This document shows positions 1-64,000 of a DNA stretch of 64,000 nt, piece by piece. Source of the stretch: Qipengyuania sp. SS22 (GTDB lineage: Bacteria > Pseudomonadota > Alphaproteobacteria > Sphingomonadales > Sphingomonadaceae); contig NZ_CP107048.1 of assembly GCF_025736935.1 (NCBI RefSeq), positions 1,997,501 to 2,061,500 of the forward strand, given 5' to 3'. Position 1 is the first letter of the stretch; each line of letters begins with the position of its first letter. Position numbers and translations under genes: made by a program. A model generated the notes under the pieces. That model saw only the letters and a program-made list of their open reading frames with translations, was not told the DNA's origin and made no database searches.

Positions 1-35
1 TTACCGCGTCCACGACGACGGTTATTGCGATTCAT
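1..35 (-). CDS. DUF4167 domain protein, N-terminal fragment (runs off the window)
   Basis: Only the first 11 codons lie in the window. They read M-N-R-N-N-R-R-R-G-R-G from an ATG whose complement is at 33-35. This Asn/Arg/Gly-rich opening is typical of the DUF4167 proteins of alphaproteobacteria, which are usually encoded directly downstream of prmC on the same strand, exactly the arrangement here. The function of the family is unknown; the basic low-complexity start suggests nucleic-acid or ribosome binding, which is inference. The preceding 246 bases (36-281) hold no other gene that I can support and presumably contain its promoter. Confidence 0.6.
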   Translation of the reverse strand, partial: MNRNNRRRGRG

Positions 36-281
36 GTTCAAGGGTAGTTGGTCCTCATACAAAGCGCGGCGCGAACCTTATCCGGTTCGCAAATGGCCGC
101 GTGACCCCTTGCGCGCCTGCGCTTGTCGCAGCCCGCGTGCTCCGGTTTGTGCATGGTATGCGTAGCGGTAGGCTGCGCACCGTAACTGCAATGTCGGAGC
201 TGGAACCGGCGGGGTGGCGTTAGCCGTACACCGCAGGCCTAGGGCCAGAAGTAAAGGCTCGAGTCGGCTTTGCCAAGTCTT

Positions 282-1112
282 TTATCGCAGGACCAGCGCG
301 CGCGGGCGTCCGGCCAGATCGCGCCGCAGGGTAACGGCGAAGCCCGATTCGCTGGCAAGAGCGCTCACTGCCGCGTCCTGCGTGGCCCCAATCTCCAGCA
401 CAGCCACACCGCCGGGGCGGACCAGCTTGCCAAGTTGCGGAATGATCACGCGATAATCATCAAGCCCCGCATGCCCGGCGAAGAGCGCGGAGGCAGGCTC
501 GAAGTCGCGCACATCGGGCTCTAGTTGCGCATCGGCCTCGACATAGGGCGGGTTGCACAGGATCAGGTCGAACTGGCCCAGCCCGTCGGCCCAGCCGGGC
601 ATGGTCCAGTCGGCGGTCAACATGCGTGCCCGATGCGACATCCCGACCGTGGTCGCGTTTTCTTCCGCCACCGCGATGGCAGCCGCGCTGCGGTCGATGC
701 CAATCCCTTCGCCGCCCTGTTCCGCCAGCACGGTCAGCAGCAGCGCGCCGGTGCCGGTGCCCATGTCGAGCACGCGGCCCGGCCCGGCGCTGGCTTCGAG
801 CGCGGCCTCGACCACCGCCTCGCTATCGGCGCGCGGAATCAACGTGTCGCGGGTGACGCGGAATTCGCGGCCATAAAATTCCTGGTGCCCGAGGATATAG
901 GCGACGGGTTCGTGCGCTGTACGACGGGCGAGCAGATCGTCGAACCCAGCGGGCACACTCTCGCCCATACGCTGCAGCAGCATATGCGAGCGCGAAACGC
1001 CAAGCGCCTGCGCCATGAGCAATTCGGCGTCGAGACGCGGGGTCGGGCTGGTTGCGCCGAGCCGGGTCGCGGCCGCGCGCAGCGCATCGGTAACCGTCTG
1101 TCCGTCGCTCAC
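282..1112 (-). CDS. prmC: Release factor glutamine N5-methyltransferase
   Basis: PrmC (HemK) uses S-adenosylmethionine to methylate the glutamine of the GGQ motif in release factors RF1 and RF2, which speeds peptide release. The 276-residue protein has the family's layout: a helical N-terminal domain (about 1-75) and a Rossmann methyltransferase domain with the SAM-binding stretch [11 protein letters not shown] and the catalytic NPPY motif in [10 protein letters not shown]. The start is a GTG that overlaps the TGA stop of prfA by four bases (GTGA), so the enzyme is translationally coupled to its own substrate RF1. Length and motifs are complete. Confidence 0.95.
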
Positions 1113-2176
1113 TCGGTCATCGCCGCAAGACGCTTGGCTTCGTCCTCGGCAATCAGTGCATCGACCAGTTCGCCCAGCCCGGTCCCGGCGAGGATTTCGG
1201 GCAGCTTGTGCAGTGTCAGCCCGATACGGTGATCGGTCACGCGCCCCTGCGGGAAATTATACGTGCGGATGCGTTCGGAGCGATCGCCCGAACCGACCAT
1301 CGCCTTGCGCGCCTCGGCCTCGGCACCCTCGGTCGCCTCGCGCTGCTGTTCGAACAAGCGTGCGCGCAGCACCTGCATCGCCTTTTCGCGGTTCTTGTGC
1401 TGGCTGCGGCCATCCTGGCAGGTGACCACCGTATTGGTCGGCAAATGGGTGATGCGGATCGCGCTGTCGGTGGTGTTGACATGCTGGCCGCCCGCGCCGC
1501 TGGCGCGGTAGGTATCGATCTTGAGATCGCCCGCATCGATCTGGACATCGACCTCGTCGGGTTCGGGCAATACGGCCACGGTCGCCGCACTGGTATGGAT
1601 GCGTCCGCCGCTTTCGGTTTCGGGCACACGCTGGACGCGGTGGACGCCGCTTTCGAACTTGAGCCGCGCGAACACCCCGGTGCCGGCAATATTGGCGACC
1701 ACTTCCTTGAAGCCGCCGACTTCGGCCGCGCTCATGCTGACCGGTTCGACCTTCCAGCCCTGTTCGGCCGCGAAGCGTTCATACATGCGGTAGAGATCGC
1801 CCGCGAACAGGGCCGCCTCGTCGCCGCCCGTGCCCGCACGAATTTCGAGCATGGCGGGTTTGGCATCGGCGCTGTCGCGCGGGAGCATGGCGATGGCCAG
1901 CTCGCGTTCGGCTTCGGGCAGGCGCTGGCGCAGTTCTTCCAGCTCCTCCTCGGCCATTGCTTTCATCTCGGGATCGGCGAGCATCTCCTCGAGGCTCGCC
2001 ACTTCCTCGCGCGCCGCCTTCACCTCGGCGGCGACCCTGGCGACCGGCTCGAGCTCGGCATAGTCGCGGCTCGCCTGGACGAAGGCATCGCCCACTAACT
2101 GGCCCGACGCCATCCGCGCCTCGAGCTCGGCGAAGCGATGGGCGATCTGGTCGAGGCGTTCGGCGGGGATGGTCAA
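1109..2176 (-). CDS. prfA: Peptide chain release factor 1
   Basis: RF1 recognises UAA and UAG in the ribosomal A site and triggers hydrolysis of peptidyl-tRNA. The 355-residue product has the normal RF1 length. The universally conserved GGQ motif is visible in SGAGGQHVN, followed by the typical [21 protein letters not shown] region. A PxT-type tripeptide would lie upstream in the codon-recognition domain; I see PET in [12 protein letters not shown]. It is the first gene of a two-gene overlapping operon with prmC, which modifies the GGQ glutamine. The final three codons before TGA read ATG-ACC-GAG. Confidence 0.96.
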
Positions 2177-2194
2177 GGACTACACTCAATCTTT

Positions 2195-2284
2195 CGTCAT
2201 CCCGGCTTTCGAGCCGGGATCCCGCTTACTTAATCGCCCGCCGCGAGAAGAAAAGCGGGACCCCGGATCAGGTCCGGGGTGACG
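2195..2284. repeat. REP-like composite palindrome between prfA and hisS
   Basis: Two adjacent stem-loops fill the gap between prfA and hisS. One has 9-bp arms at 2199-2207 and 2212-2220. The second has 8-bp arms at 2260-2267 and 2273-2280. An additional 8-bp pairing joins 2220-2227 with 2253-2260, and the element is bounded by CGTCATCCC on one side and GGGGTGACGG on the other. This resembles the dispersed palindromic repeats common in alphaproteobacterial genomes. A related element lies near 60.75-60.84 kb. It may also stop transcription from the flanking genes. Confidence 0.7.
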
Positions 2285-2286
2285 GC

Positions 2287-3522
2287 TTATTTATATTCGG
2301 GAAGCGTTTCGAGAACCTGCGGATTGGATTCGTCGTCTCCGCTGATGCTGTACTCCATGTCCTGTTTGAGCGAAATGATCGTCTTGGGTGACCGTTTGAC
2401 CGCCTTGTCATAGCGCTTGCGAGGCGATCCGCTGGCGATCAGTTCGCCCGAAAGTCCGGCATCGCGCGCCCGCTTGAGCGCCGACACCGCTTCGGGAATG
2501 CGCGCATCGTGTTCGACCACGATAACCACATCAGCAGCCGGCTCCGCTTTCTCGCCCACCAGCATCGCCAGCCGCTCGATTCCCGCAGCCCAGCCCACCG
2601 CAGGCGTCGGCGCGCCGCCGAGGCTCTCCATCAGCCCGTCATAGCGCCCGCCGCCGAGGATCGTACTCTGGCTGCCGAGCTTGCCCGCGGCCTCGCTGCC
2701 CTCGTCGGGAATGAATTCGAAGGCGGTGTGGCGATAATAGTCGAGCCCGCGGACGAGGCTTTCGGCGCGCGCCCATTTCACGCCTGCCGCATCCAGCCCG
2801 CTGGTGACCGCGTCGAAGAAGGCGCGCGCATCGTCCGAAAGGAACTGGTCGATCTTGGGTGCATCGGCGACGAATTTCTGGTCGCGGCGGTCCTTGCTGT
2901 CGAGGATGCGCAGCGGGTTCTTTTCGAGCCGCTCCTGCGAATCCTCGCTCAGTTCGTCCTTCACGCCAAGGAAATAGTCGACCAGCGCGGCGCGCCAGGC
3001 CTCGCGGCTGTCGCCATCACCCAGCGTGTTGAGGTGCAGCGTCACGCCGGTGATGCCGAGTTCCTTGAGCAGCTGGTCGGCCATGGCGAGCAATTCGACA
3101 TCCGCCTGCGGTTCACCCGCGCCGATGATTTCCGCGTCGATCTGGTGGAACTGGCGATAGCGCCCTTTCTGCGGGCGTTCGTAACGGAACAGCGGTCCAT
3201 GCGTCGCCAGCTTGACCGGCGCGTGCTGCTGCCACCCGTTCGACAGGAAAGCGCGCGCGATCCCGGCGGTAAACTCTGGGCGCAGCGTCAGGCTTTCGCC
3301 GCCGCGATCGTCGAAGGAATACATTTCCTTGCTGACCACGTCGGTCGTCTCGCCGATCGCGCGGCTGAACACTTCGGTCTTTTCGAACACGGGCATTTCG
3401 ACGCGGCGGAAGCGATAGAGCTTGCGCACGCGCTCGAAGGTTTCGACGACGAATGCGAACGCTTCCGCCTCGGCGCCGAAGATGTCCTGCGTGCCGCGGA
3501 TTGCCTGGGGTGTCTTTGCCAT
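2287..3522 (-). CDS. hisS: Histidine--tRNA ligase
   Basis: HisRS charges tRNA-His with histidine. The product belongs to class II synthetases: motif 1 lies near the N-terminus (about residues 30-70), motif 2 appears as [19 protein letters not shown], and the histidine-binding signatures [15 protein letters not shown] and [14 protein letters not shown] are present, followed by a C-terminal anticodon-binding domain. I place the start at ATG 3522 ([16 protein letters not shown]), which matches the family's N-terminus and gives 411 residues; in-frame codons extend 15 residues upstream but look non-coding. Divergent from ppa. Confidence 0.95.
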
Positions 3523-3633
3523 GGTGCGCGCGATTAGGACCATCGTCCCCCTTCCGCAATGCTTCACAAGCCGCTATCGGCGCCGCGAAGTCTTTCCGGG
3601 AGAGGGGCTGACCGCAAAGAGAGAAGACATACA

Positions 3634-4167
3634 ATGCGCATCGACATGATCCCCATCGGCGACAATCCGCCCGAAAGCCTCAACGTCATCATCGAAGTCC
3701 CGACTGGCGGCGAACCGGTGAAATACGAATTCGACAAGGATTCGGGCGCGCTGTTCGTCGATCGTATCCTGCACACGCCGATGCGCTATCCGGCCAATTA
3801 CGGCTTCATCCCGCACACGCTCAGCCCCGATGGCGACCCGCTCGACGCGCTGGTCATCGCGCGCTCGTCCTTCGTCCCGGGCTGTGTGGTGCGTACCCGC
3901 CCGATCGGCGTGCTCAACCTCGAAGACGAGCATGGCGGCGACGAGAAGCTGATCTGCGTGCCCGTGGACACGACCTTCCCCTATTATTCGGACATCGCCG
4001 AAACGAAGGATCTGCCGAGCATCATCTTCCAGCAGATTGAGCACTTCTTCACCCATTATAAGGATCTCGAAAGCGAGAAATGGGTGCGGATCGGCAATTG
4101 GGGCGATGCCGCAGAAGCGCGCCGCATCGTGCTCGAGAGCATCGATCGGCATAACGCCGAGAAGTAG
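3634..4167 (+). CDS. ppa: Inorganic pyrophosphatase
   Basis: Family I soluble pyrophosphatase that hydrolyses cytosolic pyrophosphate to phosphate and so pulls biosynthetic reactions forward. The 177-residue length is normal for the bacterial hexameric enzyme. The metal-binding signature DGDPLDALV is visible, with further active-site residues in KYEFDKDSGALFVDR and NYGFIPHT. The start ATG at 3634 follows the purine-rich stretch AGAGAGAAG and fits the conserved MRIDMIPIGDNPPE N-terminus. It stands alone, divergent from hisS and convergent with the MscS-type gene that ends three bases downstream. Confidence 0.97.
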   Translation: MRIDMIPIGDNPPESLNVIIEVPTGGEPVKYEFDKDSGALFVDRILHTPMRYPANYGFIPHTLSPDGDPLDALVIARSSFVPGCVVRTRPIGVLNLEDEHGGDEKLICVPVDTTFPYYSDIAETKDLPSIIFQQIEHFFTHYKDLESEKWVRIGNWGDAAEARRIVLESIDRHNAEK

Positions 4168-4170
4168 CGG

Positions 4171-5544
4171 CTATTCGACCGGGCGGGAGGAGTCGAGCAG
4201 GTCGGTTTCCTGCTCCCCTCCGGTCCGGCGTTCTTCCTCGACCATCGCGGCGATCTCGTCGGAGGGGCGCACGTCCTCGTCGGCTTGCGCGGTAGCAATA
4301 GTCTGGACCGGGCGCGGTTTTTCCGTCGCAGCCGTATCGGACGATGCGGTCGCTTCGGTGGCGAAGGGAACGCTGGCCGAGCGCGGGTCGAAACGCAGCC
4401 GGTAGATCGGCTCGGGCAGGCCGAACCCGGCATCTTCGAGCGCTTGCTTGACCGCCGGAATCGCCTGGCTTTGTGCCTTCCACCAATCGGTTTCGCGCTG
4501 GTCGATCCAGCCGAGGAACCGGATCACCACATTGGAATCGCCCACTTCCATGATCCGCGCCTCGGGCGGCGGATCGGCGAGCACGAATTCGAGGCCCGCC
4601 AGCGTATCGCGGCCCAGCTGGCGCGCCGCGCGGGCATCGTCATCGGCATCGACACCCAGGTCGAATTCGAAGCGGCGCTGCGGGTTGCGCGTGTAATTGA
4701 GGATCACCGCGCGAAACACCTGCCCGTTGGGAATGCGCAAATGGTTGCCGTCGAGCGTCATCAGCACAGTGGCGCGGCTGGTCAGCCGGATCACGCGACC
4801 GTCGAAAGTGTCGATCCGCACCCAGTCATTGGCGCGAAAGGGCTGGCGCAGGCTCAGCATGAGCGAGGCGACGTAGTTCTCGATCGTGTCGCGCATGGCG
4901 AAACCGAGCGCGATGCCGATCACCCCCGCGCCGCCAAGCACGGCGCCCAGCAGCGCAGTCGCGCCGATCATGTCGAGCGCGACCACCAGCCCGCCGACGA
5001 GGAACACGAAGCGGATCGCGCTGGCGATCAGTTCGGCGAGGAAATTGTTCGGCGCGACGCGCTTCCACAACCGGCCCAGCCCCGCGATCAGATAGCCGAT
5101 CGCCGCGATAACCAGCCATACGCCCAGCGCGGCGGCGATCAGCGGCAGCATGCGGACGAAGGAGCTCCAGCGTTCGGCGAGGCTCGAAATGCCCGCGCTG
5201 TCGGCGGAGAGCGACAAGTCGCGCTCGAGCCCGTTCTCCACCGTCACCACGCCCGTTACGCGGTTCACGATCGCTTCGGCGCGAGCGATATCCTCGGGCT
5301 TGGGCACTGTGCCCGAAAGCGAAACCACGCCTTCGCTGACGGCGACCTCGACCGCGCCAAAGGCCGGCAGTTCGGCGAAAATGCCCGAGATCCGCTCGGC
5401 GATACGCTCGTCGTCCCCCGCATCCTGCGTTGCGGCGATGGTCTGGACCGGGGTCGGGGTGGCAACAGGTTCGGCGGTGGTTTCAAGCTGCGCCGCCAGC
5501 GGCATCGCCCACATCAGGGCAAACGCGGCGAGCAGACGCTTCAT
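4171..5544 (-). CDS. BON-domain mechanosensitive channel (MscS family)
   Basis: This 457-residue inner-membrane protein combines a cleavable signal sequence (MKRLLAAFALMWAMPLAAQ), a periplasmic BON domain (about residues 45-110, ending VTVENGLERD), a set of transmembrane helices (about 125-225), and an MscS beta domain with the pore-helix glycine/alanine pattern GAVLGGAGVIGIALGFAMRDTIENYVASLML. MscS proteins release solutes during hypo-osmotic shock; BON domains bind lipids or membranes. The C-terminal 60 residues are Thr/Glu-rich and probably disordered. Its ATG overlaps the stop of pmbA by four bases, so the two are co-translated. Transported solute and gating are unknown. Confidence 0.85.
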   Translation of the reverse strand: MKRLLAAFALMWAMPLAAQLETTAEPVATPTPVQTIAATQDAGDDERIAERISGIFAELPAFGAVEVAVSEGVVSLSGTVPKPEDIARAEAIVNRVTGVVTVENGLERDLSLSADSAGISSLAERWSSFVRMLPLIAAALGVWLVIAAIGYLIAGLGRLWKRVAPNNFLAELIASAIRFVFLVGGLVVALDMIGATALLGAVLGGAGVIGIALGFAMRDTIENYVASLMLSLRQPFRANDWVRIDTFDGRVIRLTSRATVLMTLDGNHLRIPNGQVFRAVILNYTRNPQRRFEFDLGVDADDDARAARQLGRDTLAGLEFVLADPPPEARIMEVGDSNVVIRFLGWIDQRETDWWKAQSQAIPAVKQALEDAGFGLPEPIYRLRFDPRSASVPFATEATASSDTAATEKPRPVQTIATAQADEDVRPSDEIAAMVEEERRTGGEQETDLLDSSRPVE

Positions 5545-6887
5545 TGGCCCGCCACCGACATGCCGTCGATGCGGAAGGTCGGCACGTCGATCCCGCGCTG
5601 CAATTCAAGGTCATTGGCGGGCACCAGCGCGCGGAACATCTCGGGCAGCGTACCCGCGATGGTGATTTCCGCCACCGGCCCCGCCAGCTCGCCATTGCGG
5701 ATGCGCAACCCGCTGGCGCCGCGGCTGTAATCGCCGGTGACGAGGTTGACGCCCTGGCCGAACAGGTCGGTGACGAAGACGCCGTCCTCGATATCGGCGA
5801 TCAGCTCGGCGACGCTGGGGCCGCCCGCTTCCATATAGACATTGCCCGGCGCAATCCCCGGCGCACCGCCGCCGCCACGGCTGGCATGGCCGGTCAGCCC
5901 AAGATCGAGCTGCGCCGCGCTGGCGACATTGGTCAGCCAGCCGGTGATCCGGCCTTCCGCGACCAGCGCGCGCTGGACACTGGCAACGCCTTCGCCATCG
6001 TAATGCCGCGAGCGCAGGCCGCGCAGGCGGTGCGGGTCCTCGACGATCCGCAGCGCGCTGTCGAACAGCTGCTCCTGGTCGCGGCCGATCAGGAAGCTCG
6101 CCTTGCGCGCGATCGAGGGGGCGGCCATCGCGCCAAGCAGATGACCGAGGATCCCGCCCCCCACGCGCGGGTCGAACACCACGGGCATCTTAGCGGAGGG
6201 AATCGAGCCGGGTCCGACCTTGCGCACCGCGCGCTCGCCCGCCTCGCGGCCGATCCCCGCGGGATCGGGCAAATCGCTGCGGTGGCGCTGGGTGCGATAG
6301 GCGTAATCGGTCTGCTTGTCGCTGCCCTCGCCCGCGACGACGCTGGCCGAAAGCGTGTGCGCCCCGCCCGAATGGCCGCGCGCAAAGCCATTGCTGGTGA
6401 CCAGGGCGAAAACCGAGCGCGAACTGGACGCGCTGCCGCCGTTGGAATTGGTCACGCCGGCCACCGCCCTCGCGGCATCCTCGGTCGCCAGCGCGGCCTC
6501 GCGCAAATCGCCGGGCGACGGTTCACCGCCATCGGACAGATCGAGATCGGGGCCGTCACCGCTGAACAGCGCCTCATGCGGCACCAGCCCGCCATAGGGG
6601 TCCTCGGGGGCCAGCCGCGCCATTTCGACTGCACGCTGGGCCAAAGTCCTCAGCCCGTCGGGCGCGAAATCGCTGGTGTTGATCGAAGCGGAGCGGCGGC
6701 CGACGAAGACGCGCAGACCGATCTCCTCGCTTTCCGACCGTTCGACCTCCTCCAGCGCACCGAGCCTGACGCTGACGCTTTCGGAAGAGGAGGCACGGGC
6801 AACCGCATCGGCTTCATCCGCGCCCATATGGCGCGCGAGCTCGACGAGGTCCTGGCAGCAGGCAAGCGCCGCGTCGGAGGTGATCAT
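5541..6887 (-). CDS. pmbA: TldE/PmbA-family protein (partner of the TldD metalloprotease)
   Basis: The 448-residue protein matches the TldD/PmbA family along its whole length, with the hallmark stretches SARKASFLIG-like (SIARKASFLIGRDQE), GLTGHASRG and DLFGQGVNLVTGDYSRGASGLRIRNGE. In E. coli TldD and TldE form a heterodimeric protease that processes peptides such as microcin B17 and degrades CcdA. The zinc-binding HExxxH of TldD is absent, as expected for the TldE/PmbA subunit, so it is not a degenerate gene. No tldD copy is in this window. It is the first gene of an overlapping pair with the BON-MscS channel. Confidence 0.88.
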   Translation of the reverse strand: MITSDAALACCQDLVELARHMGADEADAVARASSSESVSVRLGALEEVERSESEEIGLRVFVGRRSASINTSDFAPDGLRTLAQRAVEMARLAPEDPYGGLVPHEALFSGDGPDLDLSDGGEPSPGDLREAALATEDAARAVAGVTNSNGGSASSSRSVFALVTSNGFARGHSGGAHTLSASVVAGEGSDKQTDYAYRTQRHRSDLPDPAGIGREAGERAVRKVGPGSIPSAKMPVVFDPRVGGGILGHLLGAMAAPSIARKASFLIGRDQEQLFDSALRIVEDPHRLRGLRSRHYDGEGVASVQRALVAEGRITGWLTNVASAAQLDLGLTGHASRGGGGAPGIAPGNVYMEAGGPSVAELIADIEDGVFVTDLFGQGVNLVTGDYSRGASGLRIRNGELAGPVAEITIAGTLPEMFRALVPANDLELQRGIDVPTFRIDGMSVAGQ

Positions 6888-6960
6888 GGCAGGGTCCGGA
6901 AGTGGGCAGTCATGCGCGCGAGGTAGGCCCCGCGCCGCCTACTGGCAACCGCCCGGCCCG

Positions 6961-7335
6961 TCAGGAAAAGATCAGCTTGAAGATGAGCGTAAGCACCACG
7001 GGAAGCCCGATCGCCAGCACCCACAGCATGATCTGGTCGCGGCGGAAGGCGGGCTTGAACGCGAGGTCGGCGGCTTCGTCGTCCGACAGATCGGACCAGC
7101 GGCGCTCGAACCAGCGACAGGCGGGGATAATCCCGGCGACCAGGATGATCAGCGCGAGATAGGGCACGATGGAGGAAACGCCCTGTTTCATCGCCCCCAC
7201 GGTCATGAAGATCTGGAGGCCGGTATAGACCAGCAGCGCGAGCGCGACATTGTCGCTCATGGCCTTGCGCCAGTCGCGCCTGCGTTCGGTCATCGGACCG
7301 CTGACGATATCGTTTTCCCGGAGCGCCTTGTTCAA
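6961..7335 (-). CDS. Small integral membrane protein of unknown function
   Basis: I do not recognise the family. The 124-residue product has about three hydrophobic segments (near residues 32-50, 57-75 and 105-122), a charged N-terminus and a cytosolic loop with FERRWSDLSDDEAADL. The start is a TTG at 7335 because AAGGAG lies seven bases before it, which is the best ribosome binding site in the region; an in-frame TTG further upstream (7398) lacks one. It lies between pmbA and lptB, transcribed away from lptB, and could share a divergent promoter region with it. Confidence 0.6.
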   Translation of the reverse strand: MNKALRENDIVSGPMTERRRDWRKAMSDNVALALLVYTGLQIFMTVGAMKQGVSSIVPYLALIILVAGIIPACRWFERRWSDLSDDEAADLAFKPAFRRDQIMLWVLAIGLPVVLTLIFKLIFS

Positions 7336-7530
7336 CGCGTCTCTCCTTGCTCTCTCCAACCCGAATCGTATTGTTTCAAAATTGCTTCCGTGTGGCAAGC
7401 AATCCTGCGTAATTGCGATGTGCGGCGTCCTTTTGCGGCACAGGCCCGCATCGACTGCCGCCCATGCACAAATCCTGCCAGATTATCGAAAAGGCGTGCC
7501 TGCGGGGTTTTCACGCGCAGTTGGCATGCT

Positions 7531-8328
7531 ATGTCGCCGCGCATGGCCGATATCGCAACCGACCCGGACCACGCTGCGCTGCACGATGCCGCCCCGCCGA
7601 TCCCGCAGGGCGGGCTCGAGGTAATCTCGATCGCCAAGAGCTATGACAAGCGCGCGGTCCTGACCGATATATCGCTGTCGGTGGGCAAGGGCGAAGTGCT
7701 CGGCCTGCTTGGACCCAATGGGGCGGGCAAGACCACCTGCTTCTATTCGATCATGGGGCTGGTGCGCCCCGATGCCGGACGCATCCTGATGGACGGCGAG
7801 GATGTCACCAACCTGCCGATGTACCGCCGTGCGATCCTGGGGCTGGGCTACCTGCCGCAGGAAACCAGCATCTTCCGCGGCATGACGGTCGAACAGAATA
7901 TCAATTGCGTGCTCGAAATGGTCGAGCCCGACAAGGACACGCGCGCCGCGGAGCTTGAACGCCTGCTCGGCGAGTTCGGGCTTACCCGCCTGCGCGCCAG
8001 CCCCGCGATGGCACTGTCGGGGGGCGAACGCCGCCGCTGCGAGATTGCCCGCGCGCTGGCCGCCAAGCCTTCGATCATGCTGCTCGACGAACCCTTCGCC
8101 GGGATTGATCCGCTGTCGATCAGCGACATCCGCGACCTCGTCAAGGATCTGCGCACGCGCGGGATCGGCGTGCTGATCACCGATCACAATGTCCGCGAAA
8201 CGCTCGAGATCGTCGACCGCGCCTGCATCATCTATGGCGGACAGGTGCTGTTCGCCGGGACGCCCGAAGCGCTGGTCGCCGACGAGAACGTGCGCCGCCT
8301 CTATCTGGGCGAGAGCTTTACGCTGTGA
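7531..8328 (+). CDS. lptB: LPS export ABC transporter ATPase LptB
   Basis: LptB is the cytosolic ATPase of the LptB2FG complex that extracts lipopolysaccharide from the inner membrane and drives it along LptA to the surface. All nucleotide-binding elements are present: Walker A GPNGAGKTT, Q-loop in GYLPQETSIF, signature LSGGERRR, Walker B IMLLDEPFAGIDP and the switch histidine in ITDHNV. The start is ATG 7531 (265 residues) or ATG 7543 (MADIATDP); neither has a clear Shine-Dalgarno. It sits 26 bases before rpoN, the usual lptB-rpoN arrangement in proteobacteria; lptA and lptC would be expected nearby but are not upstream here. Confidence 0.93.
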   Translation: MSPRMADIATDPDHAALHDAAPPIPQGGLEVISIAKSYDKRAVLTDISLSVGKGEVLGLLGPNGAGKTTCFYSIMGLVRPDAGRILMDGEDVTNLPMYRRAILGLGYLPQETSIFRGMTVEQNINCVLEMVEPDKDTRAAELERLLGEFGLTRLRASPAMALSGGERRRCEIARALAAKPSIMLLDEPFAGIDPLSISDIRDLVKDLRTRGIGVLITDHNVRETLEIVDRACIIYGGQVLFAGTPEALVADENVRRLYLGESFTL

Positions 8329-8354
8329 TCCACACGGAACCCGGAACGTAACGC

Positions 8355-9800
8355 ATGGCGCTGGGTCCGCGCCTCGATCTGCGGCAAACCCAGTCGCTGG
8401 TGATGACGCCGCAGTTGCAGCAGGCGATCAAACTGCTGGCGCTGTCCAATCTGGAAATCGAGACCTTCGTCGCCGACGCACTCGAATCCAATCCCCTGCT
8501 GGAAATGGGCGAGGTCCAGCGCGAAGCGGGCGAGGATACCGCCCCCGAACCGCAGGAACATGACAGCGCGCCCGATTTCGATGGCGACAATGCGCTCGAT
8601 ATTGCGGACCATGCGATCGACCCCGAAGCCGCGCCGGGCGACATGGGCGACTGGAGCCGCGCCGATATCGGCAGTGGCAGCGCCGAACTGCCCGATCTCG
8701 AAAACCGCTCCGCCAATGGGCCGACGCTGGCCGAGCATTTGTCCGACCAGGTCGGCGCGGTGGCGCATGACAATCGCGAAGCGCTGGTCGCGCAGCGCAT
8801 CATCGGCGATCTCGACGAGGCGGGATATCTGCTCGGCGAGCTGCGGTTGATTGCCGAGGAAATGGGCGTCCCGCTGGCCGAGGCCGAGCGCGCGCTGGCC
8901 ACCGTCCAATCGCTCGACCCGACCGGCGTGGGCGCGCGCAGCCTCGCCGAGTGCCTCGTGCTGCAGGCGCAGGAAGCCGATCGCTACGATCCCTGCATGG
9001 CGCGGCTGATCGACAATCTCGACCTGGTCGTGACCGGCGATATCGCGCGGCTCAAGCGTATGTGCGAGGTCGATGACGAGGATTTCGCCGACATGCTCGG
9101 CGAATTGCGCGGCTACGACCCCAAGCCGGGGCTGGCGTTCGGTGGCACTGCCGAATCCGCCATCGTGCCCGATGTGCTGATCGCACCGAGCGCGGATGGC
9201 TGGGATATCCGCCTCAATGAAGCGAGCCTGCCGCGGCTGGTGGTCAATCGCGACTATTATCTCGAGCTCAAGACGGGCGCGCGCGACAAATCTTCGCACA
9301 GCTGGCTCAACGAACAATTGGGCGAGGCCGACTGGCTGATCCGCGCGCTCGACCAGCGGCAGAAGACGATCCTCAAAACCGCCGCCGAAATCGTCAAGAA
9401 GCAGGAAGGCTTCTTCCGCGAAGGGGTGACCGCCATGCGCCCGTTGACGCTGCGCGAGGTCGCCGAACAGATCGAGATGCACGAAAGCACCGTCAGCCGC
9501 GTCACCAGCAACAAATATCTCGCCTGCCCGCGCGGCACCTTCGAACTGAAGTATTTCTTCTCCAGCGGTGTCTCGGCGGCCGATGGCGAAGGCGCCTCCT
9601 CCGAAGCGATCAAGGCACATATCAGGACGCTGTGCGACGCCGAGGATCCCAAGAAGGTCCTGTCCGACCAGAAGCTCGCCGACCTGCTCAATGAAGAGGG
9701 CTTCGACCTCGCGCGGCGCACCGTGGCCAAGTATCGCGAGGCCATCGGGATCGGCTCGAGTGCGCAGCGGCGGCGGCAGAAAAAGCTCGCAGCGATTTGA
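8355..9800 (+). CDS. rpoN: RNA polymerase sigma-54 factor
   Basis: Sigma-54 directs RNA polymerase to -24/-12 promoters that need AAA+ activators such as NtrC. The 481-residue protein shows the Gln/Leu-rich activator-interacting region I (LRQTQSLVMTPQLQQAIKLL), an acidic region II, the core-binding and helix-turn-helix domains (MHESTVSRVTSNKYLACPRG) and the C-terminal RpoN box ARRTVAKYRE that contacts the -24 element. It follows lptB by 26 bases and is probably co-transcribed. A near-perfect sigma-54 promoter lies in this same window in front of glnK-amtB. Confidence 0.97.
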   Translation: MALGPRLDLRQTQSLVMTPQLQQAIKLLALSNLEIETFVADALESNPLLEMGEVQREAGEDTAPEPQEHDSAPDFDGDNALDIADHAIDPEAAPGDMGDWSRADIGSGSAELPDLENRSANGPTLAEHLSDQVGAVAHDNREALVAQRIIGDLDEAGYLLGELRLIAEEMGVPLAEAERALATVQSLDPTGVGARSLAECLVLQAQEADRYDPCMARLIDNLDLVVTGDIARLKRMCEVDDEDFADMLGELRGYDPKPGLAFGGTAESAIVPDVLIAPSADGWDIRLNEASLPRLVVNRDYYLELKTGARDKSSHSWLNEQLGEADWLIRALDQRQKTILKTAAEIVKKQEGFFREGVTAMRPLTLREVAEQIEMHESTVSRVTSNKYLACPRGTFELKYFFSSGVSAADGEGASSEAIKAHIRTLCDAEDPKKVLSDQKLADLLNEEGFDLARRTVAKYREAIGIGSSAQRRRQKKLAAI

Positions 9801-9825
9801 TTTTCCACGATCCTTGCAGAAAAAG

Positions 9826-9878
9826 TTAACGTCTTTTACCTCGCGTTAACCTTTTCCATTCAGATGTTGTGTGGTTAA
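9826..9878 (+). promoter_or_regulatory. TTAA half-sites upstream of ctrA (possible CtrA autoregulation)
   Basis: Three TTAA tetramers lie 65 to 120 bases before the ctrA start, at 9826-9829, 9846-9849 and 9875-9878. The first two are both followed by C (GTTAAC) and are 20 bases apart, about two helical turns. CtrA of Caulobacter binds TTAA-N7-TTAA and isolated TTAAC half-sites, and regulates its own gene. The spacing here is not canonical, so occupation by CtrA is inference. Confidence 0.4.
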
Positions 9879-9942
9879 TACAAGGCAACCCCCCTTACCG
9901 GGGAGTTACCGCGAGACACTAGGGGCCAACAGGGGAGTTCCC

Positions 9943-10638
9943 ATGCGTGTACTGCTGATCGAAGACGAGCCGACAACCGCCAAGGCGATCGAGCTCATGC
10001 TCACGACCGAAGGCTTCAATGTCTACTCGACCGACCTCGGCGAGGAAGGCCTGGATCTGGGGAAGCTGTATGATTACGATATCATCCTGCTCGACCTGAA
10101 CCTGCCCGACATGCATGGCTACGACGTGCTCAAGAAGCTGCGCGTCGCCAAGGTGCAGACCCCGGTCCTGATCCTCTCGGGCATTGCCGAAATGGATAGC
10201 AAGATCCGCAGCTTCGGCTTTGGCGCCGACGATTACGTGACCAAGCCCTTCCACCGTGAAGAACTGGTCGCCCGCATCCACGCCGTGGTGCGCCGGTCGA
10301 AGGGCCACAGCCAGTCGATCATCCGCACCGGCAAGCTGGCGGTGAACCTCGACGCCAAGACCGTCGAAGTCGATGGCGCCCGCGTCCACCTGACCGGCAA
10401 GGAATATGCGATGCTCGAGCTGCTCAGCTTGCGCAAGGGCACCACGCTGACGAAGGAAATGTTCCTCAACCATCTCTATGGCGGGATGGACGAACCCGAA
10501 CTCAAGATCATCGACGTTTTCATCTGCAAGCTGCGCAAGAAGCTCAGCCATGCCTGCGGCGGCGAGAATTACATCGAGACCGTCTGGGGCCGCGGCTATG
10601 TGCTGCGCGACCCGAACGAAGAGGCCGAAGCGGCCTAA
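9943..10638 (+). CDS. ctrA: Cell-cycle response regulator CtrA
   Basis: CtrA is the OmpR-type master regulator that in alphaproteobacteria controls motility, cell division, GTA expression and, in some genera, replication. The 231-residue product has a receiver domain with phospho-acceptor Asp51 ([10 protein letters not shown]), Lys in YVTKPF and the acidic pocket IEDE, then a winged-helix DNA-binding domain ending in [13 protein letters not shown]. The C-terminus is Ala-Ala, as in Caulobacter CtrA, where it is needed for ClpXP degradation. ATG 9943 is preceded by AGGGGAG and matches the family's [13 protein letters not shown] start. A strong terminator follows. Confidence 0.96.
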
Positions 10639-10662
10639 TCCAGCTGCCCGGGACGGGATAGC

Positions 10663-10701
10663 AAGCGACGCCCGGAGCTTCGGCTACCGGGCGTTTCGCT
10701 T
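10663..10701 (+). terminator. Stem-loop terminator after ctrA
   Basis: The arms AAGCGA-CGCCCGG and CCGGGCG-TTTCGCTT form a long GC-rich stem around a short loop about 25 bases after the ctrA stop codon. There is no long T tract on the plus strand. The same hairpin could serve the convergent MscS-type gene that ends at 10755. Confidence 0.7.
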
Positions 10702-10754
10702 ATGCGGGGCAGACCAGGCAGATAAATCAGCGGTCACGATCGGGTCGCTGCGCG

Positions 10755-11969
10755 TCACGCCGGTGTGGCCAGAACCTGCAAATCAAGCCCGCTCGGCTGC
10801 TGGTAAACGCGCAGGCCGAATTCGGGCAGGATCGCCAGCATATGGTCGAAGATATCGGCCTGGATCGCCTCGTATTCCGCCCACTCGATCGTGTCCGCAA
10901 AGCAATAGATTTCGAGCGGCAGGCCCTGCGGGCTGGGCGGCAGCTGGCGCACCATCAGCGTGAAGCCCTTATCCGCAATCCGCGGATGGCTTTGCAGATA
11001 GGCGATCACATAGGCACGCAGCGTGCCGATATTGGTGATCCGGCGGGCGTTGATGGCATCCGAATCGCTCGCCAGTTCATGGCGGTTCCATTCGGCGATC
11101 TCGTCCTGTTTGCGCGCCAGATACTTCTCGAGCAGGCGGAACCGCTTGAACCCCGCGACCTCGTCTTCGCCCAGGAACCGGATCGAGTTCTGGTCGAGCA
11201 CCAGCGCCCGCTTGATCCGCCGGCCGCCGCTGTCGCTCATCCCGCGCCAGTTGCGGAAGCTGTCGGCGATCAGCTTGTGCGTCGGGATGGTGGTGATGGT
11301 CTTGTCGAAATTCTGCACCTTCACCGTGTGCAGCGCGATATCGATGACATCGCCATCGGCATCCATGCTCGGCATTTCGATCCAGTCGCCCACGCGCAGC
11401 ATGTCGTTGCTGGTCAGCTGGACACTGGCGACAAGGCTGAGGATGGTGTCCTTGAACACCAGCAGCAGGACCGCCGCCATCGCGCCCAGTCCCGACAGCA
11501 GCAGCAGCGGCGACTGTTCGATCAACACCGCGATCATCAGGATCGCGGCGCCGCAGAACATCGCGATCTTGACCACCTGGATATACCCCTTGATCGGGCG
11601 GCTACGCGCTTCGGGGCGGCGCGCATAAAGCTCGTTGGCGTAATCGAGCGCCCCGCTGATCGCCATCGCCACCGACAGCACGATCAGCGCGCGCACGACA
11701 TTGACCGTGATGGTCACCAGTTCGGGGGGCAAATTGGGGACCAGATCGATCCCGCGCGACATCACGAGCAGCGGGATCACCGTGGCGAGCCAGGCCACCG
11801 CGCGATCGACGGTATCGGTGCGCCGGTCGAGATAGGGCGCCGCCGCGCGCAGCAGCACCCGTTTGATCAGCCAGTTCACCGTCAACGCCACCACCACCAG
11901 CCCGGCGAGGGCGATCAATGACTGGAGCCACAGTGCGAGGCCGGCATAGCGGTCGAGAAGTCCGTCCAT
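10755..11969 (-). CDS. MscS-type mechanosensitive channel (YbdG-like)
   Basis: This 404-residue membrane protein has about five transmembrane helices (near residues 12-35, 58-78, 85-105, 135-155 and 160-180), the last being the MscS pore helix (LLLLSGLGAMAAVLLLVFKDTILSL), followed by an MscS beta domain and an extended soluble C-terminal domain. The arrangement resembles E. coli YbdG (MscM-type), which gives small-conductance relief on osmotic downshock. It shares no close sequence motif with the BON-MscS protein at 4.2-5.5 kb, so the two are separate subfamilies. It is transcribed alone, facing ctrA. Confidence 0.85.
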   Translation of the reverse strand: MDGLLDRYAGLALWLQSLIALAGLVVVALTVNWLIKRVLLRAAAPYLDRRTDTVDRAVAWLATVIPLLVMSRGIDLVPNLPPELVTITVNVVRALIVLSVAMAISGALDYANELYARRPEARSRPIKGYIQVVKIAMFCGAAILMIAVLIEQSPLLLLSGLGAMAAVLLLVFKDTILSLVASVQLTSNDMLRVGDWIEMPSMDADGDVIDIALHTVKVQNFDKTITTIPTHKLIADSFRNWRGMSDSGGRRIKRALVLDQNSIRFLGEDEVAGFKRFRLLEKYLARKQDEIAEWNRHELASDSDAINARRITNIGTLRAYVIAYLQSHPRIADKGFTLMVRQLPPSPQGLPLEIYCFADTIEWAEYEAIQADIFDHMLAILPEFGLRVYQQPSGLDLQVLATPA

Positions 11970-12098
11970 GGCGCGCTGCCTAGCCGCAGGCGGGAGCCCG
12001 CTTCAACCCCCGAGACCGGCAGAGATTTTCTATCTCGCGCGGTTTCGCGAGTCGCTGTAGATGCCGCTGGTATCAACAGCGAAAGGCCCGCCCCCGCA

Positions 12099-12863
12099 AT
12101 GGAGGTGTTCGGTTTCGATCTGGGGCCCATCGCCCCATTCATCCTGATCGGTTTTGCAGCACAAATGGTCGACGGCGCACTGGGGATGGCCTTTGGAGTC
12201 ATCACCAATACGCTGATGGTCGGCCTGCTTGGCGTGCCGCCCGCGCTCGCCTCGCAGCGTGTGCATCTGGTCGAGTGCTTCACCACCGCGACGTCGGGCA
12301 TCAGCCATCTGCTGCACGGCAATATCGACAAACGGCTGTTCTTCCGACTGCTGGTTCCCGGCGTGGTCGGGGGGCTGCTGGGCACCTATCTGATCACCTC
12401 GATCGACGGTGATACGATCAAGCCGTTCGTGCTGATCTATCTTGCCGGGATCGGCGTGTGGCTGCTGATCCGCGGCCTGCTGTATCCGCCCAAGCTGCGG
12501 CAGGCGAAGCATGTCGCACCGCTGGGGCTGGTCGGCGGCTTCCTCGATGCGGCGGGTGGCGGCGGCTGGGGCCCGGTGGTGACGTCCAATTTGCTGGTCC
12601 AGGGGGCCGAACCGCGCAAGGTCGTGGGCACGGTCAATTCGGTCGAGTTTTTCCTCACACTGAGCATTTCTGCGAGCTTCATCTACCATCTCGGCATCTC
12701 GCATATCGCGGGGGCGACGCTGGGGCTGATCATCGGGGGGATCGCCGCGGCGCCCTTCGGCGCTATGGCAGCCAAGCATTTCAGCCCCAAGCTGATGCTG
12801 GTCCTTGTCGGCATCGCGCTGAGCGTGACCAGCGCCTACGGCATCTGGACGGCGTGGGGGTAG
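12099..12863 (+). CDS. TauE/SafE-family membrane permease
   Basis: The 254-residue protein is almost entirely hydrophobic, with about seven or eight predicted helices, and shows the family's duplicated signature (IGFAAQMVDGALGMAFG in the first half, VGGFLDAAGGGGWGPV in the second). TauE/SafE proteins are thought to export sulfite, sulfoacetate or related organosulfur anions, or to take up small anions. Nothing nearby points to sulfonate metabolism, so the substrate is open. The gene is divergent from the MscS gene and 19 bases before trmB, with which it may be co-transcribed. Confidence 0.85.
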   Translation: MEVFGFDLGPIAPFILIGFAAQMVDGALGMAFGVITNTLMVGLLGVPPALASQRVHLVECFTTATSGISHLLHGNIDKRLFFRLLVPGVVGGLLGTYLITSIDGDTIKPFVLIYLAGIGVWLLIRGLLYPPKLRQAKHVAPLGLVGGFLDAAGGGGWGPVVTSNLLVQGAEPRKVVGTVNSVEFFLTLSISASFIYHLGISHIAGATLGLIIGGIAAAPFGAMAAKHFSPKLMLVLVGIALSVTSAYGIWTAWG

Positions 12864-12882
12864 GCTTGTAGGCGCCCGCGCC

Positions 12883-13584
12883 ATGAGCGCGTTTAAAGAA
12901 GGCGACCCCACTACCCTCAACCGGCTGTACGGCCGTAGCCAGGGCAAGCCGCTGCGCGCGTCGCAGCAGGAGCTGGTCGACAAATTGCTGCCGCAGATCG
13001 CGGTGTCCGCGGAAGGCCCGGTGACAGCCGAGAGCCTGTTCGGCTTCGATCGTCCACTGCATTTCGAAATCGGCTTCGGCGGCGGCGAGCATATGGCCGA
13101 ACGCGCCGACATGCTGCCCGACCACGGCTTCATCGGTGCCGAGCCCTTCGTCAACGGCGTGGCGCAGGCGCTCACCCATGTGCGTGACCGGACGCTGGCC
13201 AATGTCCGCATCCAGCATGGCGACGCGCTGGATGTGCTGCGCCGCATACCCGATGGCGCGCTGACCATGGCCTATCTGCTCCACCCCGACCCCTGGCCCA
13301 AGAACAAGCACGCCAAGCGGCGAATGATAAACGACGGGCCGGTGCGGATGATCGCCGACAAGCTGAAGCCCGGCGGCGAGTTTCGCTTCGGCACCGATCA
13401 CGCCGTCTATCTGCGCCACGCACTGATGGTGATGCGCCGGTTTACCGACGAATTCGAGTGGGTCGCCGACAGCCCGGCGAGCTGGCAAAATCGTCCCTCT
13501 GGGTGGCCCGAAACGCGCTACGAGCACAAGGCGCGCACGGTCTATAACCACGAAGTCTGGTATTTCCGCTTCCGCCGTAAATAG
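12883..13584 (+). CDS. trmB: tRNA (guanine-46-N7)-methyltransferase
   Basis: TrmB methylates N7 of guanosine 46 in the variable loop of many tRNAs, using S-adenosylmethionine. The 233-residue length is typical. The SAM-binding stretch EIGFGGGEHMAERA, the catalytic-site segment LLHPDPWPKNKHAKRR and the C-terminal TRYEHKA motif are all present. The ATG at 12883 opens MSAFKEGDPTTLNRLYGRSQ, which fits the family's N-terminal extension in alphaproteobacteria. A bidirectional hairpin follows six bases after the stop. Confidence 0.95.
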   Translation: MSAFKEGDPTTLNRLYGRSQGKPLRASQQELVDKLLPQIAVSAEGPVTAESLFGFDRPLHFEIGFGGGEHMAERADMLPDHGFIGAEPFVNGVAQALTHVRDRTLANVRIQHGDALDVLRRIPDGALTMAYLLHPDPWPKNKHAKRRMINDGPVRMIADKLKPGGEFRFGTDHAVYLRHALMVMRRFTDEFEWVADSPASWQNRPSGWPETRYEHKARTVYNHEVWYFRFRRK

Positions 13585-13589
13585 CAGAA

Positions 13590-13613
13590 GGCCGCCCGGT
13601 CGCCCGGACGGCC
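13590..13613. terminator. Bidirectional hairpin between trmB and the outer-membrane protein gene
   Basis: Arms at 13590-13599 and 13604-13613 pair over ten positions with a single mismatch and enclose a four-base TCGC loop. The position between two convergent stop codons suggests that it ends transcription from both sides. No strong T tract is present. Confidence 0.6.
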
Positions 13614-13644
13614 CTCCATCATGCCGGTTGGCACAAACTCGAGA

Positions 13645-14250
13645 TCAGAAACGCAGGCCGAGCCCGGCCACGACCTGGTCGGTCGTCGCATCGCCGAAAT
13701 CGCCGGCGATGTCGTCATATTGCGAGCGGCGGTATTCGACGCGTCCTTCGAGCGGTCCGGGCAGCTGGATCTGCAGCCCGCCGCCGAACCGCAGCCCGCT
13801 GGCATTCTCTTCCAGATCGTCGAGCGATCCGGCGCTGGTGAAGGCCTTGGTGTCGAGCGCGGTATAGCCAACCTTGCCATAAGCCGCGATCCCCGGGGTC
13901 ACCGCGAAACCGGCGCGGGCGCCGATGTAATACTGGCCATCGGCATCGAGCCCGTCACGGGCACCGCCGAAGCTGTCGGGGAATTCGGTCGAACCGCCGC
14001 TGGTGGACAGTTCGCCCTCAACGCCGACGAAGGCGCTACCAAGCGAGAGGTCGTAGCCGGCAGTAACGCCGTAAACCGCCGAATCGGCATCGGCGCTGAC
14101 GCTGCCGTCGCCCGAATCGACATTGAGTCCTTCATAGCCGGCCAGTGCGCCGACATAGAACCCGCCCGGGGCGGTGTTCTGGGCCTGCGCCATGGCAGGG
14201 ACGGCCAGCATGCCGGCGGCGATGGCGAGCGTTGCGATTGTCTTTTTCAT
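13645..14250 (-). CDS. Outer-membrane beta-barrel protein (OmpA-like barrel, no peptidoglycan domain)
   Basis: The 201-residue protein starts with a clear signal peptide (MKKTIATLAIAAGMLAVPAMAQAQ) and continues as alternating amphipathic strands, starting GFYVGALAGYEG and ending in the barrel signal QVVAGLGLRF with a C-terminal phenylalanine, as recognised by the BAM machinery. It resembles the small eight-strand barrels of the Omp25/31 and OmpW-like type common in alphaproteobacteria. No ligand or pore function can be assigned. AAAGGA about six bases before the ATG is a good ribosome binding site. The gene stands alone. Confidence 0.85.
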   Translation of the reverse strand: MKKTIATLAIAAGMLAVPAMAQAQNTAPGGFYVGALAGYEGLNVDSGDGSVSADADSAVYGVTAGYDLSLGSAFVGVEGELSTSGGSTEFPDSFGGARDGLDADGQYYIGARAGFAVTPGIAAYGKVGYTALDTKAFTSAGSLDDLEENASGLRFGGGLQIQLPGPLEGRVEYRRSQYDDIAGDFGDATTDQVVAGLGLRF

Positions 14251-14449
14251 CTCGATTCCTTTCGCGTGCGTTGGGGGGATGCACAGTCAGGCCGCTTGCA
14301 GATACCGCGCTTGCGCCCGGATGAACCGCGCGACGATCCGGCACAGCGCGGCGATGGACGACGCCAATTTTCGACCAAGGGTTTTGCCAAGCCGCCCAAA
14401 GGCGAGCTAGCCTGCCGCGAAAGGCACAAGGGCCGGCGGAGAGCAAGAC

Positions 14450-15124
14450 ATGGCAGACAGGACGGTATTCATTCTCGGGGCATCGCGCGGGATCGGGCTT
14501 GGCCTCGTCGAGGAGTTCTTGGCGCGCAAATGGCGCGTGGTGGCAAGCGAGCGTTCGCATGGCGACGGCTTGCACGCGCTGGAATGCGATGCGCTGCGTA
14601 TCGTAACCTGCGACGTGACCGAACCCGGCAGCTATGCCGACCTCGGCCTTGGCGCGGGCGAGCTCGACACGATCATCATCAATGCGGGGATCGGCGGGGC
14701 GCGCCACCAGGACGCCATGCAGGCGACCACCGAGGACGTTGCCGAGATCATGATGACCAATGCCTTTGGTCCAGCCCGCGCGGCCAAAACGCTGCTGCCG
14801 ACGGTGAAGGATGGCGGCACGCTGGCCGTCATGTCCTCGCAGCTGGGTTCGATCGCCAACAGTTCCGGCGGCTTCGAGCTATACCGCACGAGCAAGGCGG
14901 CGCTGAACATGCTGGCCAAGGGCATTGCGGTGCAGCTGGCCGAACCGCGCGGGATCGGCGTGCTCGCGCTTCATCCGGGCTGGGTGCAAACCGAAATGGG
15001 CGGCCCGCAAGCCACGCTGACAGTGACGGAAAGCGTCAAAGGGATCGCCGACGTGATCGAGGGCGCAGGGCCCGACAGCGGATTCCGCTACCTCGACTAT
15101 AGCGGCAAGACGCTGCCTTTCTGA
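14450..15124 (+). CDS. Short-chain dehydrogenase/reductase
   Basis: The 224-residue protein is a classical-type SDR with the nucleotide-binding motif GASRGIG at residues 10-16, the NAG motif (IIINAGIGG) and the catalytic pair Tyr-x-x-x-Lys in YRTSKAAL, with a serine in AVMSSQLGS. The shape is close to the C-factor-like SDRs (short, with HPGWVQTEMGG after the active site). Such enzymes oxidise or reduce a variety of alcohols and ketones with NAD(P); the substrate cannot be read from the sequence. GGAGAG lies before the start. It is convergent with the malic enzyme gene. Confidence 0.88.
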   Translation: MADRTVFILGASRGIGLGLVEEFLARKWRVVASERSHGDGLHALECDALRIVTCDVTEPGSYADLGLGAGELDTIIINAGIGGARHQDAMQATTEDVAEIMMTNAFGPARAAKTLLPTVKDGGTLAVMSSQLGSIANSSGGFELYRTSKAALNMLAKGIAVQLAEPRGIGVLALHPGWVQTEMGGPQATLTVTESVKGIADVIEGAGPDSGFRYLDYSGKTLPF

Positions 15125-15185
15125 TTGAAGGCACCGGGCGGCATCAGGCCAGACGTCCGGCGCCCACGGCGAACCCGGCGGTAGC

Positions 15186-15214
15186 CACCGGCCCGCGACA
15201 CAGGCGGGCCGGTG
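15186..15214. terminator. Bidirectional hairpin between the SDR and malic enzyme genes
   Basis: A perfect 11-bp stem (CACCGGCCCGC at 15186-15196, GCGGGCCGGTG at 15204-15214) with a seven-base loop lies between two convergent genes, ten bases before the malic enzyme stop codon. The T tract is weak, so Rho-independence is not certain. Confidence 0.7.
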
Positions 15215-15223
15215 CGGCCTGTC

Positions 15224-17485
15224 TCACCCCACGATACCCGCGCTGGCCAGCACTGCGAGCGTCAGCAGGTCGGGCGCGATCGCGGTCATCGGGGCGATCT
15301 GGACCGGCTTCTCGCTGCCGATCATCATCGGGCCGACCATCGTCTCGCCGCCCAGCTCGCGCAGCAGCTTGGCCGACAGATTGGCCGATTGCAGCCCGGG
15401 CATGATCAGCACGTTCGCGGGCCCCGACAGGCGGCTGAACGGATAGAGTTCCATCACCTTGCGGTTGAGCGCGGCATCGGGTGCCATTTCGCCTTCATAT
15501 TCGAAGTCTACCGCGTCGTCCGCGTCGAGCAGCGCGACAGCATCGCGCAGATTGCCCAGCCACTGGCCCGAGGGGTTGCCGAAGGTCGAATAGGACAGGA
15601 AGGCGACGCGCGGTTCGTGGCCCATGCGGCGGGCGACCGCGGCGGTTTCCTTGGCGATATGCGCCAGCTCGGCGGCGCTGGGGCGTTCGTTGATCGTGGT
15701 GTCGGCGAGGAAGGTGGTCTGGTTCTTGCCGATCATCATGTGGATGCCGAAGGGCGTCGCGCCGGGCTTGGGATCGATCACCCGCGCCACTTCGCGCGCA
15801 GTCTGCGCATAGGTCCGCGTCAGCCCGGTGATCATCGCATCGCCATGGTCGAGCGCGACGAGCAGCGCGGCGAAAACGTTGCGTTCCTGATTGACCATCC
15901 GCTGGACGTCGCGCTGCGTGTAGCCGCGGCGCTGGAGGCGCTTGTAGAGATAGTCGTTCATCGCCGGGACCTTGTCCGACAATGCCGAATTTTCGATAAT
16001 CCAGTCGTCGGGATCGTCCACGCCCAATTCGCTCAGCTTCTCGAGCACTTTCTCGGTGCGACCGACGAGGATCGGTTCGCCATAGCCGAAATCGCGGAAC
16101 TGGATCGCCGCGCGCAGCGCGACATCCTCCTCCGCCTCGGCGAAGACCACGCGCTTGGGATTGGCCTTGGCCTGTTCGTAGATATTGGTCAGCGCCGCGG
16201 TGGTCGGATTGAGCCGTGCCTTGAGCGAGAGGCGATAGGCGCCGAAATCCTCGATCGGGGCTTCCGCGACGCCGCTGTCCATCGCCGCCTGCGCAACCGC
16301 GCTGGAAACGACCTCCATCAGCCGCGGATCGAACGGTGCGGGAATGATGTATTCCTCGCCGAACTGGTGGCTGACGCCATAGGCCGCGGCGACTTCGTCG
16401 GGCACGCGTTCGCGCGCGAGTTCGGCGATGGCATGCGCGGCAGCGATCTTCATTTCCTCGTTGATCGCGGTGGCGCGCACATCGAGCGCGCCGCGGAAAA
16501 TGAAGGGGAAACCGAGGACATTGTTGACCTGGTTGGGATAGTCGCTGCGCCCGGTGGCGATGATCGCGTCGGGACGCACCGCCTTGGCATCTTCGGGCAT
16601 GATCTCGGGCACCGGATTGGCCATGGCGAAGATGATCGGCCGGTCGGCCATCTTGGCGACCCATTCGGGTTTCAGCGCGCCCGCAGCGGACAGGCCGAGG
16701 AAAATGTCGGCACCGACCAGCGCTTCTTCGAGACTTGTCGCTTCGGTGGGCACGGCATGCGCGCTCTTCCACTGATCGACCTTGTCACGGCCCGGCGTGA
16801 TCGGACCCGAACGATCGCAGACGATCACGTTCTCGTGCGGCACGCCGATCGCCTTGATCAGCGCGGTGCAGGCGAGCGCGCTTGCACCCGCGCCGTTCAC
16901 GACCATGCGCACGTCCTTGAGGTCGCGGCCGGTGAGGTGGCAGGCGTTGATCAGCCCGGCGGCGGCGATGATCGCGGTGCCGTGCTGGTCGTCATGCATG
17001 ACGGGGATGTTCATCCGCTCGCGCAGGGCCTGCTCAATGATGAAACATTCGGGCGCGGCGATGTCTTCCAGATTGATGCCGCCGAAACTCGGCTCCATCA
17101 GCGCGACCGCTTCGATGAACTTGTCGGGATCCTCGGTATCGAGCTCGATATCGATCGAATCGACATCGGCGAAGCGCTTGAACAGCACCGCCTTGCCTTC
17201 CATCACCGGCTTCGATGCCAGCGCGCCGAGATTGCCCATGCCGAGAATGGCGGTGCCGTTGGAGATGACCGCGACGAGGTTGGAGCGCGCGGTGTAGCGC
17301 GCGGCGTCCTGCGGATTGGCGGCGATCGCTTCGACGGGGGCAGCCACGCCGGGCGAATAGGCCAGGCTCAGATCGCGCTGGCTCGCCATCGGCTTGGAGG
17401 CGATGATCTCGATCTTACCGGGGCGAATAGTCTCGTGATAGAACAGCGCCTCACGCGTGGTGAAAGCGGATTTTTCGTCGGCCAT
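15224..17485 (-). CDS. maeB: NADP-dependent malic enzyme with C-terminal phosphotransacetylase-like domain
   Basis: The enzyme decarboxylates malate to pyruvate and makes NADPH, linking the TCA cycle to lipid synthesis and gluconeogenesis. The 753-residue protein is the MaeB type: a malic-enzyme domain (about 1-430) with the signatures SLAYSPGVAAP, the catalytic region MEGKAVLFKRFADVDSID and NAD(P)-binding GAGASALAC, joined to a phosphate acetyltransferase-like domain (about 440-753) that is usually catalytically inactive and acts as an acetyl-CoA-sensing regulatory part. I start it at ATG 17485 (MADEKSAFTTREALFYHE); 28 in-frame codons upstream do not look coding. Divergent from mutS. Confidence 0.95.
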   Translation of the reverse strand: MADEKSAFTTREALFYHETIRPGKIEIIASKPMASQRDLSLAYSPGVAAPVEAIAANPQDAARYTARSNLVAVISNGTAILGMGNLGALASKPVMEGKAVLFKRFADVDSIDIELDTEDPDKFIEAVALMEPSFGGINLEDIAAPECFIIEQALRERMNIPVMHDDQHGTAIIAAAGLINACHLTGRDLKDVRMVVNGAGASALACTALIKAIGVPHENVIVCDRSGPITPGRDKVDQWKSAHAVPTEATSLEEALVGADIFLGLSAAGALKPEWVAKMADRPIIFAMANPVPEIMPEDAKAVRPDAIIATGRSDYPNQVNNVLGFPFIFRGALDVRATAINEEMKIAAAHAIAELARERVPDEVAAAYGVSHQFGEEYIIPAPFDPRLMEVVSSAVAQAAMDSGVAEAPIEDFGAYRLSLKARLNPTTAALTNIYEQAKANPKRVVFAEAEEDVALRAAIQFRDFGYGEPILVGRTEKVLEKLSELGVDDPDDWIIENSALSDKVPAMNDYLYKRLQRRGYTQRDVQRMVNQERNVFAALLVALDHGDAMITGLTRTYAQTAREVARVIDPKPGATPFGIHMMIGKNQTTFLADTTINERPSAAELAHIAKETAAVARRMGHEPRVAFLSYSTFGNPSGQWLGNLRDAVALLDADDAVDFEYEGEMAPDAALNRKVMELYPFSRLSGPANVLIMPGLQSANLSAKLLRELGGETMVGPMMIGSEKPVQIAPMTAIAPDLLTLAVLASAGIVG

Positions 17486-17598
17486 GGGTGTCCTCGTCTC
17501 GCTGCCCCCTGCCCCTAACCGCTCGCGCGGCGAAGTCATAGGGGAAAGGGGGCCGCGGCGACTCCCCAATCGCGAGCGCGCTCGCTAGGTCCGGCGCC

Positions 17599-20223
17599 AT
17601 GGCCGACACGCCCACCCCGATGATGCAGCAATATCTCGCGCTCAAGCGCGAGGCGGGCGATGCGCTGCTGTTCTACCGCATGGGCGATTTCTTCGAACTG
17701 TTCTTCGAGGATGCGCGGGTCGCCGCGGGCGTGCTCGATATCGCGCTCACCACGCGCGGCGAACATGCCGGGGAACCGGTGCCGATGTGCGGCGTGCCGG
17801 TGCATGCCGCCGAAGGCTATCTCGCGCGGCTGATCAAGGGCGGCTGCCGCGTCGCCATTGCCGAACAGACCGAGACGCCCGAGGAAGCGAAGGAACGCGC
17901 CCGGCGCGACGGGACGCCGGTATCCAAATCGCTGGTGGCGCGCGATATCGTGCGCTTCGTCACTGCCGGCACGCTGACCGAGGAAGCGCTGCTCGAACCG
18001 CGCCGCGCCAATCTGCTGGTGGCGGTTGCCCCGGTGCGCGACGGCGTGGGGCTGGCGTCCTGCGATATCTCGACCGGGCGGATGGAGCTGGAGCAATGCA
18101 CCCCCGATGCGCTCGACGCGGCGCTGGCACGGATGGGCGCGAGCGAAATGGTCGCACCCGATGACTGGGACGCTGCCCCCGCCGACATGATCGCCCGCCC
18201 GCGCGCCGATTTCCGCAGCGAAGATGGCGAAGCGCGGCTCAAGGCCATCCACGGGATCGCCACGCTCGACGGGCTGGGTGATTTTACGCGACCGATGCTG
18301 GCGGCGGCGGCGGGTCTGATCGCCTATCTCGACCATGCCGGACGCGGAACCCTGCCCTTCCTGCTGCCCCCGATCGCGCGCGGGACGGGCGCGCATCTGG
18401 CGATGGATGCAGCGACGCGGACCAGCCTGGAGATTCTCGAAGCGCAGGGCGGCGGGCGCCCGGGCAGCCTGATCGCCTGCGTCGATCGCTGCGCCACCGG
18501 CGCGGGCGCGCGCCAGCTGGCCGAAGACTTGTCCGCTCCGCTCGCGGATCGCGGCGCGATCGAGCAACGGCTGGCCAGCGTCCATCATTTCCACACCGAT
18601 CCGCTGCTGCGCGCCGACCTGCGCGCGGTGCTGCGGCAAGCACCCGATATCGGGCGCGCGCTGGGGCGGCTGGTTGCGGGGCGCGGCAGCCCGCGCGATC
18701 TCGGCCAGATCCGCGACGGCCTGTCCGAAGCGCGCCGGGTACGCGCGATGCTGAGCGACAGCACGGACCTGCCCGCGCTGCTACAACGGATGATCGAGGC
18801 GCTGGGCGGGCATGCGGCGCTGGTCGACCATCTCTCGCGCGCGCTGGTCCCCGCCCCGCCCACCGAGCGCGGCCAGGGCGGCTATGTCGCCAGCGGCTAC
18901 GACCATGCGCTCGACGCGCTGCGCGAAACCTCGGGCAATGCGCGCAAGGCAATCGCCGCGCTCGAGGCGAAGTATCGCGCGGATACCGGCACCCCCTCGC
19001 TCAAGATCAAGCACAACAAGGTGCTCGGCTATTTCATCGAAGTGCCCGCCAAGCACGGCGACAAGTTGATGGCGGCGGACAGCGGCTTCACCCACCGGCA
19101 GACCATGGCGGGCGCGGTGCGCTTCAATTCGCTCGGCCTGCACGAGGAAGCCACGCGCATCGCGGAAGCCGGCGCGCATGCGCTGGCGGCCGAGGAAGCG
19201 CATTTCGAAATGCTCGTCGGCGAGGTGGTGGCCGCGCGCGAAGCGATTGCCGCGACTGCCGCGGCGCTGGCGCGGATCGACGTATCGGCGGCGCTGGCCG
19301 AGCGTGCGGTCGAAGGCGACTGGGCCCAGCCCGAAATGCTCGACGAGCCCTGTCTCGAGATCACCGGCGGGCGGCATCCGGTGGTCGAGGCGGCGCTGGC
19401 GCAAGCCGGCGAGCGCTTCGTCGCCAATGATTGTTCGCTGGGAACCGATGACCGGCTGTGGCTGATCGGCGGGCCCAACATGGGCGGTAAATCGACCTTC
19501 CTGCGGCAGAATGCGCTGATCATGCTGCTGGCACAGGCGGGCAGTTTCGTGCCTGCCCGCGCTGCACGTATCGGGCTGGCCGACCGTCTGTTCAGCCGGG
19601 TCGGCGCGTCCGACAATCTTGCACGGGGACGCTCGACCTTCATGGTCGAGATGGTCGAGACCGCCGCGATCCTCAGCCAGGCGACCGCGCGCAGCTTCGT
19701 GATCCTCGACGAGGTCGGGCGCGGCACCTCGACCTATGACGGGATGGCGCTTGCCTGGGCAGTCGTCGAGGCGGTCCATGAGAACCTGCAATGCCGCTGC
19801 CTGTTCGCCACGCATTACCACGAGCTCTCACGCCTCGCGGACACCTGCGACAGACTGAGCCTGCACCATGTCCGCGCACGCGAATGGAAGGGCGACCTGG
19901 TGCTGCTGCACGAGCTTGCCAAGGGCGCGGCGGATCGCAGCTACGGGCTTTCGGTGGCCAAGCTGGCAGGTGTCCCCGCCCCTGTCATCAAGCGCGCGCG
20001 CACGGTGCTCGACAAGCTCGAAAAGGGCCGCGAACAGACCGGTGGGCTCGCCGCGGGACTGGGCGAACTGCCGCTGTTCGCAGCGACCGCGCAGCAGCCG
20101 GAGGACGAACCCGATGCGGTGCGGACTGCGCTCGAGACGCTCGATGTCGATGCGCTCTCGCCGCGTGAGGCGCTCGAGACGCTCTACGCGCTCAAGGCAC
20201 AGGCCAGCGAAACGGACACTTAA
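17599..20223 (+). CDS. mutS: DNA mismatch repair protein MutS
   Basis: MutS recognises base mismatches and small loops and recruits MutL. The 874-residue protein has full family length. The mismatch-reading Phe-x-Glu motif is visible as DFFELFFEDA in the N-terminal domain (about residues 30-40), and the ATPase domain carries Walker A GPNMGGKST near residue 624, the Walker B/D-loop region FVILDEVGRGTSTYDG and the C-terminal HYHELSRLAD element. The very C-terminus holds a short helix that in homologues mediates tetramerisation. It is followed 26 bases later by a small envelope protein gene. Confidence 0.97.
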   Translation: MADTPTPMMQQYLALKREAGDALLFYRMGDFFELFFEDARVAAGVLDIALTTRGEHAGEPVPMCGVPVHAAEGYLARLIKGGCRVAIAEQTETPEEAKERARRDGTPVSKSLVARDIVRFVTAGTLTEEALLEPRRANLLVAVAPVRDGVGLASCDISTGRMELEQCTPDALDAALARMGASEMVAPDDWDAAPADMIARPRADFRSEDGEARLKAIHGIATLDGLGDFTRPMLAAAAGLIAYLDHAGRGTLPFLLPPIARGTGAHLAMDAATRTSLEILEAQGGGRPGSLIACVDRCATGAGARQLAEDLSAPLADRGAIEQRLASVHHFHTDPLLRADLRAVLRQAPDIGRALGRLVAGRGSPRDLGQIRDGLSEARRVRAMLSDSTDLPALLQRMIEALGGHAALVDHLSRALVPAPPTERGQGGYVASGYDHALDALRETSGNARKAIAALEAKYRADTGTPSLKIKHNKVLGYFIEVPAKHGDKLMAADSGFTHRQTMAGAVRFNSLGLHEEATRIAEAGAHALAAEEAHFEMLVGEVVAAREAIAATAAALARIDVSAALAERAVEGDWAQPEMLDEPCLEITGGRHPVVEAALAQAGERFVANDCSLGTDDRLWLIGGPNMGGKSTFLRQNALIMLLAQAGSFVPARAARIGLADRLFSRVGASDNLARGRSTFMVEMVETAAILSQATARSFVILDEVGRGTSTYDGMALAWAVVEAVHENLQCRCLFATHYHELSRLADTCDRLSLHHVRAREWKGDLVLLHELAKGAADRSYGLSVAKLAGVPAPVIKRARTVLDKLEKGREQTGGLAAGLGELPLFAATAQQPEDEPDAVRTALETLDVDALSPREALETLYALKAQASETDT

Positions 20224-20249
20224 CCCGCTTGCGTGTAGGGTGCGTCGCT

Positions 20250-20654
20250 ATGGATGACGGACTGCCTCCCGGAGTGCTGAAAAAGCTGGCGATGGTCGGC
20301 CTTTTCCTGCTCGCCGTGCTGCTGCTGGTGGGCGGCGAAGACGACCCCGGACTGATCGGCCAGCTTGGCGACGGCGCACCGGGCGATGCCGACTATGGCG
20401 AACCGCGCGAGACAGAGGTCGTTTCGTCCAGCCCCGAGCCGCCGCCACCGGCACGGCGCCCGGACCCGTCGCTATCCGCATGGTATGCCGAGAGTGAAAC
20501 CTCCGGGCCCGCCGAACCGACACCGCTCTCCCCCGCCCCGCTCGATGACAGCTATCTGATCAACGATGCCGCACCGACCGTCGACACGTCAGCCTCGGCC
20601 CCGCCGCCTGGTGCGGTAGTGAGCCGGGAGGCCCCGCCCGAGATCATCGAGTAA
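20250..20654 (+). CDS. Hypothetical single-pass membrane protein with Pro/Glu-rich tail
   Basis: I do not recognise the family. The 134-residue product has one hydrophobic helix near the N-terminus (LKKLAMVGLFLLAVLLLVGG, about residues 10-29), followed by a long low-complexity region rich in Pro, Ser, Glu and Asp. This is the pattern of an inner-membrane-anchored protein with a disordered periplasmic tail. ATG 20250 is favoured over an in-frame GTG 21 bases upstream because it places the start just before the conserved-looking DDGLPPGVLKK. It follows mutS closely and precedes the DUF202 gene by 37 bases. Confidence 0.55.
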   Translation: MDDGLPPGVLKKLAMVGLFLLAVLLLVGGEDDPGLIGQLGDGAPGDADYGEPRETEVVSSSPEPPPPARRPDPSLSAWYAESETSGPAEPTPLSPAPLDDSYLINDAAPTVDTSASAPPPGAVVSREAPPEIIE

Positions 20655-20691
20655 CGGCGGAACCGGCGCGCCGATCCGCGATTGATATCCT

Positions 20692-21102
20692 ATGGCGCAA
20701 GACGATCCCCCCGACTATCCCGACAAGTCGACCGAATGGGCCGAATTGCGCACCGATCTTGCCGAAGACCGTAATATCATGGCGCTGGAGCGCACCTTTG
20801 CCGGGTGGATGCGCACCGCCTTCGCAGCGATCGGTATCGGCCTGGGGTTCAAGGCGGTCTTTGGCGCATTCGATCCGCCATGGCTGGCGAAGGCGATTGC
20901 GACGGTGTTCATCCTCGCGGGCGGGTGGCTGGCAATTACCGCACAGCGCCGTGCCTGTCATACGATGGCGAAGCTGAGTGCACACAAGTTCGAGGCCGTA
21001 TCGGCCCCGAACTTCCGTGTGCTTGCTTATGCGATTGCTGCCGGTGCGCTGATCCTGACCGCGGGTCTGTGGATCCTCAATGACGGCAGCCTGACGAACT
21101 AG
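20692..21102 (+). CDS. DUF202 (YidH-like) inner-membrane protein
   Basis: The 136-residue protein has the hallmark DUF202 N-terminal segment with conserved Glu/Arg before the first helix (AEDRNIMALERTFAGWMRTAF) and three predicted transmembrane helices (about residues 38-58, 65-82 and 108-128). DUF202 proteins are widespread small inner-membrane proteins of unknown function; E. coli YidH and YidG belong here. The 3' end overlaps the convergent gene at 21099-21437 by four bases. Confidence 0.85.
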   Translation: MAQDDPPDYPDKSTEWAELRTDLAEDRNIMALERTFAGWMRTAFAAIGIGLGFKAVFGAFDPPWLAKAIATVFILAGGWLAITAQRRACHTMAKLSAHKFEAVSAPNFRVLAYAIAAGALILTAGLWILNDGSLTN

Positions 21103-21437
21103 GTCCCGTCGCCGCGCAATCCGTCGGGTTTGGCGGGCTTGCCGTATTTGTCGACATTGTCGTCATGGTTGGGTTCGCCGCGATAGGCCGACATGTCGAT
21201 CCGGCCCGAGCTTTCCATGTCGCGCATGTGGTCGATCGTGTCTTGCGTCGAATCGCCCATCAGGTCGCTCTTGTTGTCGCCCTTGCTGCTTTCGGTTGGC
21301 GATCCCGTTTCGGGGGTCTGCGCTTCCTCGGACACTTCCTGCGCCTGGTTGCGATGATCGTCCTGCTCGTCGTTATGCGTTTCGGGCGCGAGGTCGGCCT
21401 GGCGCTCCTCCTGGCTGCTTACCTTCTTGTCGGTCAT
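21099..21437 (-). CDS. Small hydrophilic, acidic, probably disordered protein
   Basis: The 112-residue product is rich in Asp, Glu, Gln, Ser and Lys, has no hydrophobic segment and no recognisable domain, and looks intrinsically disordered. The best start is ATG 21437, eight bases after AAGGAGA; this gives MTDKKVSSQEERQADLAPE. Such hydrophilic proteins are often stress-related in alphaproteobacteria, but that is only an analogy. The gene faces DUF202 and lies just before a strongly palindromic intergenic region. Confidence 0.6.
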   Translation of the reverse strand: MTDKKVSSQEERQADLAPETHNDEQDDHRNQAQEVSEEAQTPETGSPTESSKGDNKSDLMGDSTQDTIDHMRDMESSGRIDMSAYRGEPNHDDNVDKYGKPAKPDGLRGDGT

Positions 21438-21547
21438 GCGTAGTCTCCTTTGCCTGACCAACGGAGAGCAAGGGCGCAGGGTTCCTGCGGAGATGTTTCT
21501 TGTAGGGTGCGCAAACGGCATCCGCCGCCAGCTAGCGGCTGCACCAG

Positions 21548-21610
21548 CCCACGCCCCCACCCGGCCACCCATAGAATATCGTGCCGTGAGTGGCCGGGTG
21601 GGGGCGTGGG
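21548..21610. repeat. Perfect 21-bp inverted repeat with a 21-base loop
   Basis: The arms 21548-21568 and 21590-21610 are exact reverse complements over 21 bases (opening CCCACGCCCCCACCCGGCCA) and enclose a loop of 21 bases that is notably less GC-rich (around ATAGAATATCG). It lies about 110 bases upstream of the start of the 21099-21437 gene and about 45 bases beyond the 3' end of the 3-hydroxybutyryl-CoA dehydrogenase gene, so it may terminate the latter or be a dispersed repeat unit. Its perfection and length are well above the other hairpins in the window. Confidence 0.85.
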
Positions 21611-21622
21611 ACGGAACAGCAA

Positions 21623-21644
21623 GGTCAGGACGGATGTCCTGACC
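21623..21644. terminator. 8-bp hairpin downstream of the 3-hydroxybutyryl-CoA dehydrogenase gene
   Basis: GGTCAGGA at 21623-21630 pairs with TCCTGACC at 21637-21644 around a six-base loop. It starts 12 bases past the stop codon of the minus-strand gene ending at 21656, a sensible place for a transcription terminator or mRNA 3' stabiliser. A T tract is lacking. Confidence 0.5.
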
Positions 21645-21655
21645 GCACCCACAAA

Positions 21656-22528
21656 CTACCGCGTCGGCACCGGCTCTTCGCCCGTGTAATCGTAGAACCC
21701 GCGACCCGTCTTGCGGCCGAGCCAGCCGGCCTCGACATACTTCACCAGCAGCGGTGCGGGGCGGTACTTGGCATCGCGGGTGGTCTTGTAGAGCACCATG
21801 ATGATGTCGAGGCAGGTGTCGAGCCCGACGAAATCGGCCAGTTGCAGCGGCCCCATCGGGTGGTTGAGGCCGAGGCGGCAGCCCTTGTCGATATCCTCGA
21901 TCCCGGCAGTCGACTGGCCCAGCACGAACACCGCTTCATTGATCATCGGCAGCAGGATGCGATTGACGACGAAGCCCGGCTCGTCCTGCGACAGCACGAC
22001 TTCCTTGCCCAGGCTTTCGGCAAAGGCGGTGGTGCGGTCGGTGGTCGTCTGCGCGGTCGCAAGGCCGGGGATGACCTCGATCAACTTCATCACCGGCACC
22101 GGGTTGAAGAAATGCAGCCCGATGAAGCGCGCGGGATCGGGCGCATAATTGGCCATCCGCGTGATCGGGATCGAGCTGGTATTCGAGGCCATGATCGCAT
22201 CGGCGGACAGGTATTGCCCGGCCTTTTCGAAGATCGCCTGCTTGATCGCTTCCTTCTCGGTCGCCGCCTCGATGATCAGGCTGGCGTCCTGCATCGGCGC
22301 GTAATCGGCGACCGGTGTGATGCGCCTCAGCGTGGCTTCGGCATCGGCGATCTCGATCTTGCCCTTGCCGACCAGCTTGCCCAGCGCCTTGTCGATCCCG
22401 GCGTGCGCCTGCTCGGCGACCTCCAGGCTGACATCGGCGAGCAGCACATCGATGCCGTTCGCGGCCACGGTCTGCGCTATTCCCGAGCCCATCTGGCCCG
22501 CACCGATGATGGCAACCGTATTGTTCAT
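21656..22528 (-). CDS. 3-hydroxybutyryl-CoA dehydrogenase
   Basis: The enzyme oxidises 3-hydroxyacyl-CoA (typically 3-hydroxybutyryl-CoA) to the 3-oxo form with NAD(P), in fatty-acid or phenylacetate breakdown or in acetoacetyl-CoA reduction. The 290-residue protein has the nucleotide-binding motif [11 protein letters not shown] at the N-terminus, the catalytic region with Ser/His ([28 protein letters not shown]) and the C-terminal dimer domain with [18 protein letters not shown] lies before ATG 22528. The gene is the last of a minus-strand run (HIG1 protein, adenosyltransferase, this gene). Confidence 0.92.
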
Positions 22529-22595
22529 CGAAATTTCCTTCGCGTCTGCAGCATTGCCGCTGCACTAGCGAAGGTGCGGAGCGCTGGCTAGCGCC

Positions 22596-23174
22596 TCAGC
22601 GGTTGGCGCCAGGCACCCACTTCACGTCTGCGCGCCCATCATCATTGGCAACGCGCGCCAGCACGAAGAGGTAATCCGACAGGCGATTGATATAGGCGAG
22701 CGCCTCGCTGTTGGTGGGCATTTGCGCCGCCATCGCGGTCATTGCGCGCTCGGCTCGCCGGGCGGAGGCGCGGGCGACATGCAAGCGCGCAGCGGCTTCG
22801 CTCCCACCGGGAAGGACGAAGCTGGTCAGCGGTTCGAGCCGGGCATTCGCATCGTCGATTGCACTTTCGAGCCATGCGACCTGTCCCGCGACGATCCGCA
22901 GCACCATTTCCGAAGGCGCGAAATCGCCATCATCGCCCGCGGGCGTCGCCAGATCCGCACCGAGATCGAACAAATCGTTCTGGATACGATAGAGCGGTGC
23001 GGCGAATTCGCCGTCGGCCAGCGCAACTGCGGCCTGGCCAAGCGCGCTGTTGGCTTCGTCGACCGCGCCGATCGCTTCCATCCGCGCATCGTGCTTGGGC
23101 AGGCGCGAACCATCGACGAGACCGGTGGTGCCGTCATCACCCGTGCGGGTATAGATCTTGTTGAGCTTGACCAT
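22596..23174 (-). CDS. Cob(I)alamin adenosyltransferase (PduO type)
   Basis: This enzyme moves the adenosyl group of ATP onto reduced cobalamin to make coenzyme B12. The 192-residue product has the PduO/MMAB signature: N-terminal TRTGDDGTTGLVDGSRLPK (ATP-binding loop) and the C-terminal VLPGGSEAAARLHVARASARRAER helix pair. Such enzymes serve B12-dependent methylmalonyl-CoA mutase and ribonucleotide reductase; neither is in the window. It lies 67 bases before the 3-hydroxyacyl-CoA dehydrogenase and 19 bases after the HIG1-domain gene, all on the minus strand, and the three are probably one operon. Confidence 0.93.
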   Translation of the reverse strand: MVKLNKIYTRTGDDGTTGLVDGSRLPKHDARMEAIGAVDEANSALGQAAVALADGEFAAPLYRIQNDLFDLGADLATPAGDDGDFAPSEMVLRIVAGQVAWLESAIDDANARLEPLTSFVLPGGSEAAARLHVARASARRAERAMTAMAAQMPTNSEALAYINRLSDYLFVLARVANDDGRADVKWVPGANR

Positions 23175-23193
23175 GCTGCGGAGGCCGTCCGGC

Positions 23194-23424
23194 TCAGTTC
23201 GCGATGGCGAGGATCACGGCGACCACCACTACTGCCAGTGCTTGGTACTTGATGCGGGCGAACATCATCTTGTTCTGCATCAGCTGCATGTCGGTGGCAT
23301 CGGTCTGCTCACCACTTTCCAGATCGATCTTGGTGCTTTTCATGAAGGCGACGATCCCGCGGATGAGCGAGGCGACCACGAGAACCATCAGGATGACGAG
23401 GAGAATGATGAGGAATGTGTTCAT
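23194..23424 (-). CDS. HIG1-domain twin-transmembrane protein
   Basis: The 76-residue protein has two transmembrane helices (about residues 3-25 and 58-75) joined by a polar loop. Just before the second helix comes QNKMMFARIKYQALAV, which matches the Q-x3-R-x3-Q style motif of HIG1 (hypoxia-induced gene) proteins. In mitochondria these proteins associate with cytochrome c oxidase and respiratory supercomplexes, and in bacteria such as Rhodobacter related small proteins assist the oxidase. It is the first gene of the minus-strand run with the adenosyltransferase and the dehydrogenase; the link to either enzyme is unclear. Confidence 0.75.
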   Translation of the reverse strand: MNTFLIILLVILMVLVVASLIRGIVAFMKSTKIDLESGEQTDATDMQLMQNKMMFARIKYQALAVVVVAVILAIAN

Positions 23425-23436
23425 AGCCCAACGGAC

Positions 23437-24267
23437 TTAGGCGCTCGCGAGCGAAATGCCAGCCGGAAAACTGTGCAAGCGCAGTTGCTCTGCAAGCAAC
23501 AGTCCGTCCTCGCCCGCCTCCCGCCGATCGGCCAGCGATGGCGACCCGCGCCGCTTGGCGAGCTTCTGCCCGCTATCGTCCACCAGCAAGCCGTGATGGT
23601 GCCAGCGCGGCACCGGCAGGCCGAGCAGCGCCTGCAGCAGACGGTGGATCGGCGTTGCCGCGAACAGGTCCATTCCGCGCGCCACCAGCGTCACCCCGTC
23701 GGCTGCATCGTCGAGCGTCGCGGCAAGGTGATAGCTCGCGGGGGCATCCTTGCGCACGATCACCACATCGCCCGCCTCGCGCGGATCGGCGGTCTGCGGG
23801 CCGGCCAGCGCATCCTCCCATGTCAGCGCGCCGACATCGGCCAGCGCCCGCGCGACATCGAGCCGCAGCGCCGCGGGTCTGTCCGGATCGGGCGGACGGG
23901 TCTTGCACGTACCGGGATAGACCACGCCCTGCGACCCCATCTGCGGTGCGAGCGCCTCGATCTCGGCGCGCGTGCAGGTACAGCGATAGAGGTAGCCGCG
24001 CGCAAGCAGATCCTGCGCGGCGGCGGCATAGGCCGCGAGCCGGGTCGATTGCGCGGGCACTTCCTCCCATTCGAGCCCCAGCCACGCGAGATCGCGGCGA
24101 AACGCATCGGCCAGTTCGGGCCGCGACCGCGGGCCGTCGATATCCTCGATCCGCAGCAGGAACCGTCCCCCCGCCTGCCGCGCGAGGTCATGCGCGACCA
24201 CTGCCGAATAGGCATGACCCAGATGCAGCGGGCCGTTTGGACTGGGGGCAAAGCGGGTGACGGTCAT
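23437..24267 (-). CDS. gluQ: Glutamyl-Q tRNA(Asp) synthetase
   Basis: GluQ attaches glutamate to the queuosine base at the wobble position of tRNA-Asp. The 276-residue product is a truncated glutamyl-tRNA synthetase lacking the anticodon domain. It shows the HIGH-like motif (APSPNGPLHLGHAYSA), the zinc-ligand cysteine pattern (YRCTCTRAEI and a later GTCK) and a KMSKS-like KLAKRRGS. queC, needed for queuosine synthesis, is also in the window at 43.8-44.5 kb but is not linked. The gene lies between the HIG1 gene (13 bases downstream) and the divergent HNH gene. Confidence 0.93.
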   Translation of the reverse strand: MTVTRFAPSPNGPLHLGHAYSAVVAHDLARQAGGRFLLRIEDIDGPRSRPELADAFRRDLAWLGLEWEEVPAQSTRLAAYAAAAQDLLARGYLYRCTCTRAEIEALAPQMGSQGVVYPGTCKTRPPDPDRPAALRLDVARALADVGALTWEDALAGPQTADPREAGDVVIVRKDAPASYHLAATLDDAADGVTLVARGMDLFAATPIHRLLQALLGLPVPRWHHHGLLVDDSGQKLAKRRGSPSLADRREAGEDGLLLAEQLRLHSFPAGISLASA

Positions 24268-24393
24268 ACGTTCTGGAAAGGAGAGCGCGGAATAGCGCCG
24301 GTTGCGGATAAGTTTGTGGACAGCCTGTCTGTAACAGGCTTGACGCTTTTCCTTGCAAGTGCATTTTCTACTGCATCAGGGAGGAACGCACAG

Positions 24394-25002
24394 GTGTTCA
24401 GGGCCGAACTGCTTGAACGGGCCGCAAGGTTCCGCAGTACCGACGAAGATCCGACGCGTAATCTGCAGTCGTGCCCTTCGCTCGTCCTCAATGCCGATTA
24501 CACGCCGCTGTCCTATTACCCGCTGAGCCTGTGGCCGTGGCAGACCGCGATCAAGGCGATCTTCCTCGACCGGGTCGACGTGATCGAGACCTATGACCGC
24601 GAGGTCCATTCGCCTTCGCTCGACATGAAAATCCCCAGCGTGATCGCGCTCAAGCAATATGTGAAGCCGAGCGAATTTCCCGCGTTCACCCGCTTCAACC
24701 TGTTCCTGCGCGACCGCTTCAGCTGCCAGTTCTGCGGCGCGATGCACAATCTGACCTTCGACCACGTCGTCCCGCGCCGGCTGGGCGGCAAGACGACATG
24801 GGAAAACATCGCCACCGCCTGCGCGCCCTGCAACATGAAGAAGGGCGGGCGCACGCCGAAGCAGGCGGGGATGCAGCTTTACAACGAGCCGATCCGCCCG
24901 ACGCACTGGCAGCTGCAACAGCACGGCAAGCAGTTTCCGCCCAACTACCTCCACAAAACCTGGCGCGACTGGCTCTACTGGGACATCGAACTGGAGGCGT
25001 GA
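24394..25002 (+). CDS. HNH endonuclease family protein
   Basis: The 202-residue protein belongs to a conserved alphaproteobacterial HNH group. The N-terminal half carries the family stretch LVLNADYTPLSYYPLSLWPW, and the C-terminal half the HNH fold with two zinc-binding CxxC knuckles (FSCQFCG and CAPCN) and the catalytic histidines in LTFDHVVPRRLGG. HNH enzymes cut DNA, but no restriction or phage partner is nearby and the group's cellular role is unknown. The start is a GTG at 24394, preceded by GGGAGG. A TTGACG at about 24343 could be the -35 of its promoter; I see no strong -10. Confidence 0.85.
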   Translation: MFRAELLERAARFRSTDEDPTRNLQSCPSLVLNADYTPLSYYPLSLWPWQTAIKAIFLDRVDVIETYDREVHSPSLDMKIPSVIALKQYVKPSEFPAFTRFNLFLRDRFSCQFCGAMHNLTFDHVVPRRLGGKTTWENIATACAPCNMKKGGRTPKQAGMQLYNEPIRPTHWQLQQHGKQFPPNYLHKTWRDWLYWDIELEA

Positions 25003-25040
25003 GATAGTCCATCTAGGTCAATCTTACATCTTTTGGCGTT

Positions 25041-25415
25041 TCAGCTCAGGAATTTCTCTATCGCTACAAGCGCAAGCAACCAAAAAATGACCCGCAGACT
25101 CTTCCGTTGCCAAATTGGTTTAGAGTCCTCGTATGCGTCGACATCCGTAATTCTAATTCCTGGATCTTTGTAACGTCGACCACTCCAAGAATAAACCGAG
25201 CGAAACTTGGTCATCAAGTCCCCTCGCCTTGCTTCCGCCGAGTTCGAACGCGCAGCAATTAGATTTGCGTAGATGTGGCGACCCTGATCGCGATCATAAG
25301 CTTCCTTGCCCTCCCCTTTCCGAAGGGATGGGTGCGTCGGCCGCAGTCCGCAATCGATACAGGGGTCGAAAAGGCTGTATCTCGGCGCACCGCAATTGAG
25401 ACAGACTTGAGTCAT
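25041..25415 (-). CDS. Unrecognised low-GC gene: N-terminal zinc ribbon, C-terminal membrane anchor
   Basis: I do not recognise the family. The 124-residue product begins with a likely zinc ribbon (CLNCG and CIDCG, Cys at about 5, 8, 19 and 22), continues with a charged middle, and ends in one hydrophobic helix (SLRVIFWLLALVAIEKFLS, about residues 105-123), a tail-anchor layout. Base composition drops to roughly 50% GC, against about 65% around it, and codons such as AAA, AAT, ATT and TCT are common, so recent acquisition is likely. It lies between the HNH gene and the kynurenine operon, with no mobile element or repeat seen at its edges. Confidence 0.65.
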   Translation of the reverse strand: MTQVCLNCGAPRYSLFDPCIDCGLRPTHPSLRKGEGKEAYDRDQGRHIYANLIAARSNSAEARRGDLMTKFRSVYSWSGRRYKDPGIRITDVDAYEDSKPIWQRKSLRVIFWLLALVAIEKFLS

Positions 25416-25467
25416 GGGCTCCGCTTAGCTTCGGATGCTAAACAATGATTTACAACCGCGGCTCGGT

Positions 25468-26697
25468 TCAGGTCACGGCTGCCCGCTCGCGGAATTCTGC
25501 GCGCTGCCATTCGCCTGTTTCGACCACCTCGCCAAGGTGCCGCGCGGCTTCGGCGATGTCCTCGAACCGCAGATAGGCGGGGGCGAAGCCGAACCGCAGG
25601 ATATCGGGATCGCGGAAGTCGCCGATCACGCCGCGCGCGATGAGCGCCTGGCAGATCGCGTAGGCTTCCCGGTGGCGGAAAGAGAGCTGGCTGCCGCGCT
25701 GTGCGGGATCGGCGGGGCTGACGAGATCGAGCGCGACGCCGCGTTCCGACAGGCACTGGCGGAAGAATTCGGAGAGCGCCTGCGACTTGGCGTACAGCTG
25801 GTCGACACCGATCTCCGCGATGAGGTCGACGCCCACTTCGAGCGCTGCCAGCCCGAGGATCGGGGGCGTACCGCAGAGCAGCTTTTCGATCCCCGGCGCG
25901 GGTTGGTAATCGTCGCTGAACGCGAAGGGCGCTGTGTGTCCGAACCAGCCGGTCAGCGGCTGCTGTGTCTCGCCTAGGTGCCGTTCGGCCACGAAGGCGT
26001 AGGCAGGCGCGCCGGGCCCGCCGTTGAGATATTTATAGCCGCATCCCACCGCGAAATCGGCCGCGCATCCGCCCAGATCGACGGGCAGCGCACCGCCCGA
26101 ATGCGACAGGTCCCACAGCACCAGCGCCCCCGCCTCATGCGCGGCGCGGGTCAGTTCGGCCATGTCGAACAGTTCGCCGGTCTTGTAATGCGCATGGGTC
26201 AGCAGCAGCAGCGCGACATCGTCATCCAGCGCCTCGGCCAGCCGCTCGCGCGGGGCCAGCCGCCGCTCGGCAAGCCCTTGTTTTTCCAAGCCATCGATCA
26301 TGTAGAGATCGGTCGGGAAATTGCCCGGCTCGCTCAGCACCACCTTGCGCCCGGCGCGCATCCTGAGCGCCGCGGCAATCAGCTTGAACAGATTCACGCT
26401 GGTGGAATCGCAGGCAATGACCTCCTGCGGCTGCGCGCCGATCAGCGGCGCGATCTTGGCGCCGATCCGGGCCGGCCAATCGACCCAGCCGGCCGTATTC
26501 CAGCTGCGGATAAGGTCCTGCCCCCATTGCTCGCGCACCACCTGTTCCATCCGCTGCGGTGTCGCTTTCGGCAGGCACCCCAGTGAGTTGCCATCGAGGT
26601 AGATCACTCCTTCGGGCACGAGGAACCGGTCGCGGAATTCGGCCAGCGGATCGCCTGCATCGAGGATCCGCGCGCGCTCGAGCCCTGTCTCAGTCAT
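25468..26697 (-). CDS. kynU: Kynureninase
   Basis: KynU is a PLP enzyme that splits kynurenine into anthranilate and alanine (or 3-hydroxykynurenine into 3-hydroxyanthranilate). The 409-residue protein shows aminotransferase class V features: the PLP lysine in GCGYKYLNGGPGAPAYA, the cofactor-binding DLSHSGGALPVDL and the substrate-site WFGHTAPFAF. ATG 26697 overlaps the end of kynB by 8 bases, so the three kyn genes are translated as one tight unit (kynA, kynB, kynU in transcription order). No kynurenine 3-monooxygenase gene is in the window, so anthranilate is the expected product. Confidence 0.95.
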   Translation of the reverse strand: MTETGLERARILDAGDPLAEFRDRFLVPEGVIYLDGNSLGCLPKATPQRMEQVVREQWGQDLIRSWNTAGWVDWPARIGAKIAPLIGAQPQEVIACDSTSVNLFKLIAAALRMRAGRKVVLSEPGNFPTDLYMIDGLEKQGLAERRLAPRERLAEALDDDVALLLLTHAHYKTGELFDMAELTRAAHEAGALVLWDLSHSGGALPVDLGGCAADFAVGCGYKYLNGGPGAPAYAFVAERHLGETQQPLTGWFGHTAPFAFSDDYQPAPGIEKLLCGTPPILGLAALEVGVDLIAEIGVDQLYAKSQALSEFFRQCLSERGVALDLVSPADPAQRGSQLSFRHREAYAICQALIARGVIGDFRDPDILRFGFAPAYLRFEDIAEAARHLGEVVETGEWQRAEFRERAAVT

Positions 26698-27340
26698 TGG
26701 GCAGCTCGCGCAGGATGGCACGGGTAAGACCGGCATCGCCGCCTGCTATCTTGAGTGGCAGTGCGATCAGTTCGTAACGCCCCTCGGGCACGTCATCGAG
26801 CACCAGCCCTTCGAGGATACGCATGTCATGCTCGAGCACCGCCTTATGCGCATCCATCGTCTTGCTGTCCTGCGGATCGACGCTGGGCGCATCGGTGCCG
26901 ACGAGTTTGACGCCCTGCAATGCCAGCCATTCGATCGCTTCGGCATCGATGGCGGTGAAGCTGCTGTTCCATTCGCCATGCGGAAAGCGTTCGAAGGTCC
27001 GGAACAGCACGCGGTCGGCGCTGTCGATATGCGGAAGATCGCCGACCGAAATCCTACCGCCGCCGACGCGCGTGGCATCGACCACCAGGCACTCGCCGAT
27101 ATAGGGATCGAGCGCGACATTCGCGATATCGGGCGCGGTTGCCGAATAATGCAGCGGCGCATCGCCATGCGTGCCCGAATGCGTGCTCATCGTCATCCGC
27201 CCGACATTGACCGGCGAGCCGTCCTCCATCTTCCATGTCCGGTCGAAGGCGAAGGCGGTGTCACCCGGCCAGACGGGCAGGCCGGGGCGCAGCGTCTGCG
27301 AAATATCCCAGATCCGGCGCGCGCTTTCCCAACTGCTCAT
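26690..27340 (-). CDS. kynB: Kynurenine formamidase
   Basis: KynB hydrolyses N-formylkynurenine to kynurenine and formate. The 216-residue protein is a cyclase-family (PF04199) metal-dependent amidase with the histidine-rich metal motif MSTHSGTHGDAPLHY and the later THDxP-like region (KLVGTDAPSVDPQ). I start at ATG 27340 (MSSWESARRIWDISQTL), which overlaps the stop of kynA by four bases (ATGA). It is the middle gene of the kynABU operon and completes the first half of tryptophan breakdown with kynA. Confidence 0.95.
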   Translation of the reverse strand: MSSWESARRIWDISQTLRPGLPVWPGDTAFAFDRTWKMEDGSPVNVGRMTMSTHSGTHGDAPLHYSATAPDIANVALDPYIGECLVVDATRVGGGRISVGDLPHIDSADRVLFRTFERFPHGEWNSSFTAIDAEAIEWLALQGVKLVGTDAPSVDPQDSKTMDAHKAVLEHDMRILEGLVLDDVPEGRYELIALPLKIAGGDAGLTRAILRELPND

Positions 27341-28128
27341 ATCGCAGTCCTCACGCTGAGAAGCTCGGGGAAGAAGGCGGCCTTGAGCACGCTGGCGAGA
27401 TAGGGAACGCCGGGGGTGCCGCCGGTGCCTTTCTTGAAGCCGATGATCCGCTCGACCGTCTTGAGATGACCGAAGCGCCAACGCTGGAAATGGTATTCCA
27501 GATCGACCAGCTTCTCGGCCAGTTCGTAAAGGTCCCAATATTCCTTCGGGTCGCGGTAGATCTCCGCCCAAGCCGCCTCGACCGCGGGTGCGTGTTCCCA
27601 CGGACTGGCGTGATCGCGCGAAAGCACATCCTCGGGAATGGCGAAGCCGCGCCGCGCGAGCAGCGCGATCGCTTCGGCATAGATCGATTTACGTGTGAGT
27701 TCAGCGCGCAGGCCGTCGGCCACCTCGGGTGTCGCCTCATGCATGGTGATCATGTCCGGATTGCGCCCGCCGAGGAGGAATTCCATCATCCGGTATTGCG
27801 CGCTCTGGAACCCGCTCGACCCGCCCAGATGCGGGCGGATGGTCGAATAATCATGCGGGGTCATCGTGCTGAGCACGTCCCAGCTCTGGATCAACTGCCC
27901 CTGCGCCCGCGCCACGCGGGCGAGCATCTTGAATGAAGGCCGCAAGCGATCCTCGCAGATACACTCGCGCGCTTCGGACAATTCGTGGAGGCACAGTTTG
28001 AGCCATAGCTCGCTGGCCTGGTGGACGATGATGAACAGCATCTCGTCATGCGCATCCGAGGTCGGATGCTGCGCCGCCAGAATGCGGTCGAGATCGAGAT
28101 AGCTGGAATAGGTGACGTTGGATGCCAT
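27337..28128 (-). CDS. kynA: Tryptophan 2,3-dioxygenase
   Basis: KynA is a haem dioxygenase that opens the indole ring of tryptophan to give N-formylkynurenine. The 263-residue product shows the family's conserved HDEMLFIIVHQASELWLKL and FQSAQYRMMEFLLGG segments, and the haem-ligand histidine region YHFQRWRFGHLKTVERIIG. The start is ATG 28128 (MASNVTYSSYLDLDRIL); seven in-frame codons upstream read Arg/Ala-rich and look non-coding. It is the promoter-proximal gene of kynABU, 36 bases downstream of the DUF4112 gene on the same strand. Confidence 0.95.
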   Translation of the reverse strand: MASNVTYSSYLDLDRILAAQHPTSDAHDEMLFIIVHQASELWLKLCLHELSEARECICEDRLRPSFKMLARVARAQGQLIQSWDVLSTMTPHDYSTIRPHLGGSSGFQSAQYRMMEFLLGGRNPDMITMHEATPEVADGLRAELTRKSIYAEAIALLARRGFAIPEDVLSRDHASPWEHAPAVEAAWAEIYRDPKEYWDLYELAEKLVDLEYHFQRWRFGHLKTVERIIGFKKGTGGTPGVPYLASVLKAAFFPELLSVRTAI

Positions 28129-28164
28129 GCGGGCTGCCCTAGCGCGCATCAGTCACCGATGAAA

Positions 28165-28581
28165 CTACCCCTCGATCACCTGCGTATGCGGGTGGTGCGT
28201 GTCGAGGTGTTTTTTCACGATGCGCAGGTTCTTGGTGTTCGAGCGATAGACGACGTCGAAGGCATCGCCGATAAGCGGAACGCTGCCCACGGTGCTGTCG
28301 ATCGCGATATTGCCGATCATGCGCCAGAGCTTCCAGCGCGGCAGGCCGAGGTTCTTCGCTTCCCAGACGATATAGCCGGCCAGCGCGGCGGTGATGATAT
28401 CGCCGGCTACCGGGATGAAGCCGATGATCGTGTCGAGACCGATGGGATATTTCGTTCCGGGGACCACCAGGCTGCGTTCGAGCAGATGCTCCATCGCCTC
28501 GATCCGTTTGCGGATCGATACCGGATCGGTGCCGGTCGGGAGGTCCAGCCCCATCGGGCGCGGGCGGTTCGGATTGTCCAT
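28165..28581 (-). CDS. DUF4112 family membrane protein
   Basis: The 138-residue protein matches DUF4112 by its glycine-containing amphipathic/hydrophobic segments (GLDTIIGFIPVAGDIITAALAGYIVWEAKNLGLPRW and GSVPLIGDAFDVVYRSNTKN). These proteins are small membrane-associated proteins of unknown function, sometimes involved in envelope maintenance. The gene lies six bases after the stop of the solute-binding lipoprotein gene and upstream of kynA on the same strand, so it could be co-transcribed with either. Confidence 0.85.
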   Translation of the reverse strand: MDNPNRPRPMGLDLPTGTDPVSIRKRIEAMEHLLERSLVVPGTKYPIGLDTIIGFIPVAGDIITAALAGYIVWEAKNLGLPRWKLWRMIGNIAIDSTVGSVPLIGDAFDVVYRSNTKNLRIVKKHLDTHHPHTQVIEG

Positions 28582-28587
28582 GATGCC

Positions 28588-30048
28588 CTAGATGGGTGCG
28601 CGGGAAAGGGGGAACAAGGGATGAATACTCCACGGGTTCTCGGTAAAGGCCTCGATATCCGCGCGGACCAGCGACCAACGGATCGGCGCGCCAAGCGGGA
28701 TATAGAGATTGGTCCCCAGCAAGGTGGCTTCGGCTTCGTAGAGGTATGAAGCTTCCTCCCCGCCATCGCGCGCATCGAGCGCGAGCGTGACGAGATAGTC
28801 GGCATCCTCGCTGCATTGCCGGCGGCTGACGGTACAGTTGAACTGGTTGAGGAACCAGCGCGGCGAGGCATAGCGCGCCACGCGGTCCCGCAGCGTAAGA
28901 TCGGCTGTATCGAGAGTATCGGCGCGGGTAGCCGAGACACCGATCGCGGCGAAATCCTCCGCCAACCCTTCGAACAGGAGGTCGGACCCGGGTCCTGCCG
29001 GCAGGAACAGGCTGACCTGCGGTTCCTGGCCGCTGCCCGCGCGCCATTGCGCAACTCGCTGGCGGGCGTCGGTCCGGCGTTGCTCGAGCGAGAGCGCTGC
29101 CCAGCGCTCGCTGCGCGATTCCGCCGGAGTTGACAGGATAGTCGGCACAATCCGGGTCGAGGCGATCCAGCCGCCGATGTTGAACGGCTGCATCAGGCCT
29201 TCGCGGTCGATCGCCATGGCCAATGCCTCGCGGGTACCGATCGTGCCGAGGAAGCCCGCCGCGCGGCGGACATCCAGACCGAACAGGCCGACCGCCGCGT
29301 CGAGCCGCACATTGCCGCGTGACAGCGGGCCGGTGCTGGCCAGCGGCAGTGTCGCCACCCGCCCGCCGAGCACGACGTCGAACCGGCCCTCCGCGAACCC
29401 ATCGGTCGCGGCTTGCGCGCTCGCCGAGCGCACCCGCACGGTGCGCACGATTTCGTCCCAGCCCGGCTGTTCGGGAAGTCCGCGCAATTCGGGTCGCAAG
29501 GGGGACAGCAGCAGCCCATCGTCCTGTACACTCTGCGTCATGAGACCCACGCTCTGCTCGCCGAAAGCGATCCCGAGTTCGGGTTGCGCGAGCACCTGGA
29601 GGAAATCGGGCATCAGGCTGGTCAGGCGAATTTCGATCACTCGCCCGGTCATCGCGCGGATATCGCGGACCTTGGCGAGGTCGAGGCCGAGCGAAGTGCC
29701 CTGCAATTGGCGCATGCGACGCTGGAGCGCATCGCGGACCGCCTGCGCGGTCAGGCGTGAGCCGCCGGGCAGGTCGAATTCTTTGATGCGGAAGATATAG
29801 CTCGCGCCGCCATCGGTCACGATCCAGCGTTCGGCCACGCCGGGGACCACTTCGCCGCGCGGGTCGAGCCGCACTAGGCCGGTTGAAACCGCGGCCCGGA
29901 CATGCTGGCCAGCGGGGCTTAGCCGGACGCCTTCCGCGGCCAGTTCCCCCGGCTCGGCAATAAACGCGACATCGACGATACCGTCATCGGTGCCCGCGTT
30001 GCACGCAGCCAGCGAAGCAGACAGGAAGGCGAGGAGCCACGAGCGCAT
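28588..30048 (-). CDS. Family 5 extracellular solute-binding lipoprotein (orphan)
   Basis: The 486-residue protein begins with a lipoprotein signal (MRSWLLAFLSASLAAC, lipobox L-A-A-C) and continues with the SBP_bac_5 fold: the STGLVRLDPRGEVVPGVAERW region typical of peptide/opine-binding proteins and a long C-terminal lobe. Such proteins feed oligopeptides, nickel or opines to ABC permeases. No permease or ATPase gene is next to it; its neighbours are DUF4112 and PilZ genes. Either the permease lies elsewhere or the protein has another job, such as envelope sensing. Confidence 0.78.
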   Translation of the reverse strand: MRSWLLAFLSASLAACNAGTDDGIVDVAFIAEPGELAAEGVRLSPAGQHVRAAVSTGLVRLDPRGEVVPGVAERWIVTDGGASYIFRIKEFDLPGGSRLTAQAVRDALQRRMRQLQGTSLGLDLAKVRDIRAMTGRVIEIRLTSLMPDFLQVLAQPELGIAFGEQSVGLMTQSVQDDGLLLSPLRPELRGLPEQPGWDEIVRTVRVRSASAQAATDGFAEGRFDVVLGGRVATLPLASTGPLSRGNVRLDAAVGLFGLDVRRAAGFLGTIGTREALAMAIDREGLMQPFNIGGWIASTRIVPTILSTPAESRSERWAALSLEQRRTDARQRVAQWRAGSGQEPQVSLFLPAGPGSDLLFEGLAEDFAAIGVSATRADTLDTADLTLRDRVARYASPRWFLNQFNCTVSRRQCSEDADYLVTLALDARDGGEEASYLYEAEATLLGTNLYIPLGAPIRWSLVRADIEAFTENPWSIHPLFPLSRAPI

Positions 30049-30092
30049 TAAAGCCGGTTAGCAGCCCCCGCGCCCGGCGTCAGCCGAACAAT

Positions 30093-30467
30093 TCAGAGTT
30101 TGCGGAGACGACGTTCTTCGTCGGAGAATGTGGTCGGCTGGGTTGTCGGATGGGTATAGCGCGGCGCTGGCACCGTGGAACCGACGGGGGCGCGTACGAT
30201 CTTGGGATCGATCTCGTTTTCGAAAGCCACGCCGAAGCGGTTGCCCTGCGCCCAGGCGACGCTGCCCTTGACCATGCCGATATTGCGCAGTTCGATCATC
30301 AGCCGGTCGCCGCGCGAGGCTGTGACACCGCTTTCTTCAGCCATCATCCCGCCGGCCGACAGATTGCGCACCTTGACCCGGATCGCTTCCGAGCGACCTT
30401 CGAAGGTCAGCTGGGCGAACAGGAGCAGACTATCACGCGAAACATTGCGAGTCTCGACCGAGGACAT
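30093..30467 (-). CDS. PilZ-domain protein
   Basis: The 124-residue product fits a stand-alone PilZ domain: an Arg-containing N-terminal strand (RNVSRDSLLLFAQL), the VKVRNLSAGGMMAE segment that corresponds to the family's D/NxSxxG motif (here NLSAGG) and the WAQGNRFGVAFE strand. PilZ domains bind cyclic di-GMP through an RxxxR and a D/NxSxxG motif. The RxxxR is not clearly readable, so c-di-GMP binding is probable rather than certain. It may control polysaccharide or motility outputs. Transcribed alone between the solute-binding protein and dksA. Confidence 0.75.
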   Translation of the reverse strand: MSSVETRNVSRDSLLLFAQLTFEGRSEAIRVKVRNLSAGGMMAEESGVTASRGDRLMIELRNIGMVKGSVAWAQGNRFGVAFENEIDPKIVRAPVGSTVPAPRYTHPTTQPTTFSDEERRLRKL

Positions 30468-30580
30468 GGCGTTTATCGTATCCCTACATGCGTTGCTCGG
30501 GCCCGGGGCCCGGACGATTGCTGGACCGATACTACACTAGCGACGAGACATAAACATTCGGTTATCTTACGCCTAGTCGT

Positions 30581-31036
30581 CTAGTCGTCGCGCGAGATCT
30601 TCTCGCGGCGCTCGTGCGCTTCCTGGGCTTCGACGGTCATGGTGGCGACGGGGCGGGCAATCAGCCGCTTGAGGCCGATCGGATCGCCGGTCACTTCGCA
30701 CCAGCCATACTCGCCCTGCTCGATACGGCGTAGCGCGGAATCGATCTTCGAGATCAGCTTGCGCTGCCGGTCGCGCGTCCGCAGCTCGATCCCCCAATCG
30801 GTTTCGGATGAAGCACGGTCGTTGAGGTCGGGTTCGCGGATCGGGCCATCCTGCAGCGACTGCAGCGTCTGCCCGGCGGCGTCATGGATCGACTTTTTCC
30901 AGTCGAGCAGCAGCATGCGGAAGTAATCCTGCTGCTGCCTGTTCATATATTCTTCGTTTTCGTCGGGAACGTAGGAATCGCCAAGCGCAGCGCGCGCTTC
31001 GGCAAGTTTTTTCTTTTCGTTTGCCACGGAGGCCAT
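30581..31036 (-). CDS. dksA: RNA polymerase-binding transcription factor DksA
   Basis: DksA binds the secondary channel of RNA polymerase and, with ppGpp, represses rRNA promoters and activates amino-acid genes. The 151-residue product has the coiled-coil domain with the DWKKSIHDAAGQTLQSL and RASSETDWGIELR-like tip region, and the globular domain GEYGWCEVTGDPIGLKRLIARP. Only one of the four zinc cysteines of the E. coli protein is present, as is usual for alphaproteobacterial DksA, which works without the metal. ATG 31036 is favoured by the upstream purine stretch GAGAGGG. Confidence 0.93.
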   Translation of the reverse strand: MASVANEKKKLAEARAALGDSYVPDENEEYMNRQQQDYFRMLLLDWKKSIHDAAGQTLQSLQDGPIREPDLNDRASSETDWGIELRTRDRQRKLISKIDSALRRIEQGEYGWCEVTGDPIGLKRLIARPVATMTVEAQEAHERREKISRDD

Positions 31037-31290
31037 TGAGGACCCTCTCACCACAGTCGAATACTGACGTCAGGCCATCGTCGTCCTGTCGGCCCGAAGT
31101 TTTCCGGTGCCCCCGATGACCCGTTGGGCGCGGCCTATAGGCAAGCGCTACCGGAGGCACAAGCGCCAATCCGACGAGCCGTTGAATTGCCCTCCGGACA
31201 TGGCGGGTGCGGCTTTATTGGGGGACCAGTTAAGAAATCGAATGCCCCATTAACCGTTTATTGACCATGATTTGAGCATTTCTTGATTGT

Positions 31291-31314
31291 CCGGTTCATC
31301 AACCGGTCTTTTTT
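31291..31314 (+). terminator. Intrinsic terminator-like hairpin in the leader of the Sel1 gene
   Basis: CCGGTT at 31291-31296 pairs with AACCGG at 31301-31306 around CATC and is followed by TCTTTTTT, a textbook Rho-independent terminator. It ends only about 13 bases before the start codon of the Sel1-repeat gene, and the G-rich Shine-Dalgarno follows it directly. That position fits a transcription attenuator better than a terminator of an upstream gene, since the upstream gene (dksA) runs the other way. Confidence 0.65.
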
Positions 31315-31326
31315 GGGGGAATGACA

Positions 31327-31656
31327 ATGCAACTTACCAGTATCGAAGGAGGCAGCGGGACGATCGTCCAGGGCGAAGAAGCCGCGGCGCTGGTCGCCGA
31401 TTGCCTCGCACAATTCGCACAGGGCCGCATCGCCGCGCTGTATGATCTGGGTGTCGCCTTTTCGACCGGCAGCCACGGGACGGCCTGCGATCTGATCGAA
31501 GCCCACAAATGGTTCAACATCGCTGCTTCGAAAGGGCACGAGGAAGCCAGCTGGTGCCGCGCCGACATTTCGGAGGAAATGACGGCCCGCGAAATCGCCG
31601 AAGCCCAGCGCCGCGCCCGCGAATGGCTGGCAGAAGACCGCCGCCGCGCCGCCTAG
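31327..31656 (+). CDS. Small Sel1-repeat protein
   Basis: The 109-residue protein has one readable Sel1-like repeat (ALYDLGVAFSTG ... DLIEAHKWFNIAASKGHEEASW), an alpha-helical pair of the TPR superfamily used for protein-protein contact. A second helix pair at the C-terminus is less regular. The ATG at 31327 is preferred to the ATG at 31321 because GGGGGA lies six bases before the former and touches the latter. It lies downstream of a terminator-like hairpin and of two TTAA sites 20 bases apart. No partner protein can be inferred. Confidence 0.75.
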   Translation: MQLTSIEGGSGTIVQGEEAAALVADCLAQFAQGRIAALYDLGVAFSTGSHGTACDLIEAHKWFNIAASKGHEEASWCRADISEEMTAREIAEAQRRAREWLAEDRRRAA

Positions 31657-32789
31657 GTTTTCCGGAACGGCGTCCGCGTCGCCAGATAATTGCGATCGGC
31701 CGCCACGCCCGCACGCTCGCGTTCGAGGAAGTCCGCAATCGCGGCGCGAAACCCCGGGTCGGCGATCCAGTGCGCCGAGACCGTTTCGACCGGTTGATAC
31801 CCGCGGGCCAGCTTGTGCCCGCCCTGCGCCCCGGCCTCGACCCGCGCCAGGCCCAGTTCGATCGCCGCATCGATCGCCTGATAATAGCACAGTTCGAAAT
31901 GCAGGAAGCGCACCTCGCGCGTACAGCCCCAATAGCGGCCATAAAGCGCCTCGCCGCCGATAAAATTGAGCGCGCCGGCGATCGGCTCGCCATCCTGTAG
32001 CGCCAGCACGAGCAGTATTTGCTCGCCCATCCGCTCGCTCAGCAGGTCGAAAGCCGCGCGGGTCAGATAGGGTGTCCCCCATTTGCGCGCGCCGGTATCC
32101 TGGTAGAATTCCCAAAAAGCATCCCAGTGTTCGGCGCGAATGTCCGCGCCGCGCAAGCGCTGAATCTCGACCTCCGCCTGCGCCGCCGCGCGTTCCTTGC
32201 GCAGATCCTTGCGCTTGCGCGAAGCAAGCGTCGCGAGGAAATCCTCGAAGCTGGCGAAATTGTGATTGTGCCAATGGAACTGGAGGTCGGCGCGCAGCAT
32301 CCATCCAGCCTCATCGAACAGCGCCTGCTGGCCAGGCTCGATAAAGGTCGCATGCGCCGAGGAGAAACCGTTCTGCAGGCACAATTGCTCGGCCGCCGCC
32401 AGGAGCGGTGCGGCATAGGCGGGATCCGACAGCAGCAGGCGTGGCCCCGTCGCAGGAGTGAATGGCGCGGCGATCTGGAGCTTGGGGTAATAGCTGCCCC
32501 CTGCCCGCTCGAACGCATCCGCCCAATGATGGTCGAAGACATATTCGCCCTGGCTGTGGCCCTTGAGATAGGCGGGCATGGCGGCCACCAGCGGTCCACC
32601 CTCTTCGCTGATCACCAGCGGGGTCGGCTGCCAGCCGGTGCCCGGCCCGACGCTGCCCGAATCTTCCAGCGCAGTAAGGAATTCGTGGCTGACAAAGGGA
32701 TTGTCCGCGCCCGCGAGCGCGTTCCATTGGTCGCGGTCGAAGGCGCCGACCGACCCGCCGACCCGCGCGGCGAGACCGCCATCGCTCAT
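31653..32789 (-). CDS. GNAT-like N-acyltransferase (DUF482 family)
   Basis: The 378-residue protein corresponds to the DUF482 (peptidogalycan/FemAB-like) group of GNAT-fold proteins, recognised by the central RKRKDLRKERAAAQ segment, the YQDTGARKWGTPYLT stretch and the C-terminal GARVEAGAQGGHKLARGY-like motif (RVEAGAQGGHKLARGYQP). The family probably transfers acyl or aminoacyl groups, but the substrate is unknown. Its ATG overlaps the stop of the glycerophosphodiesterase gene by four bases. It is the last gene of a minus-strand run of five tightly packed genes (DUF3572, HAD, RidA, GDPD, this). Confidence 0.8.
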   Translation of the reverse strand: MSDGGLAARVGGSVGAFDRDQWNALAGADNPFVSHEFLTALEDSGSVGPGTGWQPTPLVISEEGGPLVAAMPAYLKGHSQGEYVFDHHWADAFERAGGSYYPKLQIAAPFTPATGPRLLLSDPAYAAPLLAAAEQLCLQNGFSSAHATFIEPGQQALFDEAGWMLRADLQFHWHNHNFASFEDFLATLASRKRKDLRKERAAAQAEVEIQRLRGADIRAEHWDAFWEFYQDTGARKWGTPYLTRAAFDLLSERMGEQILLVLALQDGEPIAGALNFIGGEALYGRYWGCTREVRFLHFELCYYQAIDAAIELGLARVEAGAQGGHKLARGYQPVETVSAHWIADPGFRAAIADFLERERAGVAADRNYLATRTPFRKT

Positions 32790-33556
32790 GCGACACCGGC
32801 CCCTTCGGCAATCGGGGCATCGGCATGGTGGCGGGCATGCGCGAGCAGTTCGGGCGTGTTCACCGTCCAGGTGAGCACCGGCATGCCGCCCGCGCGCAAA
32901 GAGGAAACCATCGGACTGGGCAAAGCCGCGACATGATAGGCGATGAATTCGGGCCGCGCGACCCACAGCGCCAGATGCCGCTGCCACGCCTGCTGGGTCA
33001 TGCCGTGCGCATCCTCGCGCATGACCAACCCGCGCACGATGGACGGCGCATGGTGGCGGAACCAGCGCGCCACCCGCGGATCGAAGCTCATCACGGCATG
33101 GCGGCCCGTATAGCCGGCCAGCGCATCGCGCACCGCGATGCAGCTTTGCTCGACATCGTAGTGGCGGCGCGACTTGATCTCGATCAGCAGCGGGACCTCG
33201 CCGTCGACCAGCGCCAGCAAATCGTCCAGCCGCGCAAGCCGGTGTTCGCTGTCGAGAAACGCGATCTGCGCCAGTTCTTCGGCGGTATAGCTAGCGGTCG
33301 GTCCGGTCACACCAGTCAGCCGCTCGAGCTCCCAATCGTGCACCAGCATCGCGGCGTGATCACGGCTGCGCTGGATATCGCATTCGATCCCCATGCCCCG
33401 GTCGATCGCCCCGGCAAAGGCCGCGAGCGAGTTTTCCGGGACTCCCTCCCCATGCAATCCGCGATGGGCATAGGTCCAGTCGCGCAACCAGCCGACCCGC
33501 GCAGGATCGGGAGCAGCTACGAAGAAACGATCAAGCCTTGAGAGCAACGATCGCAT
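32786..33556 (-). CDS. Glycerophosphodiester phosphodiesterase
   Basis: The enzyme cleaves glycerophosphodiesters such as glycerophosphocholine into glycerol 3-phosphate and an alcohol. The 257-residue product has the GDPD catalytic set: HRG in WTYAHRGLHGEGVPENSL, the metal-binding pair Glu-x-Asp in GIECDIQRSRDHAAMLVHDWELERLTG and a second acidic site PLLIEIKS. No signal peptide is apparent, so a cytosolic location is likely. The start ATG 33556 lies 26 bases inside the end of the RidA gene, a substantial overlap that implies translational coupling. Lipid turnover would fit its function. Confidence 0.9.
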   Translation of the reverse strand: MRSLLSRLDRFFVAAPDPARVGWLRDWTYAHRGLHGEGVPENSLAAFAGAIDRGMGIECDIQRSRDHAAMLVHDWELERLTGVTGPTASYTAEELAQIAFLDSEHRLARLDDLLALVDGEVPLLIEIKSRRHYDVEQSCIAVRDALAGYTGRHAVMSFDPRVARWFRHHAPSIVRGLVMREDAHGMTQQAWQRHLALWVARPEFIAYHVAALPSPMVSSLRAGGMPVLTWTVNTPELLAHARHHADAPIAEGAGVA

Positions 33557-33986
33557 CGACCTCGACCGCGGCGTTGAGCGGCAGGACCGGGACACCCACC
33601 GCGCTGCGCGCATGCTTGCCGGCATCGCCGAACACTTCGGCCATCAGGTCCGAGGCGCCATTGGCGATCTTGGGCTGGTCGGTGAAATCGGGGGTCGAGG
33701 CGACGAAACCGCCGAGCTTGACCATATGCGCCACGCGCTCGATCAACCCCGCCGCTTCGAGCTGCGCCAGGATCATCAACCCGCAGGCGCGGGCCGCTTC
33801 CTGCCCCTGTTCAAGCGTGACGGTATCGCCGAGTTTGCCGGTGACCAGCTTGCCGTCGATGAAAGGCAATTGTCCCGAGACATAGGCGGTGTGGCCGTCG
33901 ACCACGACCGGCTGGTAACTGGCGACGGGCGCAGCGGCATGCGGGAGCTCAAGCCCGAGTTCGCGGAGGCGTGTGTGAATGCTCAT
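33531..33986 (-). CDS. RidA-family protein (imine/enamine deaminase)
   Basis: RidA proteins hydrolyse reactive 2-aminoacrylate and related imines released by PLP enzymes. This 151-residue member belongs to the longer YjgH/YabJ-like group, with the region VDGHTAYVSGQLPFIDGKLVTGKLG and the C-terminal ARSAVGVPVLPLNAAVEVDAIVAL typical of the trimeric fold; the canonical catalytic Arg lies in the ARSAVG segment. ATG 33986 is preceded by GAAGGAAA. It overlaps the HAD gene by four bases upstream and the GDPD gene by 26 bases downstream, all on the minus strand. Confidence 0.9.
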   Translation of the reverse strand: MSIHTRLRELGLELPHAAAPVASYQPVVVDGHTAYVSGQLPFIDGKLVTGKLGDTVTLEQGQEAARACGLMILAQLEAAGLIERVAHMVKLGGFVASTPDFTDQPKIANGASDLMAEVFGDAGKHARSAVGVPVLPLNAAVEVDAIVALKA

Positions 33987-34612
33987 GCGGTTTCCTTCTC
34001 GATTTCGTCCAGCAGCCACGGCAGCGCGGCATCCCAGCTGTCGATCCGCGCATCGGCGTGGCCCGACGTATGCGCGCAGTCTATATGCGGGGCGAGCAGC
34101 GGTTCGCCGCACAGATGCAGCGTGGTGATGTTCCCCACCGTCTCTCGCGCAGAGCGGTGGTGCTGCGCAAGGTCGTCGATGAAGATCGCCTTTGAGGGAT
34201 TGTATTCGTCGACGATCGCCTGCAGCGCCGGACCCTTGGGGCCCTGATTGGTGAAGACGCGCGCCTCCAGCCCGTGATCGAGCAATTGCGCTCGGCGCAT
34301 TTCCTGCCGCTTGTCGACGAGATTGGTGAGGATCACTACATCCGCGTTCTCGCGCAGCGCGCCCAACCCCTCGATCGCGCCGGGAATCGGCGTCTGGCGG
34401 TACATTTCGGTGTCGAAGAACCCGCCCAGCTTCTGCCAGATTTCTTCCGGAGCGAGGAACTCCCCGCTCTCCTGCCAGCGCAGCGCCTTGGCAAAATCAT
34501 TGCCTTCCATGCGGAATTCGACGCCCTGCGTTTCGGCCAGCCAGTCGCGGAAGGGCGAGACCATATAGAGCAGCACTTCGTCGCAATCGGAAATGATCAG
34601 CGGGCGGCTCAT
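33983..34612 (-). CDS. HAD-superfamily hydrolase
   Basis: The 209-residue protein has the HAD phosphatase framework, with motif I SDCDEVLLYM (Asp-x-Asp-like pair DCDE), motif II in VVILTNL (Thr), motif III Lys in QGPKGPAL and motif IV IFIDDL. A cap-type insertion lies between motifs I and II. Members of this family dephosphorylate small metabolites; I cannot assign the substrate. Its ATG overlaps the DUF3572 stop by four bases, and its stop overlaps the RidA start by four, so it sits in the middle of a coupled operon. Confidence 0.85.
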   Translation of the reverse strand: MSRPLIISDCDEVLLYMVSPFRDWLAETQGVEFRMEGNDFAKALRWQESGEFLAPEEIWQKLGGFFDTEMYRQTPIPGAIEGLGALRENADVVILTNLVDKRQEMRRAQLLDHGLEARVFTNQGPKGPALQAIVDEYNPSKAIFIDDLAQHHRSARETVGNITTLHLCGEPLLAPHIDCAHTSGHADARIDSWDAALPWLLDEIEKETA

Positions 34613-34929
34613 GCGTTCAACTCCCGTGCAGCGGCGACCAGCGTTTCGGGTGCGGTCCCCAGCGCATCCGCGGCGAGGACCAGGTCGGGTTCGTGATTGG
34701 CGAGAAAATCGAGCACTGCTGCCTGAACGCCGCGGTCGCTCAACCCGTTCCGCAGATGGTCTGGGGTGAGACCGGTCAACGACAGCAGCCGCTCCGCGCG
34801 CTTATCGTCGGCCAGCGCCCAGCCAAGCGCTTCGAGGGCCAGCACTTCGGGTGCCCGCGTATCACTGCCTTTTGGTTCGCGAATAATTGTCAGCGCTCCC
34901 GCTTTTGCATAAGGCCACGCGCATTGCAT
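34609..34929 (-). CDS. DUF3572 family protein
   Basis: The 106-residue protein carries the DUF3572 core (EVLALEALGWALADDKRAERLLSLTGLTPDHLRNGLSD and AVLDFLANHEPDLVLAADALG). The family is known almost only from alphaproteobacteria and is typically encoded divergently from divK, as here. Its function is unknown. I take ATG 34929 as start, although a shorter form beginning near the EPKGSDTRAPEV segment is possible since the first residues look non-conserved. It heads the minus-strand run of five overlapping genes. Confidence 0.8.
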   Translation of the reverse strand: MQCAWPYAKAGALTIIREPKGSDTRAPEVLALEALGWALADDKRAERLLSLTGLTPDHLRNGLSDRGVQAAVLDFLANHEPDLVLAADALGTAPETLVAAARELNA

Positions 34930-34944
34930 GGAAGGTCTGGCCAA

Positions 34945-35313
34945 GTGGCAAAGAGAATCCTCGTTGTCGAGGACAACGATCTCAATCGTAAACTGTTCTG
35001 TGACGTGTTGAAGGCCAACGGCTACGAGGTGGTGCCCGTGTCCGATGGACAAAACGTGCTTGCCACTGCCAAGCGCTTCGGGCCTGATCTGGTGATCATG
35101 GACATCCAGCTGCCCAACATCAGCGGGATTGACCTGATCGCGCAGCTCAAGCGGGAAAGCACGCTCGCCGAAGTGCCGGTGCTCGCGGTGACGGCCTATG
35201 CCGGCAAGGGCGACGAGGAACGGATCCGCGATGCGGGCGCGGCGGACTATCTGGCCAAGCCGGTGTCGATCGGCCCCTTTATGGCTACGGTCCGCGCGCT
35301 GCTGCCCGACTAG
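34945..35313 (+). CDS. divK: Single-domain response regulator DivK
   Basis: DivK is a receiver-only regulator that, when phosphorylated, redirects the DivL-CckA-CtrA relay and so governs cell fate and division. The 122-residue protein has the receiver fold with Asp53 as phospho-acceptor (LVIMDIQLPN), acidic pocket VVEDND and Lys in YLAKPV. The start is a GTG at 34945 after GAAGG; the DUF3572 start lies only 16 bases away on the other strand, so the promoter region is shared. ctrA is also in this window, giving two nodes of the same cell-cycle circuit. The usual neighbour pleD is not seen here. Confidence 0.9.
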   Translation: MAKRILVVEDNDLNRKLFCDVLKANGYEVVPVSDGQNVLATAKRFGPDLVIMDIQLPNISGIDLIAQLKRESTLAEVPVLAVTAYAGKGDEERIRDAGAADYLAKPVSIGPFMATVRALLPD

Positions 35314-35903
35314 CTGATCGCCATTTCGATACCGAACACCGCCAGCGTCACGAACAGTCCGGTCATGAACACCTTGTAGGCCAGCGCGAGGAAGCGGTAC
35401 TTCTTCCCCGCCAGCACTTGGCCGTTCTGGTACATGTCATGCGCCATCGTCTCGAACACGGTGCGGTCGGTTTCGAGCCGGGCGAGCAGTTCCTTGGTCC
35501 ATTCGTCCTCGTCCATCCACGTGTAATGGCCGAAGAAAATCAGGTTGCGGTTCTTCACCGGGCCATCCGGCCGCCCGACCTTGGGCAGCACCGCCATCAC
35601 CGCGCAGAGCGAGCTGGCGAAGCTGAAGCTGGCAAGGATCATCAGCGAGACCGGCATCTCTCCGGTCAGCGCGCGGCTGACCGAGAGCGAGAAGACGAGG
35701 AAGGTCGCACCAAGCAGGATCGAGGCCTTCTGGTCGGCCATTTGCGACAGCTTGAGCGTGCTCATCTGCGCGGTGCGCATCAGGTGGATCGCGTGGTTGG
35801 AATAGGTCGCCTCGCGCTTCGCCCGGACCGAATCCGCTGGACGTCCGTCGTTCGCGGCGGGACCTTCCGTCGGTGCCGGTTTTGCGCTTGCTGTATCGCT
35901 CAT
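35310..35903 (-). CDS. DUF5706 (Pycsar-effector-like) two-helix membrane protein
   Basis: The 197-residue protein has a conserved amphipathic N-terminal region (REATYSNHAIHLMRTAQMSTLKLSQMADQKASILLG) with the typical ADxKAxILLG segment, two helices (about 76-93 and 95-115), and a third hydrophobic stretch at the C-terminus (about 175-195). This matches DUF5706, the family that includes the membrane-pore effectors of Pycsar antiphage systems, which are gated by cyclic pyrimidine nucleotides. No cyclase gene is adjacent; neighbours are divK and acp-spt. It is therefore an orphan whose role may be different. Confidence 0.7.
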   Translation of the reverse strand: MSDTASAKPAPTEGPAANDGRPADSVRAKREATYSNHAIHLMRTAQMSTLKLSQMADQKASILLGATFLVFSLSVSRALTGEMPVSLMILASFSFASSLCAVMAVLPKVGRPDGPVKNRNLIFFGHYTWMDEDEWTKELLARLETDRTVFETMAHDMYQNGQVLAGKKYRFLALAYKVFMTGLFVTLAVFGIEMAIS

Positions 35904-36063
35904 CCGTTTTCCCCTGTTCGAACAGACGATTGCGACTTTTTCCCAAGCTTGCCATTGCGGCCTGCGCTTGACAAGGACCGCCACAAGCCGCTTTGCCGCG
36001 GCAATCATACGCACGCTGCCCTGGTAGCGGGTGCGCGCACCACAAGGATTGGAAACCCCCGCC

Positions 36064-36306
36064 ATGGACCGAGCCACAGTCGACGCCAAGATCCGCGAAC
36101 TGGCCGAACCCTTCAACAAGAAGGGTGTGGAGATCACCGAAGCCACCACTTTCGCCACCGATCTGGAATTCGACAGCCTGACCGTGATGGATTTCGTCGC
36201 CGCCATCGAGGACGAGTTCGACATCATCATTTCGATGAACCAGCAGGCCGAGATCGAAACCTACGGCCAGCTGGTTGATACCGTCACCCGGTTGCAGGCC
36301 AACTGA
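36064..36306 (+). CDS. Acyl carrier protein for sphingolipid synthesis
   Basis: The 80-residue protein is a phosphopantetheine carrier with the attachment serine Ser38 in FDSLTVMDF and a compact helical fold. Its TGA stop overlaps the ATG of the serine palmitoyltransferase gene by one base, so the two are translated together. In sphingolipid-making bacteria a dedicated acyl carrier protein (AcpR) supplies the long-chain acyl group to serine palmitoyltransferase, which strongly suggests that role here. A possible -35 box (TTGACA at 35968) lies about 95 bases upstream of the ATG. Confidence 0.88.
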   Translation: MDRATVDAKIRELAEPFNKKGVEITEATTFATDLEFDSLTVMDFVAAIEDEFDIIISMNQQAEIETYGQLVDTVTRLQAN

Positions 36307-37556
36307 TGAGCGAGGGCATTTCGCAACCCGACAAGCCGCGGGCGCTCGAGGGAGAGGGCAGGGACCTCTTCTCCAAGTTCGACGACATTATCGCGCTGCG
36401 CGAGGGACTGCTGTCGGCCGGACAGGAGGATCCCTTCAACCTGGTGATGGAGAAGGTGCTCTCGCCGACCCGTGCGATCTGCAACGGGCGCGAGACCATC
36501 CTGCTCGGCACCTATAACTACATGGGCATGACCTTCGACCCCGACGTGGTCGAGGCGGGCAAGCAGGCACTCGCCGATTTCGGCAGCGGGACCACGGGCA
36601 GCCGCGTTCTAAACGGGACGTACCAAGGTCATAAGGAAGTCGAGCAAGCGCTCATGGACTTCTATGCCATGGACCACGCGATGGTCTTCTCGACTGGCTA
36701 CCAGGCCAATCTCGGGATCATCTCGACCATCGCCGGCAAGGGCGATTACATCATCCTCGACATCGACAGCCACGCCAGCATCTGGGACGGCTGCGCGATG
36801 GGCAATGCCGAAGTCGTGCCGTTCAAGCACAACGACATCGAGGCGATGGAAAAGCGCCTCCGCCGCGTTCCCGAAGGTGCCGGCAAGCTAGTGGTGCTCG
36901 AAGGCGTCTATTCGATGCTGGGCGATATCGCCCCGCTCAAGGAAATGGTCGCGGTCGCCAAGAAGTACGGGGCCATGGTGCTGGTCGACGAAGCGCATTC
37001 GATGGGCTTCATCGGCGAGAACGGGCGCGGCGTGGTCGAACAGGCCGGCGTGCTCGACGATGTCGATTTCGTCATCGGCACGTTTTCCAAGAGCGTGGGC
37101 ACGGTGGGCGGCTTTTGCGTTTCCAACCATCCCAAGTTCGAGATCATGCGGCTGGTTTGCCGGCCCTATGTCTTCACCGCTTCGCTCCCGCCGAGCGTGG
37201 TGGCGACCGCCTGCGTCTCGATCCGCAAGCTGATGCACGGATCGAACAAGCGCGCGCATCTGTGGGAAAACTCCAAGACGCTGCACAAGGGGCTCAAGGA
37301 TCTCGGCTTCCAGCTCGGCACCGAGGAACCGCAAAGCGCGATCATCGCGGTGATCATGCCCGATCTCGAAAAGGGCGCGGCGATGTGGGAGGCGCTGATC
37401 AAGGGCGGACTCTACGTCAATCTCGCCCGTCCCCCCGCGACCCCGGCCAACATGACCCTGCTGCGCTGCTCGCTCTGTGCCGAGCATAGCGAAAGCGAAG
37501 TCAGCGAAATCCTCTCGATCTTCGAAGAAGCCGGCAAGGCGGTCGGGATCATCTGA
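36306..37556 (+). CDS. spt: Serine palmitoyltransferase
   Basis: The enzyme condenses L-serine with a palmitoyl thioester to 3-ketodihydrosphingosine, the first step of sphingolipid synthesis and a hallmark of sphingomonads. The 416-residue protein is an alpha-oxoamine synthase with the PLP lysine at Lys262 (IGTFSKSVGTVGG), His156 stacking on PLP (DIDSHAS), Asp228 and His231 in VDEAHSMGF. These residues sit three positions earlier than the well-studied Sphingomonas paucimobilis enzyme, implying near-colinear homology. It follows the acyl carrier gene by a one-base overlap. Confidence 0.95.
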   Translation: MSEGISQPDKPRALEGEGRDLFSKFDDIIALREGLLSAGQEDPFNLVMEKVLSPTRAICNGRETILLGTYNYMGMTFDPDVVEAGKQALADFGSGTTGSRVLNGTYQGHKEVEQALMDFYAMDHAMVFSTGYQANLGIISTIAGKGDYIILDIDSHASIWDGCAMGNAEVVPFKHNDIEAMEKRLRRVPEGAGKLVVLEGVYSMLGDIAPLKEMVAVAKKYGAMVLVDEAHSMGFIGENGRGVVEQAGVLDDVDFVIGTFSKSVGTVGGFCVSNHPKFEIMRLVCRPYVFTASLPPSVVATACVSIRKLMHGSNKRAHLWENSKTLHKGLKDLGFQLGTEEPQSAIIAVIMPDLEKGAAMWEALIKGGLYVNLARPPATPANMTLLRCSLCAEHSESEVSEILSIFEEAGKAVGII

Positions 37557-37586
37557 TCCGGAACGAACCGACCCGATGAGGCGTCC

Positions 37587-37612
37587 CATGGTGGAAAGGA
37601 GATTCCACCATG
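37587..37612 (+). promoter_or_regulatory. Perfect hairpin with the osmC Shine-Dalgarno in its loop and the start codon in its stem
   Basis: CATGGTGGAA at 37587-37596 is the exact reverse complement of TTCCACCATG at 37603-37612. The six-base loop is AGGAGA (37597-37602), the core of the Shine-Dalgarno sequence, and the start codon ATG (37610-37612) is the end of the second arm. If it folds in mRNA, the start codon is hidden in a 10-bp stem. The geometry suggests translational control; this is inference. Confidence 0.6.
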
Positions 37613-38041
37613 AAGACGACCAATTCAGGCAGCGCGCGCTACGAGGGGCTGGGCAAGGACGGCAAGGGGCATGTCAGCACGCAATCGGGCGCGCTCGACG
37701 ACCAGCCCTATGGCTTCCAGACCCGGTTCGAGGATGCGGCGGGCACCAACCCCGAAGAGCTGATCGCGGCGGCGCATGCCAGCTGCTTCACCATGGCGCT
37801 GTCGTTCAAGCTGGCCGAGGCGGGCCATGCTGACGGATCGGTCGAGACCGAGGCCAAGGTGACGCTGGAAAAGGGCGATGACGGGTTCGTGGTCACCCGC
37901 TCTGCCCTGTCGACCAGGGCCAAGGTGCCCGGGCTCGACCCATCGAAATTCGAGGAACTGGCGGCCGATGCCAAGGCGACCTGTCCGATCTCGAAACTGC
38001 TCAATGCCGAAATTACGCTGGAAATCGCCTTCGAAGGCTGA
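37610..38041 (+). CDS. OsmC-family peroxiredoxin
   Basis: OsmC and Ohr proteins reduce organic hydroperoxides with two active-site cysteines. The 143-residue protein shows them at Cys63 in AAAHASCFTMALS and in AKATCPISKLL, in the family's typical spacing, plus EELIAAAHASC around the first. It belongs to the short OsmC branch, not to Ohr. The gene lies 53 bases after spt on the same strand and is preceded by a hairpin that places the Shine-Dalgarno in its loop. Its co-location with sphingolipid genes may serve envelope stress, but that is a guess. Confidence 0.9.
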   Translation: MKTTNSGSARYEGLGKDGKGHVSTQSGALDDQPYGFQTRFEDAAGTNPEELIAAAHASCFTMALSFKLAEAGHADGSVETEAKVTLEKGDDGFVVTRSALSTRAKVPGLDPSKFEELAADAKATCPISKLLNAEITLEIAFEG

Positions 38042-38053
38042 CCGCCGCAGTGC

Positions 38054-38707
38054 TCAAGCGGCCGAGACGATCTCGGTCGCCTGCGCGCACGGGCCGCCGT
38101 CTTCGCCTTCGCTGCCGCCAATCTGCGTCAGCGCGATCACCCCGCCGACCACCAGCAGCACGAAGATCGTGGTCACCGTGCCGAGATATTCGTCGATCAC
38201 GCGCTTGATCGGCGCGCCGAAGACGCGGAACAGGATGCCCACGGTCATGAAGATCAGCGCGCGGGCGAACAGGCTGGCGAGCACGAAGGTGACGAGGTTC
38301 ATGCCGATGAAACCGGCGGTGATCGTCAGCAGCTTGAACGGTACGGGCGTGGCACCCGCAATCAGGATCGCTTCAAAATCATATTCGCGCAGGTGGCAGG
38401 CGGCGATGGGGAAGGCCTCGGTCAGGCCCAGCGCGCCGATCAGCCACACACCTACAGTATCATAGAGCCCCCAGCCGATCGCATAGCCCAGCAACGCGCC
38501 CGCCACCGATGCCAGCGTGCAAACCACCGCGAATTTGACCGCCTTTTTGGGTTCGGCGAGACACATCAACCCGAGCAGCGGGTGCGGCGGGATCGGGAAG
38601 AAGCTCGACTCGACAAAGCTGAACAGCGCCAGCCACCCCACCGCATGCGGATGCGAGGCCTTGGCCATGGTCCAGTCGTACAGCCCGCGCAGCGGTTTCA
38701 TGATCAT
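38054..38707 (-). CDS. YqaA/DedA-type inner-membrane protein (VTT domain)
   Basis: The 217-residue membrane protein has about five transmembrane helices and the YqaA/VTT signature: FVESSFFPIPPHPLLGLMCLAEP followed by GALLGYAIGWGLYDTVG and ILIAGATPVPFKLLTITAGFIGM. VTT-domain proteins such as DedA are thought to move lipids or support membrane potential. ATG 38707 (MIMKPLRGLYDW) or the next in-frame ATG 38701 is the start; there is no decisive ribosome binding site. It ends 12 bases from the convergent osmC gene. Confidence 0.85.
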   Translation of the reverse strand: MIMKPLRGLYDWTMAKASHPHAVGWLALFSFVESSFFPIPPHPLLGLMCLAEPKKAVKFAVVCTLASVAGALLGYAIGWGLYDTVGVWLIGALGLTEAFPIAACHLREYDFEAILIAGATPVPFKLLTITAGFIGMNLVTFVLASLFARALIFMTVGILFRVFGAPIKRVIDEYLGTVTTIFVLLVVGGVIALTQIGGSEGEDGGPCAQATEIVSAA

Positions 38708-38806
38708 GGTATTGGGGAAATCCCTGGGATCGCGTGATGCGACGGGATTAGGCGAGGCCCGCAGCGTAGGCAAGCGCGACCGAATAACCTATTTGGTTCT
38801 TTTCTA

Positions 38807-38835
38807 TTGACATCGTCACGCTGTTTGGGTACATA
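38807..38835 (+). promoter_or_regulatory. Sigma-70-type promoter in front of the GTA remnant
   Basis: A perfect -35 box TTGACA at 38807-38812 is followed, after a 17-base spacer, by TACATA at 38830-38835, a passable -10 box. Transcription would begin about 38842 and pass through the hairpin at 38882-38905 before reaching the small-terminase gene at 38945. This is a prediction from consensus only. Confidence 0.5.
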
Positions 38836-38881
38836 AAAGGAACATCGCGATAGTGTGATTCACCGGCCAGCGGGTCGGAAC

Positions 38882-38905
38882 GGGGCGGCCTTCTACGGGC
38901 CGCCC
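38882..38905 (+). terminator. GC-rich hairpin between the promoter and the small-terminase gene
   Basis: GGGCGGCC pairs with GGCCGCCC around TTCTACG-type loop bases, and the downstream sequence TTCGTCGTTTT is moderately T-rich. It may end transcription from the promoter at 38807-38835, in which case a short transcript of about 70 to 80 nucleotides would result, or it may be a 5' leader structure of the terminase gene. Confidence 0.5.
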
Positions 38906-38944
38906 TTCGTCGTTTTGCGCTACGCACACAATCGGAGAACCATC

Positions 38945-39454
38945 ATGCCGAAGGCGGCCAAGGCCCGCACGAAGCGGACCAAGATCGCCGACGTCTACCG
39001 GCGCGGCGAAAAGGACAATCTCGACCGCCACTGGCGCGGCTTCTTTCTCGACCATCTGGCCGAGACGTCCAACGTGACCGCCGCTGCGCATTTTGCCGGG
39101 GTGAATCCCGGCCGGGCCTATAAGGTGCGCCGCGAGGATGCTGCATTCGCGCGCAAATGGTATGCCGCGCTGCTCGAAGGATATGAGCATCTCGAACTCG
39201 AAACGCTGCGCCGCCTGCGCGAAGGCGTGCCCGCCGACGGACCCAAGTTCGACATCGCCAATGCGCTGCGGCTGCTGACGCTGCATCGCGAGACGGTGGC
39301 GCGCGAACGGACGCAGCTCGAAAATTCGGACGAGGCCAGCGTGCTTGCCTCGCTCAACGCCAAACTCGAAGCCATGCGCCAGAACGAAATGGCGCTGCAG
39401 GCGGCGCTGGCCGAGGACGAGACCGATCCGGTCGATCCCGCCGATGCTGGGTGA
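38945..39454 (+). CDS. Gene transfer agent small terminase-type protein (RcGTA g1-like)
   Basis: The 169-residue protein has the layout of the GTA/phage small terminase: a basic N-terminus, a helix-turn-helix region (NVTAAAHFAGVNPGRAYKVRREDAAFARKWY), the conserved GYEHLELETLRRLREG segment, and a C-terminal helical part. In Rhodobacter capsulatus g1 is the small terminase that brings DNA to the large terminase. The reading frame is intact from ATG 38945 and the stop overlaps the start of the large terminase fragment by 11 bases. No other structural GTA gene follows intact, so the gene cannot package DNA on its own. Confidence 0.8.
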   Translation: MPKAAKARTKRTKIADVYRRGEKDNLDRHWRGFFLDHLAETSNVTAAAHFAGVNPGRAYKVRREDAAFARKWYAALLEGYEHLELETLRRLREGVPADGPKFDIANALRLLTLHRETVARERTQLENSDEASVLASLNAKLEAMRQNEMALQAALAEDETDPVDPADAG

Positions 39455-39900
39455 CGGCTTCCTCGACTGGCTGCGCAAACAGAACGACTGCACCAAGACG
39501 GGGCTGATCGCGCAGCTGGAAGAGCGCGAACGCGCGCTGATCCGGCATGACTGGCCGCTCTGGCGGCGCGAGGCACAGTCCCCGCCGCGCGGCGCCTGGA
39601 ATTGCTGGGTGATCTGCGCGGGGCGCGGCTTCGGCAAGACCCGCACCGGAGCCGAATGGGTGCGCGAATCCGCCATCCTCGACCCCGATGCGCGGATCGC
39701 GCTGGTTGCCGCGTCGCTTGGTGAAGCGCGCAGCGTGATGGTCGAAGGTGAAAGCGGGGTGCTGGCGATCTGCCCGCCGAACTACCGGCCGTTCTACGAA
39801 CCCTCGCTCAAGCGGCTGACCTGGCCCAATGGGGCAATGGCCTTTCTCTACTCGGCCGCCGAGCCCGAAAGCTTGCGCGGCCCGCAGCACAGCCACGCCT
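39444..39900 (+). pseudogene. Large terminase (GTA g2-like), N-terminal remnant
   Basis: The reading frame from ATG 39444 codes for the first 150 or so residues of a GTA/phage large terminase: WPLWRREAQSPPRGAWNCWVICAGRGFGKTRTGAEW includes the Walker A motif GRGFGKT, followed by the LAAS-like stretch IALVAASLGEARSVMVEGESG and the region up to SLRGPQHSHA that normally leads into WADELAKW. At 39898-39905 the homology stops and the frame changes to that of the DUF2793 fragment. The ATPase domain is incomplete and the nuclease domain is gone, so the gene is dead. Confidence 0.85.
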
Positions 39901-40299
39901 GCGGGCCAGGCGCAGAAAGAACTTTTCGTCAACGAGGCGTTTTCGCGGATCGATGCGCTGCTCCATCCGGTCGTCGAGGGTGCGGCCAGCGCGCCACCAG
40001 CCTCCCCCGCCGCAGGCGAGAGCTGGGTAGTCGCCGATCCGGCCAGTGGCGAATGGGCGGGCCATGCGCATGAGCTGGCCAACTGGGACGGCGCACAATG
40101 GACCTTTTGCGCCCCTGCCGACGGCACGCAAGTCTTCGACCGCACGCTCGGTGCACGCCGGGTCTTTTTTGGATCATGGCAGTGTCCGACGCGGCCCACC
40201 CAGCCCATGGGCGGGACCGTTATAGACAACGAGGCACGCGCAGCGGTCACCGCGATCATCGACATGCTTGCAACACTCGGGATTATTCCGCCAGAATGA
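39901..40299 (+). pseudogene. DUF2793 (GTA tail-end gene), C-terminal remnant
   Basis: From 39901 a different reading frame gives AGQAQKELFVNEAFSRIDALLHPVVEG, the start of the DUF2793 domain, and runs to the normal C-terminus (VIDNEARAAVTAIIDMLATLGIIPPE) and TGA at 40299. DUF2793 genes usually lie at the downstream end of the gene transfer agent cluster in sphingomonads and rhodobacters. The first roughly 20 residues are missing and no start codon belongs to it. Together with the terminase fragment it marks a deletion that removed everything between the first and last genes of the cluster. Confidence 0.82.
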
Positions 40300-40417
40300 C
40301 GGGAACCGCCGGGCCTCACTGTCGTTCGGCTGTCACGGAAGGGGTCCACTCGACGGAACTCATTCTCATCGTGCGGGAAAAGCGGTATTATTACCACAGT
40401 TCCCGGCGATTGTTTGC

Positions 40418-40446
40418 TTGCCACCTTTGGGGTAGAAAGTTAGATA
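40418..40446 (+). promoter_or_regulatory. Sigma-70-type promoter of the OmpA-family gene
   Basis: TTGCCA (40418-40423) and TAGATA (40441-40446) lie 17 bases apart, five of six and four of six matches to the consensus. A start site near 40453 would give a leader of about 37 bases ending in AAAAAGGGGAAACTATA before ATG 40490. The rest of the 190-base gap from the GTA scar holds no gene. Confidence 0.6.
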
Positions 40447-40489
40447 TGTTCCACTCGGTGGCTCCAATTCGCAAAAAGGGGAAACTATA

Positions 40490-41602
40490 ATGCGGAAATT
40501 CGTCATAGGAATGGCGATGGCCTCTACGGCCCTTGCATCGCCTGCCCTGGCAAAAGACGACAGCTGGTATATCGGTGCCGAATTCGGCTCGATGCTTGTC
40601 GAAGATGCCGATTTCGACATCAATGATACGGCCGAAGCGCACGAAGTCAGCCATGACTTCGGCTTCGACGGCGGTGGCTACGTTGGCTACGACTTCGGCG
40701 GTTTCCGTCTGGAAGCCGAAGTCAGCTATCGCCAAGCCGACATCGATGGTATCACGGTCGGTGCGCCTGGCCTGACCTACGGTCCCGGCTCGGTTGCTCC
40801 AGCAGGCTTTTACGATGTTGGCGGTGACGTCAACGCGCTTTCGTTCATGCTCAATGGCTTGCTGGACTTCGGTCCGGAGGACAGCCTGCAGGGCTATGTC
40901 GGTGGCGGTGTTGGTGTTGCTCGTACCAGCTACGAAGTGACCCCCTACTCAAACTTCACATCGTCGATCGATGATTCGGACAGTGGTCTTGCTTGGCAGG
41001 TTCTGGCTGGCGTGCGCGCTCCGCTGACCGACAATGTCGATGTCGGCCTGCGCTATCGTTACTTCAACGCGGAAAGCGTGGAACTGGTCGATCTGGGCGG
41101 CAACTCGCTGGAAGATACCTTCACCAGCCACTCGCTGATGGGTACGCTCGAATTCAACTTCGGTGAACCGGCTGCTCCGCCGCCGCCGCCGCCGCCGCCC
41201 CCGCCGCCGCCTCCCCCGCCGCCTCCGCCCCCGCCGCCGCCGGCGCCGGTCTGCGAGACGGGTCCGTACATTGTCTTCTTCAACTGGGACAAATCGGACA
41301 TTACTCCGGAAGCAGCGACGATCCTCGACAACGCGGTTTCGGCCTACGCCAACTGCGGCACCGCCGCAGTCATGCTGGCCGGTCACACCGACCGTTCGGG
41401 TTCGACGACCTACAATATGGGTCTCGCCGAGCGTCGTAACGCCTCGGTCCGTGGTTACCTGAGCTCGCGCGGTATTCCGGATACCCGGATTACCAGCGAA
41501 GCCTTCGGTGAATCGCAGCCGCGCGTTCCGACTGCAGACGGTGTTCGCGAACTGCAGAACCGTCGCGTCGAAATCACTTACGGTCCGGGTTCGGGCATGT
41601 AA
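40490..41602 (+). CDS. OmpA-family outer-membrane protein with a 22-proline linker
   Basis: The 370-residue protein has a signal peptide (ending ASPALA), an N-terminal eight-strand barrel (about residues 25-225), a proline-only linker of 22 consecutive residues followed by Ala-Pro, and a C-terminal OmpA domain (about 255-370) with the peptidoglycan-binding signature NMGLAERRNASVRGYLSSRG and VMLAGHTDRSG. The domain tethers the outer membrane to the cell wall. Synonymous codons favour GGT, GGC and CGT, as in highly expressed genes. It has its own promoter and terminator and is thus monocistronic. Translation of the linker probably needs EF-P. Confidence 0.9.
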   Translation: MRKFVIGMAMASTALASPALAKDDSWYIGAEFGSMLVEDADFDINDTAEAHEVSHDFGFDGGGYVGYDFGGFRLEAEVSYRQADIDGITVGAPGLTYGPGSVAPAGFYDVGGDVNALSFMLNGLLDFGPEDSLQGYVGGGVGVARTSYEVTPYSNFTSSIDDSDSGLAWQVLAGVRAPLTDNVDVGLRYRYFNAESVELVDLGGNSLEDTFTSHSLMGTLEFNFGEPAAPPPPPPPPPPPPPPPPPPPPPPAPVCETGPYIVFFNWDKSDITPEAATILDNAVSAYANCGTAAVMLAGHTDRSGSTTYNMGLAERRNASVRGYLSSRGIPDTRITSEAFGESQPRVPTADGVRELQNRRVEITYGPGSGM

Positions 41603-41627
41603 GCGAGGCGACACGCCAAAAAACATG

Positions 41628-41657
41628 AAAGGGGCCGGAGCGATCCGGCCCCTTTTT
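41628..41657 (+). terminator. Rho-independent terminator after the OmpA-family gene
   Basis: GGGGCCGG (41631-41638) pairs with CCGGCCCC (41645-41652) around AGCGAT, and TTTTT follows directly. A clear, strong intrinsic terminator 28 bases after the stop codon. Confidence 0.88.
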
Positions 41658-41699
41658 CGTTGGCTAGAGAAGATCGCTGTTCAATTCGAAAGGATCGTC

Positions 41700-42227
41700 A
41701 TGTCATCCCGTCTTCTGTTGCCCTCGCTCGCCGCCCTGCTCATTGCAGGTTGCACTACGGTCGACGACCTGCCGAGCAACCGCGTTGGCGAAACAACACT
41801 GTATTTTGCCAACGGGCTGCCCGCGGGCACCGTCCAATTGTTGAGCAACGGCCAGACCGTTTCAGTTGCGATCGCCGCAGTCGGTATGTCGCAGGGCGAG
41901 CATGGGTTCCACCTGCATACCACAGGTGCGTGTACCGCCCCCGACTTTACCAGCGCCGGCGGTCACCTCAACCCGGGCATGGCCACGCATGGCGCGATGT
42001 CGCCCGGCGGGAAGCATCTGGGCGACATGCCAAACCTGACCATTGGCGCCAACCGCACCGGCACGGCCGAGGTCGCCCTGGACGGCGATGCCCGCGATGT
42101 GATCGATGATATCTTCGACGCCGATGGTACGGCCGTCGTCGTTCACGCAGGCGCCGACGATTACCGCACCGATCCCGCCGGCGACGCCGGCGCCCGGATT
42201 GCCTGCGGAGTGTTGAAGCCGGTCTAG
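41700..42227 (+). CDS. sodC: Copper/zinc superoxide dismutase-like lipoprotein
   Basis: The 175-residue product has a lipoprotein signal (MSSRLLLPSLAALLIAGC) and the SOD Cu/Zn fold, with copper/zinc ligands in GFHLHTTGAC, GGHLNPGMATHG and VVVHAGADDY, and the zinc Asp in KHLGDMPNLT. Two cysteines for the intramolecular disulfide are in TGAC and ARIACGV. Such enzymes destroy superoxide in the periplasm or at the outer membrane. The start ATG 41700 directly precedes the signal sequence. Its stop overlaps the convergent MFS gene by four bases. Confidence 0.88.
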   Translation: MSSRLLLPSLAALLIAGCTTVDDLPSNRVGETTLYFANGLPAGTVQLLSNGQTVSVAIAAVGMSQGEHGFHLHTTGACTAPDFTSAGGHLNPGMATHGAMSPGGKHLGDMPNLTIGANRTGTAEVALDGDARDVIDDIFDADGTAVVVHAGADDYRTDPAGDAGARIACGVLKPV

Positions 42228-43813
42228 ATCGGCTCGCCAGCCGCGCGGGCGCGTTCGACCACGCTTGCCGCTGCCTGCGGCACCAGTTTCAGCGCAGCGA
42301 TCAGCAGGACCAGCCCGAACGGGGCGGCGACCAGCGTCGACAGCACGCCAAGCGACAGATCATCGCCATTGGTGGCCGAGACATAGCCCGCCATGAACGG
42401 ACCAAGGCCCAGCCCGATGAGGGTTGTCGCAAGGAAGAAGGTGGCGGTTGCCAGCCCGCGCATACGCGGCAGCACCAGAGCCTGGCTCGATGCGGCAGCG
42501 GCCCCCAGCGCCGCAGCGCTGAGCATTTGCGCCAGGAATGCCCCGATATAGAACAGCACGACATCGTCGGTCGTATAGGCCATCCACATGGCGGGTAGCG
42601 GCGTTACCAGCCCGAACAGGATGACCCACACGCGCCCTGCGGGACGACGTTCGAGCAGGTGGTCGGCCATACGCCCCCCGAGGATTACGCCAAGGAAACC
42701 CGCGACTGCCGCGGGCGCGCCGAGGAACCAGCCAAGATCGGTCTTGTTTACGCCCAGCGCGCGCTCGGCATAGGGCGCGCCCCAATAGGAGGCGGCATAG
42801 GCGGTGAAGGCGACCGTCCCGTAGCCGAGGACAATACACAGGAATGCAGGCGAGCCCCAGGTCAGCTTGAAGGTCGGCAGGTCGCGCGCGCGCAACCCCA
42901 TCGCCCAGCTGAAAACAGCGTAATAGCCGACGCCCAGAAACAGCCATTGTTCGAACACGCCCGTGAGGCGCCACAGCGTCCAGGCGAGCGCCGCAAAGAA
43001 GGCCGCCCCCAGCAGGTTCAGCATCAGTGCCCCGGTCCCGCGCGCAGCGGCTCCGAAGATCGTGAAGGGCGGAATGACCTGGAAAAGCTCGCGGAAGAAG
43101 CCGCGGAAGGGTTCCGGGTCCTCTGGCGTGATCAGACCGTCGATCGCGCCGCGCACCGGTTCGCGCAGCGTCAGCACCCAGAGTGCCAGCGCAAGCCCCG
43201 GAAGCCCAACCGAAAGGAAGGCCGCCTGCCAACCGACCAGCCCCAGCGGACCGCCATCGGGATAGGCCGCGTTCCAGTTCTCGACCACCAGACCGCCGAT
43301 CAGCAGCGAGATGCCGCCACCGATATAAAGGCCCGACGAATAGATCGCGAGGGCAGTGGCGCGCAGGCGTGCCGGAAACCAGTCGGAGATGAGCGAATAC
43401 GCCGAAGGGCTGGCGGTTGCCTCGCCCACGCCCACGCCGATCCGCGCCACGGTCAGCGTCGTCCCGTTTTTCGCGAAGCCGGACAGCGCGGTCATGGTCG
43501 ACCACAGCGCCAGGCCGATGCTCATCAGGCGGATGCGTTTCCAGCTGTCCGCGAGCCTGCCGAGCGGAATTCCGAAGAGCGCGTAGAAGACGGCAAAGGC
43601 AGTGCCGTAGAGAAACCCGAGATAGTCATCCTCGACACCGAGGTCGGCCTTGATATCATTGGCCAGGATCGAGAGGATCTGGCGGTCGATGAAGTTCAGG
43701 ACATAGATCAGGACCAGAACGCTGAGGGCATACCAACTGTATGCCGGGACCTTGTCCGCCCCGACGCCGGTTTCTGCTTCGGTCGGCGCGGCGGCATCGG
43801 TGGCTTCGCTCAA
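42224..43813 (-). CDS. MFS transporter (Spinster-like)
   Basis: The 529-residue protein has 12 predicted transmembrane helices and MFS signatures: LIYVLNFIDRQILSILANDIKADLG at the first helix, GIPLGRLADSWKRIRLM (motif A) and GVGEATASPSAYSLISDWFPARLRATA between helices 4 and 5. This sequence type is close to the Spns/Spinster-like MFS of proteobacteria. The substrate is not deducible. Start is a TTG at 43813, seven bases after GGAG and four bases after the queC stop, so it is co-transcribed with queC. Confidence 0.88.
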   Translation of the reverse strand: MSEATDAAAPTEAETGVGADKVPAYSWYALSVLVLIYVLNFIDRQILSILANDIKADLGVEDDYLGFLYGTAFAVFYALFGIPLGRLADSWKRIRLMSIGLALWSTMTALSGFAKNGTTLTVARIGVGVGEATASPSAYSLISDWFPARLRATALAIYSSGLYIGGGISLLIGGLVVENWNAAYPDGGPLGLVGWQAAFLSVGLPGLALALWVLTLREPVRGAIDGLITPEDPEPFRGFFRELFQVIPPFTIFGAAARGTGALMLNLLGAAFFAALAWTLWRLTGVFEQWLFLGVGYYAVFSWAMGLRARDLPTFKLTWGSPAFLCIVLGYGTVAFTAYAASYWGAPYAERALGVNKTDLGWFLGAPAAVAGFLGVILGGRMADHLLERRPAGRVWVILFGLVTPLPAMWMAYTTDDVVLFYIGAFLAQMLSAAALGAAAASSQALVLPRMRGLATATFFLATTLIGLGLGPFMAGYVSATNGDDLSLGVLSTLVAAPFGLVLLIAALKLVPQAAASVVERARAAGEPI

Positions 43814-43817
43814 ATCC

Positions 43818-44531
43818 CTACTCCGTCAGTTCAGGGGCATCCGTGGAATAGGGGGTGGTATCGACAAGGCCCGCCTCGGCAAAGCCTTTTCGCCGCAAGC
43901 GACAGGAATCGCAGGCACCGCAGGCAAGTCCCTCTGCGGTCGGGTCGTAGCAGGACCAGCTCCAGGCCGGATCGAGACCCAACCGATGGCATTCGCGCGC
44001 GATGTCCGCCTTGGCCATATGCTGGAGCGGCGCATGGATTGCGAAGGGTGCTCCCTCGACCCCCTGCTTGGTCCCCAGCCGCGCGGTCTCTGAAAAGCTG
44101 GCGATGAATTCGGGGCGGCAATCGGGGTAGCCGGAATAGTCGAGCGCGTTCACGCCGATGAAAATGTCGCGCGAGGCCGCGGTTTCGGCAAAGGCCGTGG
44201 TCAGCGCGAGGAACACGAGATTGCGCGCAGGCACATAGGTCACCGGGATATCGCCGCCGTCAACGCCGGTCTTGGGCACATCGATATCGTCGGTCAGCGC
44301 CGATCCGCCGAACCGGCGCAGGTCGAGGGGCAGTTCGACATGGCGGGCTACCCCGAGCCTGGCTGCGATGGCGCGGGCGGATTCCAGTTCACGCACATGA
44401 CGCTGGCCATAGTCGATCGTCAGTACGTGCAGGGCATGGCCGCGTTCGCGCGCGATGGCGGCGGTGACCATGGAATCGAGCCCGCCCGAAAGCAGGATAA
44501 CGGCGGGTCCGGAAGGATCGGCTTTACTCAT
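43818..44531 (-). CDS. queC: 7-cyano-7-deazaguanine synthase
   Basis: QueC converts 7-carboxy-7-deazaguanine to preQ0 with ATP and ammonia, in the pathway to queuosine-modified tRNA. The 237-residue product has the PP-loop ATP motif SGGLDSM, the segments TIDYGQRHVREL and VPARNLVFLALTTAFAE, and the zinc-binding cysteines WSCYDPTAEGLACGACDSC. It heads a two-gene unit with the MFS transporter. GluQ at 23.4-24.3 kb uses queuosine in tRNA-Asp, so the pathway's product and use are both represented in the window. Confidence 0.95.
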   Translation of the reverse strand: MSKADPSGPAVILLSGGLDSMVTAAIARERGHALHVLTIDYGQRHVRELESARAIAARLGVARHVELPLDLRRFGGSALTDDIDVPKTGVDGGDIPVTYVPARNLVFLALTTAFAETAASRDIFIGVNALDYSGYPDCRPEFIASFSETARLGTKQGVEGAPFAIHAPLQHMAKADIARECHRLGLDPAWSWSCYDPTAEGLACGACDSCRLRRKGFAEAGLVDTTPYSTDAPELTE

Positions 44532-44575
44532 GGCTGTCCGCTATGCGCGAACGCAGTGGCCTGCAAGTCGAGCGA

Positions 44576-44977
44576 TTAATCGCAGCTGCCCGTCCGGCGC
44601 GCTTCGGCGGTAAACTGGAAGGGCTTGCCGCCGGCGATCCCCTGGCTGTCGATCTGGACCAGCGTGTCGGATTCCTTGCGAATATGCGTGCGGCCATAGC
44701 CATTGCCGCGGCAGGTATATTGAACCGTCGTCTCATCCGCCGAGTTCTCGACTACGAACCGGTTGCAGGTGCTGTCGGGGTGGCGCAACTGGATCAGTTC
44801 ACGCCCGGTGCGCACGCATATCTTGCGCACCGACCCGCCATCGCGCGAGCGGACTTCCCACCCGCCATGCGTGAGCGTGTCGAGCATCGCCAACGATGCC
44901 TGCGCGACGACCGGCGCGGCCAGAAGTGCAACCGGCGTGGCCAGCGCTGTAAACAGGAAAGCTCGTGTGCGAGCCAT
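44576..44977 (-). CDS. Small periplasmic protein (DUF3617-like)
   Basis: The 133-residue protein has an N-terminal signal sequence (MARTRAFLFTALATPVALLAAPVVAQA) and a short domain with a pair of cysteines (KICVRTGRELIQLRHPDSTCNRF) and a second pair (YTCRGNGYG and TGSC), consistent with the DUF3617-type periplasmic fold with disulfides. The function is unknown. I start at ATG 44977; the frame is open further upstream but the extra stretch is not convincing. It lies 44 bases downstream of the start of queC on the same strand and is upstream of it in transcription. Confidence 0.6.
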   Translation of the reverse strand: MARTRAFLFTALATPVALLAAPVVAQASLAMLDTLTHGGWEVRSRDGGSVRKICVRTGRELIQLRHPDSTCNRFVVENSADETTVQYTCRGNGYGRTHIRKESDTLVQIDSQGIAGGKPFQFTAEARRTGSCD

Positions 44978-45090
44978 AGGAGAGGTGACCTTTCGTCGGC
45001 GAAACCAGTCGCGTTCGTGATTCGGTATCGATACGCCAGATGTAATACAGGAAATTGTCAGCGCAGCGTTGTACGGCAACGACACGCCGG

Positions 45091-46005
45091 TCAGACGTCG
45101 ATGGCGAACTGCCTGGAACAGAATGCGCAATCGACCAGGACGATCCCGTTTTCGTCGCGCATGTCGACGCGCTGATCTTCGGGAAACCGCTCAAGAACGT
45201 CGCGATAATGCTCGACCGAGCAGCGGCATCCGCGCTCGATCGCCGCACCACGCTGGATGCGGACCTCGTCCTCCTCGTGGAACAGACGCCAGGCAATCGC
45301 CTCGAGCGACAGTCCGTCATCGAGCAATTCGTCATGGCGCAGCGATCCGGAAAGGATGGCGACATGCTCCCACTCAGGATGGTCGAGCTGGCTGTGCAGG
45401 CGTTCGCGCCCCTCTTCGCCCGAGGGCAGATGCTGCACCAGCATCCCTGCCGCACGCACGCCCGCTTCGTCCGAGCGCACCGCGCAGCGGATCAGCGTGG
45501 GCACCTGTTCGGACTGGTGGAAATAGCGCTCGCAGGCTTCGGCGAGGCTGTCGCCTTCGAGCGGCACGATACCCTGATACCGCCCCTTGTCGCCGGCAAG
45601 GTCGAAGGTGATCGCGAGATACCCCTTGCCGAACAGCGCAAAAAGCGAGGGGTTCGCGCCCAGCTCGGCAAGCTTGGCCGGGTCGAAATCGACATAACCG
45701 CGCAATTCGCCGCCCTTGTAGTCGCAGACCAGCAGGCTGACCGCCCCGGCCTCGGTCTGCGCCTGCATCGTGACCTGCGAGCCATCCTCCTTGACCAACC
45801 CGCCCATCAGCACCGCAAGCACCAGTGCTTCGGCAAGCAGATGGGTGATCGGGGGCGGATAGTCATGCGCGGCGAGGATCTGGTCCAGCGTGTGGTCGAG
45901 CCGCACCAACCGGCCGCGGGCATTGCGGGTGGGAATGGCGAAGGCCAGCAGGCGGCCCGCGTGGGTCTCTTCGGTCATGTCGGGAGTAGCGTTCATCGCC
46001 GCCAT
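45091..46005 (-). CDS. hslO: Redox-regulated chaperone Hsp33
   Basis: Hsp33 is a holdase that is switched on when oxidation releases zinc from a four-cysteine centre. The protein (304 residues from ATG 46005) has the N-terminal substrate-binding domain (about 1-220) and the C-terminal zinc centre with RCxC and CAFC motifs (ERGCRCSVEHYRD and LVDCAFCSRQF), so all four cysteines are present. The start is uncertain: ATG 46005 (MAAMNATPDMTEE), ATG 45996 or a TTG at 46023. It precedes the arg genes' 3' ends by about 40 bases and is on the same strand as argF-argD, so read-through from them is possible. Confidence 0.93.
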   Translation of the reverse strand: MAAMNATPDMTEETHAGRLLAFAIPTRNARGRLVRLDHTLDQILAAHDYPPPITHLLAEALVLAVLMGGLVKEDGSQVTMQAQTEAGAVSLLVCDYKGGELRGYVDFDPAKLAELGANPSLFALFGKGYLAITFDLAGDKGRYQGIVPLEGDSLAEACERYFHQSEQVPTLIRCAVRSDEAGVRAAGMLVQHLPSGEEGRERLHSQLDHPEWEHVAILSGSLRHDELLDDGLSLEAIAWRLFHEEDEVRIQRGAAIERGCRCSVEHYRDVLERFPEDQRVDMRDENGIVLVDCAFCSRQFAIDV

Positions 46006-46047
46006 ATGGGGCGCGTTCGCCAAAATGGTAGAGTGCGGCCAACGCGG

Positions 46048-46971
46048 TCAGATTTTGTCGAAACACCACAACAGGACCGACTTCTGCGCGTGGATCCGGT
46101 TCTCGGCCTCATCGAATACGACCGAGCTATCGCCTTCGAAGACCTCTTCGGTCACTTCGTCGCCGACATGCGCTGGAAGGCAGTGCAGGAACTTCGCTTC
46201 CGGCTTGGCCGAAGCCATCAATCCGCTCGAGACCTGAAACGGCGCCATGGCGGCGAGCTTGTTGTGGACATGCTCCTGCCCCATCGAGACCCAGGTATCG
46301 GTGACGATGATGTCGGCCCCCGTGGCCGCCTCCTGCGCATCCTGCGTCAGCGTAACGGTGGACCCCGCCGCGCGTGCCAATTCGACGAATTCCGCTTCGG
46401 GCTCGTAGCCTTGCGGCGTGCCGATGCGAACGTTGAACTTCATCAACGCAGCGGCTTCGAGGATCGAATGCAGGACATTGTTGCCATCGCCCAGCCAGGC
46501 GAGTTCAAGCCCGGGCAACGCCTTGCCTTGTTCGATCATGGTCAAAAGGTCGGCGACGATCTGGCACGGATGCGAGCGATCGGTCAGCCCGTTGATCACC
46601 GGCACGCTGGCATGGCGCGCCATTTCCAGCGCCTTTTCGTGGTCGTCGGTGCGCAGCATGATCGCATCGACCATGCGGCTGAGCACACGCGCAGTATCGG
46701 CAATGCTTTCACCGCGGCCCAGCTGGGTGGTACCCGAATCGAGGATAAGCGCCGAACCGCCAAGCTGACGCATGGCGATGTCGAAGCTGACCCGCGTCCG
46801 GGTCGAGCTTTTCTCGAAGATCATGCCGAGCACGTGGCCCGCCAGCGGCGCATCCGCATCTGCCCGGCCCTTCGGCCAGACGGCGCGCGCCGCCTTGCGG
46901 TCCTGCGCGTCGTTGATCATGGCGGCGATCGCATCCCCGCCAGCGTCCGAGAGGTCGAGGAAATGCCGCAT
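46048..46971 (-). CDS. argF: Ornithine carbamoyltransferase
   Basis: ArgF condenses ornithine and carbamoyl phosphate to citrulline in arginine synthesis. The 307-residue protein has the carbamoyl-phosphate motif [12 protein letters not shown], the HPCQ element in [13 protein letters not shown] and the ornithine/CP site [14 protein letters not shown]. Length and order are normal. It lies 14 bases after argD on the same strand and forms an argD-argF operon with it; hslO follows at 43 bases. Confidence 0.95.
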
Positions 46972-46985
46972 CGTCGCGCTCCTGA

Positions 46986-48173
46986 TCAGTTAGCCGGATC
47001 GTAGCTCGCGGCACCCGCCGAAAGCTTGTCGAAGAACTCGTCGAACTCGGCATCGCCGGCGACCAGCGGGGGCAGGACGCGCAGCGTATTGTCGCCTGCA
47101 GCCACTGTCAGCAACTGGTGATTGTCGCGCAGGTGGACGAAGAAGGGCCGGCTTTCGACCTTCATCTTGATGCCCAGCATCAGCCCCTTGCCGCGCACCA
47201 GTTCGAACAGTTCGGGATAATTACCGATGAACTGTTCAAGCCGCGTACGCAGCCGCTCGCCCTTCTCGGTAACCTCGGCGAGGAATTCGTCATTGGCGAC
47301 GGCTTCCATCACCGCCATCCCGGCTGCCATGCCGAGCGGGTTGCCGCCATAGGTCGAGCCGTGCGAGCCGAAGCCCATGCCGCGCGCCGCCTTTTCGGTG
47401 GCGAGGCAGGCGCCTAGCGGGAAGCCGCCGCCGATCCCCTTGGCGCTGGCCATGATGTCGGGTTCGATGCCGTAATGTTCATAGGCATAGAGCTTGCCCG
47501 TCCGGGCGACGCCGCACTGGACTTCGTCGAACACAAGCATCAGATCGTTCTCGTCGGCGAGTTGGCGCAGGCCGTGAATGAACTCGTCCGAACCGGGGCG
47601 GATGCCGCCTTCACCCTGGATCGGTTCGACCAGGAAGCCGGCGGTCTTATCGCTCATCAGCGATTTTGCATGGTCGAGATTGTCGAATTCGGCATATTGG
47701 AACCCGGCGAGCAAAGGGCGGAAGCCCTGATGCATCTTCTCCTGATTCGAGGCGCTGATCGTCGCCATCGTGCGTCCATGGAAAGCATTGGTGAAGGTGA
47801 TCAGCTCGGTCCGGTTGGCATCGCCATCGGCATGCTGGTGATAGGCGCGTGCAGCCTTGATCGCGGTTTCGACCGCCTCGGCGCCCGAATTGGTGAAGAA
47901 CACCGTATCGGCAAAGGTCTTGTCGACCAGCCGCTGCGCCAGCGCTTCGCCCTGCGGGCTGCCATAGAGGTTGGAGACGTGCATCAGCGTTTCGGCCTGG
48001 CGCTGGATCGCGCCGATCAGGCCGGCATGGCTGTGCCCCAGCAGGTTCACCGCGATGCCGCTGGCGAAGTCGAGATAGCGCGTGCCATCTTCGTCGATCA
48101 GGTGGCAATGCTCACCCTTGACCGGGCGCACCCCGCAGCGGGGGTAGACGGGCATCAGCGGTGAAATCGACAT
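46986..48173 (-). CDS. argD: Acetylornithine aminotransferase
   Basis: ArgD is a PLP aminotransferase making N-acetylornithine from the semialdehyde. The 395-residue product shows class III aminotransferase features: [32 protein letters not shown], the [14 protein letters not shown] cofactor-binding region and the PLP lysine in [19 protein letters not shown] 48173 ([12 protein letters not shown]) is the family-like start; the long open stretch upstream is not conserved. It leads the argD-argF pair, followed by hslO. Confidence 0.95.
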
Positions 48174-48314
48174 GGATCCTCCAGCGGCACCACGCGCGGG
48201 TGCGTTACTCGGGTGAAAGACAAATGGCGGTCCCTGGGGAACCGCCATCTGCGTGTTTGCCAGCGATCTATTGCGTCTCGCGTCCCGGGTCAAACCGGAT
48301 CGCGGGGCGCGGCC

Positions 48315-49100
48315 TCACTCCTGAACGGGAACGAGGTTGACCGCCGAATATTTGCCGCGTCGGTCGACTTCGAGGTCGAATTCGAAGCGTTCACCCTCGT
48401 TGATGCCGGCGAGACCGGACCGCTCTACCGCGCTGATGTGCACGAAAGCGTCGGGTTGGCCGTCATCGCGGGTGAGAAAGCCGAAGCCCTTCATCGAGTT
48501 GAAGAACTTGACCGTCCCGGTCGCCTTTTCGCCGGTAAGCTCGCGGCGCGGAGCACCGCCCGCATCGCCGCCGGGGGCACCGCCACCCGACTTCACGGGG
48601 ATCACGTCGCCCACGACCTGGAGGTCCTGAGCCGAAACCTTACCGCCTCGGTCGATAAGATTGAATTCGAGTTCCTGGCCTTCGGCGAGACCTTCGAGAC
48701 CGGCACGTTCGACCGCGCTGATGTGCACGAACACATCCTCGCCGCCGCCATCCTGCTGGATGAAGCCGAAGCCTTTCTGGCCGTTGAAGAATTTCACGGT
48801 ACCCTTGCCGGTACCCACGACCTGGGCGGGCATGCGGTTGAAACCGCCGCCACCGCCACCAGCGCCGCCACCGCCGCCGCGCGGGCCGCCGCCGAAGCCG
48901 CCTCCACCGCCGCGATTACCGCCGCCAAAGCCGCCACGGTCACCACCGCCGCCGCCGAACCGGTCGCCGCCGCGATCGTTGCGGAACGCATCATGCGGAG
49001 CGAAATCCGCCGGAGGGCCACCGCCGAAGCTGTCGAAACCCTCTTCCCCGAAACCGTCGCGCTTGTCCTTCCCGCGGCGGCGCCCTTTGTCGTAACCCAT
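48315..49100 (-). CDS. Double cold-shock protein with a glycine-rich (RGG-like) N-terminal region
   Basis: The 261-residue protein has an unusual N-terminal 100 residues, acidic then glycine/arginine-rich (GGGGGDRGGFGGGNRGGG runs), followed by two cold-shock domains in tandem (GTVKFFNGQKGFGFIQQD... and GTVKFFNSMKGFGFLTRD...), each with RNP1-like KGFGFI and RNP2-like VFVHISAV/AFVHISAV motifs. Cold-shock domains bind single-stranded RNA and melt secondary structure. ATG 49100 (MGYDKGRRRGK) is the chosen start; the long 5' leader on the minus strand could hold a cold-responsive element. The Gly-rich part is encoded by GGC/GGN-type repeats. Confidence 0.88.
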   Translation of the reverse strand: MGYDKGRRRGKDKRDGFGEEGFDSFGGGPPADFAPHDAFRNDRGGDRFGGGGGDRGGFGGGNRGGGGGFGGGPRGGGGGAGGGGGGFNRMPAQVVGTGKGTVKFFNGQKGFGFIQQDGGGEDVFVHISAVERAGLEGLAEGQELEFNLIDRGGKVSAQDLQVVGDVIPVKSGGGAPGGDAGGAPRRELTGEKATGTVKFFNSMKGFGFLTRDDGQPDAFVHISAVERSGLAGINEGERFEFDLEVDRRGKYSAVNLVPVQE

Positions 49101-49344
49101 AACTCGAACAATACCTTGTCGTGCAGTCCGCAATCAGAAGTCACCGGGACGGAGAACTGCATCCTGTTCCGGCGCGGACGGGCACAAAACCCACCCTCAG
49201 GCCATCATCATAGCGTGAAAGATAGCTACGCGCGAATGATTTAGCCTGAGGGACCAGCAAAGCGCGGAATTGTGACATTTTCGCAAAGCGGATGGGCGTC
49301 GATCCTGTCTTGAATGCGTCCGGCTGCTACGGCAGGGAGTTTCC

Positions 49345-50157
49345 ATGGAATTCATCGCCCTGCTCTCGGATCCGGCCGCCTGGCTGGCCCTGCTTACCCT
49401 GATCGCGCTCGAAGTCGTGCTCGGCGTCGACAACCTCATTTTCATCGCGATCCTGTCGAACAAGCTACCCGAACACCAGCAGCAACGGGCCCGCCGAATC
49501 GGCCTTGCGCTGGCGCTGATCATGCGAATCGGACTGTTGATGCTGATCGGCTGGCTGGTCACCCTGCAGACGCCGATCTTCGACCTGGGGCTGGTCGGCA
49601 CGCCCAATGCCTATGGCGAGCCGAGCTTCGAAACCGCCTTCTCGGGCCGCGACATCATCCTGCTCATCGGCGGGCTGTTCCTCCTGTGGAAGGCGACCAA
49701 GGAAATCCATCACCTGATGGAGCCCGAAGACGATTCGGGCGATTTGCTCGACAAGACCCCCGGCACCGCCGATGCGGTCAAGGCAACCTTTAGTGCAGTG
49801 ATCGCCCAGATCGTCGCCATCGATATCGTCTTCTCGGTCGATTCGATCCTCACCGCGGTCGGCATGACCGACCAGATCCCGATCATGGTCACTGCCGTGG
49901 TGATCACCGTGGGCATTATGATGGTCGCCGCCGATCCGCTGGCCCGGTTCATCGAGAAGAACCCGACACTGGTGATGCTGGCACTCGCCTTCCTCGTGAT
50001 GATCGGTCTGGTGCTGATCGCCGATGGCTTCGGCTTCCACGTACCCAAGGGTTACATCTACGCCGCGATGGGCTTCTCGATCGGGGTCGAACTGCTCAAC
50101 ATGACCCAGCGCAAGCGCCGTGTGACCGAACCTGCCGGCACCAAGGAGAACGGATAA
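49345..50157 (+). CDS. TerC/Alx-family membrane protein
   Basis: The 270-residue inner-membrane protein has about seven or eight helices and the two TerC repeats with acidic residues in the membrane: LEVVLGVDNLIFIAIL near residue 22 and VAIDIVFSVDSILTAVG near residue 160. TerC proteins export Mn2+ or other divalent cations and protect secreted enzymes from mismetallation. The upstream region (49101-49344) has a 9-bp inverted repeat (49194-49202 with 49244-49252) but no convincing manganese riboswitch. The stop overlaps the next start by one base (TAATG). Confidence 0.88.
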   Translation: MEFIALLSDPAAWLALLTLIALEVVLGVDNLIFIAILSNKLPEHQQQRARRIGLALALIMRIGLLMLIGWLVTLQTPIFDLGLVGTPNAYGEPSFETAFSGRDIILLIGGLFLLWKATKEIHHLMEPEDDSGDLLDKTPGTADAVKATFSAVIAQIVAIDIVFSVDSILTAVGMTDQIPIMVTAVVITVGIMMVAADPLARFIEKNPTLVMLALAFLVMIGLVLIADGFGFHVPKGYIYAAMGFSIGVELLNMTQRKRRVTEPAGTKENG

Positions 50158-50597
50158 TGAGCGAGTTTCGCAAGCTGTCCGCCAGCTTTTACGCCAGCCC
50201 TCAGGTCACGCCTCAGGAAATCTCCGAAGCGGCGGCGATGGGCATCGCGCTGGTGGTCAACAACCGCCCCGATGGCGAAGCACCCGGCCAGCCGGCGAGC
50301 GCGGACATCGAAGCAGCGACGCGCGCGGCGGGTATGGATTACCTGGCCATCCCCGTGGGGAGCTCGGGCTTCAGCGAACCGCAGGTCGAGAAACTGCAAG
50401 ACGCGCTCGCCGCGGCGCAGGGCCCGGTGCTCGGCTTCTGCCGCTCGGGTACGCGCTCGACCCTGCTATGGGCACTGGCGCAAGCCCGCACCGGCGAAGA
50501 TCCTGCGACCATCGGCGAGGCGGCGGCGGACGCCGGCTACGATGTCGGCCCGGTGCGCCCGGCGATGGATATGTTCGCCGCCCGCGCGCGGGGCTGA
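50157..50597 (+). CDS. TIGR01244 family (DUF442) phosphatase-like protein
   Basis: The 146-residue product belongs to the small protein family sometimes called beta-lactamase hydrolase-like or TIGR01244 phosphatase, with the N-terminal segment VTPQEISEAAAMGIALVVNNRPDGEAPGQP and the Cys-x2-Gly-x-Arg active-site motif in FCRSGTRSTLLWA. Such proteins resemble dual-specificity phosphatases and can be fused to sulfur-oxidation enzymes. The role here is unknown. It is coupled to the TerC gene by a one-base overlap and ends one base before the convergent amidohydrolase gene's stop. Confidence 0.83.
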   Translation: MSEFRKLSASFYASPQVTPQEISEAAAMGIALVVNNRPDGEAPGQPASADIEAATRAAGMDYLAIPVGSSGFSEPQVEKLQDALAAAQGPVLGFCRSGTRSTLLWALAQARTGEDPATIGEAAADAGYDVGPVRPAMDMFAARARG

Positions 50598-52019
50598 TCA
50601 GCGGCGATAGTCGAGCGGCGGAGCGCGATCGCCGAGCAGCGATTCGTAGACATAGTCCTCGCCTCGCGCCGCGATGAATTCGGCTTTCGCCTCCTTGCGC
50701 AACTGCGGATTGGTATAGAGTTCCACGGCCGCCAGCATCATCGCCTTGGCGGCATGCTGCGTGCCCTTGGTGCCGTAGCTGTGCCCGCTCGCGGCGACCG
50801 CCTGCCAGCTGTGCGCGGCAGTCCCGGGCACCCAGGTGGCGGCGCGCACGCTGACCGTCGGGACGGCGCGGCTGACATCGCCGACATCGGTCGAGCCATA
50901 GCCGGTCAGGACGGCGTATTCCTGCACCTCGCGTGATTGCGCCTGGTCGGGTGCATCGTCGTCAAAGCTTTCGCGGATCGTCTCGGCCCAGGCCAGTTCT
51001 TCCGCAGTGTATTCGATCGGCTCAAGCTGTCGCAGCTTGGCATCCATCATTGTCTGCAACGATTCGAGCGGCAGCGTGGGATTGTTGCCGTGGATGATCT
51101 CCCAGTCGACATCGGTCCCCGTTCCCATTGCCGCACCTTTGGCCGCAGCTTCAAGACGCGGCCACAGCGCGCGGACCTCGTCGGCCTGCGAATGGCGGAC
51201 GTAATAGAAGACCTCGGCGAAGTCGGGGACGACATTGGGCGCTGAGCCGCCGCTGGTGATGACGTAATGGATGCGCGTATCCATCGTGGTGTGTTCGCGC
51301 ATCATATTGACCATCATATTCATCGCTTCGACCCCGTCGAGCGCGCTGCGCCCGCGTTCGGGCGCCCCCGCCGCATGCGCCGACACTCCGCGGAACCGGA
51401 ACTTGCCCGAGCGATTGGCGAGACTCATCCGAGAGGCGGCGGAATTGCGATCCGCCGGGTGCCAGTCGATGACGAAATCGGCATCGTCGAACAGGCCCGC
51501 GCGCGCCATATAGACTTTCCCCGAGCCGCCTTCTTCGGCTGGCGTGCCATAGAGCCGCACCCTACCGGGTGTTCCGGTCGCTTCGAGCCAGTTGCGGATC
51601 GCGATCGCCGCGCTGAGCGAGCCCGCACCGAAGAGATTATGCCCGCATGCATGGCCCGCATGCTTGTCTTCGACCGGCTCGCGCGTCGGTGCGGCCGACT
51701 GGGTGATGCCCGGAAGAGCATCGAATTCGGCGAGCAGACCGATTACCGGCCCGCTTGTCCCCCATTCGGCGACAAAGGCGGTCGGGATATCGGCGACACC
51801 CGAACGGATGGCAAAGCCCTCGCGCTGCAATTCATCCATCAGCAGACCGCTCGATCGAGTCTCGAGATAGCCGAGCTCGGCGAACTGCCAGATCTGCTGC
51901 GCGACCCGCTGGGTGCGGTCTTCCTGCGCTTCGACCTGCGCGATCGGATTGGCGTCCTGCGCGGCGGCGGGCGCGGAGAGCAGCGCGGCTCCGGCTGCAA
52001 GAATGGCTAGCGATTTCAT
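50598..52019 (-). CDS. M20-family amidohydrolase (AbgB-like), secreted
   Basis: The 473-residue protein is exported by a signal peptide (MKSLAILAAGAALLSAPAAA) and belongs to the M20D amidohydrolases. The metal-binding segments are readable: KHAGHACGHNLFGAG, TPAEEGGSGKVYM and the late SWQAVAASGHSYGTKGT. AbgB is the relative that cleaves p-aminobenzoyl-glutamate; other M20D members open N-acyl amino acids. No permease or partner abgA lies alongside. ATG 52019 is preceded by GGGAG and heads the signal peptide. Confidence 0.85.
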   Translation of the reverse strand: MKSLAILAAGAALLSAPAAAQDANPIAQVEAQEDRTQRVAQQIWQFAELGYLETRSSGLLMDELQREGFAIRSGVADIPTAFVAEWGTSGPVIGLLAEFDALPGITQSAAPTREPVEDKHAGHACGHNLFGAGSLSAAIAIRNWLEATGTPGRVRLYGTPAEEGGSGKVYMARAGLFDDADFVIDWHPADRNSAASRMSLANRSGKFRFRGVSAHAAGAPERGRSALDGVEAMNMMVNMMREHTTMDTRIHYVITSGGSAPNVVPDFAEVFYYVRHSQADEVRALWPRLEAAAKGAAMGTGTDVDWEIIHGNNPTLPLESLQTMMDAKLRQLEPIEYTAEELAWAETIRESFDDDAPDQAQSREVQEYAVLTGYGSTDVGDVSRAVPTVSVRAATWVPGTAAHSWQAVAASGHSYGTKGTQHAAKAMMLAAVELYTNPQLRKEAKAEFIAARGEDYVYESLLGDRAPPLDYRR

Positions 52020-52080
52020 ATGCGTCTCCCTGTTACAGCCAGCTTGCCGCAAAGCGGCTCCCGTGCCAATCACCTTGCGC

Positions 52081-52485
52081 ATGGATGTTCCGCCCGCCCT
52101 GCTCCAGTTTCTCGGCTCGCTCGTCGCCATCCTTGCGCTGGCCGGACTGGCCTATTGGCTCAAGCTTGGTCCCGCGCCGCGGCTGGCCGATGAAGACGCC
52201 GCGCGTCGCGCAGCCGACGATGCGGTTAGCGGATACGAGCCGGTCGCGATCGGGCTCGACCGTGACGGTCGAGCGGCCGTGATGCGCGATGCCGCCGGCC
52301 GTATTCTTCTGGTACGCCCGCATGGAGTGCATTTCGCCGGACGCATCCTCACGGCCGCAGCGCGGGTACATCGCAGCGACAGGGAACTGGTGATCGACAC
52401 GGCCGAGAAGCGCTATGGGTCGGCGCGGCTCGTGCTCGACGATCCGGCGGCTTGGGTTCGCGCGATAGAGGCGATACAAAGGTAA
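52081..52485 (+). CDS. Hypothetical membrane-anchored protein
   Basis: The 134-residue protein begins with one hydrophobic helix (LLQFLGSLVAILALAGLAYWLK, about residues 7-28) and continues with a soluble beta-rich domain (VAIGLDRDGRAAVMRDAAGRILLV...). I do not recognise it. It is divergent from the amidohydrolase gene and ends 5 bases before the sterol desaturase gene, with which it is probably co-transcribed, so a role in membrane-lipid modification is plausible but unproven. Confidence 0.6.
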   Translation: MDVPPALLQFLGSLVAILALAGLAYWLKLGPAPRLADEDAARRAADDAVSGYEPVAIGLDRDGRAAVMRDAAGRILLVRPHGVHFAGRILTAAARVHRSDRELVIDTAEKRYGSARLVLDDPAAWVRAIEAIQR

Positions 52486-52490
52486 TTGCC

Positions 52491-53429
52491 ATGCCCGATT
52501 TCTCGCCCACCGAATATGCCGTACCCGGCTTCATCGCACTGGTCCTGATCGAGATGGTCTGGGCCTGGCGCAAGCGCCCCGATGCCTATGAGTCCAAGGA
52601 CACGTTCACCAGCCTCGCCTTCGGCCTGGGCTCCACTGTTTCGGGGTTGCTGTTCGGCGGGCTCTTCTTTGCGCTGTTCCTGTGGCTATGGGAATTCCGC
52701 CTGTTCGATGTACCCTGGACATGGTGGGCCTTCACGCTGTGCTTCGTCCTCGACGACCTCAAATATTACTGGGTTCACCGGTTCGGTCACCGGATCCGCT
52801 GGTTCTGGGCGAGCCATGTGAACCACCATTCGAGCCAGCACTACAACCTGTCCACCGCGCTGCGGCAGACCTGGACCGGCTTTCTCACGCTGGGGTTCGT
52901 CTTCGCGTTCCCGCTGGTCCTGCTCGGCTTTCATCCGATGATGATAGCGATCTGCGGCGGGTTCAACCTGATCTACCAGTTCTGGATCCATACCGAAGCG
53001 ATCGACCGGATGCCGCGCTGGTTCGAAGCGGTGATGAACACCCCTAGTCACCACCGCGTCCACCATGCCACCAACCCGCGCTATCTCGACCGCAATTACG
53101 CCGGTGTGTTTATCGTGTGGGACAAGATGTTCGGCACTTTCGAACCCGAAGTCGAAGGCGAGAAAATCCGCTATGGCATCGTCAAGCAGCTCGGCAGCTT
53201 CAACCTGCTGTGGTCGGTATTCCATGAGTGGGTCGGCATCGCGCAGGACATGTGGCGCGCACCGTGGAAGCACAAGCTGTCCTATCTCCTGCGCGAACCA
53301 GGCTGGACGCATGACGGGAGCCGCGAGACTTCCGACCAGATCCGCAGCCGCTGGATCGAGAGGACCGGCGGGAAAGAAAAATCGGTTTCATCTGAAAACC
53401 CGATTGCGGGCGAGGCCGAGGCTGCCTAA
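52491..53429 (+). CDS. Sterol desaturase/fatty acid hydroxylase-family protein
   Basis: The 312-residue membrane protein has the three histidine clusters of di-iron membrane hydroxylases: WVHRFGH, HVNHHSSQH and HRVHH in HHRVHHATNP, with flanking transmembrane helices. Substrates in this family range from sterols to carotenoids, lipid A acyl chains and sphingolipids. Given the serine palmitoyltransferase in this genome, hydroxylation of an ceramide or fatty acid is a fair guess, but not shown. ATG 52491 follows AAGGTAATTGCC, with the Shine-Dalgarno AAGG overlapping the previous stop codon. Confidence 0.88.
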   Translation: MPDFSPTEYAVPGFIALVLIEMVWAWRKRPDAYESKDTFTSLAFGLGSTVSGLLFGGLFFALFLWLWEFRLFDVPWTWWAFTLCFVLDDLKYYWVHRFGHRIRWFWASHVNHHSSQHYNLSTALRQTWTGFLTLGFVFAFPLVLLGFHPMMIAICGGFNLIYQFWIHTEAIDRMPRWFEAVMNTPSHHRVHHATNPRYLDRNYAGVFIVWDKMFGTFEPEVEGEKIRYGIVKQLGSFNLLWSVFHEWVGIAQDMWRAPWKHKLSYLLREPGWTHDGSRETSDQIRSRWIERTGGKEKSVSSENPIAGEAEAA

Positions 53430-53453
53430 CCTCTCGAATCGAGAGGAGATATC

Positions 53454-55040
53454 ATGGACGAATTCGATGTCATCGTAATCGGTGGCGGCAGCGCGGGGAG
53501 CGCTGTTTCCGGTCGGCTGGCTGAGGCCGGCAAGAGCGTGTGCCTGCTCGAGGCCGGCCCGCGCAACGACACAATGCTGGTCAAGACACCCGGGCTCATG
53601 CCGTTCCTGCGCGCACGCTCGAACTATCGCTTCGAGACCGTCCCGCAAAAAGGGCTGAACGGAAGGACCGGTTACCAGCCGCGCGGACGCGGTCTCGGCG
53701 GTTCCTCGGCGATCAACGCCATGATCTATATTCGCGGCAATCGCTGGGATTATGACCAGTGGGCCGAGCTTGGCTGCACCGGCTGGAGCCATGACGACGT
53801 GCTGCCCTACTTCAAACGCGCCGAACATAATGTGCGTGGCGCCGACGATTGCCATGGGGCAAGCGGTCCGCTGTGGGTGTCCGACCAGAAATGGCCCAAC
53901 CCGGGCAGCGTCGCCTTCGTCGAGGCCGCCGCGCAGCTGCAGTTGCCGCGCAATGCCGACTTCAATGGCGCGCAGCAGGAAGGCTTCGGACTTTACCAGG
54001 TGACGCAGAAGGACGGCGAGCGCTGGTCCGCGGCGCGCGCCTATGTCGAGCCCAAGCGCGGGTCGAAGAACCTCGATGTGCGGATCGGTGTCAGCGTCCA
54101 GCGGCTCGAGATTACGGATGGCCGGGTGACCGGCGTGACCTATACCGTCGGCGATCAGGAACGCAGCATCAGGGCGCGCGGCGCGGTGGTGCTGTCAGCG
54201 GGTGCGTTCAACTCGCCGCAGATCCTGATGCTTTCGGGCATCGGACCTGCAGCGCATCTAAGGGAGCATGGGATCGACGTTGCGGTCGACCGGCCCGCGG
54301 TGGGCAGCGACCTGCAGGACCACATCGACTATGTGTCGAGCTGGCAGACCGAGAGCAAGGATCTGGTCGGCGACAGCCTCGCCGGCACCGTCCGGATGGT
54401 CAAGGCGATCATCGAGCACCGCCGCAAGCGCACCGGGATCATGACCACCCCCTATGCCGAGGCGGGCGGATTCTGGACCGTCATGCCCGACGCGCCCGCA
54501 CCCGATATCCAGTGGCACTTCGTCCCCGCCATGCTCGAGGATCACGGCCGGACGAAGGTGAAGGGGCACGGTTTCTCGCTCCATGCCTGCGTGCTGCGGC
54601 CCGAAAGCCGCGGCACGGTGCGGCTCGACGGGCGCGATGCGCGGCTTGCCCCGCGGATCGATCCCAACTTCCTCGACGACGAGCGCGATATCGCGACCTT
54701 GCGTGCAGGCGTGCGCCTGTCGCACCGCATCGCTGCTTCGCCGAGCCTGGCGAAATACGACCCGCAGGATCGCTATCCGATCGATCTCGAAGACGACGCC
54801 CAGCTCGATGCGCTGATCCGCAACCGCGCCGACACCGTCTATCACCCGGTCGGCACCTGCCGGATGGGCGGGGACAAGGATGCCGTGGTCGATCCGACGC
54901 TCAAGGCGAACGGGATCGACGGCCTTTATGTCGCCGATGCCAGCGTCATGCCGCGACTGGTCTCGGGCAATACCAATGCGCCGAGCATCATGATCGGCGA
55001 GCGGTGCGCAGACTTCGTCAAGGACGCGCTCGCCGCCTGA
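53454..55040 (+). CDS. GMC-family FAD-dependent oxidoreductase (choline/alcohol dehydrogenase type)
   Basis: The 528-residue flavoprotein has the N-terminal FAD motif [21 protein letters not shown], the GMC signature [19 protein letters not shown], and a C-terminal catalytic pair in [10 protein letters not shown] and [12 protein letters not shown]. Members oxidise choline, polyethylene glycol, alcohols or hydroxy acids; the sequence does not settle which. GAGAGGAG lies just before ATG 53454. A bidirectional terminator follows, and no betaine-aldehyde dehydrogenase accompanies it, which argues against a choline role. Confidence 0.88.
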
Positions 55041-55099
55041 ACGGCAAAGCGGCCCCGGCGCTTCACCGCCGCAGCCTTACATACATCGCCAAAAGAAAG

Positions 55100-55130
55100 A
55101 GGGGCCGGAGAATAAATCTCCGGCCCTTTA
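55100..55130. terminator. Bidirectional intrinsic terminator between the GMC oxidoreductase and amtB
   Basis: GGGGCCGGAG (55101-55110) and the complementary CTCCGGCCC (from 55118) form a strong stem around AATAAAT. A TTTAA tract follows on the plus strand and the minus strand reads GAGGGGCC... into CTCTTTCTTTT, so it can end transcription from both sides. Confidence 0.8.
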
Positions 55131-55209
55131 AGGTCGGTGTTCGCAGGAGGAACACGGTAAGGCGAGGACGTTCGAGGAGAGGAAAGAGGCGCCCCCGCCA
55201 ATTCGGTAG

Positions 55210-56547
55210 TCAGTTGGCCCGGGCGAATTCCGGATAGGCTTCGATCCCGGTTTCGCCGAGGTCGAGGCCTGCCATTTCTTCTTCTTCGCTGGGACGCACG
55301 CCGATCGTCGACTTGAGTGCGAACCAGACGATGCCCGAGGTCACGCAGACGAACACGCCGGTCGCAACCACACCGGTCAGCTGCGCCACGAAGGGCACGC
55401 CGGTGTTGGTCAGCGGCACGGCGAGCGTGCCCCAGATACCGGCCACGAGGTGGACCGGGATTGCGCCAACGACATCGTCGATTTTCAGCTTGTCGAGCAG
55501 CGGGACGAAGATCACGGGCAGTGCGCCGCCGATCCCGCCGATGATGATCGCCATGCCGACATTGGGCGTGAGCGGTTCGGCGGTGATGGCGACGAGCCCG
55601 GCCAGCGCGCCGTTGAGCGCCATGGTGGTGTCCGCTTTGCCGTAGCGCAGCTGCGTCAGGATGATCGCCACGACCACACCGGCCGCAGCGGCCATGTTGG
55701 TGTTGACGAAGATCTTCGACACGTCGGAGACATCGCCGATCGTGCCCATGGCAAGCTGCGAAGCACCGTTGAAGCCGAACCAGCCGAGCCACAGGATGAA
55801 GGTCCCCAGCGTTGCGAGCGGGATGCTCGAACCCGGGAAGACCGTCACGCCCTTGTCGGTATAGCGGCCCAGACGCGGCCCGATGATCAGCGCACCCATC
55901 AGAGCAGCCCAACCACCGGTCGAGTGGACCAGCGTCGAACCGGCAAAGTCGGAGAAGCCCATCGCATCGAGCCAGCCAGCGCCCCATTCCCAGCTGACGA
56001 TGACCGGATAGATGAAGCCGGTCAGCAGCGTGACGAAGATGAAGAACGGCACGATCTTGATCCGCTCGGCCACGGTGCCCGAAACGATCGAGGCGGTGGT
56101 GGCGCAGAAGACCATCTGGAAGAACCAGTCGGACGCGATCGAATAGCCGGTGTCGGTATCGGCTTCACCCACGCCCTGCATCCAATAGGGGAAATCGGCG
56201 ATGCCGAAGAAGCCCCCTTCGAAACCGGGATAGGCAATCGAATAGCCGATCACCCAGAACATCAGGCCCGCGATCGAATAGAGGCCGATATTCTTGAGAC
56301 ACTGCACCGAAACGTTCTTGGAACGCACGAGGCCGGCTTCGAGCATGGCGAAGCCGGCGGCCATCCACATGACGAGGAAGCCGCCGATCAGGAACAGCAG
56401 CGTGTTGAAGATGTAAGCGGTGCCTCCGGAAACCGCGCCGGCGGCTTCGAGCGCCTCGGCGCTGACGGCGTCCTGCGCGAAGGCAGGTTCGGAAAGAAGC
56501 AACCCGGCCACGGCCAGGGGTGCTGCATGGAGAAATTTACTAGTCAT
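55210..56547 (-). CDS. amtB: Ammonium transporter
   Basis: AmtB conducts ammonium/ammonia across the inner membrane and is blocked by the PII protein GlnK. The 445-residue protein starts with a signal sequence (MTSKFLHAAPLAVAGLLLSEPAFA), as in E. coli AmtB, and has 11 transmembrane helices. The conserved region with the pore histidines and Asp appears as STVERI-type loops and HSTGGWAALMGALIIGPR; the segment GGIGGALPVI and HLVAGIWGTLAVP lie near the C-terminal half. ATG 56547 is preceded by GAGGGGG. It follows glnK by 14 bases, the classic glnK-amtB operon. Confidence 0.95.
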   Translation of the reverse strand: MTSKFLHAAPLAVAGLLLSEPAFAQDAVSAEALEAAGAVSGGTAYIFNTLLFLIGGFLVMWMAAGFAMLEAGLVRSKNVSVQCLKNIGLYSIAGLMFWVIGYSIAYPGFEGGFFGIADFPYWMQGVGEADTDTGYSIASDWFFQMVFCATTASIVSGTVAERIKIVPFFIFVTLLTGFIYPVIVSWEWGAGWLDAMGFSDFAGSTLVHSTGGWAALMGALIIGPRLGRYTDKGVTVFPGSSIPLATLGTFILWLGWFGFNGASQLAMGTIGDVSDVSKIFVNTNMAAAAGVVVAIILTQLRYGKADTTMALNGALAGLVAITAEPLTPNVGMAIIIGGIGGALPVIFVPLLDKLKIDDVVGAIPVHLVAGIWGTLAVPLTNTGVPFVAQLTGVVATGVFVCVTSGIVWFALKSTIGVRPSEEEEMAGLDLGETGIEAYPEFARAN

Positions 56548-56561
56548 TTGCGGAAGCCCCC

Positions 56562-56900
56562 TCAAAGCGCGGTGTCGCCGGTCTCGCCGGTGCGAATGCG
56601 CGTCGCGCTGGCGAGATCGAATACGAAGATCTTGCCGTCGCCGATGGCCTCGGTGCTGGCGGTTTGCTGGATCGTCTCGACTACCTGACCGGCGAGGTCG
56701 TCGGCAGCGGCGATCTCGAGCTTCACCTTAGGCAGCATGTTGGTCGAGTATTCGGCGCCACGATAGATTTCGGTCTGGCCCTTCTGGCGGCCGAAGCCCT
56801 TGACCTCGGTAACGGTCATTCCGGCCACTCCGATGCCGCCGAGCGCTTCACGCACTTCGTCGAGCTTGAATGGCTTGATGACAGCGATGATGAATTTCAC
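56562..56900 (-). CDS. glnK: Nitrogen regulatory protein PII (GlnK)
   Basis: PII proteins sense 2-oxoglutarate and ATP/ADP and control AmtB and nitrogen metabolism. The 112-residue protein has the T-loop with uridylylation site Tyr51 (QTEIYRGAEYSTN), the B-loop in TASTEAIGDGKIFVFDL and the C-loop near ATRIRTGE. The start is a GTG at 56900 after GGGGGTGAAGGC. Located immediately before amtB, it is most likely GlnK rather than GlnB. A near-perfect sigma-54 promoter lies about 55 bases upstream of the GTG. Confidence 0.95.
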   Translation of the reverse strand: MKFIIAVIKPFKLDEVREALGGIGVAGMTVTEVKGFGRQKGQTEIYRGAEYSTNMLPKVKLEIAAADDLAGQVVETIQQTASTEAIGDGKIFVFDLASATRIRTGETGDTAL

Positions 56901-56951
56901 GCCTTCACCCCCTGTATGATCCACCGGCCAAGCACCGGCAGTCACACAAGC

Positions 56952-56968
56952 AGCAATGTGCGTGCCAA
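56952..56968 (-). promoter_or_regulatory. Sigma-54 (-24/-12) promoter of glnK-amtB
   Basis: On the minus strand the sequence reads TTGGCACG-CACA-TTGCT, a near-perfect match to the sigma-54 consensus (TGGCAC-N5-TTGC). The GG of the -24 element is at 56966-56967 and the GC of the -12 element at 56953-56954, giving a start near 56941 and a leader of about 40 bases before GTG 56900. NtrC would be the expected activator; rpoN is in this window. Confidence 0.85.
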
Positions 56969-56995
56969 ACGGGATTTCGGTAAGAAAAGAGCGCG

Positions 56996-57014
56996 GAAGC
57001 GTGCGACACGCTTC
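56996..57014. terminator. 8-bp inverted repeat upstream of the glnK promoter
   Basis: GAAGCGTG (56996-57003) and CACGCTTC (57007-57014) form a perfect hairpin with a three-base loop. On the minus strand it is followed by CGCGCTCTTTTCTT and lies 29 bases past the exonuclease stop codon, so it most likely terminates that gene. It could alternatively be an enhancer-type palindrome for the sigma-54 promoter 28 bases away. Confidence 0.5.
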
Positions 57015-57042
57015 AATTATTGCCTGTGAATTAAGCTCGTGC

Positions 57043-57744
57043 CTATATTTTAATCAGGTCGAGCGTTGCCATGACGGGCAAATGGTCCGACGCCACTGCC
57101 GACAGGCCAGTGTGATGCACCCCGGTATCGACCAAGTCCCAATGCCTGCTCGCCACGATACGGTCGAGCGTCGCCACCGGCTGGCGGCTGGGGTAGCTGC
57201 GACCAGGGGTGATGATGCGCCACCCATCGGTAAATTCGCGCATCGCCCCGGTGCTGCGGCCCCATTGGTTGAAATCACCCATGATGACGGTGGGCAGGTC
57301 GCCGGCGCATTCATCGACAAAGGTGAGCAGCGAACGGATCTGGTCGCGGCGGCGCAGGCCCGAAAGATCGAGATGCGTGCCGATGACACGCAGGCGCTGG
57401 CCCTCGATCATGAACTCGCCGCAGGCGGCACCACGCGGCTCAAGCGTGGGCAGGTCGAGCGCCTCGCCCGAGACAACCTCTAGATCGCGCCGCACCAGCA
57501 GCGCATTGCCGTGCCAGCCGATGCTGCGCGGGCGTTTGGCTACCTCGATCACCCGCCAGCGAGTGTCATCGATCTCGGCGCGCGGGAGCACGCTCGCGCG
57601 TTCGCCGATCCGCCGGTCGGCCTCCTGCAGCGCAATGATGTCCGCATCGATCTCGTGCAGGACCGACAGGATGCGCTCAGGATCGCGCTTGCGATCGAGC
57701 CCGACGCCCTTGTGAATGTTGTAGCTGGCGAAGGTAAGCTGCAC
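57043..57744 (-). CDS. Endonuclease/exonuclease/phosphatase-family protein
   Basis: The 233-residue protein shows the EEP fold: FASYNIHKGVGLDR (Asn/metal), ADIIALQEADRRIG (Glu metal ligand), IGTHLDLSG, the DFNQWG motif (MGDFNQWGRS) and the catalytic histidine in VASDHLPVMATL. Members hydrolyse DNA, RNA, inositol phosphates or membrane lipids; the group with the short N-terminus (no signal peptide) is usually called metal-dependent hydrolase. It lies 6 bases after the PNPOx-like gene on the same strand and is the last of a four-gene minus-strand run. Confidence 0.85.
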   Translation of the reverse strand: MQLTFASYNIHKGVGLDRKRDPERILSVLHEIDADIIALQEADRRIGERASVLPRAEIDDTRWRVIEVAKRPRSIGWHGNALLVRRDLEVVSGEALDLPTLEPRGAACGEFMIEGQRLRVIGTHLDLSGLRRRDQIRSLLTFVDECAGDLPTVIMGDFNQWGRSTGAMREFTDGWRIITPGRSYPSRQPVATLDRIVASRHWDLVDTGVHHTGLSAVASDHLPVMATLDLIKI

Positions 57745-57750
57745 GCGGGG

Positions 57751-58308
57751 CTAATCGCCTTCGAAATAACGGTTGGTCGGTCGGGTCGGAAGACCATCGA
57801 TGCTGGCGGTGCGTCCCTGCGTCTTGGCAACCCACTCATCGGGATCGGACTGGCCATGCGCTTTCTTGAGCGTGTGCCGCTCCTCGCGGTAATCCATGAA
57901 GGGCACACCCCAGCCGCAACTCGTCTGCACGCTCTCGACCGCGATGTCGAAGATCTGCCGCGTGCCTGGCATCAAATCGAATTGGCTGGCAAGTTCGTCC
58001 CAGTCCGCATCTTGCGGGAGGACGGGTCGGCCCCGCCCATAGATCCGCAGGATCAGGGCAGGCCGGTCGAAATTGCAGAACATCACCGTGATGCGCCCGT
58101 CGGCCGCGAGGTGGGCATGCGTCTCGTTGCCCGAACCGCCAAGATCGAGATAGGCGACGCGGGCCGGCGATATCACGCGGAAGGCATCATACCCCTTGGG
58201 ACTGAGGTTGATGCGCGCATCTTCGGCGGCGGTGGCGACGAAAAAGACCGGCTGCTTGCCGATCATGGCAATATGTTTGTCATCCAGCCGATCGAAGAAT
58301 TCAGCCAC
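57751..58308 (-). CDS. Pyridoxamine 5'-phosphate oxidase-fold flavin protein
   Basis: The 185-residue protein has the PNPOx/FMN-binding split-barrel layout, with strands KQPVFFVATAAEDARINLSPKGY and RVAYLDLGGSGNETHAHL that are typical of the MSMEG/flavin-reductase-like subgroup. This group includes FMN-binding and F420-binding oxidoreductases; neither true PNPOx activity nor a substrate can be claimed. The start is a GTG at 58308 that overlaps the last base of the alpha/beta-hydrolase stop (TAGTG). Confidence 0.8.
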   Translation of the reverse strand: MAEFFDRLDDKHIAMIGKQPVFFVATAAEDARINLSPKGYDAFRVISPARVAYLDLGGSGNETHAHLAADGRITVMFCNFDRPALILRIYGRGRPVLPQDADWDELASQFDLMPGTRQIFDIAVESVQTSCGWGVPFMDYREERHTLKKAHGQSDPDEWVAKTQGRTASIDGLPTRPTNRYFEGD

Positions 58309-59180
58309 TACAGAAAGTCCCTCAGCGTAGCCATAAAGCGGTCGAACTGGTCGTGATGAAGCCAGTGGCCCGCATTCTCGAACTCGATCACTTCCGCATT
58401 GGCAAAATGGTCGAGCCGTCCGTCGCCTTCGGGATTGGAAGCCCAGCTGTCTGCGCCATACAGCAGCAGCGTCGGCGCGCTGATGGCCGCCCAGGTCTGG
58501 AAAAGGAATTCATCGGCCACATCCTCGACCGCCCAGACATTGAGATGCGGGTCGAACTTCCAGCTATAGGTGCCGTCTTCGTTGCGGTTGACCCCGTGGA
58601 CCGTCAGGTGACGCGCCTGTTCCTCGGTCAGATAGCTGTTCTCTTCGATCATCCGCGCGAAGGCGGCTTCGATGCTGTCGTATTTGCGCGGGCTGCGGCC
58701 CGAGGCGGCACGTTTCTTGCCGATCCATTCGTTGAGGCGCTGCGGATAGGGATCGGTGCGCATTTCCGCCTGCCGCTTAGGGCTTGGTCCCAGCCCTTCG
58801 ATGGCGACGATCTTGGTGACCATTTCGGGGAAGGTCCCGGCATAGCGCAGCGAGACATTGCCGCCCATCGAATGGCTGACAATCGTCACCGGGCCGACAC
58901 CCAATTGATGGATCAGCTGGGCAAGGTCGTAAACCATGTCGTTCGACGAGTAATTGCCATCGCTGACCCAGTCGGAATCGCCATGGCCGCGGTGATCGAG
59001 CGCGACCACATGCCAGTCGTCGCGCAATTGCTCGGCCACCCAGTCCCAGCTGCGCGCATGGTCACGTCCGCCATGCACCAGCACCAGCGGCGGTTTCCCG
59101 CGATTGCCCCAGTCGAGATAATGGAGGCGCAAGCGCTGCGAGATGAAGGTCTGCGAAGTGGGTCCGGCGTGAAGCGTCAT
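58308..59180 (-). CDS. Alpha/beta-fold hydrolase
   Basis: The 290-residue protein has the alpha/beta-hydrolase layout with the oxyanion-hole start LVHGGRDHARSW, the nucleophile elbow in VSHSMGGN (Ser), the acid in DHRGHGDSDW area and the catalytic His near the C-terminus (NAGHWLHHDQ). The typical substrates are esters, epoxides or haloalkanes; the specific one is not visible. It is followed with a one-base overlap by the PNPOx-fold gene and then by the EEP gene, so the three are translated in sequence. Confidence 0.85.
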   Translation of the reverse strand: MTLHAGPTSQTFISQRLRLHYLDWGNRGKPPLVLVHGGRDHARSWDWVAEQLRDDWHVVALDHRGHGDSDWVSDGNYSSNDMVYDLAQLIHQLGVGPVTIVSHSMGGNVSLRYAGTFPEMVTKIVAIEGLGPSPKRQAEMRTDPYPQRLNEWIGKKRAASGRSPRKYDSIEAAFARMIEENSYLTEEQARHLTVHGVNRNEDGTYSWKFDPHLNVWAVEDVADEFLFQTWAAISAPTLLLYGADSWASNPEGDGRLDHFANAEVIEFENAGHWLHHDQFDRFMATLRDFL

Positions 59181-59217
59181 GCGATTTCCATGCCGCGTCC
59201 CCGCCGTGCTCGCAAGC

Positions 59218-60738
59218 CTACCGCTCCTTCGTGGCCGAGAAGATGAGATCGGGGTTCTTTTCCTGCTGGTAGTTCACGTCCCAGGGGCTCTTCGCCATGA
59301 ACACCAGATCGCCGTCGCGATCCTTGGCCAGTGTCGACAGGTTGAATTTCTCAAACTCTGCCAGCGCCTTCGCATCCCCTTGGATCCAGCGTGCAGTGGC
59401 GAAGGGCGAGGCTTCGAGTTTGGCCTCGACCTTGTACTCGGCCGACAGGCGACTGATCAGCACTTCGAGCTGGAGCTGGCCGACCACGCCGATGATCCAC
59501 TGGCCGCCAAGCTCGGGATAGAACACCTGGATGACGCCCTCTTCGGAGAGGTCATCGAGCGCCTTGCGCAATTGCTTGGTCTTGGTCGGATCGACCAGCG
59601 CCACGCGGCGCAGGATTTCGGGCGCGAAGTTGGGCAGGCCGGTGAAGCGGATCACATTCTTTTCGGACAGCGTATCGCCTACCCGCAGTGTACCGTGGTT
59701 GGGAATGCCAATGATGTCGCCCGGTTCGGCAGTGTCGGCCACCTCGCGGTCCTGCGCAAAGAACAGGATCGGCGAATGGATCGCGACCGGTTTGCCCAGC
59801 CCGCTCGGCGTCAGCTTCATCCCGCGTTTGAAGGTCCCCGACACCTGCCGCATGAAGGCGATCCGGTCACGGTGGTTGGGGTCCATGTTCGCCTGGACCT
59901 TGAAGATGAAGCCGGTCACCTCGTCGCGGGTGGGCGGAATCTGCTCCTCGCCCGCGGGCTGCGGGCGCGGCGGCGGGGCGTATTGCGCAATTGCCTCGAT
60001 CAGTTCGGTGACGCCGAAATTTTTCAAGGCCGAGCCGAAATAGACCGGGGTCAGATCGCCATTGCGATAGGCCTCGAGGTCGAATTCGGGATAGCCGATC
60101 TGCGCCAGCTCGATATTCTCGGCGAAGCGTTCGGGGATTTCCGCATCGCAATCACGCGTGCCCTTGAATTCCTTGCTCGGCCCCTCGGGCCGCGCGACGC
60201 AGCCGCTGGCGAAATCGAGCACGCCTTCGAACTCGCCGCCCATGCCGACGGGATAGGCCTGCGGGCTGACATCGAGCGCGAGCATGTCCGCGATCTCGTC
60301 AAGCAGCTCGAACACCGGTCGGCCCTCGCGGTCGACCTTGTTGACGAAGGTGATGATCGGCACGCTGCGCAGGCGGCAGACCTCGAACAGTTTGCGCGTC
60401 TGCGGCTCGATCCCCTTGGCCGCATCGATCACCATGATGGCGCTGTCGACCGCGGTCAGCGTGCGATAGGTGTCTTCGGAGAAGTCTTCGTGGCCCGGCG
60501 TGTCGAGCAGGTTGAAGGTAATGCCCTCGCGCTCGAAGGTCATCACGCTCGAGGTGACCGAGATGCCGCGCTGCTGCTCGATCTTCATCCAGTCAGACCG
60601 CGCGCGCCGCGCCTGTCCGCGCGCCTTGACCTCGCCCGCCAAATGGATCGCCCCGCCGGTCAGCAACAGCTTCTCGGTGAGCGTGGTCTTGCCCGCATCA
60701 GGGTGCGAAATGATCGCGAAGGTACGGCGGTTCGACAT
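59218..60738 (-). CDS. prfC: Peptide chain release factor 3
   Basis: RF3 is a GTPase that recycles RF1 and RF2 from the ribosome. The 506-residue protein has the GTPase motifs G1 SHPDAGKTT, G3 DTPGHEDF and G4 NKVD, and the translation-factor domains II and III behind. ATG 60738 is favoured, with GAGGAAAG before it; six codons upstream are not conserved. RF1 is at the start of the window. It is followed on the same strand by the alpha/beta-hydrolase gene after 37 bases. Confidence 0.95.
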   Translation of the reverse strand: MSNRRTFAIISHPDAGKTTLTEKLLLTGGAIHLAGEVKARGQARRARSDWMKIEQQRGISVTSSVMTFEREGITFNLLDTPGHEDFSEDTYRTLTAVDSAIMVIDAAKGIEPQTRKLFEVCRLRSVPIITFVNKVDREGRPVFELLDEIADMLALDVSPQAYPVGMGGEFEGVLDFASGCVARPEGPSKEFKGTRDCDAEIPERFAENIELAQIGYPEFDLEAYRNGDLTPVYFGSALKNFGVTELIEAIAQYAPPPRPQPAGEEQIPPTRDEVTGFIFKVQANMDPNHRDRIAFMRQVSGTFKRGMKLTPSGLGKPVAIHSPILFFAQDREVADTAEPGDIIGIPNHGTLRVGDTLSEKNVIRFTGLPNFAPEILRRVALVDPTKTKQLRKALDDLSEEGVIQVFYPELGGQWIIGVVGQLQLEVLISRLSAEYKVEAKLEASPFATARWIQGDAKALAEFEKFNLSTLAKDRDGDLVFMAKSPWDVNYQQEKNPDLIFSATKER

Positions 60739-60750
60739 TTCAACTTTCCT

Positions 60751-60836
60751 CGTCATTCCCGCGCGGGCGGGAATCCAGATAACATATTAACGGGCGGAAA
60801 GGTCGGCTGGACCCCCGCCTTCGCGGGGATGTCGGT
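60751..60836. repeat. REP-like composite palindrome between prfC and an SDR gene
   Basis: The stretch starts CGTCATTCCCGC and contains a stem with arms ATTCCCGC and GCGGGAAT (60755-60774 with a short loop), then a second GC-rich stem (CCCCGC/GCGGGG, near 60812-60828), and ends GGATGTCGG. The architecture, two hairpins bounded by CGTCAT and ATGTCGG/GTGACGG, matches the element at 2195-2284. These are probably two members of a dispersed repeat family. Confidence 0.65.
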
Positions 60837-61588
60837 CAGTGGTGCTCTCTGGCCACCCGAAAACCAGCAAAGTCCTGGTTCACCGGCATCGGTTCGAGCC
60901 GGTTGATGTTGAGATGCGGCGGCAGTTCGGCGACCCATTTGATCATGTCGGCGATATCCTGCCCGGTCATCGGGTTCGCGCCGCGGTAGAGATCGTCGCT
61001 GGCATCCTGGCTGCCGGTGCGCACCAGCGTGAACTCGGTTTCGACCATGCCCGGTTCGATGCTCGTCACGCGCACCCCGGTGCCGTGCAGGTCGGCCCGC
61101 AGCGCGAGCGTGAAGTGGTTCGCGAAGGCCTTGGAGCCAGCATAGACGTTGCCGCCCGGATAGACATAATTGCCCGCCACCGAGCCGATCGCGATGATCG
61201 CGCCCTTGCGCTCAATCAGCGTCGGCAGGAGCTGGCGGGTGAGCACCACCATCGCCGTGACATTGGTGTCGATCATCGCCTGCCAGTCATCGAGACTGGC
61301 TTCCTGTGCGGGCGAAAGACCCCGCGCCAGACCGGCATTGTTGACCAGCAGGTCGATACCCGCAAAACCATCCGGCAGCGCGGCAATAGCAGCGTCCATC
61401 GCCTCGGCATCGCGCACATCGAAAACCGCGGCATGGACCTTGTCCGCGCCCAGCTCGTCCACCAGCGCGTCGAGCCGTTCCTTGCGGCGTCCGGTCGCAA
61501 TGCAGCGCCAGCCGCTTGCGACCAGTGTGCGGACGGTGGCCTCGCCAATGCCAGCAGTGGCTCCGGTAACGAAAGCAGTCTTGGTCAT
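60836..61588 (-). CDS. Short-chain dehydrogenase/reductase (YdfG-like)
   Basis: The 250-residue protein is a classical SDR with the cofactor motif TGATAGIGEAT, NNAGLARG, the catalytic Ser in AIGSVAGNY and Tyr-x3-Lys in YAGSKAFAN. The Asp/Arg pattern after the first fold (ATGRRKERLD) suggests NADP(H). Relatives such as YdfG oxidise L-allo-threonine or 3-hydroxy acids; here the substrate is open. Its ATG overlaps the pheT stop by four bases, so it is coupled to pheT translation. Confidence 0.88.
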   Translation of the reverse strand: MTKTAFVTGATAGIGEATVRTLVASGWRCIATGRRKERLDALVDELGADKVHAAVFDVRDAEAMDAAIAALPDGFAGIDLLVNNAGLARGLSPAQEASLDDWQAMIDTNVTAMVVLTRQLLPTLIERKGAIIAIGSVAGNYVYPGGNVYAGSKAFANHFTLALRADLHGTGVRVTSIEPGMVETEFTLVRTGSQDASDDLYRGANPMTGQDIADMIKWVAELPPHLNINRLEPMPVNQDFAGFRVAREHH

Positions 61589-63975
61589 CCGCGTAGCTCC
61601 GCACCCTGTTTGCCAGCCGCGGCGACGACCTTGTCGGCGATCGCCTTGATCTCGGCATCGGTGAAGCTCTTCTCACCCGGCTGGAGCACCACTTCCACCG
61701 CGACCGACTTGCGGCCCTCGGGCACGCCCTGGCCTGCGAACACGTCGAACACCCGCGCCCCGACGATGGCCTGCTTGTCCGCACCCCTGACCGCGCGGAC
61801 GAGATCGTTTGCGGCAAGGTCTGCTGGGACGAGGAAGGCGAAATCGCGCGTGACCGCCTGCAGCGCCGGCGGCGCATAAGGGGTACGGGCAAAGCTGCCG
61901 CCGCCCTTCTTCGCGGGGATGGCGTGGAGGAAAATCTCGACCGCCATCACCGGGCCGTCGATATCGAAAGTCCTGAGCGTCTTGGGATGCAGCGCGCCAA
62001 AGCGGGCGAGCACGTTCTTGGGGCCGAGCCGCAAGGTGCCCGACTGGCCGGGGTGGAACTGGTCGCCCGCTTCACCCATCACCATGAGGTTGTCGACCGG
62101 CGCGCCGGCGGCGGCGAGCAATGCTTCGGCCTCGGCCTTGGCGTCATACGCGTCGAACTGCGTCGCCTTGCCTTGTGCCCAGCCGCGCGGCGTCTTGTCG
62201 CCCGCGAGCACCACGCCCAGCGTCGGCTTTTCGTCGCTCGCGCCATCCTTGCCGCGGAAGTACCGCCGCCCGAGTTCGAACAGGCGCGAACCATCCGCGC
62301 CGCGATCGGCATTGCGCTTGGCAGCAGTGAGCAGACCAGGGATCAACGAGGGGCGCATCGCCTTCATGTCTTCGCTGATCGGATTGTCGAGCACCCATAG
62401 CGCGGCGCCATCGGCGAAATGCTCGGCTTCGGCGGTGGGAAGGAAGGACCAGGTCACCGCTTCATTGAGCCCGCGCCCGGCAGCCGCCCGGCGCAGTTTG
62501 CGCTCAAGCTGCTGCTGCGGGGACGCGGTCGCCTTCGCCACGCCTTCGGCCCGCGGAAGCGCGACGCTGGCGACATGATCGAGCCCGTGGATGCGAACCA
62601 CTTCCTCGACCAGATCCGCCGCCCCTTCGATATCGTGGCGGCGCGGCGGGCAGGTGACCTGCCAGTCGGCACCAACCGTGAAATCGAGCGCTTCGAGAAT
62701 GCGGCGCTGTTCGTCCTGCGCCACATCGACGCCGCCCAGACGCGCAGTCAGCGCGGGCTCGAAGGCGACGATTTTCGCTTCGGCGGGCGGCTCGCCCACG
62801 CGCAGCACTTCGCTCGGCTGGCCGCCGCAGGTCTGCACGATCAGATCGGTCAGCAGGGCCAGGCCATCGTCGAGAAAAGCCGGGTCGACGCCGCGTTCGA
62901 AGCGCGTGCGCGCATCGGAGGCAAGGCCGAGCTTACGCCCGGTCACGCCGATACGCTCGGGATCGAAATAGGCGATCTCGAGCAGGACATCCACGGTGTC
63001 ATCGGCTGCGCCCGAATGCGCGCCGCCCATGATGCCGCCGATATCGTGCACGCCGGTATCGTCCGCGATCACGGTCATCGTGTCGTCGAGCGTGTAGGTC
63101 TTCTCGTTCAGCGCCTCGACGCTCTCGCCATCGGCAGCGCGCCGCGCAACCATTGCGCCGGTCAGCTTGGCAAGGTCATAGACATGCGCCGGGCGGCCGG
63201 TCGCAAACATCAGATAATTGGTGCAATCGACCAGCGCGCTGATCGGGCGCTGGCCCGCAGCCTTGAGACGGCGCTGCATCCATTCGGGCGACGGGCGATT
63301 GGCCACGCCCTTGATCACGCGCGCGTAATACGCCGGACACGCATCGCTATCCTCGATACGGATCTCGATCGGGCATGAACCCGTGCCAGCGATGTCGGGG
63401 ACCACGGCCGGCTGGAACGTGCCGAGGCCAGTGGCCGCGAGATCGCGCGCGAGCCCCATCACGCCCATGCAATCGGGGCGGTCGGGCGTAATCGCGACAT
63501 CGAACACGGGCGAGGCATCGCTATAGTCGGCAAAGCTCGTTCCGACCGGCGCATCCTTGGGCAATTCAATGATACCGTCGTGCTCGTCGCCGAGCTCAAG
63601 CTCGCGCACCGAACACATCATGCCATTCGATTCGACCCCGCGGATCGCGCTCTTGCGCAGCTCCATGCCATTGGCCGGCACCACCGCACCGGGCAGACCG
63701 AGCACGCCTTTCATGCCCGCGCGGGCATTGGGCGCGCCGCAGACCACCTGCAGCGGATCGCCTTCGCCGGTATCGACGCTCAGCACCTGCAGCTTATCGG
63801 CATCGGGATGCTTGGCGGCAGTGAGCACCTTGGCAACGCGGAAACCGGCGAGCCGGTCCGCCGGGTCCTCGATCCCTTCGACCTCATGGCCGATCCGGTT
63901 GAGCGCCGCTGCAATCTCCGTCACCGTCGCATCGGTATCGAGGAAATCTCGGAGCCATTCGAGCGAGAACTTCAT
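61585..63975 (-). CDS. pheT: Phenylalanine--tRNA ligase beta subunit
   Basis: PheT forms the alpha2-beta2 phenylalanyl-tRNA synthetase with PheS. The 796-residue protein has the N-terminal tRNA-binding OB domain (about 40-150, VLTAAKHPDADKLQVLSVDTG), the B3/B4 editing domain, B5, the catalytic-like fold and the C-terminal FDX-ACB anticodon domain (PALQAVTRDFAFLVPADLAAND ... VEVVLQPGEKSFTDAEI). ATG 63975 is preceded by GGGAGCGAAGGC. A TGA stop overlapping this ATG in another frame may be the end of pheS. An SDR gene overlaps the stop. Confidence 0.96.
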   Translation of the reverse strand: MKFSLEWLRDFLDTDATVTEIAAALNRIGHEVEGIEDPADRLAGFRVAKVLTAAKHPDADKLQVLSVDTGEGDPLQVVCGAPNARAGMKGVLGLPGAVVPANGMELRKSAIRGVESNGMMCSVRELELGDEHDGIIELPKDAPVGTSFADYSDASPVFDVAITPDRPDCMGVMGLARDLAATGLGTFQPAVVPDIAGTGSCPIEIRIEDSDACPAYYARVIKGVANRPSPEWMQRRLKAAGQRPISALVDCTNYLMFATGRPAHVYDLAKLTGAMVARRAADGESVEALNEKTYTLDDTMTVIADDTGVHDIGGIMGGAHSGAADDTVDVLLEIAYFDPERIGVTGRKLGLASDARTRFERGVDPAFLDDGLALLTDLIVQTCGGQPSEVLRVGEPPAEAKIVAFEPALTARLGGVDVAQDEQRRILEALDFTVGADWQVTCPPRRHDIEGAADLVEEVVRIHGLDHVASVALPRAEGVAKATASPQQQLERKLRRAAAGRGLNEAVTWSFLPTAEAEHFADGAALWVLDNPISEDMKAMRPSLIPGLLTAAKRNADRGADGSRLFELGRRYFRGKDGASDEKPTLGVVLAGDKTPRGWAQGKATQFDAYDAKAEAEALLAAAGAPVDNLMVMGEAGDQFHPGQSGTLRLGPKNVLARFGALHPKTLRTFDIDGPVMAVEIFLHAIPAKKGGGSFARTPYAPPALQAVTRDFAFLVPADLAANDLVRAVRGADKQAIVGARVFDVFAGQGVPEGRKSVAVEVVLQPGEKSFTDAEIKAIADKVVAAAGKQGAELRG

Positions 63976-64000
63976 GCCTTCGCTCCCACGCCTGCGGAAA
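63972..64000 (-). CDS. Possible 3' end of pheS (phenylalanyl-tRNA synthetase alpha), partial
   Basis: Upstream of pheT the minus strand contains a frame that ends in TGA at 63972-63974, overlapping the pheT ATG (ATGA), with eight codons before it ending in S-A-G-V-G-A-K-A. pheS normally lies directly upstream of pheT, and overlap of this kind is usual, but so little sequence is visible that the call rests on context. Confidence 0.3.

Follow-up and report, generated by a model that had tools for sequence, protein, structure and literature searches.

The locus at 38945-40299 of the window (the whole 64,000-nucleotide stretch of Qipengyuania sp. SS22 DNA analyzed here) is the remnant of a gene transfer agent (GTA) cluster, a set of genes for virus-like particles that transfer DNA, and not a working cluster, and its joint recurs at the same place across genera, in loci whose closest kin sometimes carry the full cluster. 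We tentatively favor the reading, to which we give somewhat less than an even chance, that one old GTA-deletion ("cheater") allele has survived alongside the intact cluster and is kept and passed on by homologous recombination.

A GTA cluster remnant in the window

The locus begins with an intact GTA-type small terminase gene, terS (38945-39454, forward strand), already recognized as intact in the preliminary description and matching PHROG_4044, terminase small subunit, with an E value of 2.8e-10. It is followed on the same strand by codons 1-151 of terL (39444-39899), which encode the ATPase N-terminus and are numbered here as in the terL query used in the genome search. This stub starts at the ATG at 39444, is intact-like through codon 151, ends at 39899, and matched Pfam Terminase_6N at E 5e-10 over profile positions 2-99 of 215. 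It contains GRGFGKT, which we take to be the Walker A motif, and lacks the C-terminal domain and the WCDE motif, presumably Walker B. The DUF2793 gene (39901-40299, forward strand; PF10983, E 7e-24) is without its native start and enters at 39901 with codon 1 of AGQAQKE, in the +1 frame relative to terL; the jump of frame after ~150 terL residues, previously noticed by reading the letters, was thus confirmed. Junction alignment placed the joint in a 2-nt ambiguous zone (39899-39900, forward strand), which reads CT in the window and lies between CACGC (to 39898) and GCGGGCCAG (from 39901). The locus is flanked on the left by a VTT-domain gene (38054-38773, reverse strand; PF09335, E 1.1e-7, slightly below the cut-off) and on the right by a 370-aa ORF with a proline run (40490-41602, forward strand) that, assigned by eye from its sequence, may encode an OmpA-like outer-membrane protein.

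We compared the window with the intact cluster of Qipengyuania citrea H150 (G015, locus L068; G044 is Q. flava DSM 16421), in which both flanks are collinear with those of the window. Identity was 94.2% to the left of the joint and 93.1% to its right, and in 40-nt windows of DUF2793 near the joint it was 80-92%; the 12,690 G015 bases between the two sides are missing from the window. The missing bases encode the rest of terL, portal, DUF6127, prohead protease and capsid; a tail completion protein, tail tube, tail chaperone and tail sheath/DUF2460; and the baseplate hub, an Rcc01698-type protein and the start of DUF2793, the model for which begins at residue 30 of 152 in the intact G015 protein. 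The window terL stub is 98.7% identical in amino acids to intact G015 terL, with dN of 0.000 and dS of 0.23 over the last 130 codons. Both ends of the RcGTA-type cluster, the terS-terL pair and DUF2793, were kept in the window, and the same ends bound the full block in G015. The window locus is therefore a clean 12.7-kb internal deletion relative to Q. citrea, as proposed earlier, when a single deletion was held to have removed the structural block and left both ends. The DUF2793 product is termed a tail fiber protein in the available portion of PMC10883770.

The window genome is a single contig of 2,680,032 bases with one terL match and one DUF2793. Genome-wide profile searches found no Phage_portal match either, and with these three results no second, complete cluster was found, the search for which had been suggested before. 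The structural block between the cluster ends is missing, portal by the genome-wide search and capsid and tail genes by alignment at the locus. The strain is predicted to make no particles with host DNA. An Rfam search over 38500-41800 returned only two weak matches, far under the gathering scores.

The same joint recurs across the family

Among 60 genomes of the genus, one per species, a terL fragment was detected in 50 and DUF2793 above the cut-off in 52. The two lay 27-32 nt apart in 14 of the 60, of which 12 have the spacing of the window and two (G043 and G061) are 2 nt shorter and in frame. Fifteen of 80 named-record loci were also fused, including loci from Novosphingobium, Tsuneonella, Erythrobacter longus, Blastomonas aquatica and metagenome-derived genomes. 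A family draw of 199 genomes confirmed at least 10 more outside the genus among the matches listed, a lower bound in which one is the Blastomonas genome again. Altogether, 38 distinct loci carry the joint, with identical spacing in 35, 2 nt shorter spacing in two and 1 nt longer spacing in one; this count excludes L341 (G148), a fused locus found later. A terS match was present in 37 of the 38, and the remaining locus has only 270 nt upstream; terS appears to be frame-broken in L199 and L255. The preliminary description had treated the collapse as a matter of this one cluster: the deletion is real, but it is not private, since the same joint occurs across genera with intact sister species.

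We also searched a database of 5.8 billion proteins for short terL proteins (length limit 83-264 aa), which yielded 964 stub relatives. Among the best 120 of the 964, 74, the window's own included, fit the same-register pattern directly after codon 151, 12 read on into WCDE or WADE as intact partials, 26 were classed as "other" and 8 had no motif. On reading by eye, ~23 of the "other" proteins and 2 of those with no motif proved to have the same register with other residues, and P0006, also one of the 8, is intact. The same register thus occurs in about 99 of the best 120 (74 by pattern and ~25 by eye), in a database that overlaps the genome sets (P0107 has a contig of the same length as L189) and is not wholly independent of them. 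P0004, P0008, P0011 and P0104 represent other deletions.

In other families of the order, open terL frames were nearly all full length among the matches listed, as judged from the matches themselves, and the joint appears to be restricted to this family. A similar regular expression detected no fusion in 80 IMG/VR loci, and 64 of them contained the intact motif, as expected for contigs chosen for viral genes. A phage or plasmid carrying the joint was considered and rejected, since one phage record matched 117 nt of terL only and otherwise there was no match. No title on recurrent exact GTA deletion was found among the matches listed in a literature search on GTAs in mainly open-access papers.

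Sequence at the break sites

The preliminary description attributed the deletion to recombination over a shared TGCGGG. This explanation was not supported, because intact relatives read TGGTGCGACGAG, not TGCGGG, after codon 151. The flush homology between the two break sites was 0 nt in 25 of 26 intact loci. The codon before DUF2793 in intact relatives is, for example, GTT or TTC, and in loci with GTT a crossover placed one base further on would have TG in common; a fair statement of the homology is therefore 0-2 nt. In the 26 intact loci the in-register identity of the two break sites was below average, and the sites were no more alike than in other registers. Seven-base direct repeats, on average 7.6 per locus, lie nearby unused. 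Short-homology recombination was rejected on the basis of the absent flush homology and these unused repeats. A conserved DNA site or hairpin at the breaks was rejected as well, because no extra synonymous constraint and no unusual folding signal were detected. Tests of synonymous constraint, site similarity and folding revealed no matching recognition sites at the two ends of the block, and none of the genes identified in the G015 block encodes a recombinase.

Codon 151 has T as its third base in 22, C in 13, A in 2 and G in 1 of the 38 fused rows, and C in 69, G in 15, A in 9 and T in 1 of 94 intact rows, three of which are misaligned. This base usually derives from the DUF2793 side and sometimes from terL, and the 2-nt zone therefore follows either parent. 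The residues before the joint are HSHA in 32 of the 38 fused loci (otherwise HSHG, HGHA, HHIA, HGYA or FSHG), and those after it are AGQ in 25 of 38 (otherwise PGQ, AAQ, VGQ, LGQ, LGK, TGQ or SAR). HSH at codons 148-150 was not enriched in the fused rows (34 of 38 versus 76 of 94 intact, p 0.31). Arginine at DUF2793 codon 6 was found in 5 well-aligned intact rows and in none of the fused rows, which possibly reflects a mild sequence preference. An intein-like insertion at codon 151 was not seen in the intact rows, 90 of 93 of which continue with WCDE or WADE; the other three are L089 (another deletion), L205 (a contig end) and L208.

Fused loci are scattered among intact relatives

In an rpoB tree built from 56 genomes, 11 changes were needed to account for the 12 fused ones, and 325 of 500 label shuffles gave a number as low; G043 and G061, which had no rpoB match, are outside this tree, and its class labels other than "fused" are rough (G004 and G075 have terL and are labeled as without it). 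On a terL-fragment tree of 132 loci, the 38 fused loci needed 34 changes, 23 of them forced by starred branches, and 381 of 500 shuffles were as low; both trees were quick searches with one support measure. Fused loci are thus scattered like random labels on both trees. On the terL tree, the fused stub of G020 lies beside intact G005, that of G054 beside G067 and G069, that of Tsuneonella flava (L237) beside T. suprasediminis (L230), L221 beside L236, and L191 beside L185, and fused loci neighbor each other in three pairs (L099-L100, L257-L258 and L217-L255).

In the sister pairs G000/G015 (G000 being the window genome) and G020/G005, the sequences on either side remain 93-96% identical as far as the joint. 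In six fused loci with an intact neighbor no more than 0.05 away upstream, only 6 of 126 sites differed in the last 21 nt before the joint (three in L191, two in L237, one in L061 and none in the rest). The first 21 nt after the joint showed 1-2 differences in five of six fused loci compared and 5 in G048; G020/G005 differ at 0 of 21 positions on the left and 1 of 21 on the right, and G054/G067 at 0 and 2. Lineage-specific letters therefore run almost to the joint. The close fused-intact pairs contained no consistent donor tract near it, and the differences in L191 and L237 could each represent a short donor tract. When pairwise distances were computed over all rows, misaligned ones included, fused loci were more alike within ~30 nt of the joint. 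With misaligned rows dropped, the distance to the consensus on the left was not significant (of 2000 shuffles, 129 were as low over the first 6 nt and 428 over 21 nt), and the right-hand comparison is unfair because the intact rows are mostly of one genus. L099, L100 and L216 were dropped from register-dependent windows, and L171 (intact, a false close pair), L238 (the same genome as L257) and L092 (G053, with a frame-broken terL) from window counts and dN/dS.

The dN/dS of the terL stub was 0.00-0.08 in four fused-intact pairs with dS up to 0.23. It was 0.05-0.12 in three intact-intact pairs and 0.13-0.34 in three distant pairs, and it reached 0.14, 0.21 and 0.40 in the three pairs of fused neighbors and 0.10 in a further fused pair, G042-G048. 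DUF2793 is cut short in L063 (G021), L193 and L216. These results indicate that the fused loci are fresh or refreshed and that some are decaying. In G053 (L092), an otherwise full-length cluster, the terL frame is broken near codon 47-50, and some intact-looking clusters may likewise be dead.

Possible coexistence of the two forms and odd loci

Among 102 truncated proteins, four matched an intact terL of the data set with an identity of 95% or more. P0003 (Erythrobacter sp. HI00D59) is 100% identical to L265 and L266 (130 aa), P0118 is 100% identical to L328 (104 aa), and P0007, which has the register of the joint, is 99% identical to the terL of G075. The fourth is the window's own stub, which is 100% identical over 130 aa to that of L261, a piece of Q. 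citrea DNA that is 94% identical at this locus; protein identity consequently does not prove one species. P0003 keeps the register, and its terL letters, read by eye from the protein, run ~6-8 nt past the joint, which would be a trace of conversion by an intact allele. G075 (L093) has a different deletion, from the portal gene to past DUF2793.

The contig of L205, a metagenome-assembled genome, ends exactly at CATGC. In G215, contig C28 ends at CATGC (base 25418) and contig C48, which carries DUF2793, begins at base 1 with TTGCCGGCCAGG, exactly at TTGCCGG; the two halves of the joint are thus present and unjoined, assembly having been halted by something at this point, and the rest of terL was not found in this genome. 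Contig ends at the joint would be expected where the assembly graph forks between two coexisting forms, or alternatively where an insert at the joint was left unassembled.

In L208 (1936-2320), terL is left at the position of the joint, within 1 nt, and the hub gene g13 is entered at a CRAxF motif, and G176 leaves terL 4 nt further on for another partner. L345 (G152) joins terL residue 138 to DUF2793 residue 39, and L346 (G200) joins residue 107 to residue 47; these are ordinary deletions between the same two genes. Other deletions were found in the same clusters in G049, G052, G057, G060, G070 and G075, and the mapped break points are scattered. G001, G063 and G072 have a DUF2793 with its native start and no terL, and therefore represent other deletions as well. 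In G062, another genome of the genus, terL was matched four times over three contigs, and two of these matches are weak and lie next to each other.

Origin of the joint

Persistence of one old deletion allele is the reading that we prefer, because homologous recombination preserves identity of register over diverged sequences even where they share no DNA motif, an outcome hardly to be expected of an enzyme that reads DNA. It is supported by the constant register in 35 of 38 loci and in about 99 of the 120 top-ranking short terL proteins, by the lack of a DNA-level target in our tests together with the variable residues beside the joint, and by the scatter among intact relatives on both trees. 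Further hints are the stubs that match intact terL (P0003 and P0118), the contig ends at the joint, the terL letters past the joint in P0003, and the low dN/dS of the stub in fused-intact pairs. Carriers would make no particles and would still take up DNA, as cheaters in the sense of PMC10883770, and producer DNA would overwrite their terS, terL stub and DUF2793 repeatedly, by recombination with intact alleles, up to the boundary of heterology. The RcGTA particle holds about 4 kb according to the available portion of PMC9662315, and a particle of this size would not return a 13-kb block, so that the scar would remain between flanks of recent appearance. Shared ancestry and transformation are candidate routes by which the allele would enter a new species. 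Since close pairs contain no consistent donor tract, homogenization must reach almost to the joint. Several observations count against the allele: the breaks of L208 and G176 resemble a hot spot within terL, the distance of fused loci to the consensus just left of the joint is not significantly smaller, the absence of arginine at DUF2793 codon 6 from fused rows possibly hints at a mild sequence preference, and the G215 contig ends, without the rest of terL, have more than the fork as a reading. The reading also asks a great deal, in that the allele must have persisted throughout a family or moved from genus to genus.

Recurrent excision in place, in which both genes are cut by a recombinase or nuclease, terL behind codon 151 and DUF2793 ahead of AGQAQKE, and the ends are rejoined, many times independently and perhaps as a programmed retirement of the GTA, is a serious contender that we nevertheless consider doubtful. 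It accounts more simply than the allele reading for the clean sister pairs G000/G015 and G020/G005 and for the odd terL breaks of L208 and G176, which depart from terL at this very position or no more than 4 nt away and join other partners; the other mapped deletions have scattered break points. The joints also resolve as the terL CT or the DUF2793-side dinucleotide, as a 2-nt staggered exchange would produce. Against it, the target varies at wobble positions and at some residues, to which the enzyme would have to be indifferent, the two sites share neither a motif nor in-register similarity, and the genes identified in the G015 block include no recombinase. The more specific proposal, that a dedicated, sequence-tolerant sphingomonad excision activity retires the GTA at terL codon 151 and the conserved start of DUF2793, as an on-to-off switch reused across the family, appears unlikely to us.

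It is improbable that the fused locus is a functional gene kept by selection, such as a terminase decoy with a restarted DUF2793. Its terS, terL stub and DUF2793 are mostly open, and 22 of 38 loci gain at the joint an ATG that lies in frame, two codons ahead of DUF2793; however, this ATG is missing in the other 16, the window included, the terL frame continues for anywhere from 2 to 192 codons, and DUF2793 is truncated in L063 (G021), L193 and L216. The raised terL dN/dS of the three fused-fused pairs speaks against it too, although G042-G048 stays low. Selection for a new DUF2793 start was rejected because of the 16 loci without such an ATG.

An artefact of assembly or databases, which the contigs of G215 and L205 ending exactly at the joint might suggest, is very improbable, given that the joint lies within the single-contig genomes G000, G014, G019 and G042 and in proteins of several sources (ncbi, ena, jgi and lgn). 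Many independent short-homology deletions coinciding by chance are scarcely credible: these clusters have indeed suffered other deletions (G049, G052, G057, G060, G070, G075, G152 and G200, as well as P0004, P0011 and P0104), but the joint shared by 38 loci excludes them as the sole cause, and in 25 of 26 intact loci the flush homology is 0 nt, with seven-base repeats left unused.

Relation to known systems

The sigK skin element is removed by programmed site-specific excision, with the recombinase carried on the element, sites in a shared repeat, and the gene restored. The GTA deletion resembles it in that a block of phage origin is lost at fixed positions within genes. It differs in that the block, as examined, showed neither a recombinase nor a repeat, and in that the reading frame is left broken. 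Trans-species polymorphism under balancing selection is best known from sexual organisms. The old deletion allele would be similar in that two alleles coexist through speciation, and unlike in that a bacterial deletion allele would be concerned.

Pseudogenized RcGTA-type clusters are read as "recently emerged cheater lineages" in the available portion of PMC10883770, where non-producing cheaters beside producers were already proposed. The clusters described there are alike in that a vertically inherited alphaproteobacterial GTA loses particle genes and the DUF2793 tail fiber and terminase end remain; unlike the pseudogenization and loss in many lineages reported in that portion, there is here one joint, in the same register across genera. 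A single recognizable loss allele, carried by 14 of 60 genus genomes (one per species) and found across the family, can be counted by PCR or read mapping. The persistence of an old deletion allele predicts an asymmetry, in which GTA-borne DNA would mend the flanks of the scar and not the missing block. If recurrent excision were true instead, a previously unrecognized excision activity would be acting on a domesticated prophage.

Conservation beside the locus

The leader and first codons of the OmpA-like gene (40300-40560 of the window) are conserved and had no Rfam match. A blastn search of the fetched genus loci gave 50 rows for this segment, with identities of 76-98% over 112-263 nt, the window itself excepted. 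DUF2793, which adjoins this conserved leader, had dS above 1 in several pairs.
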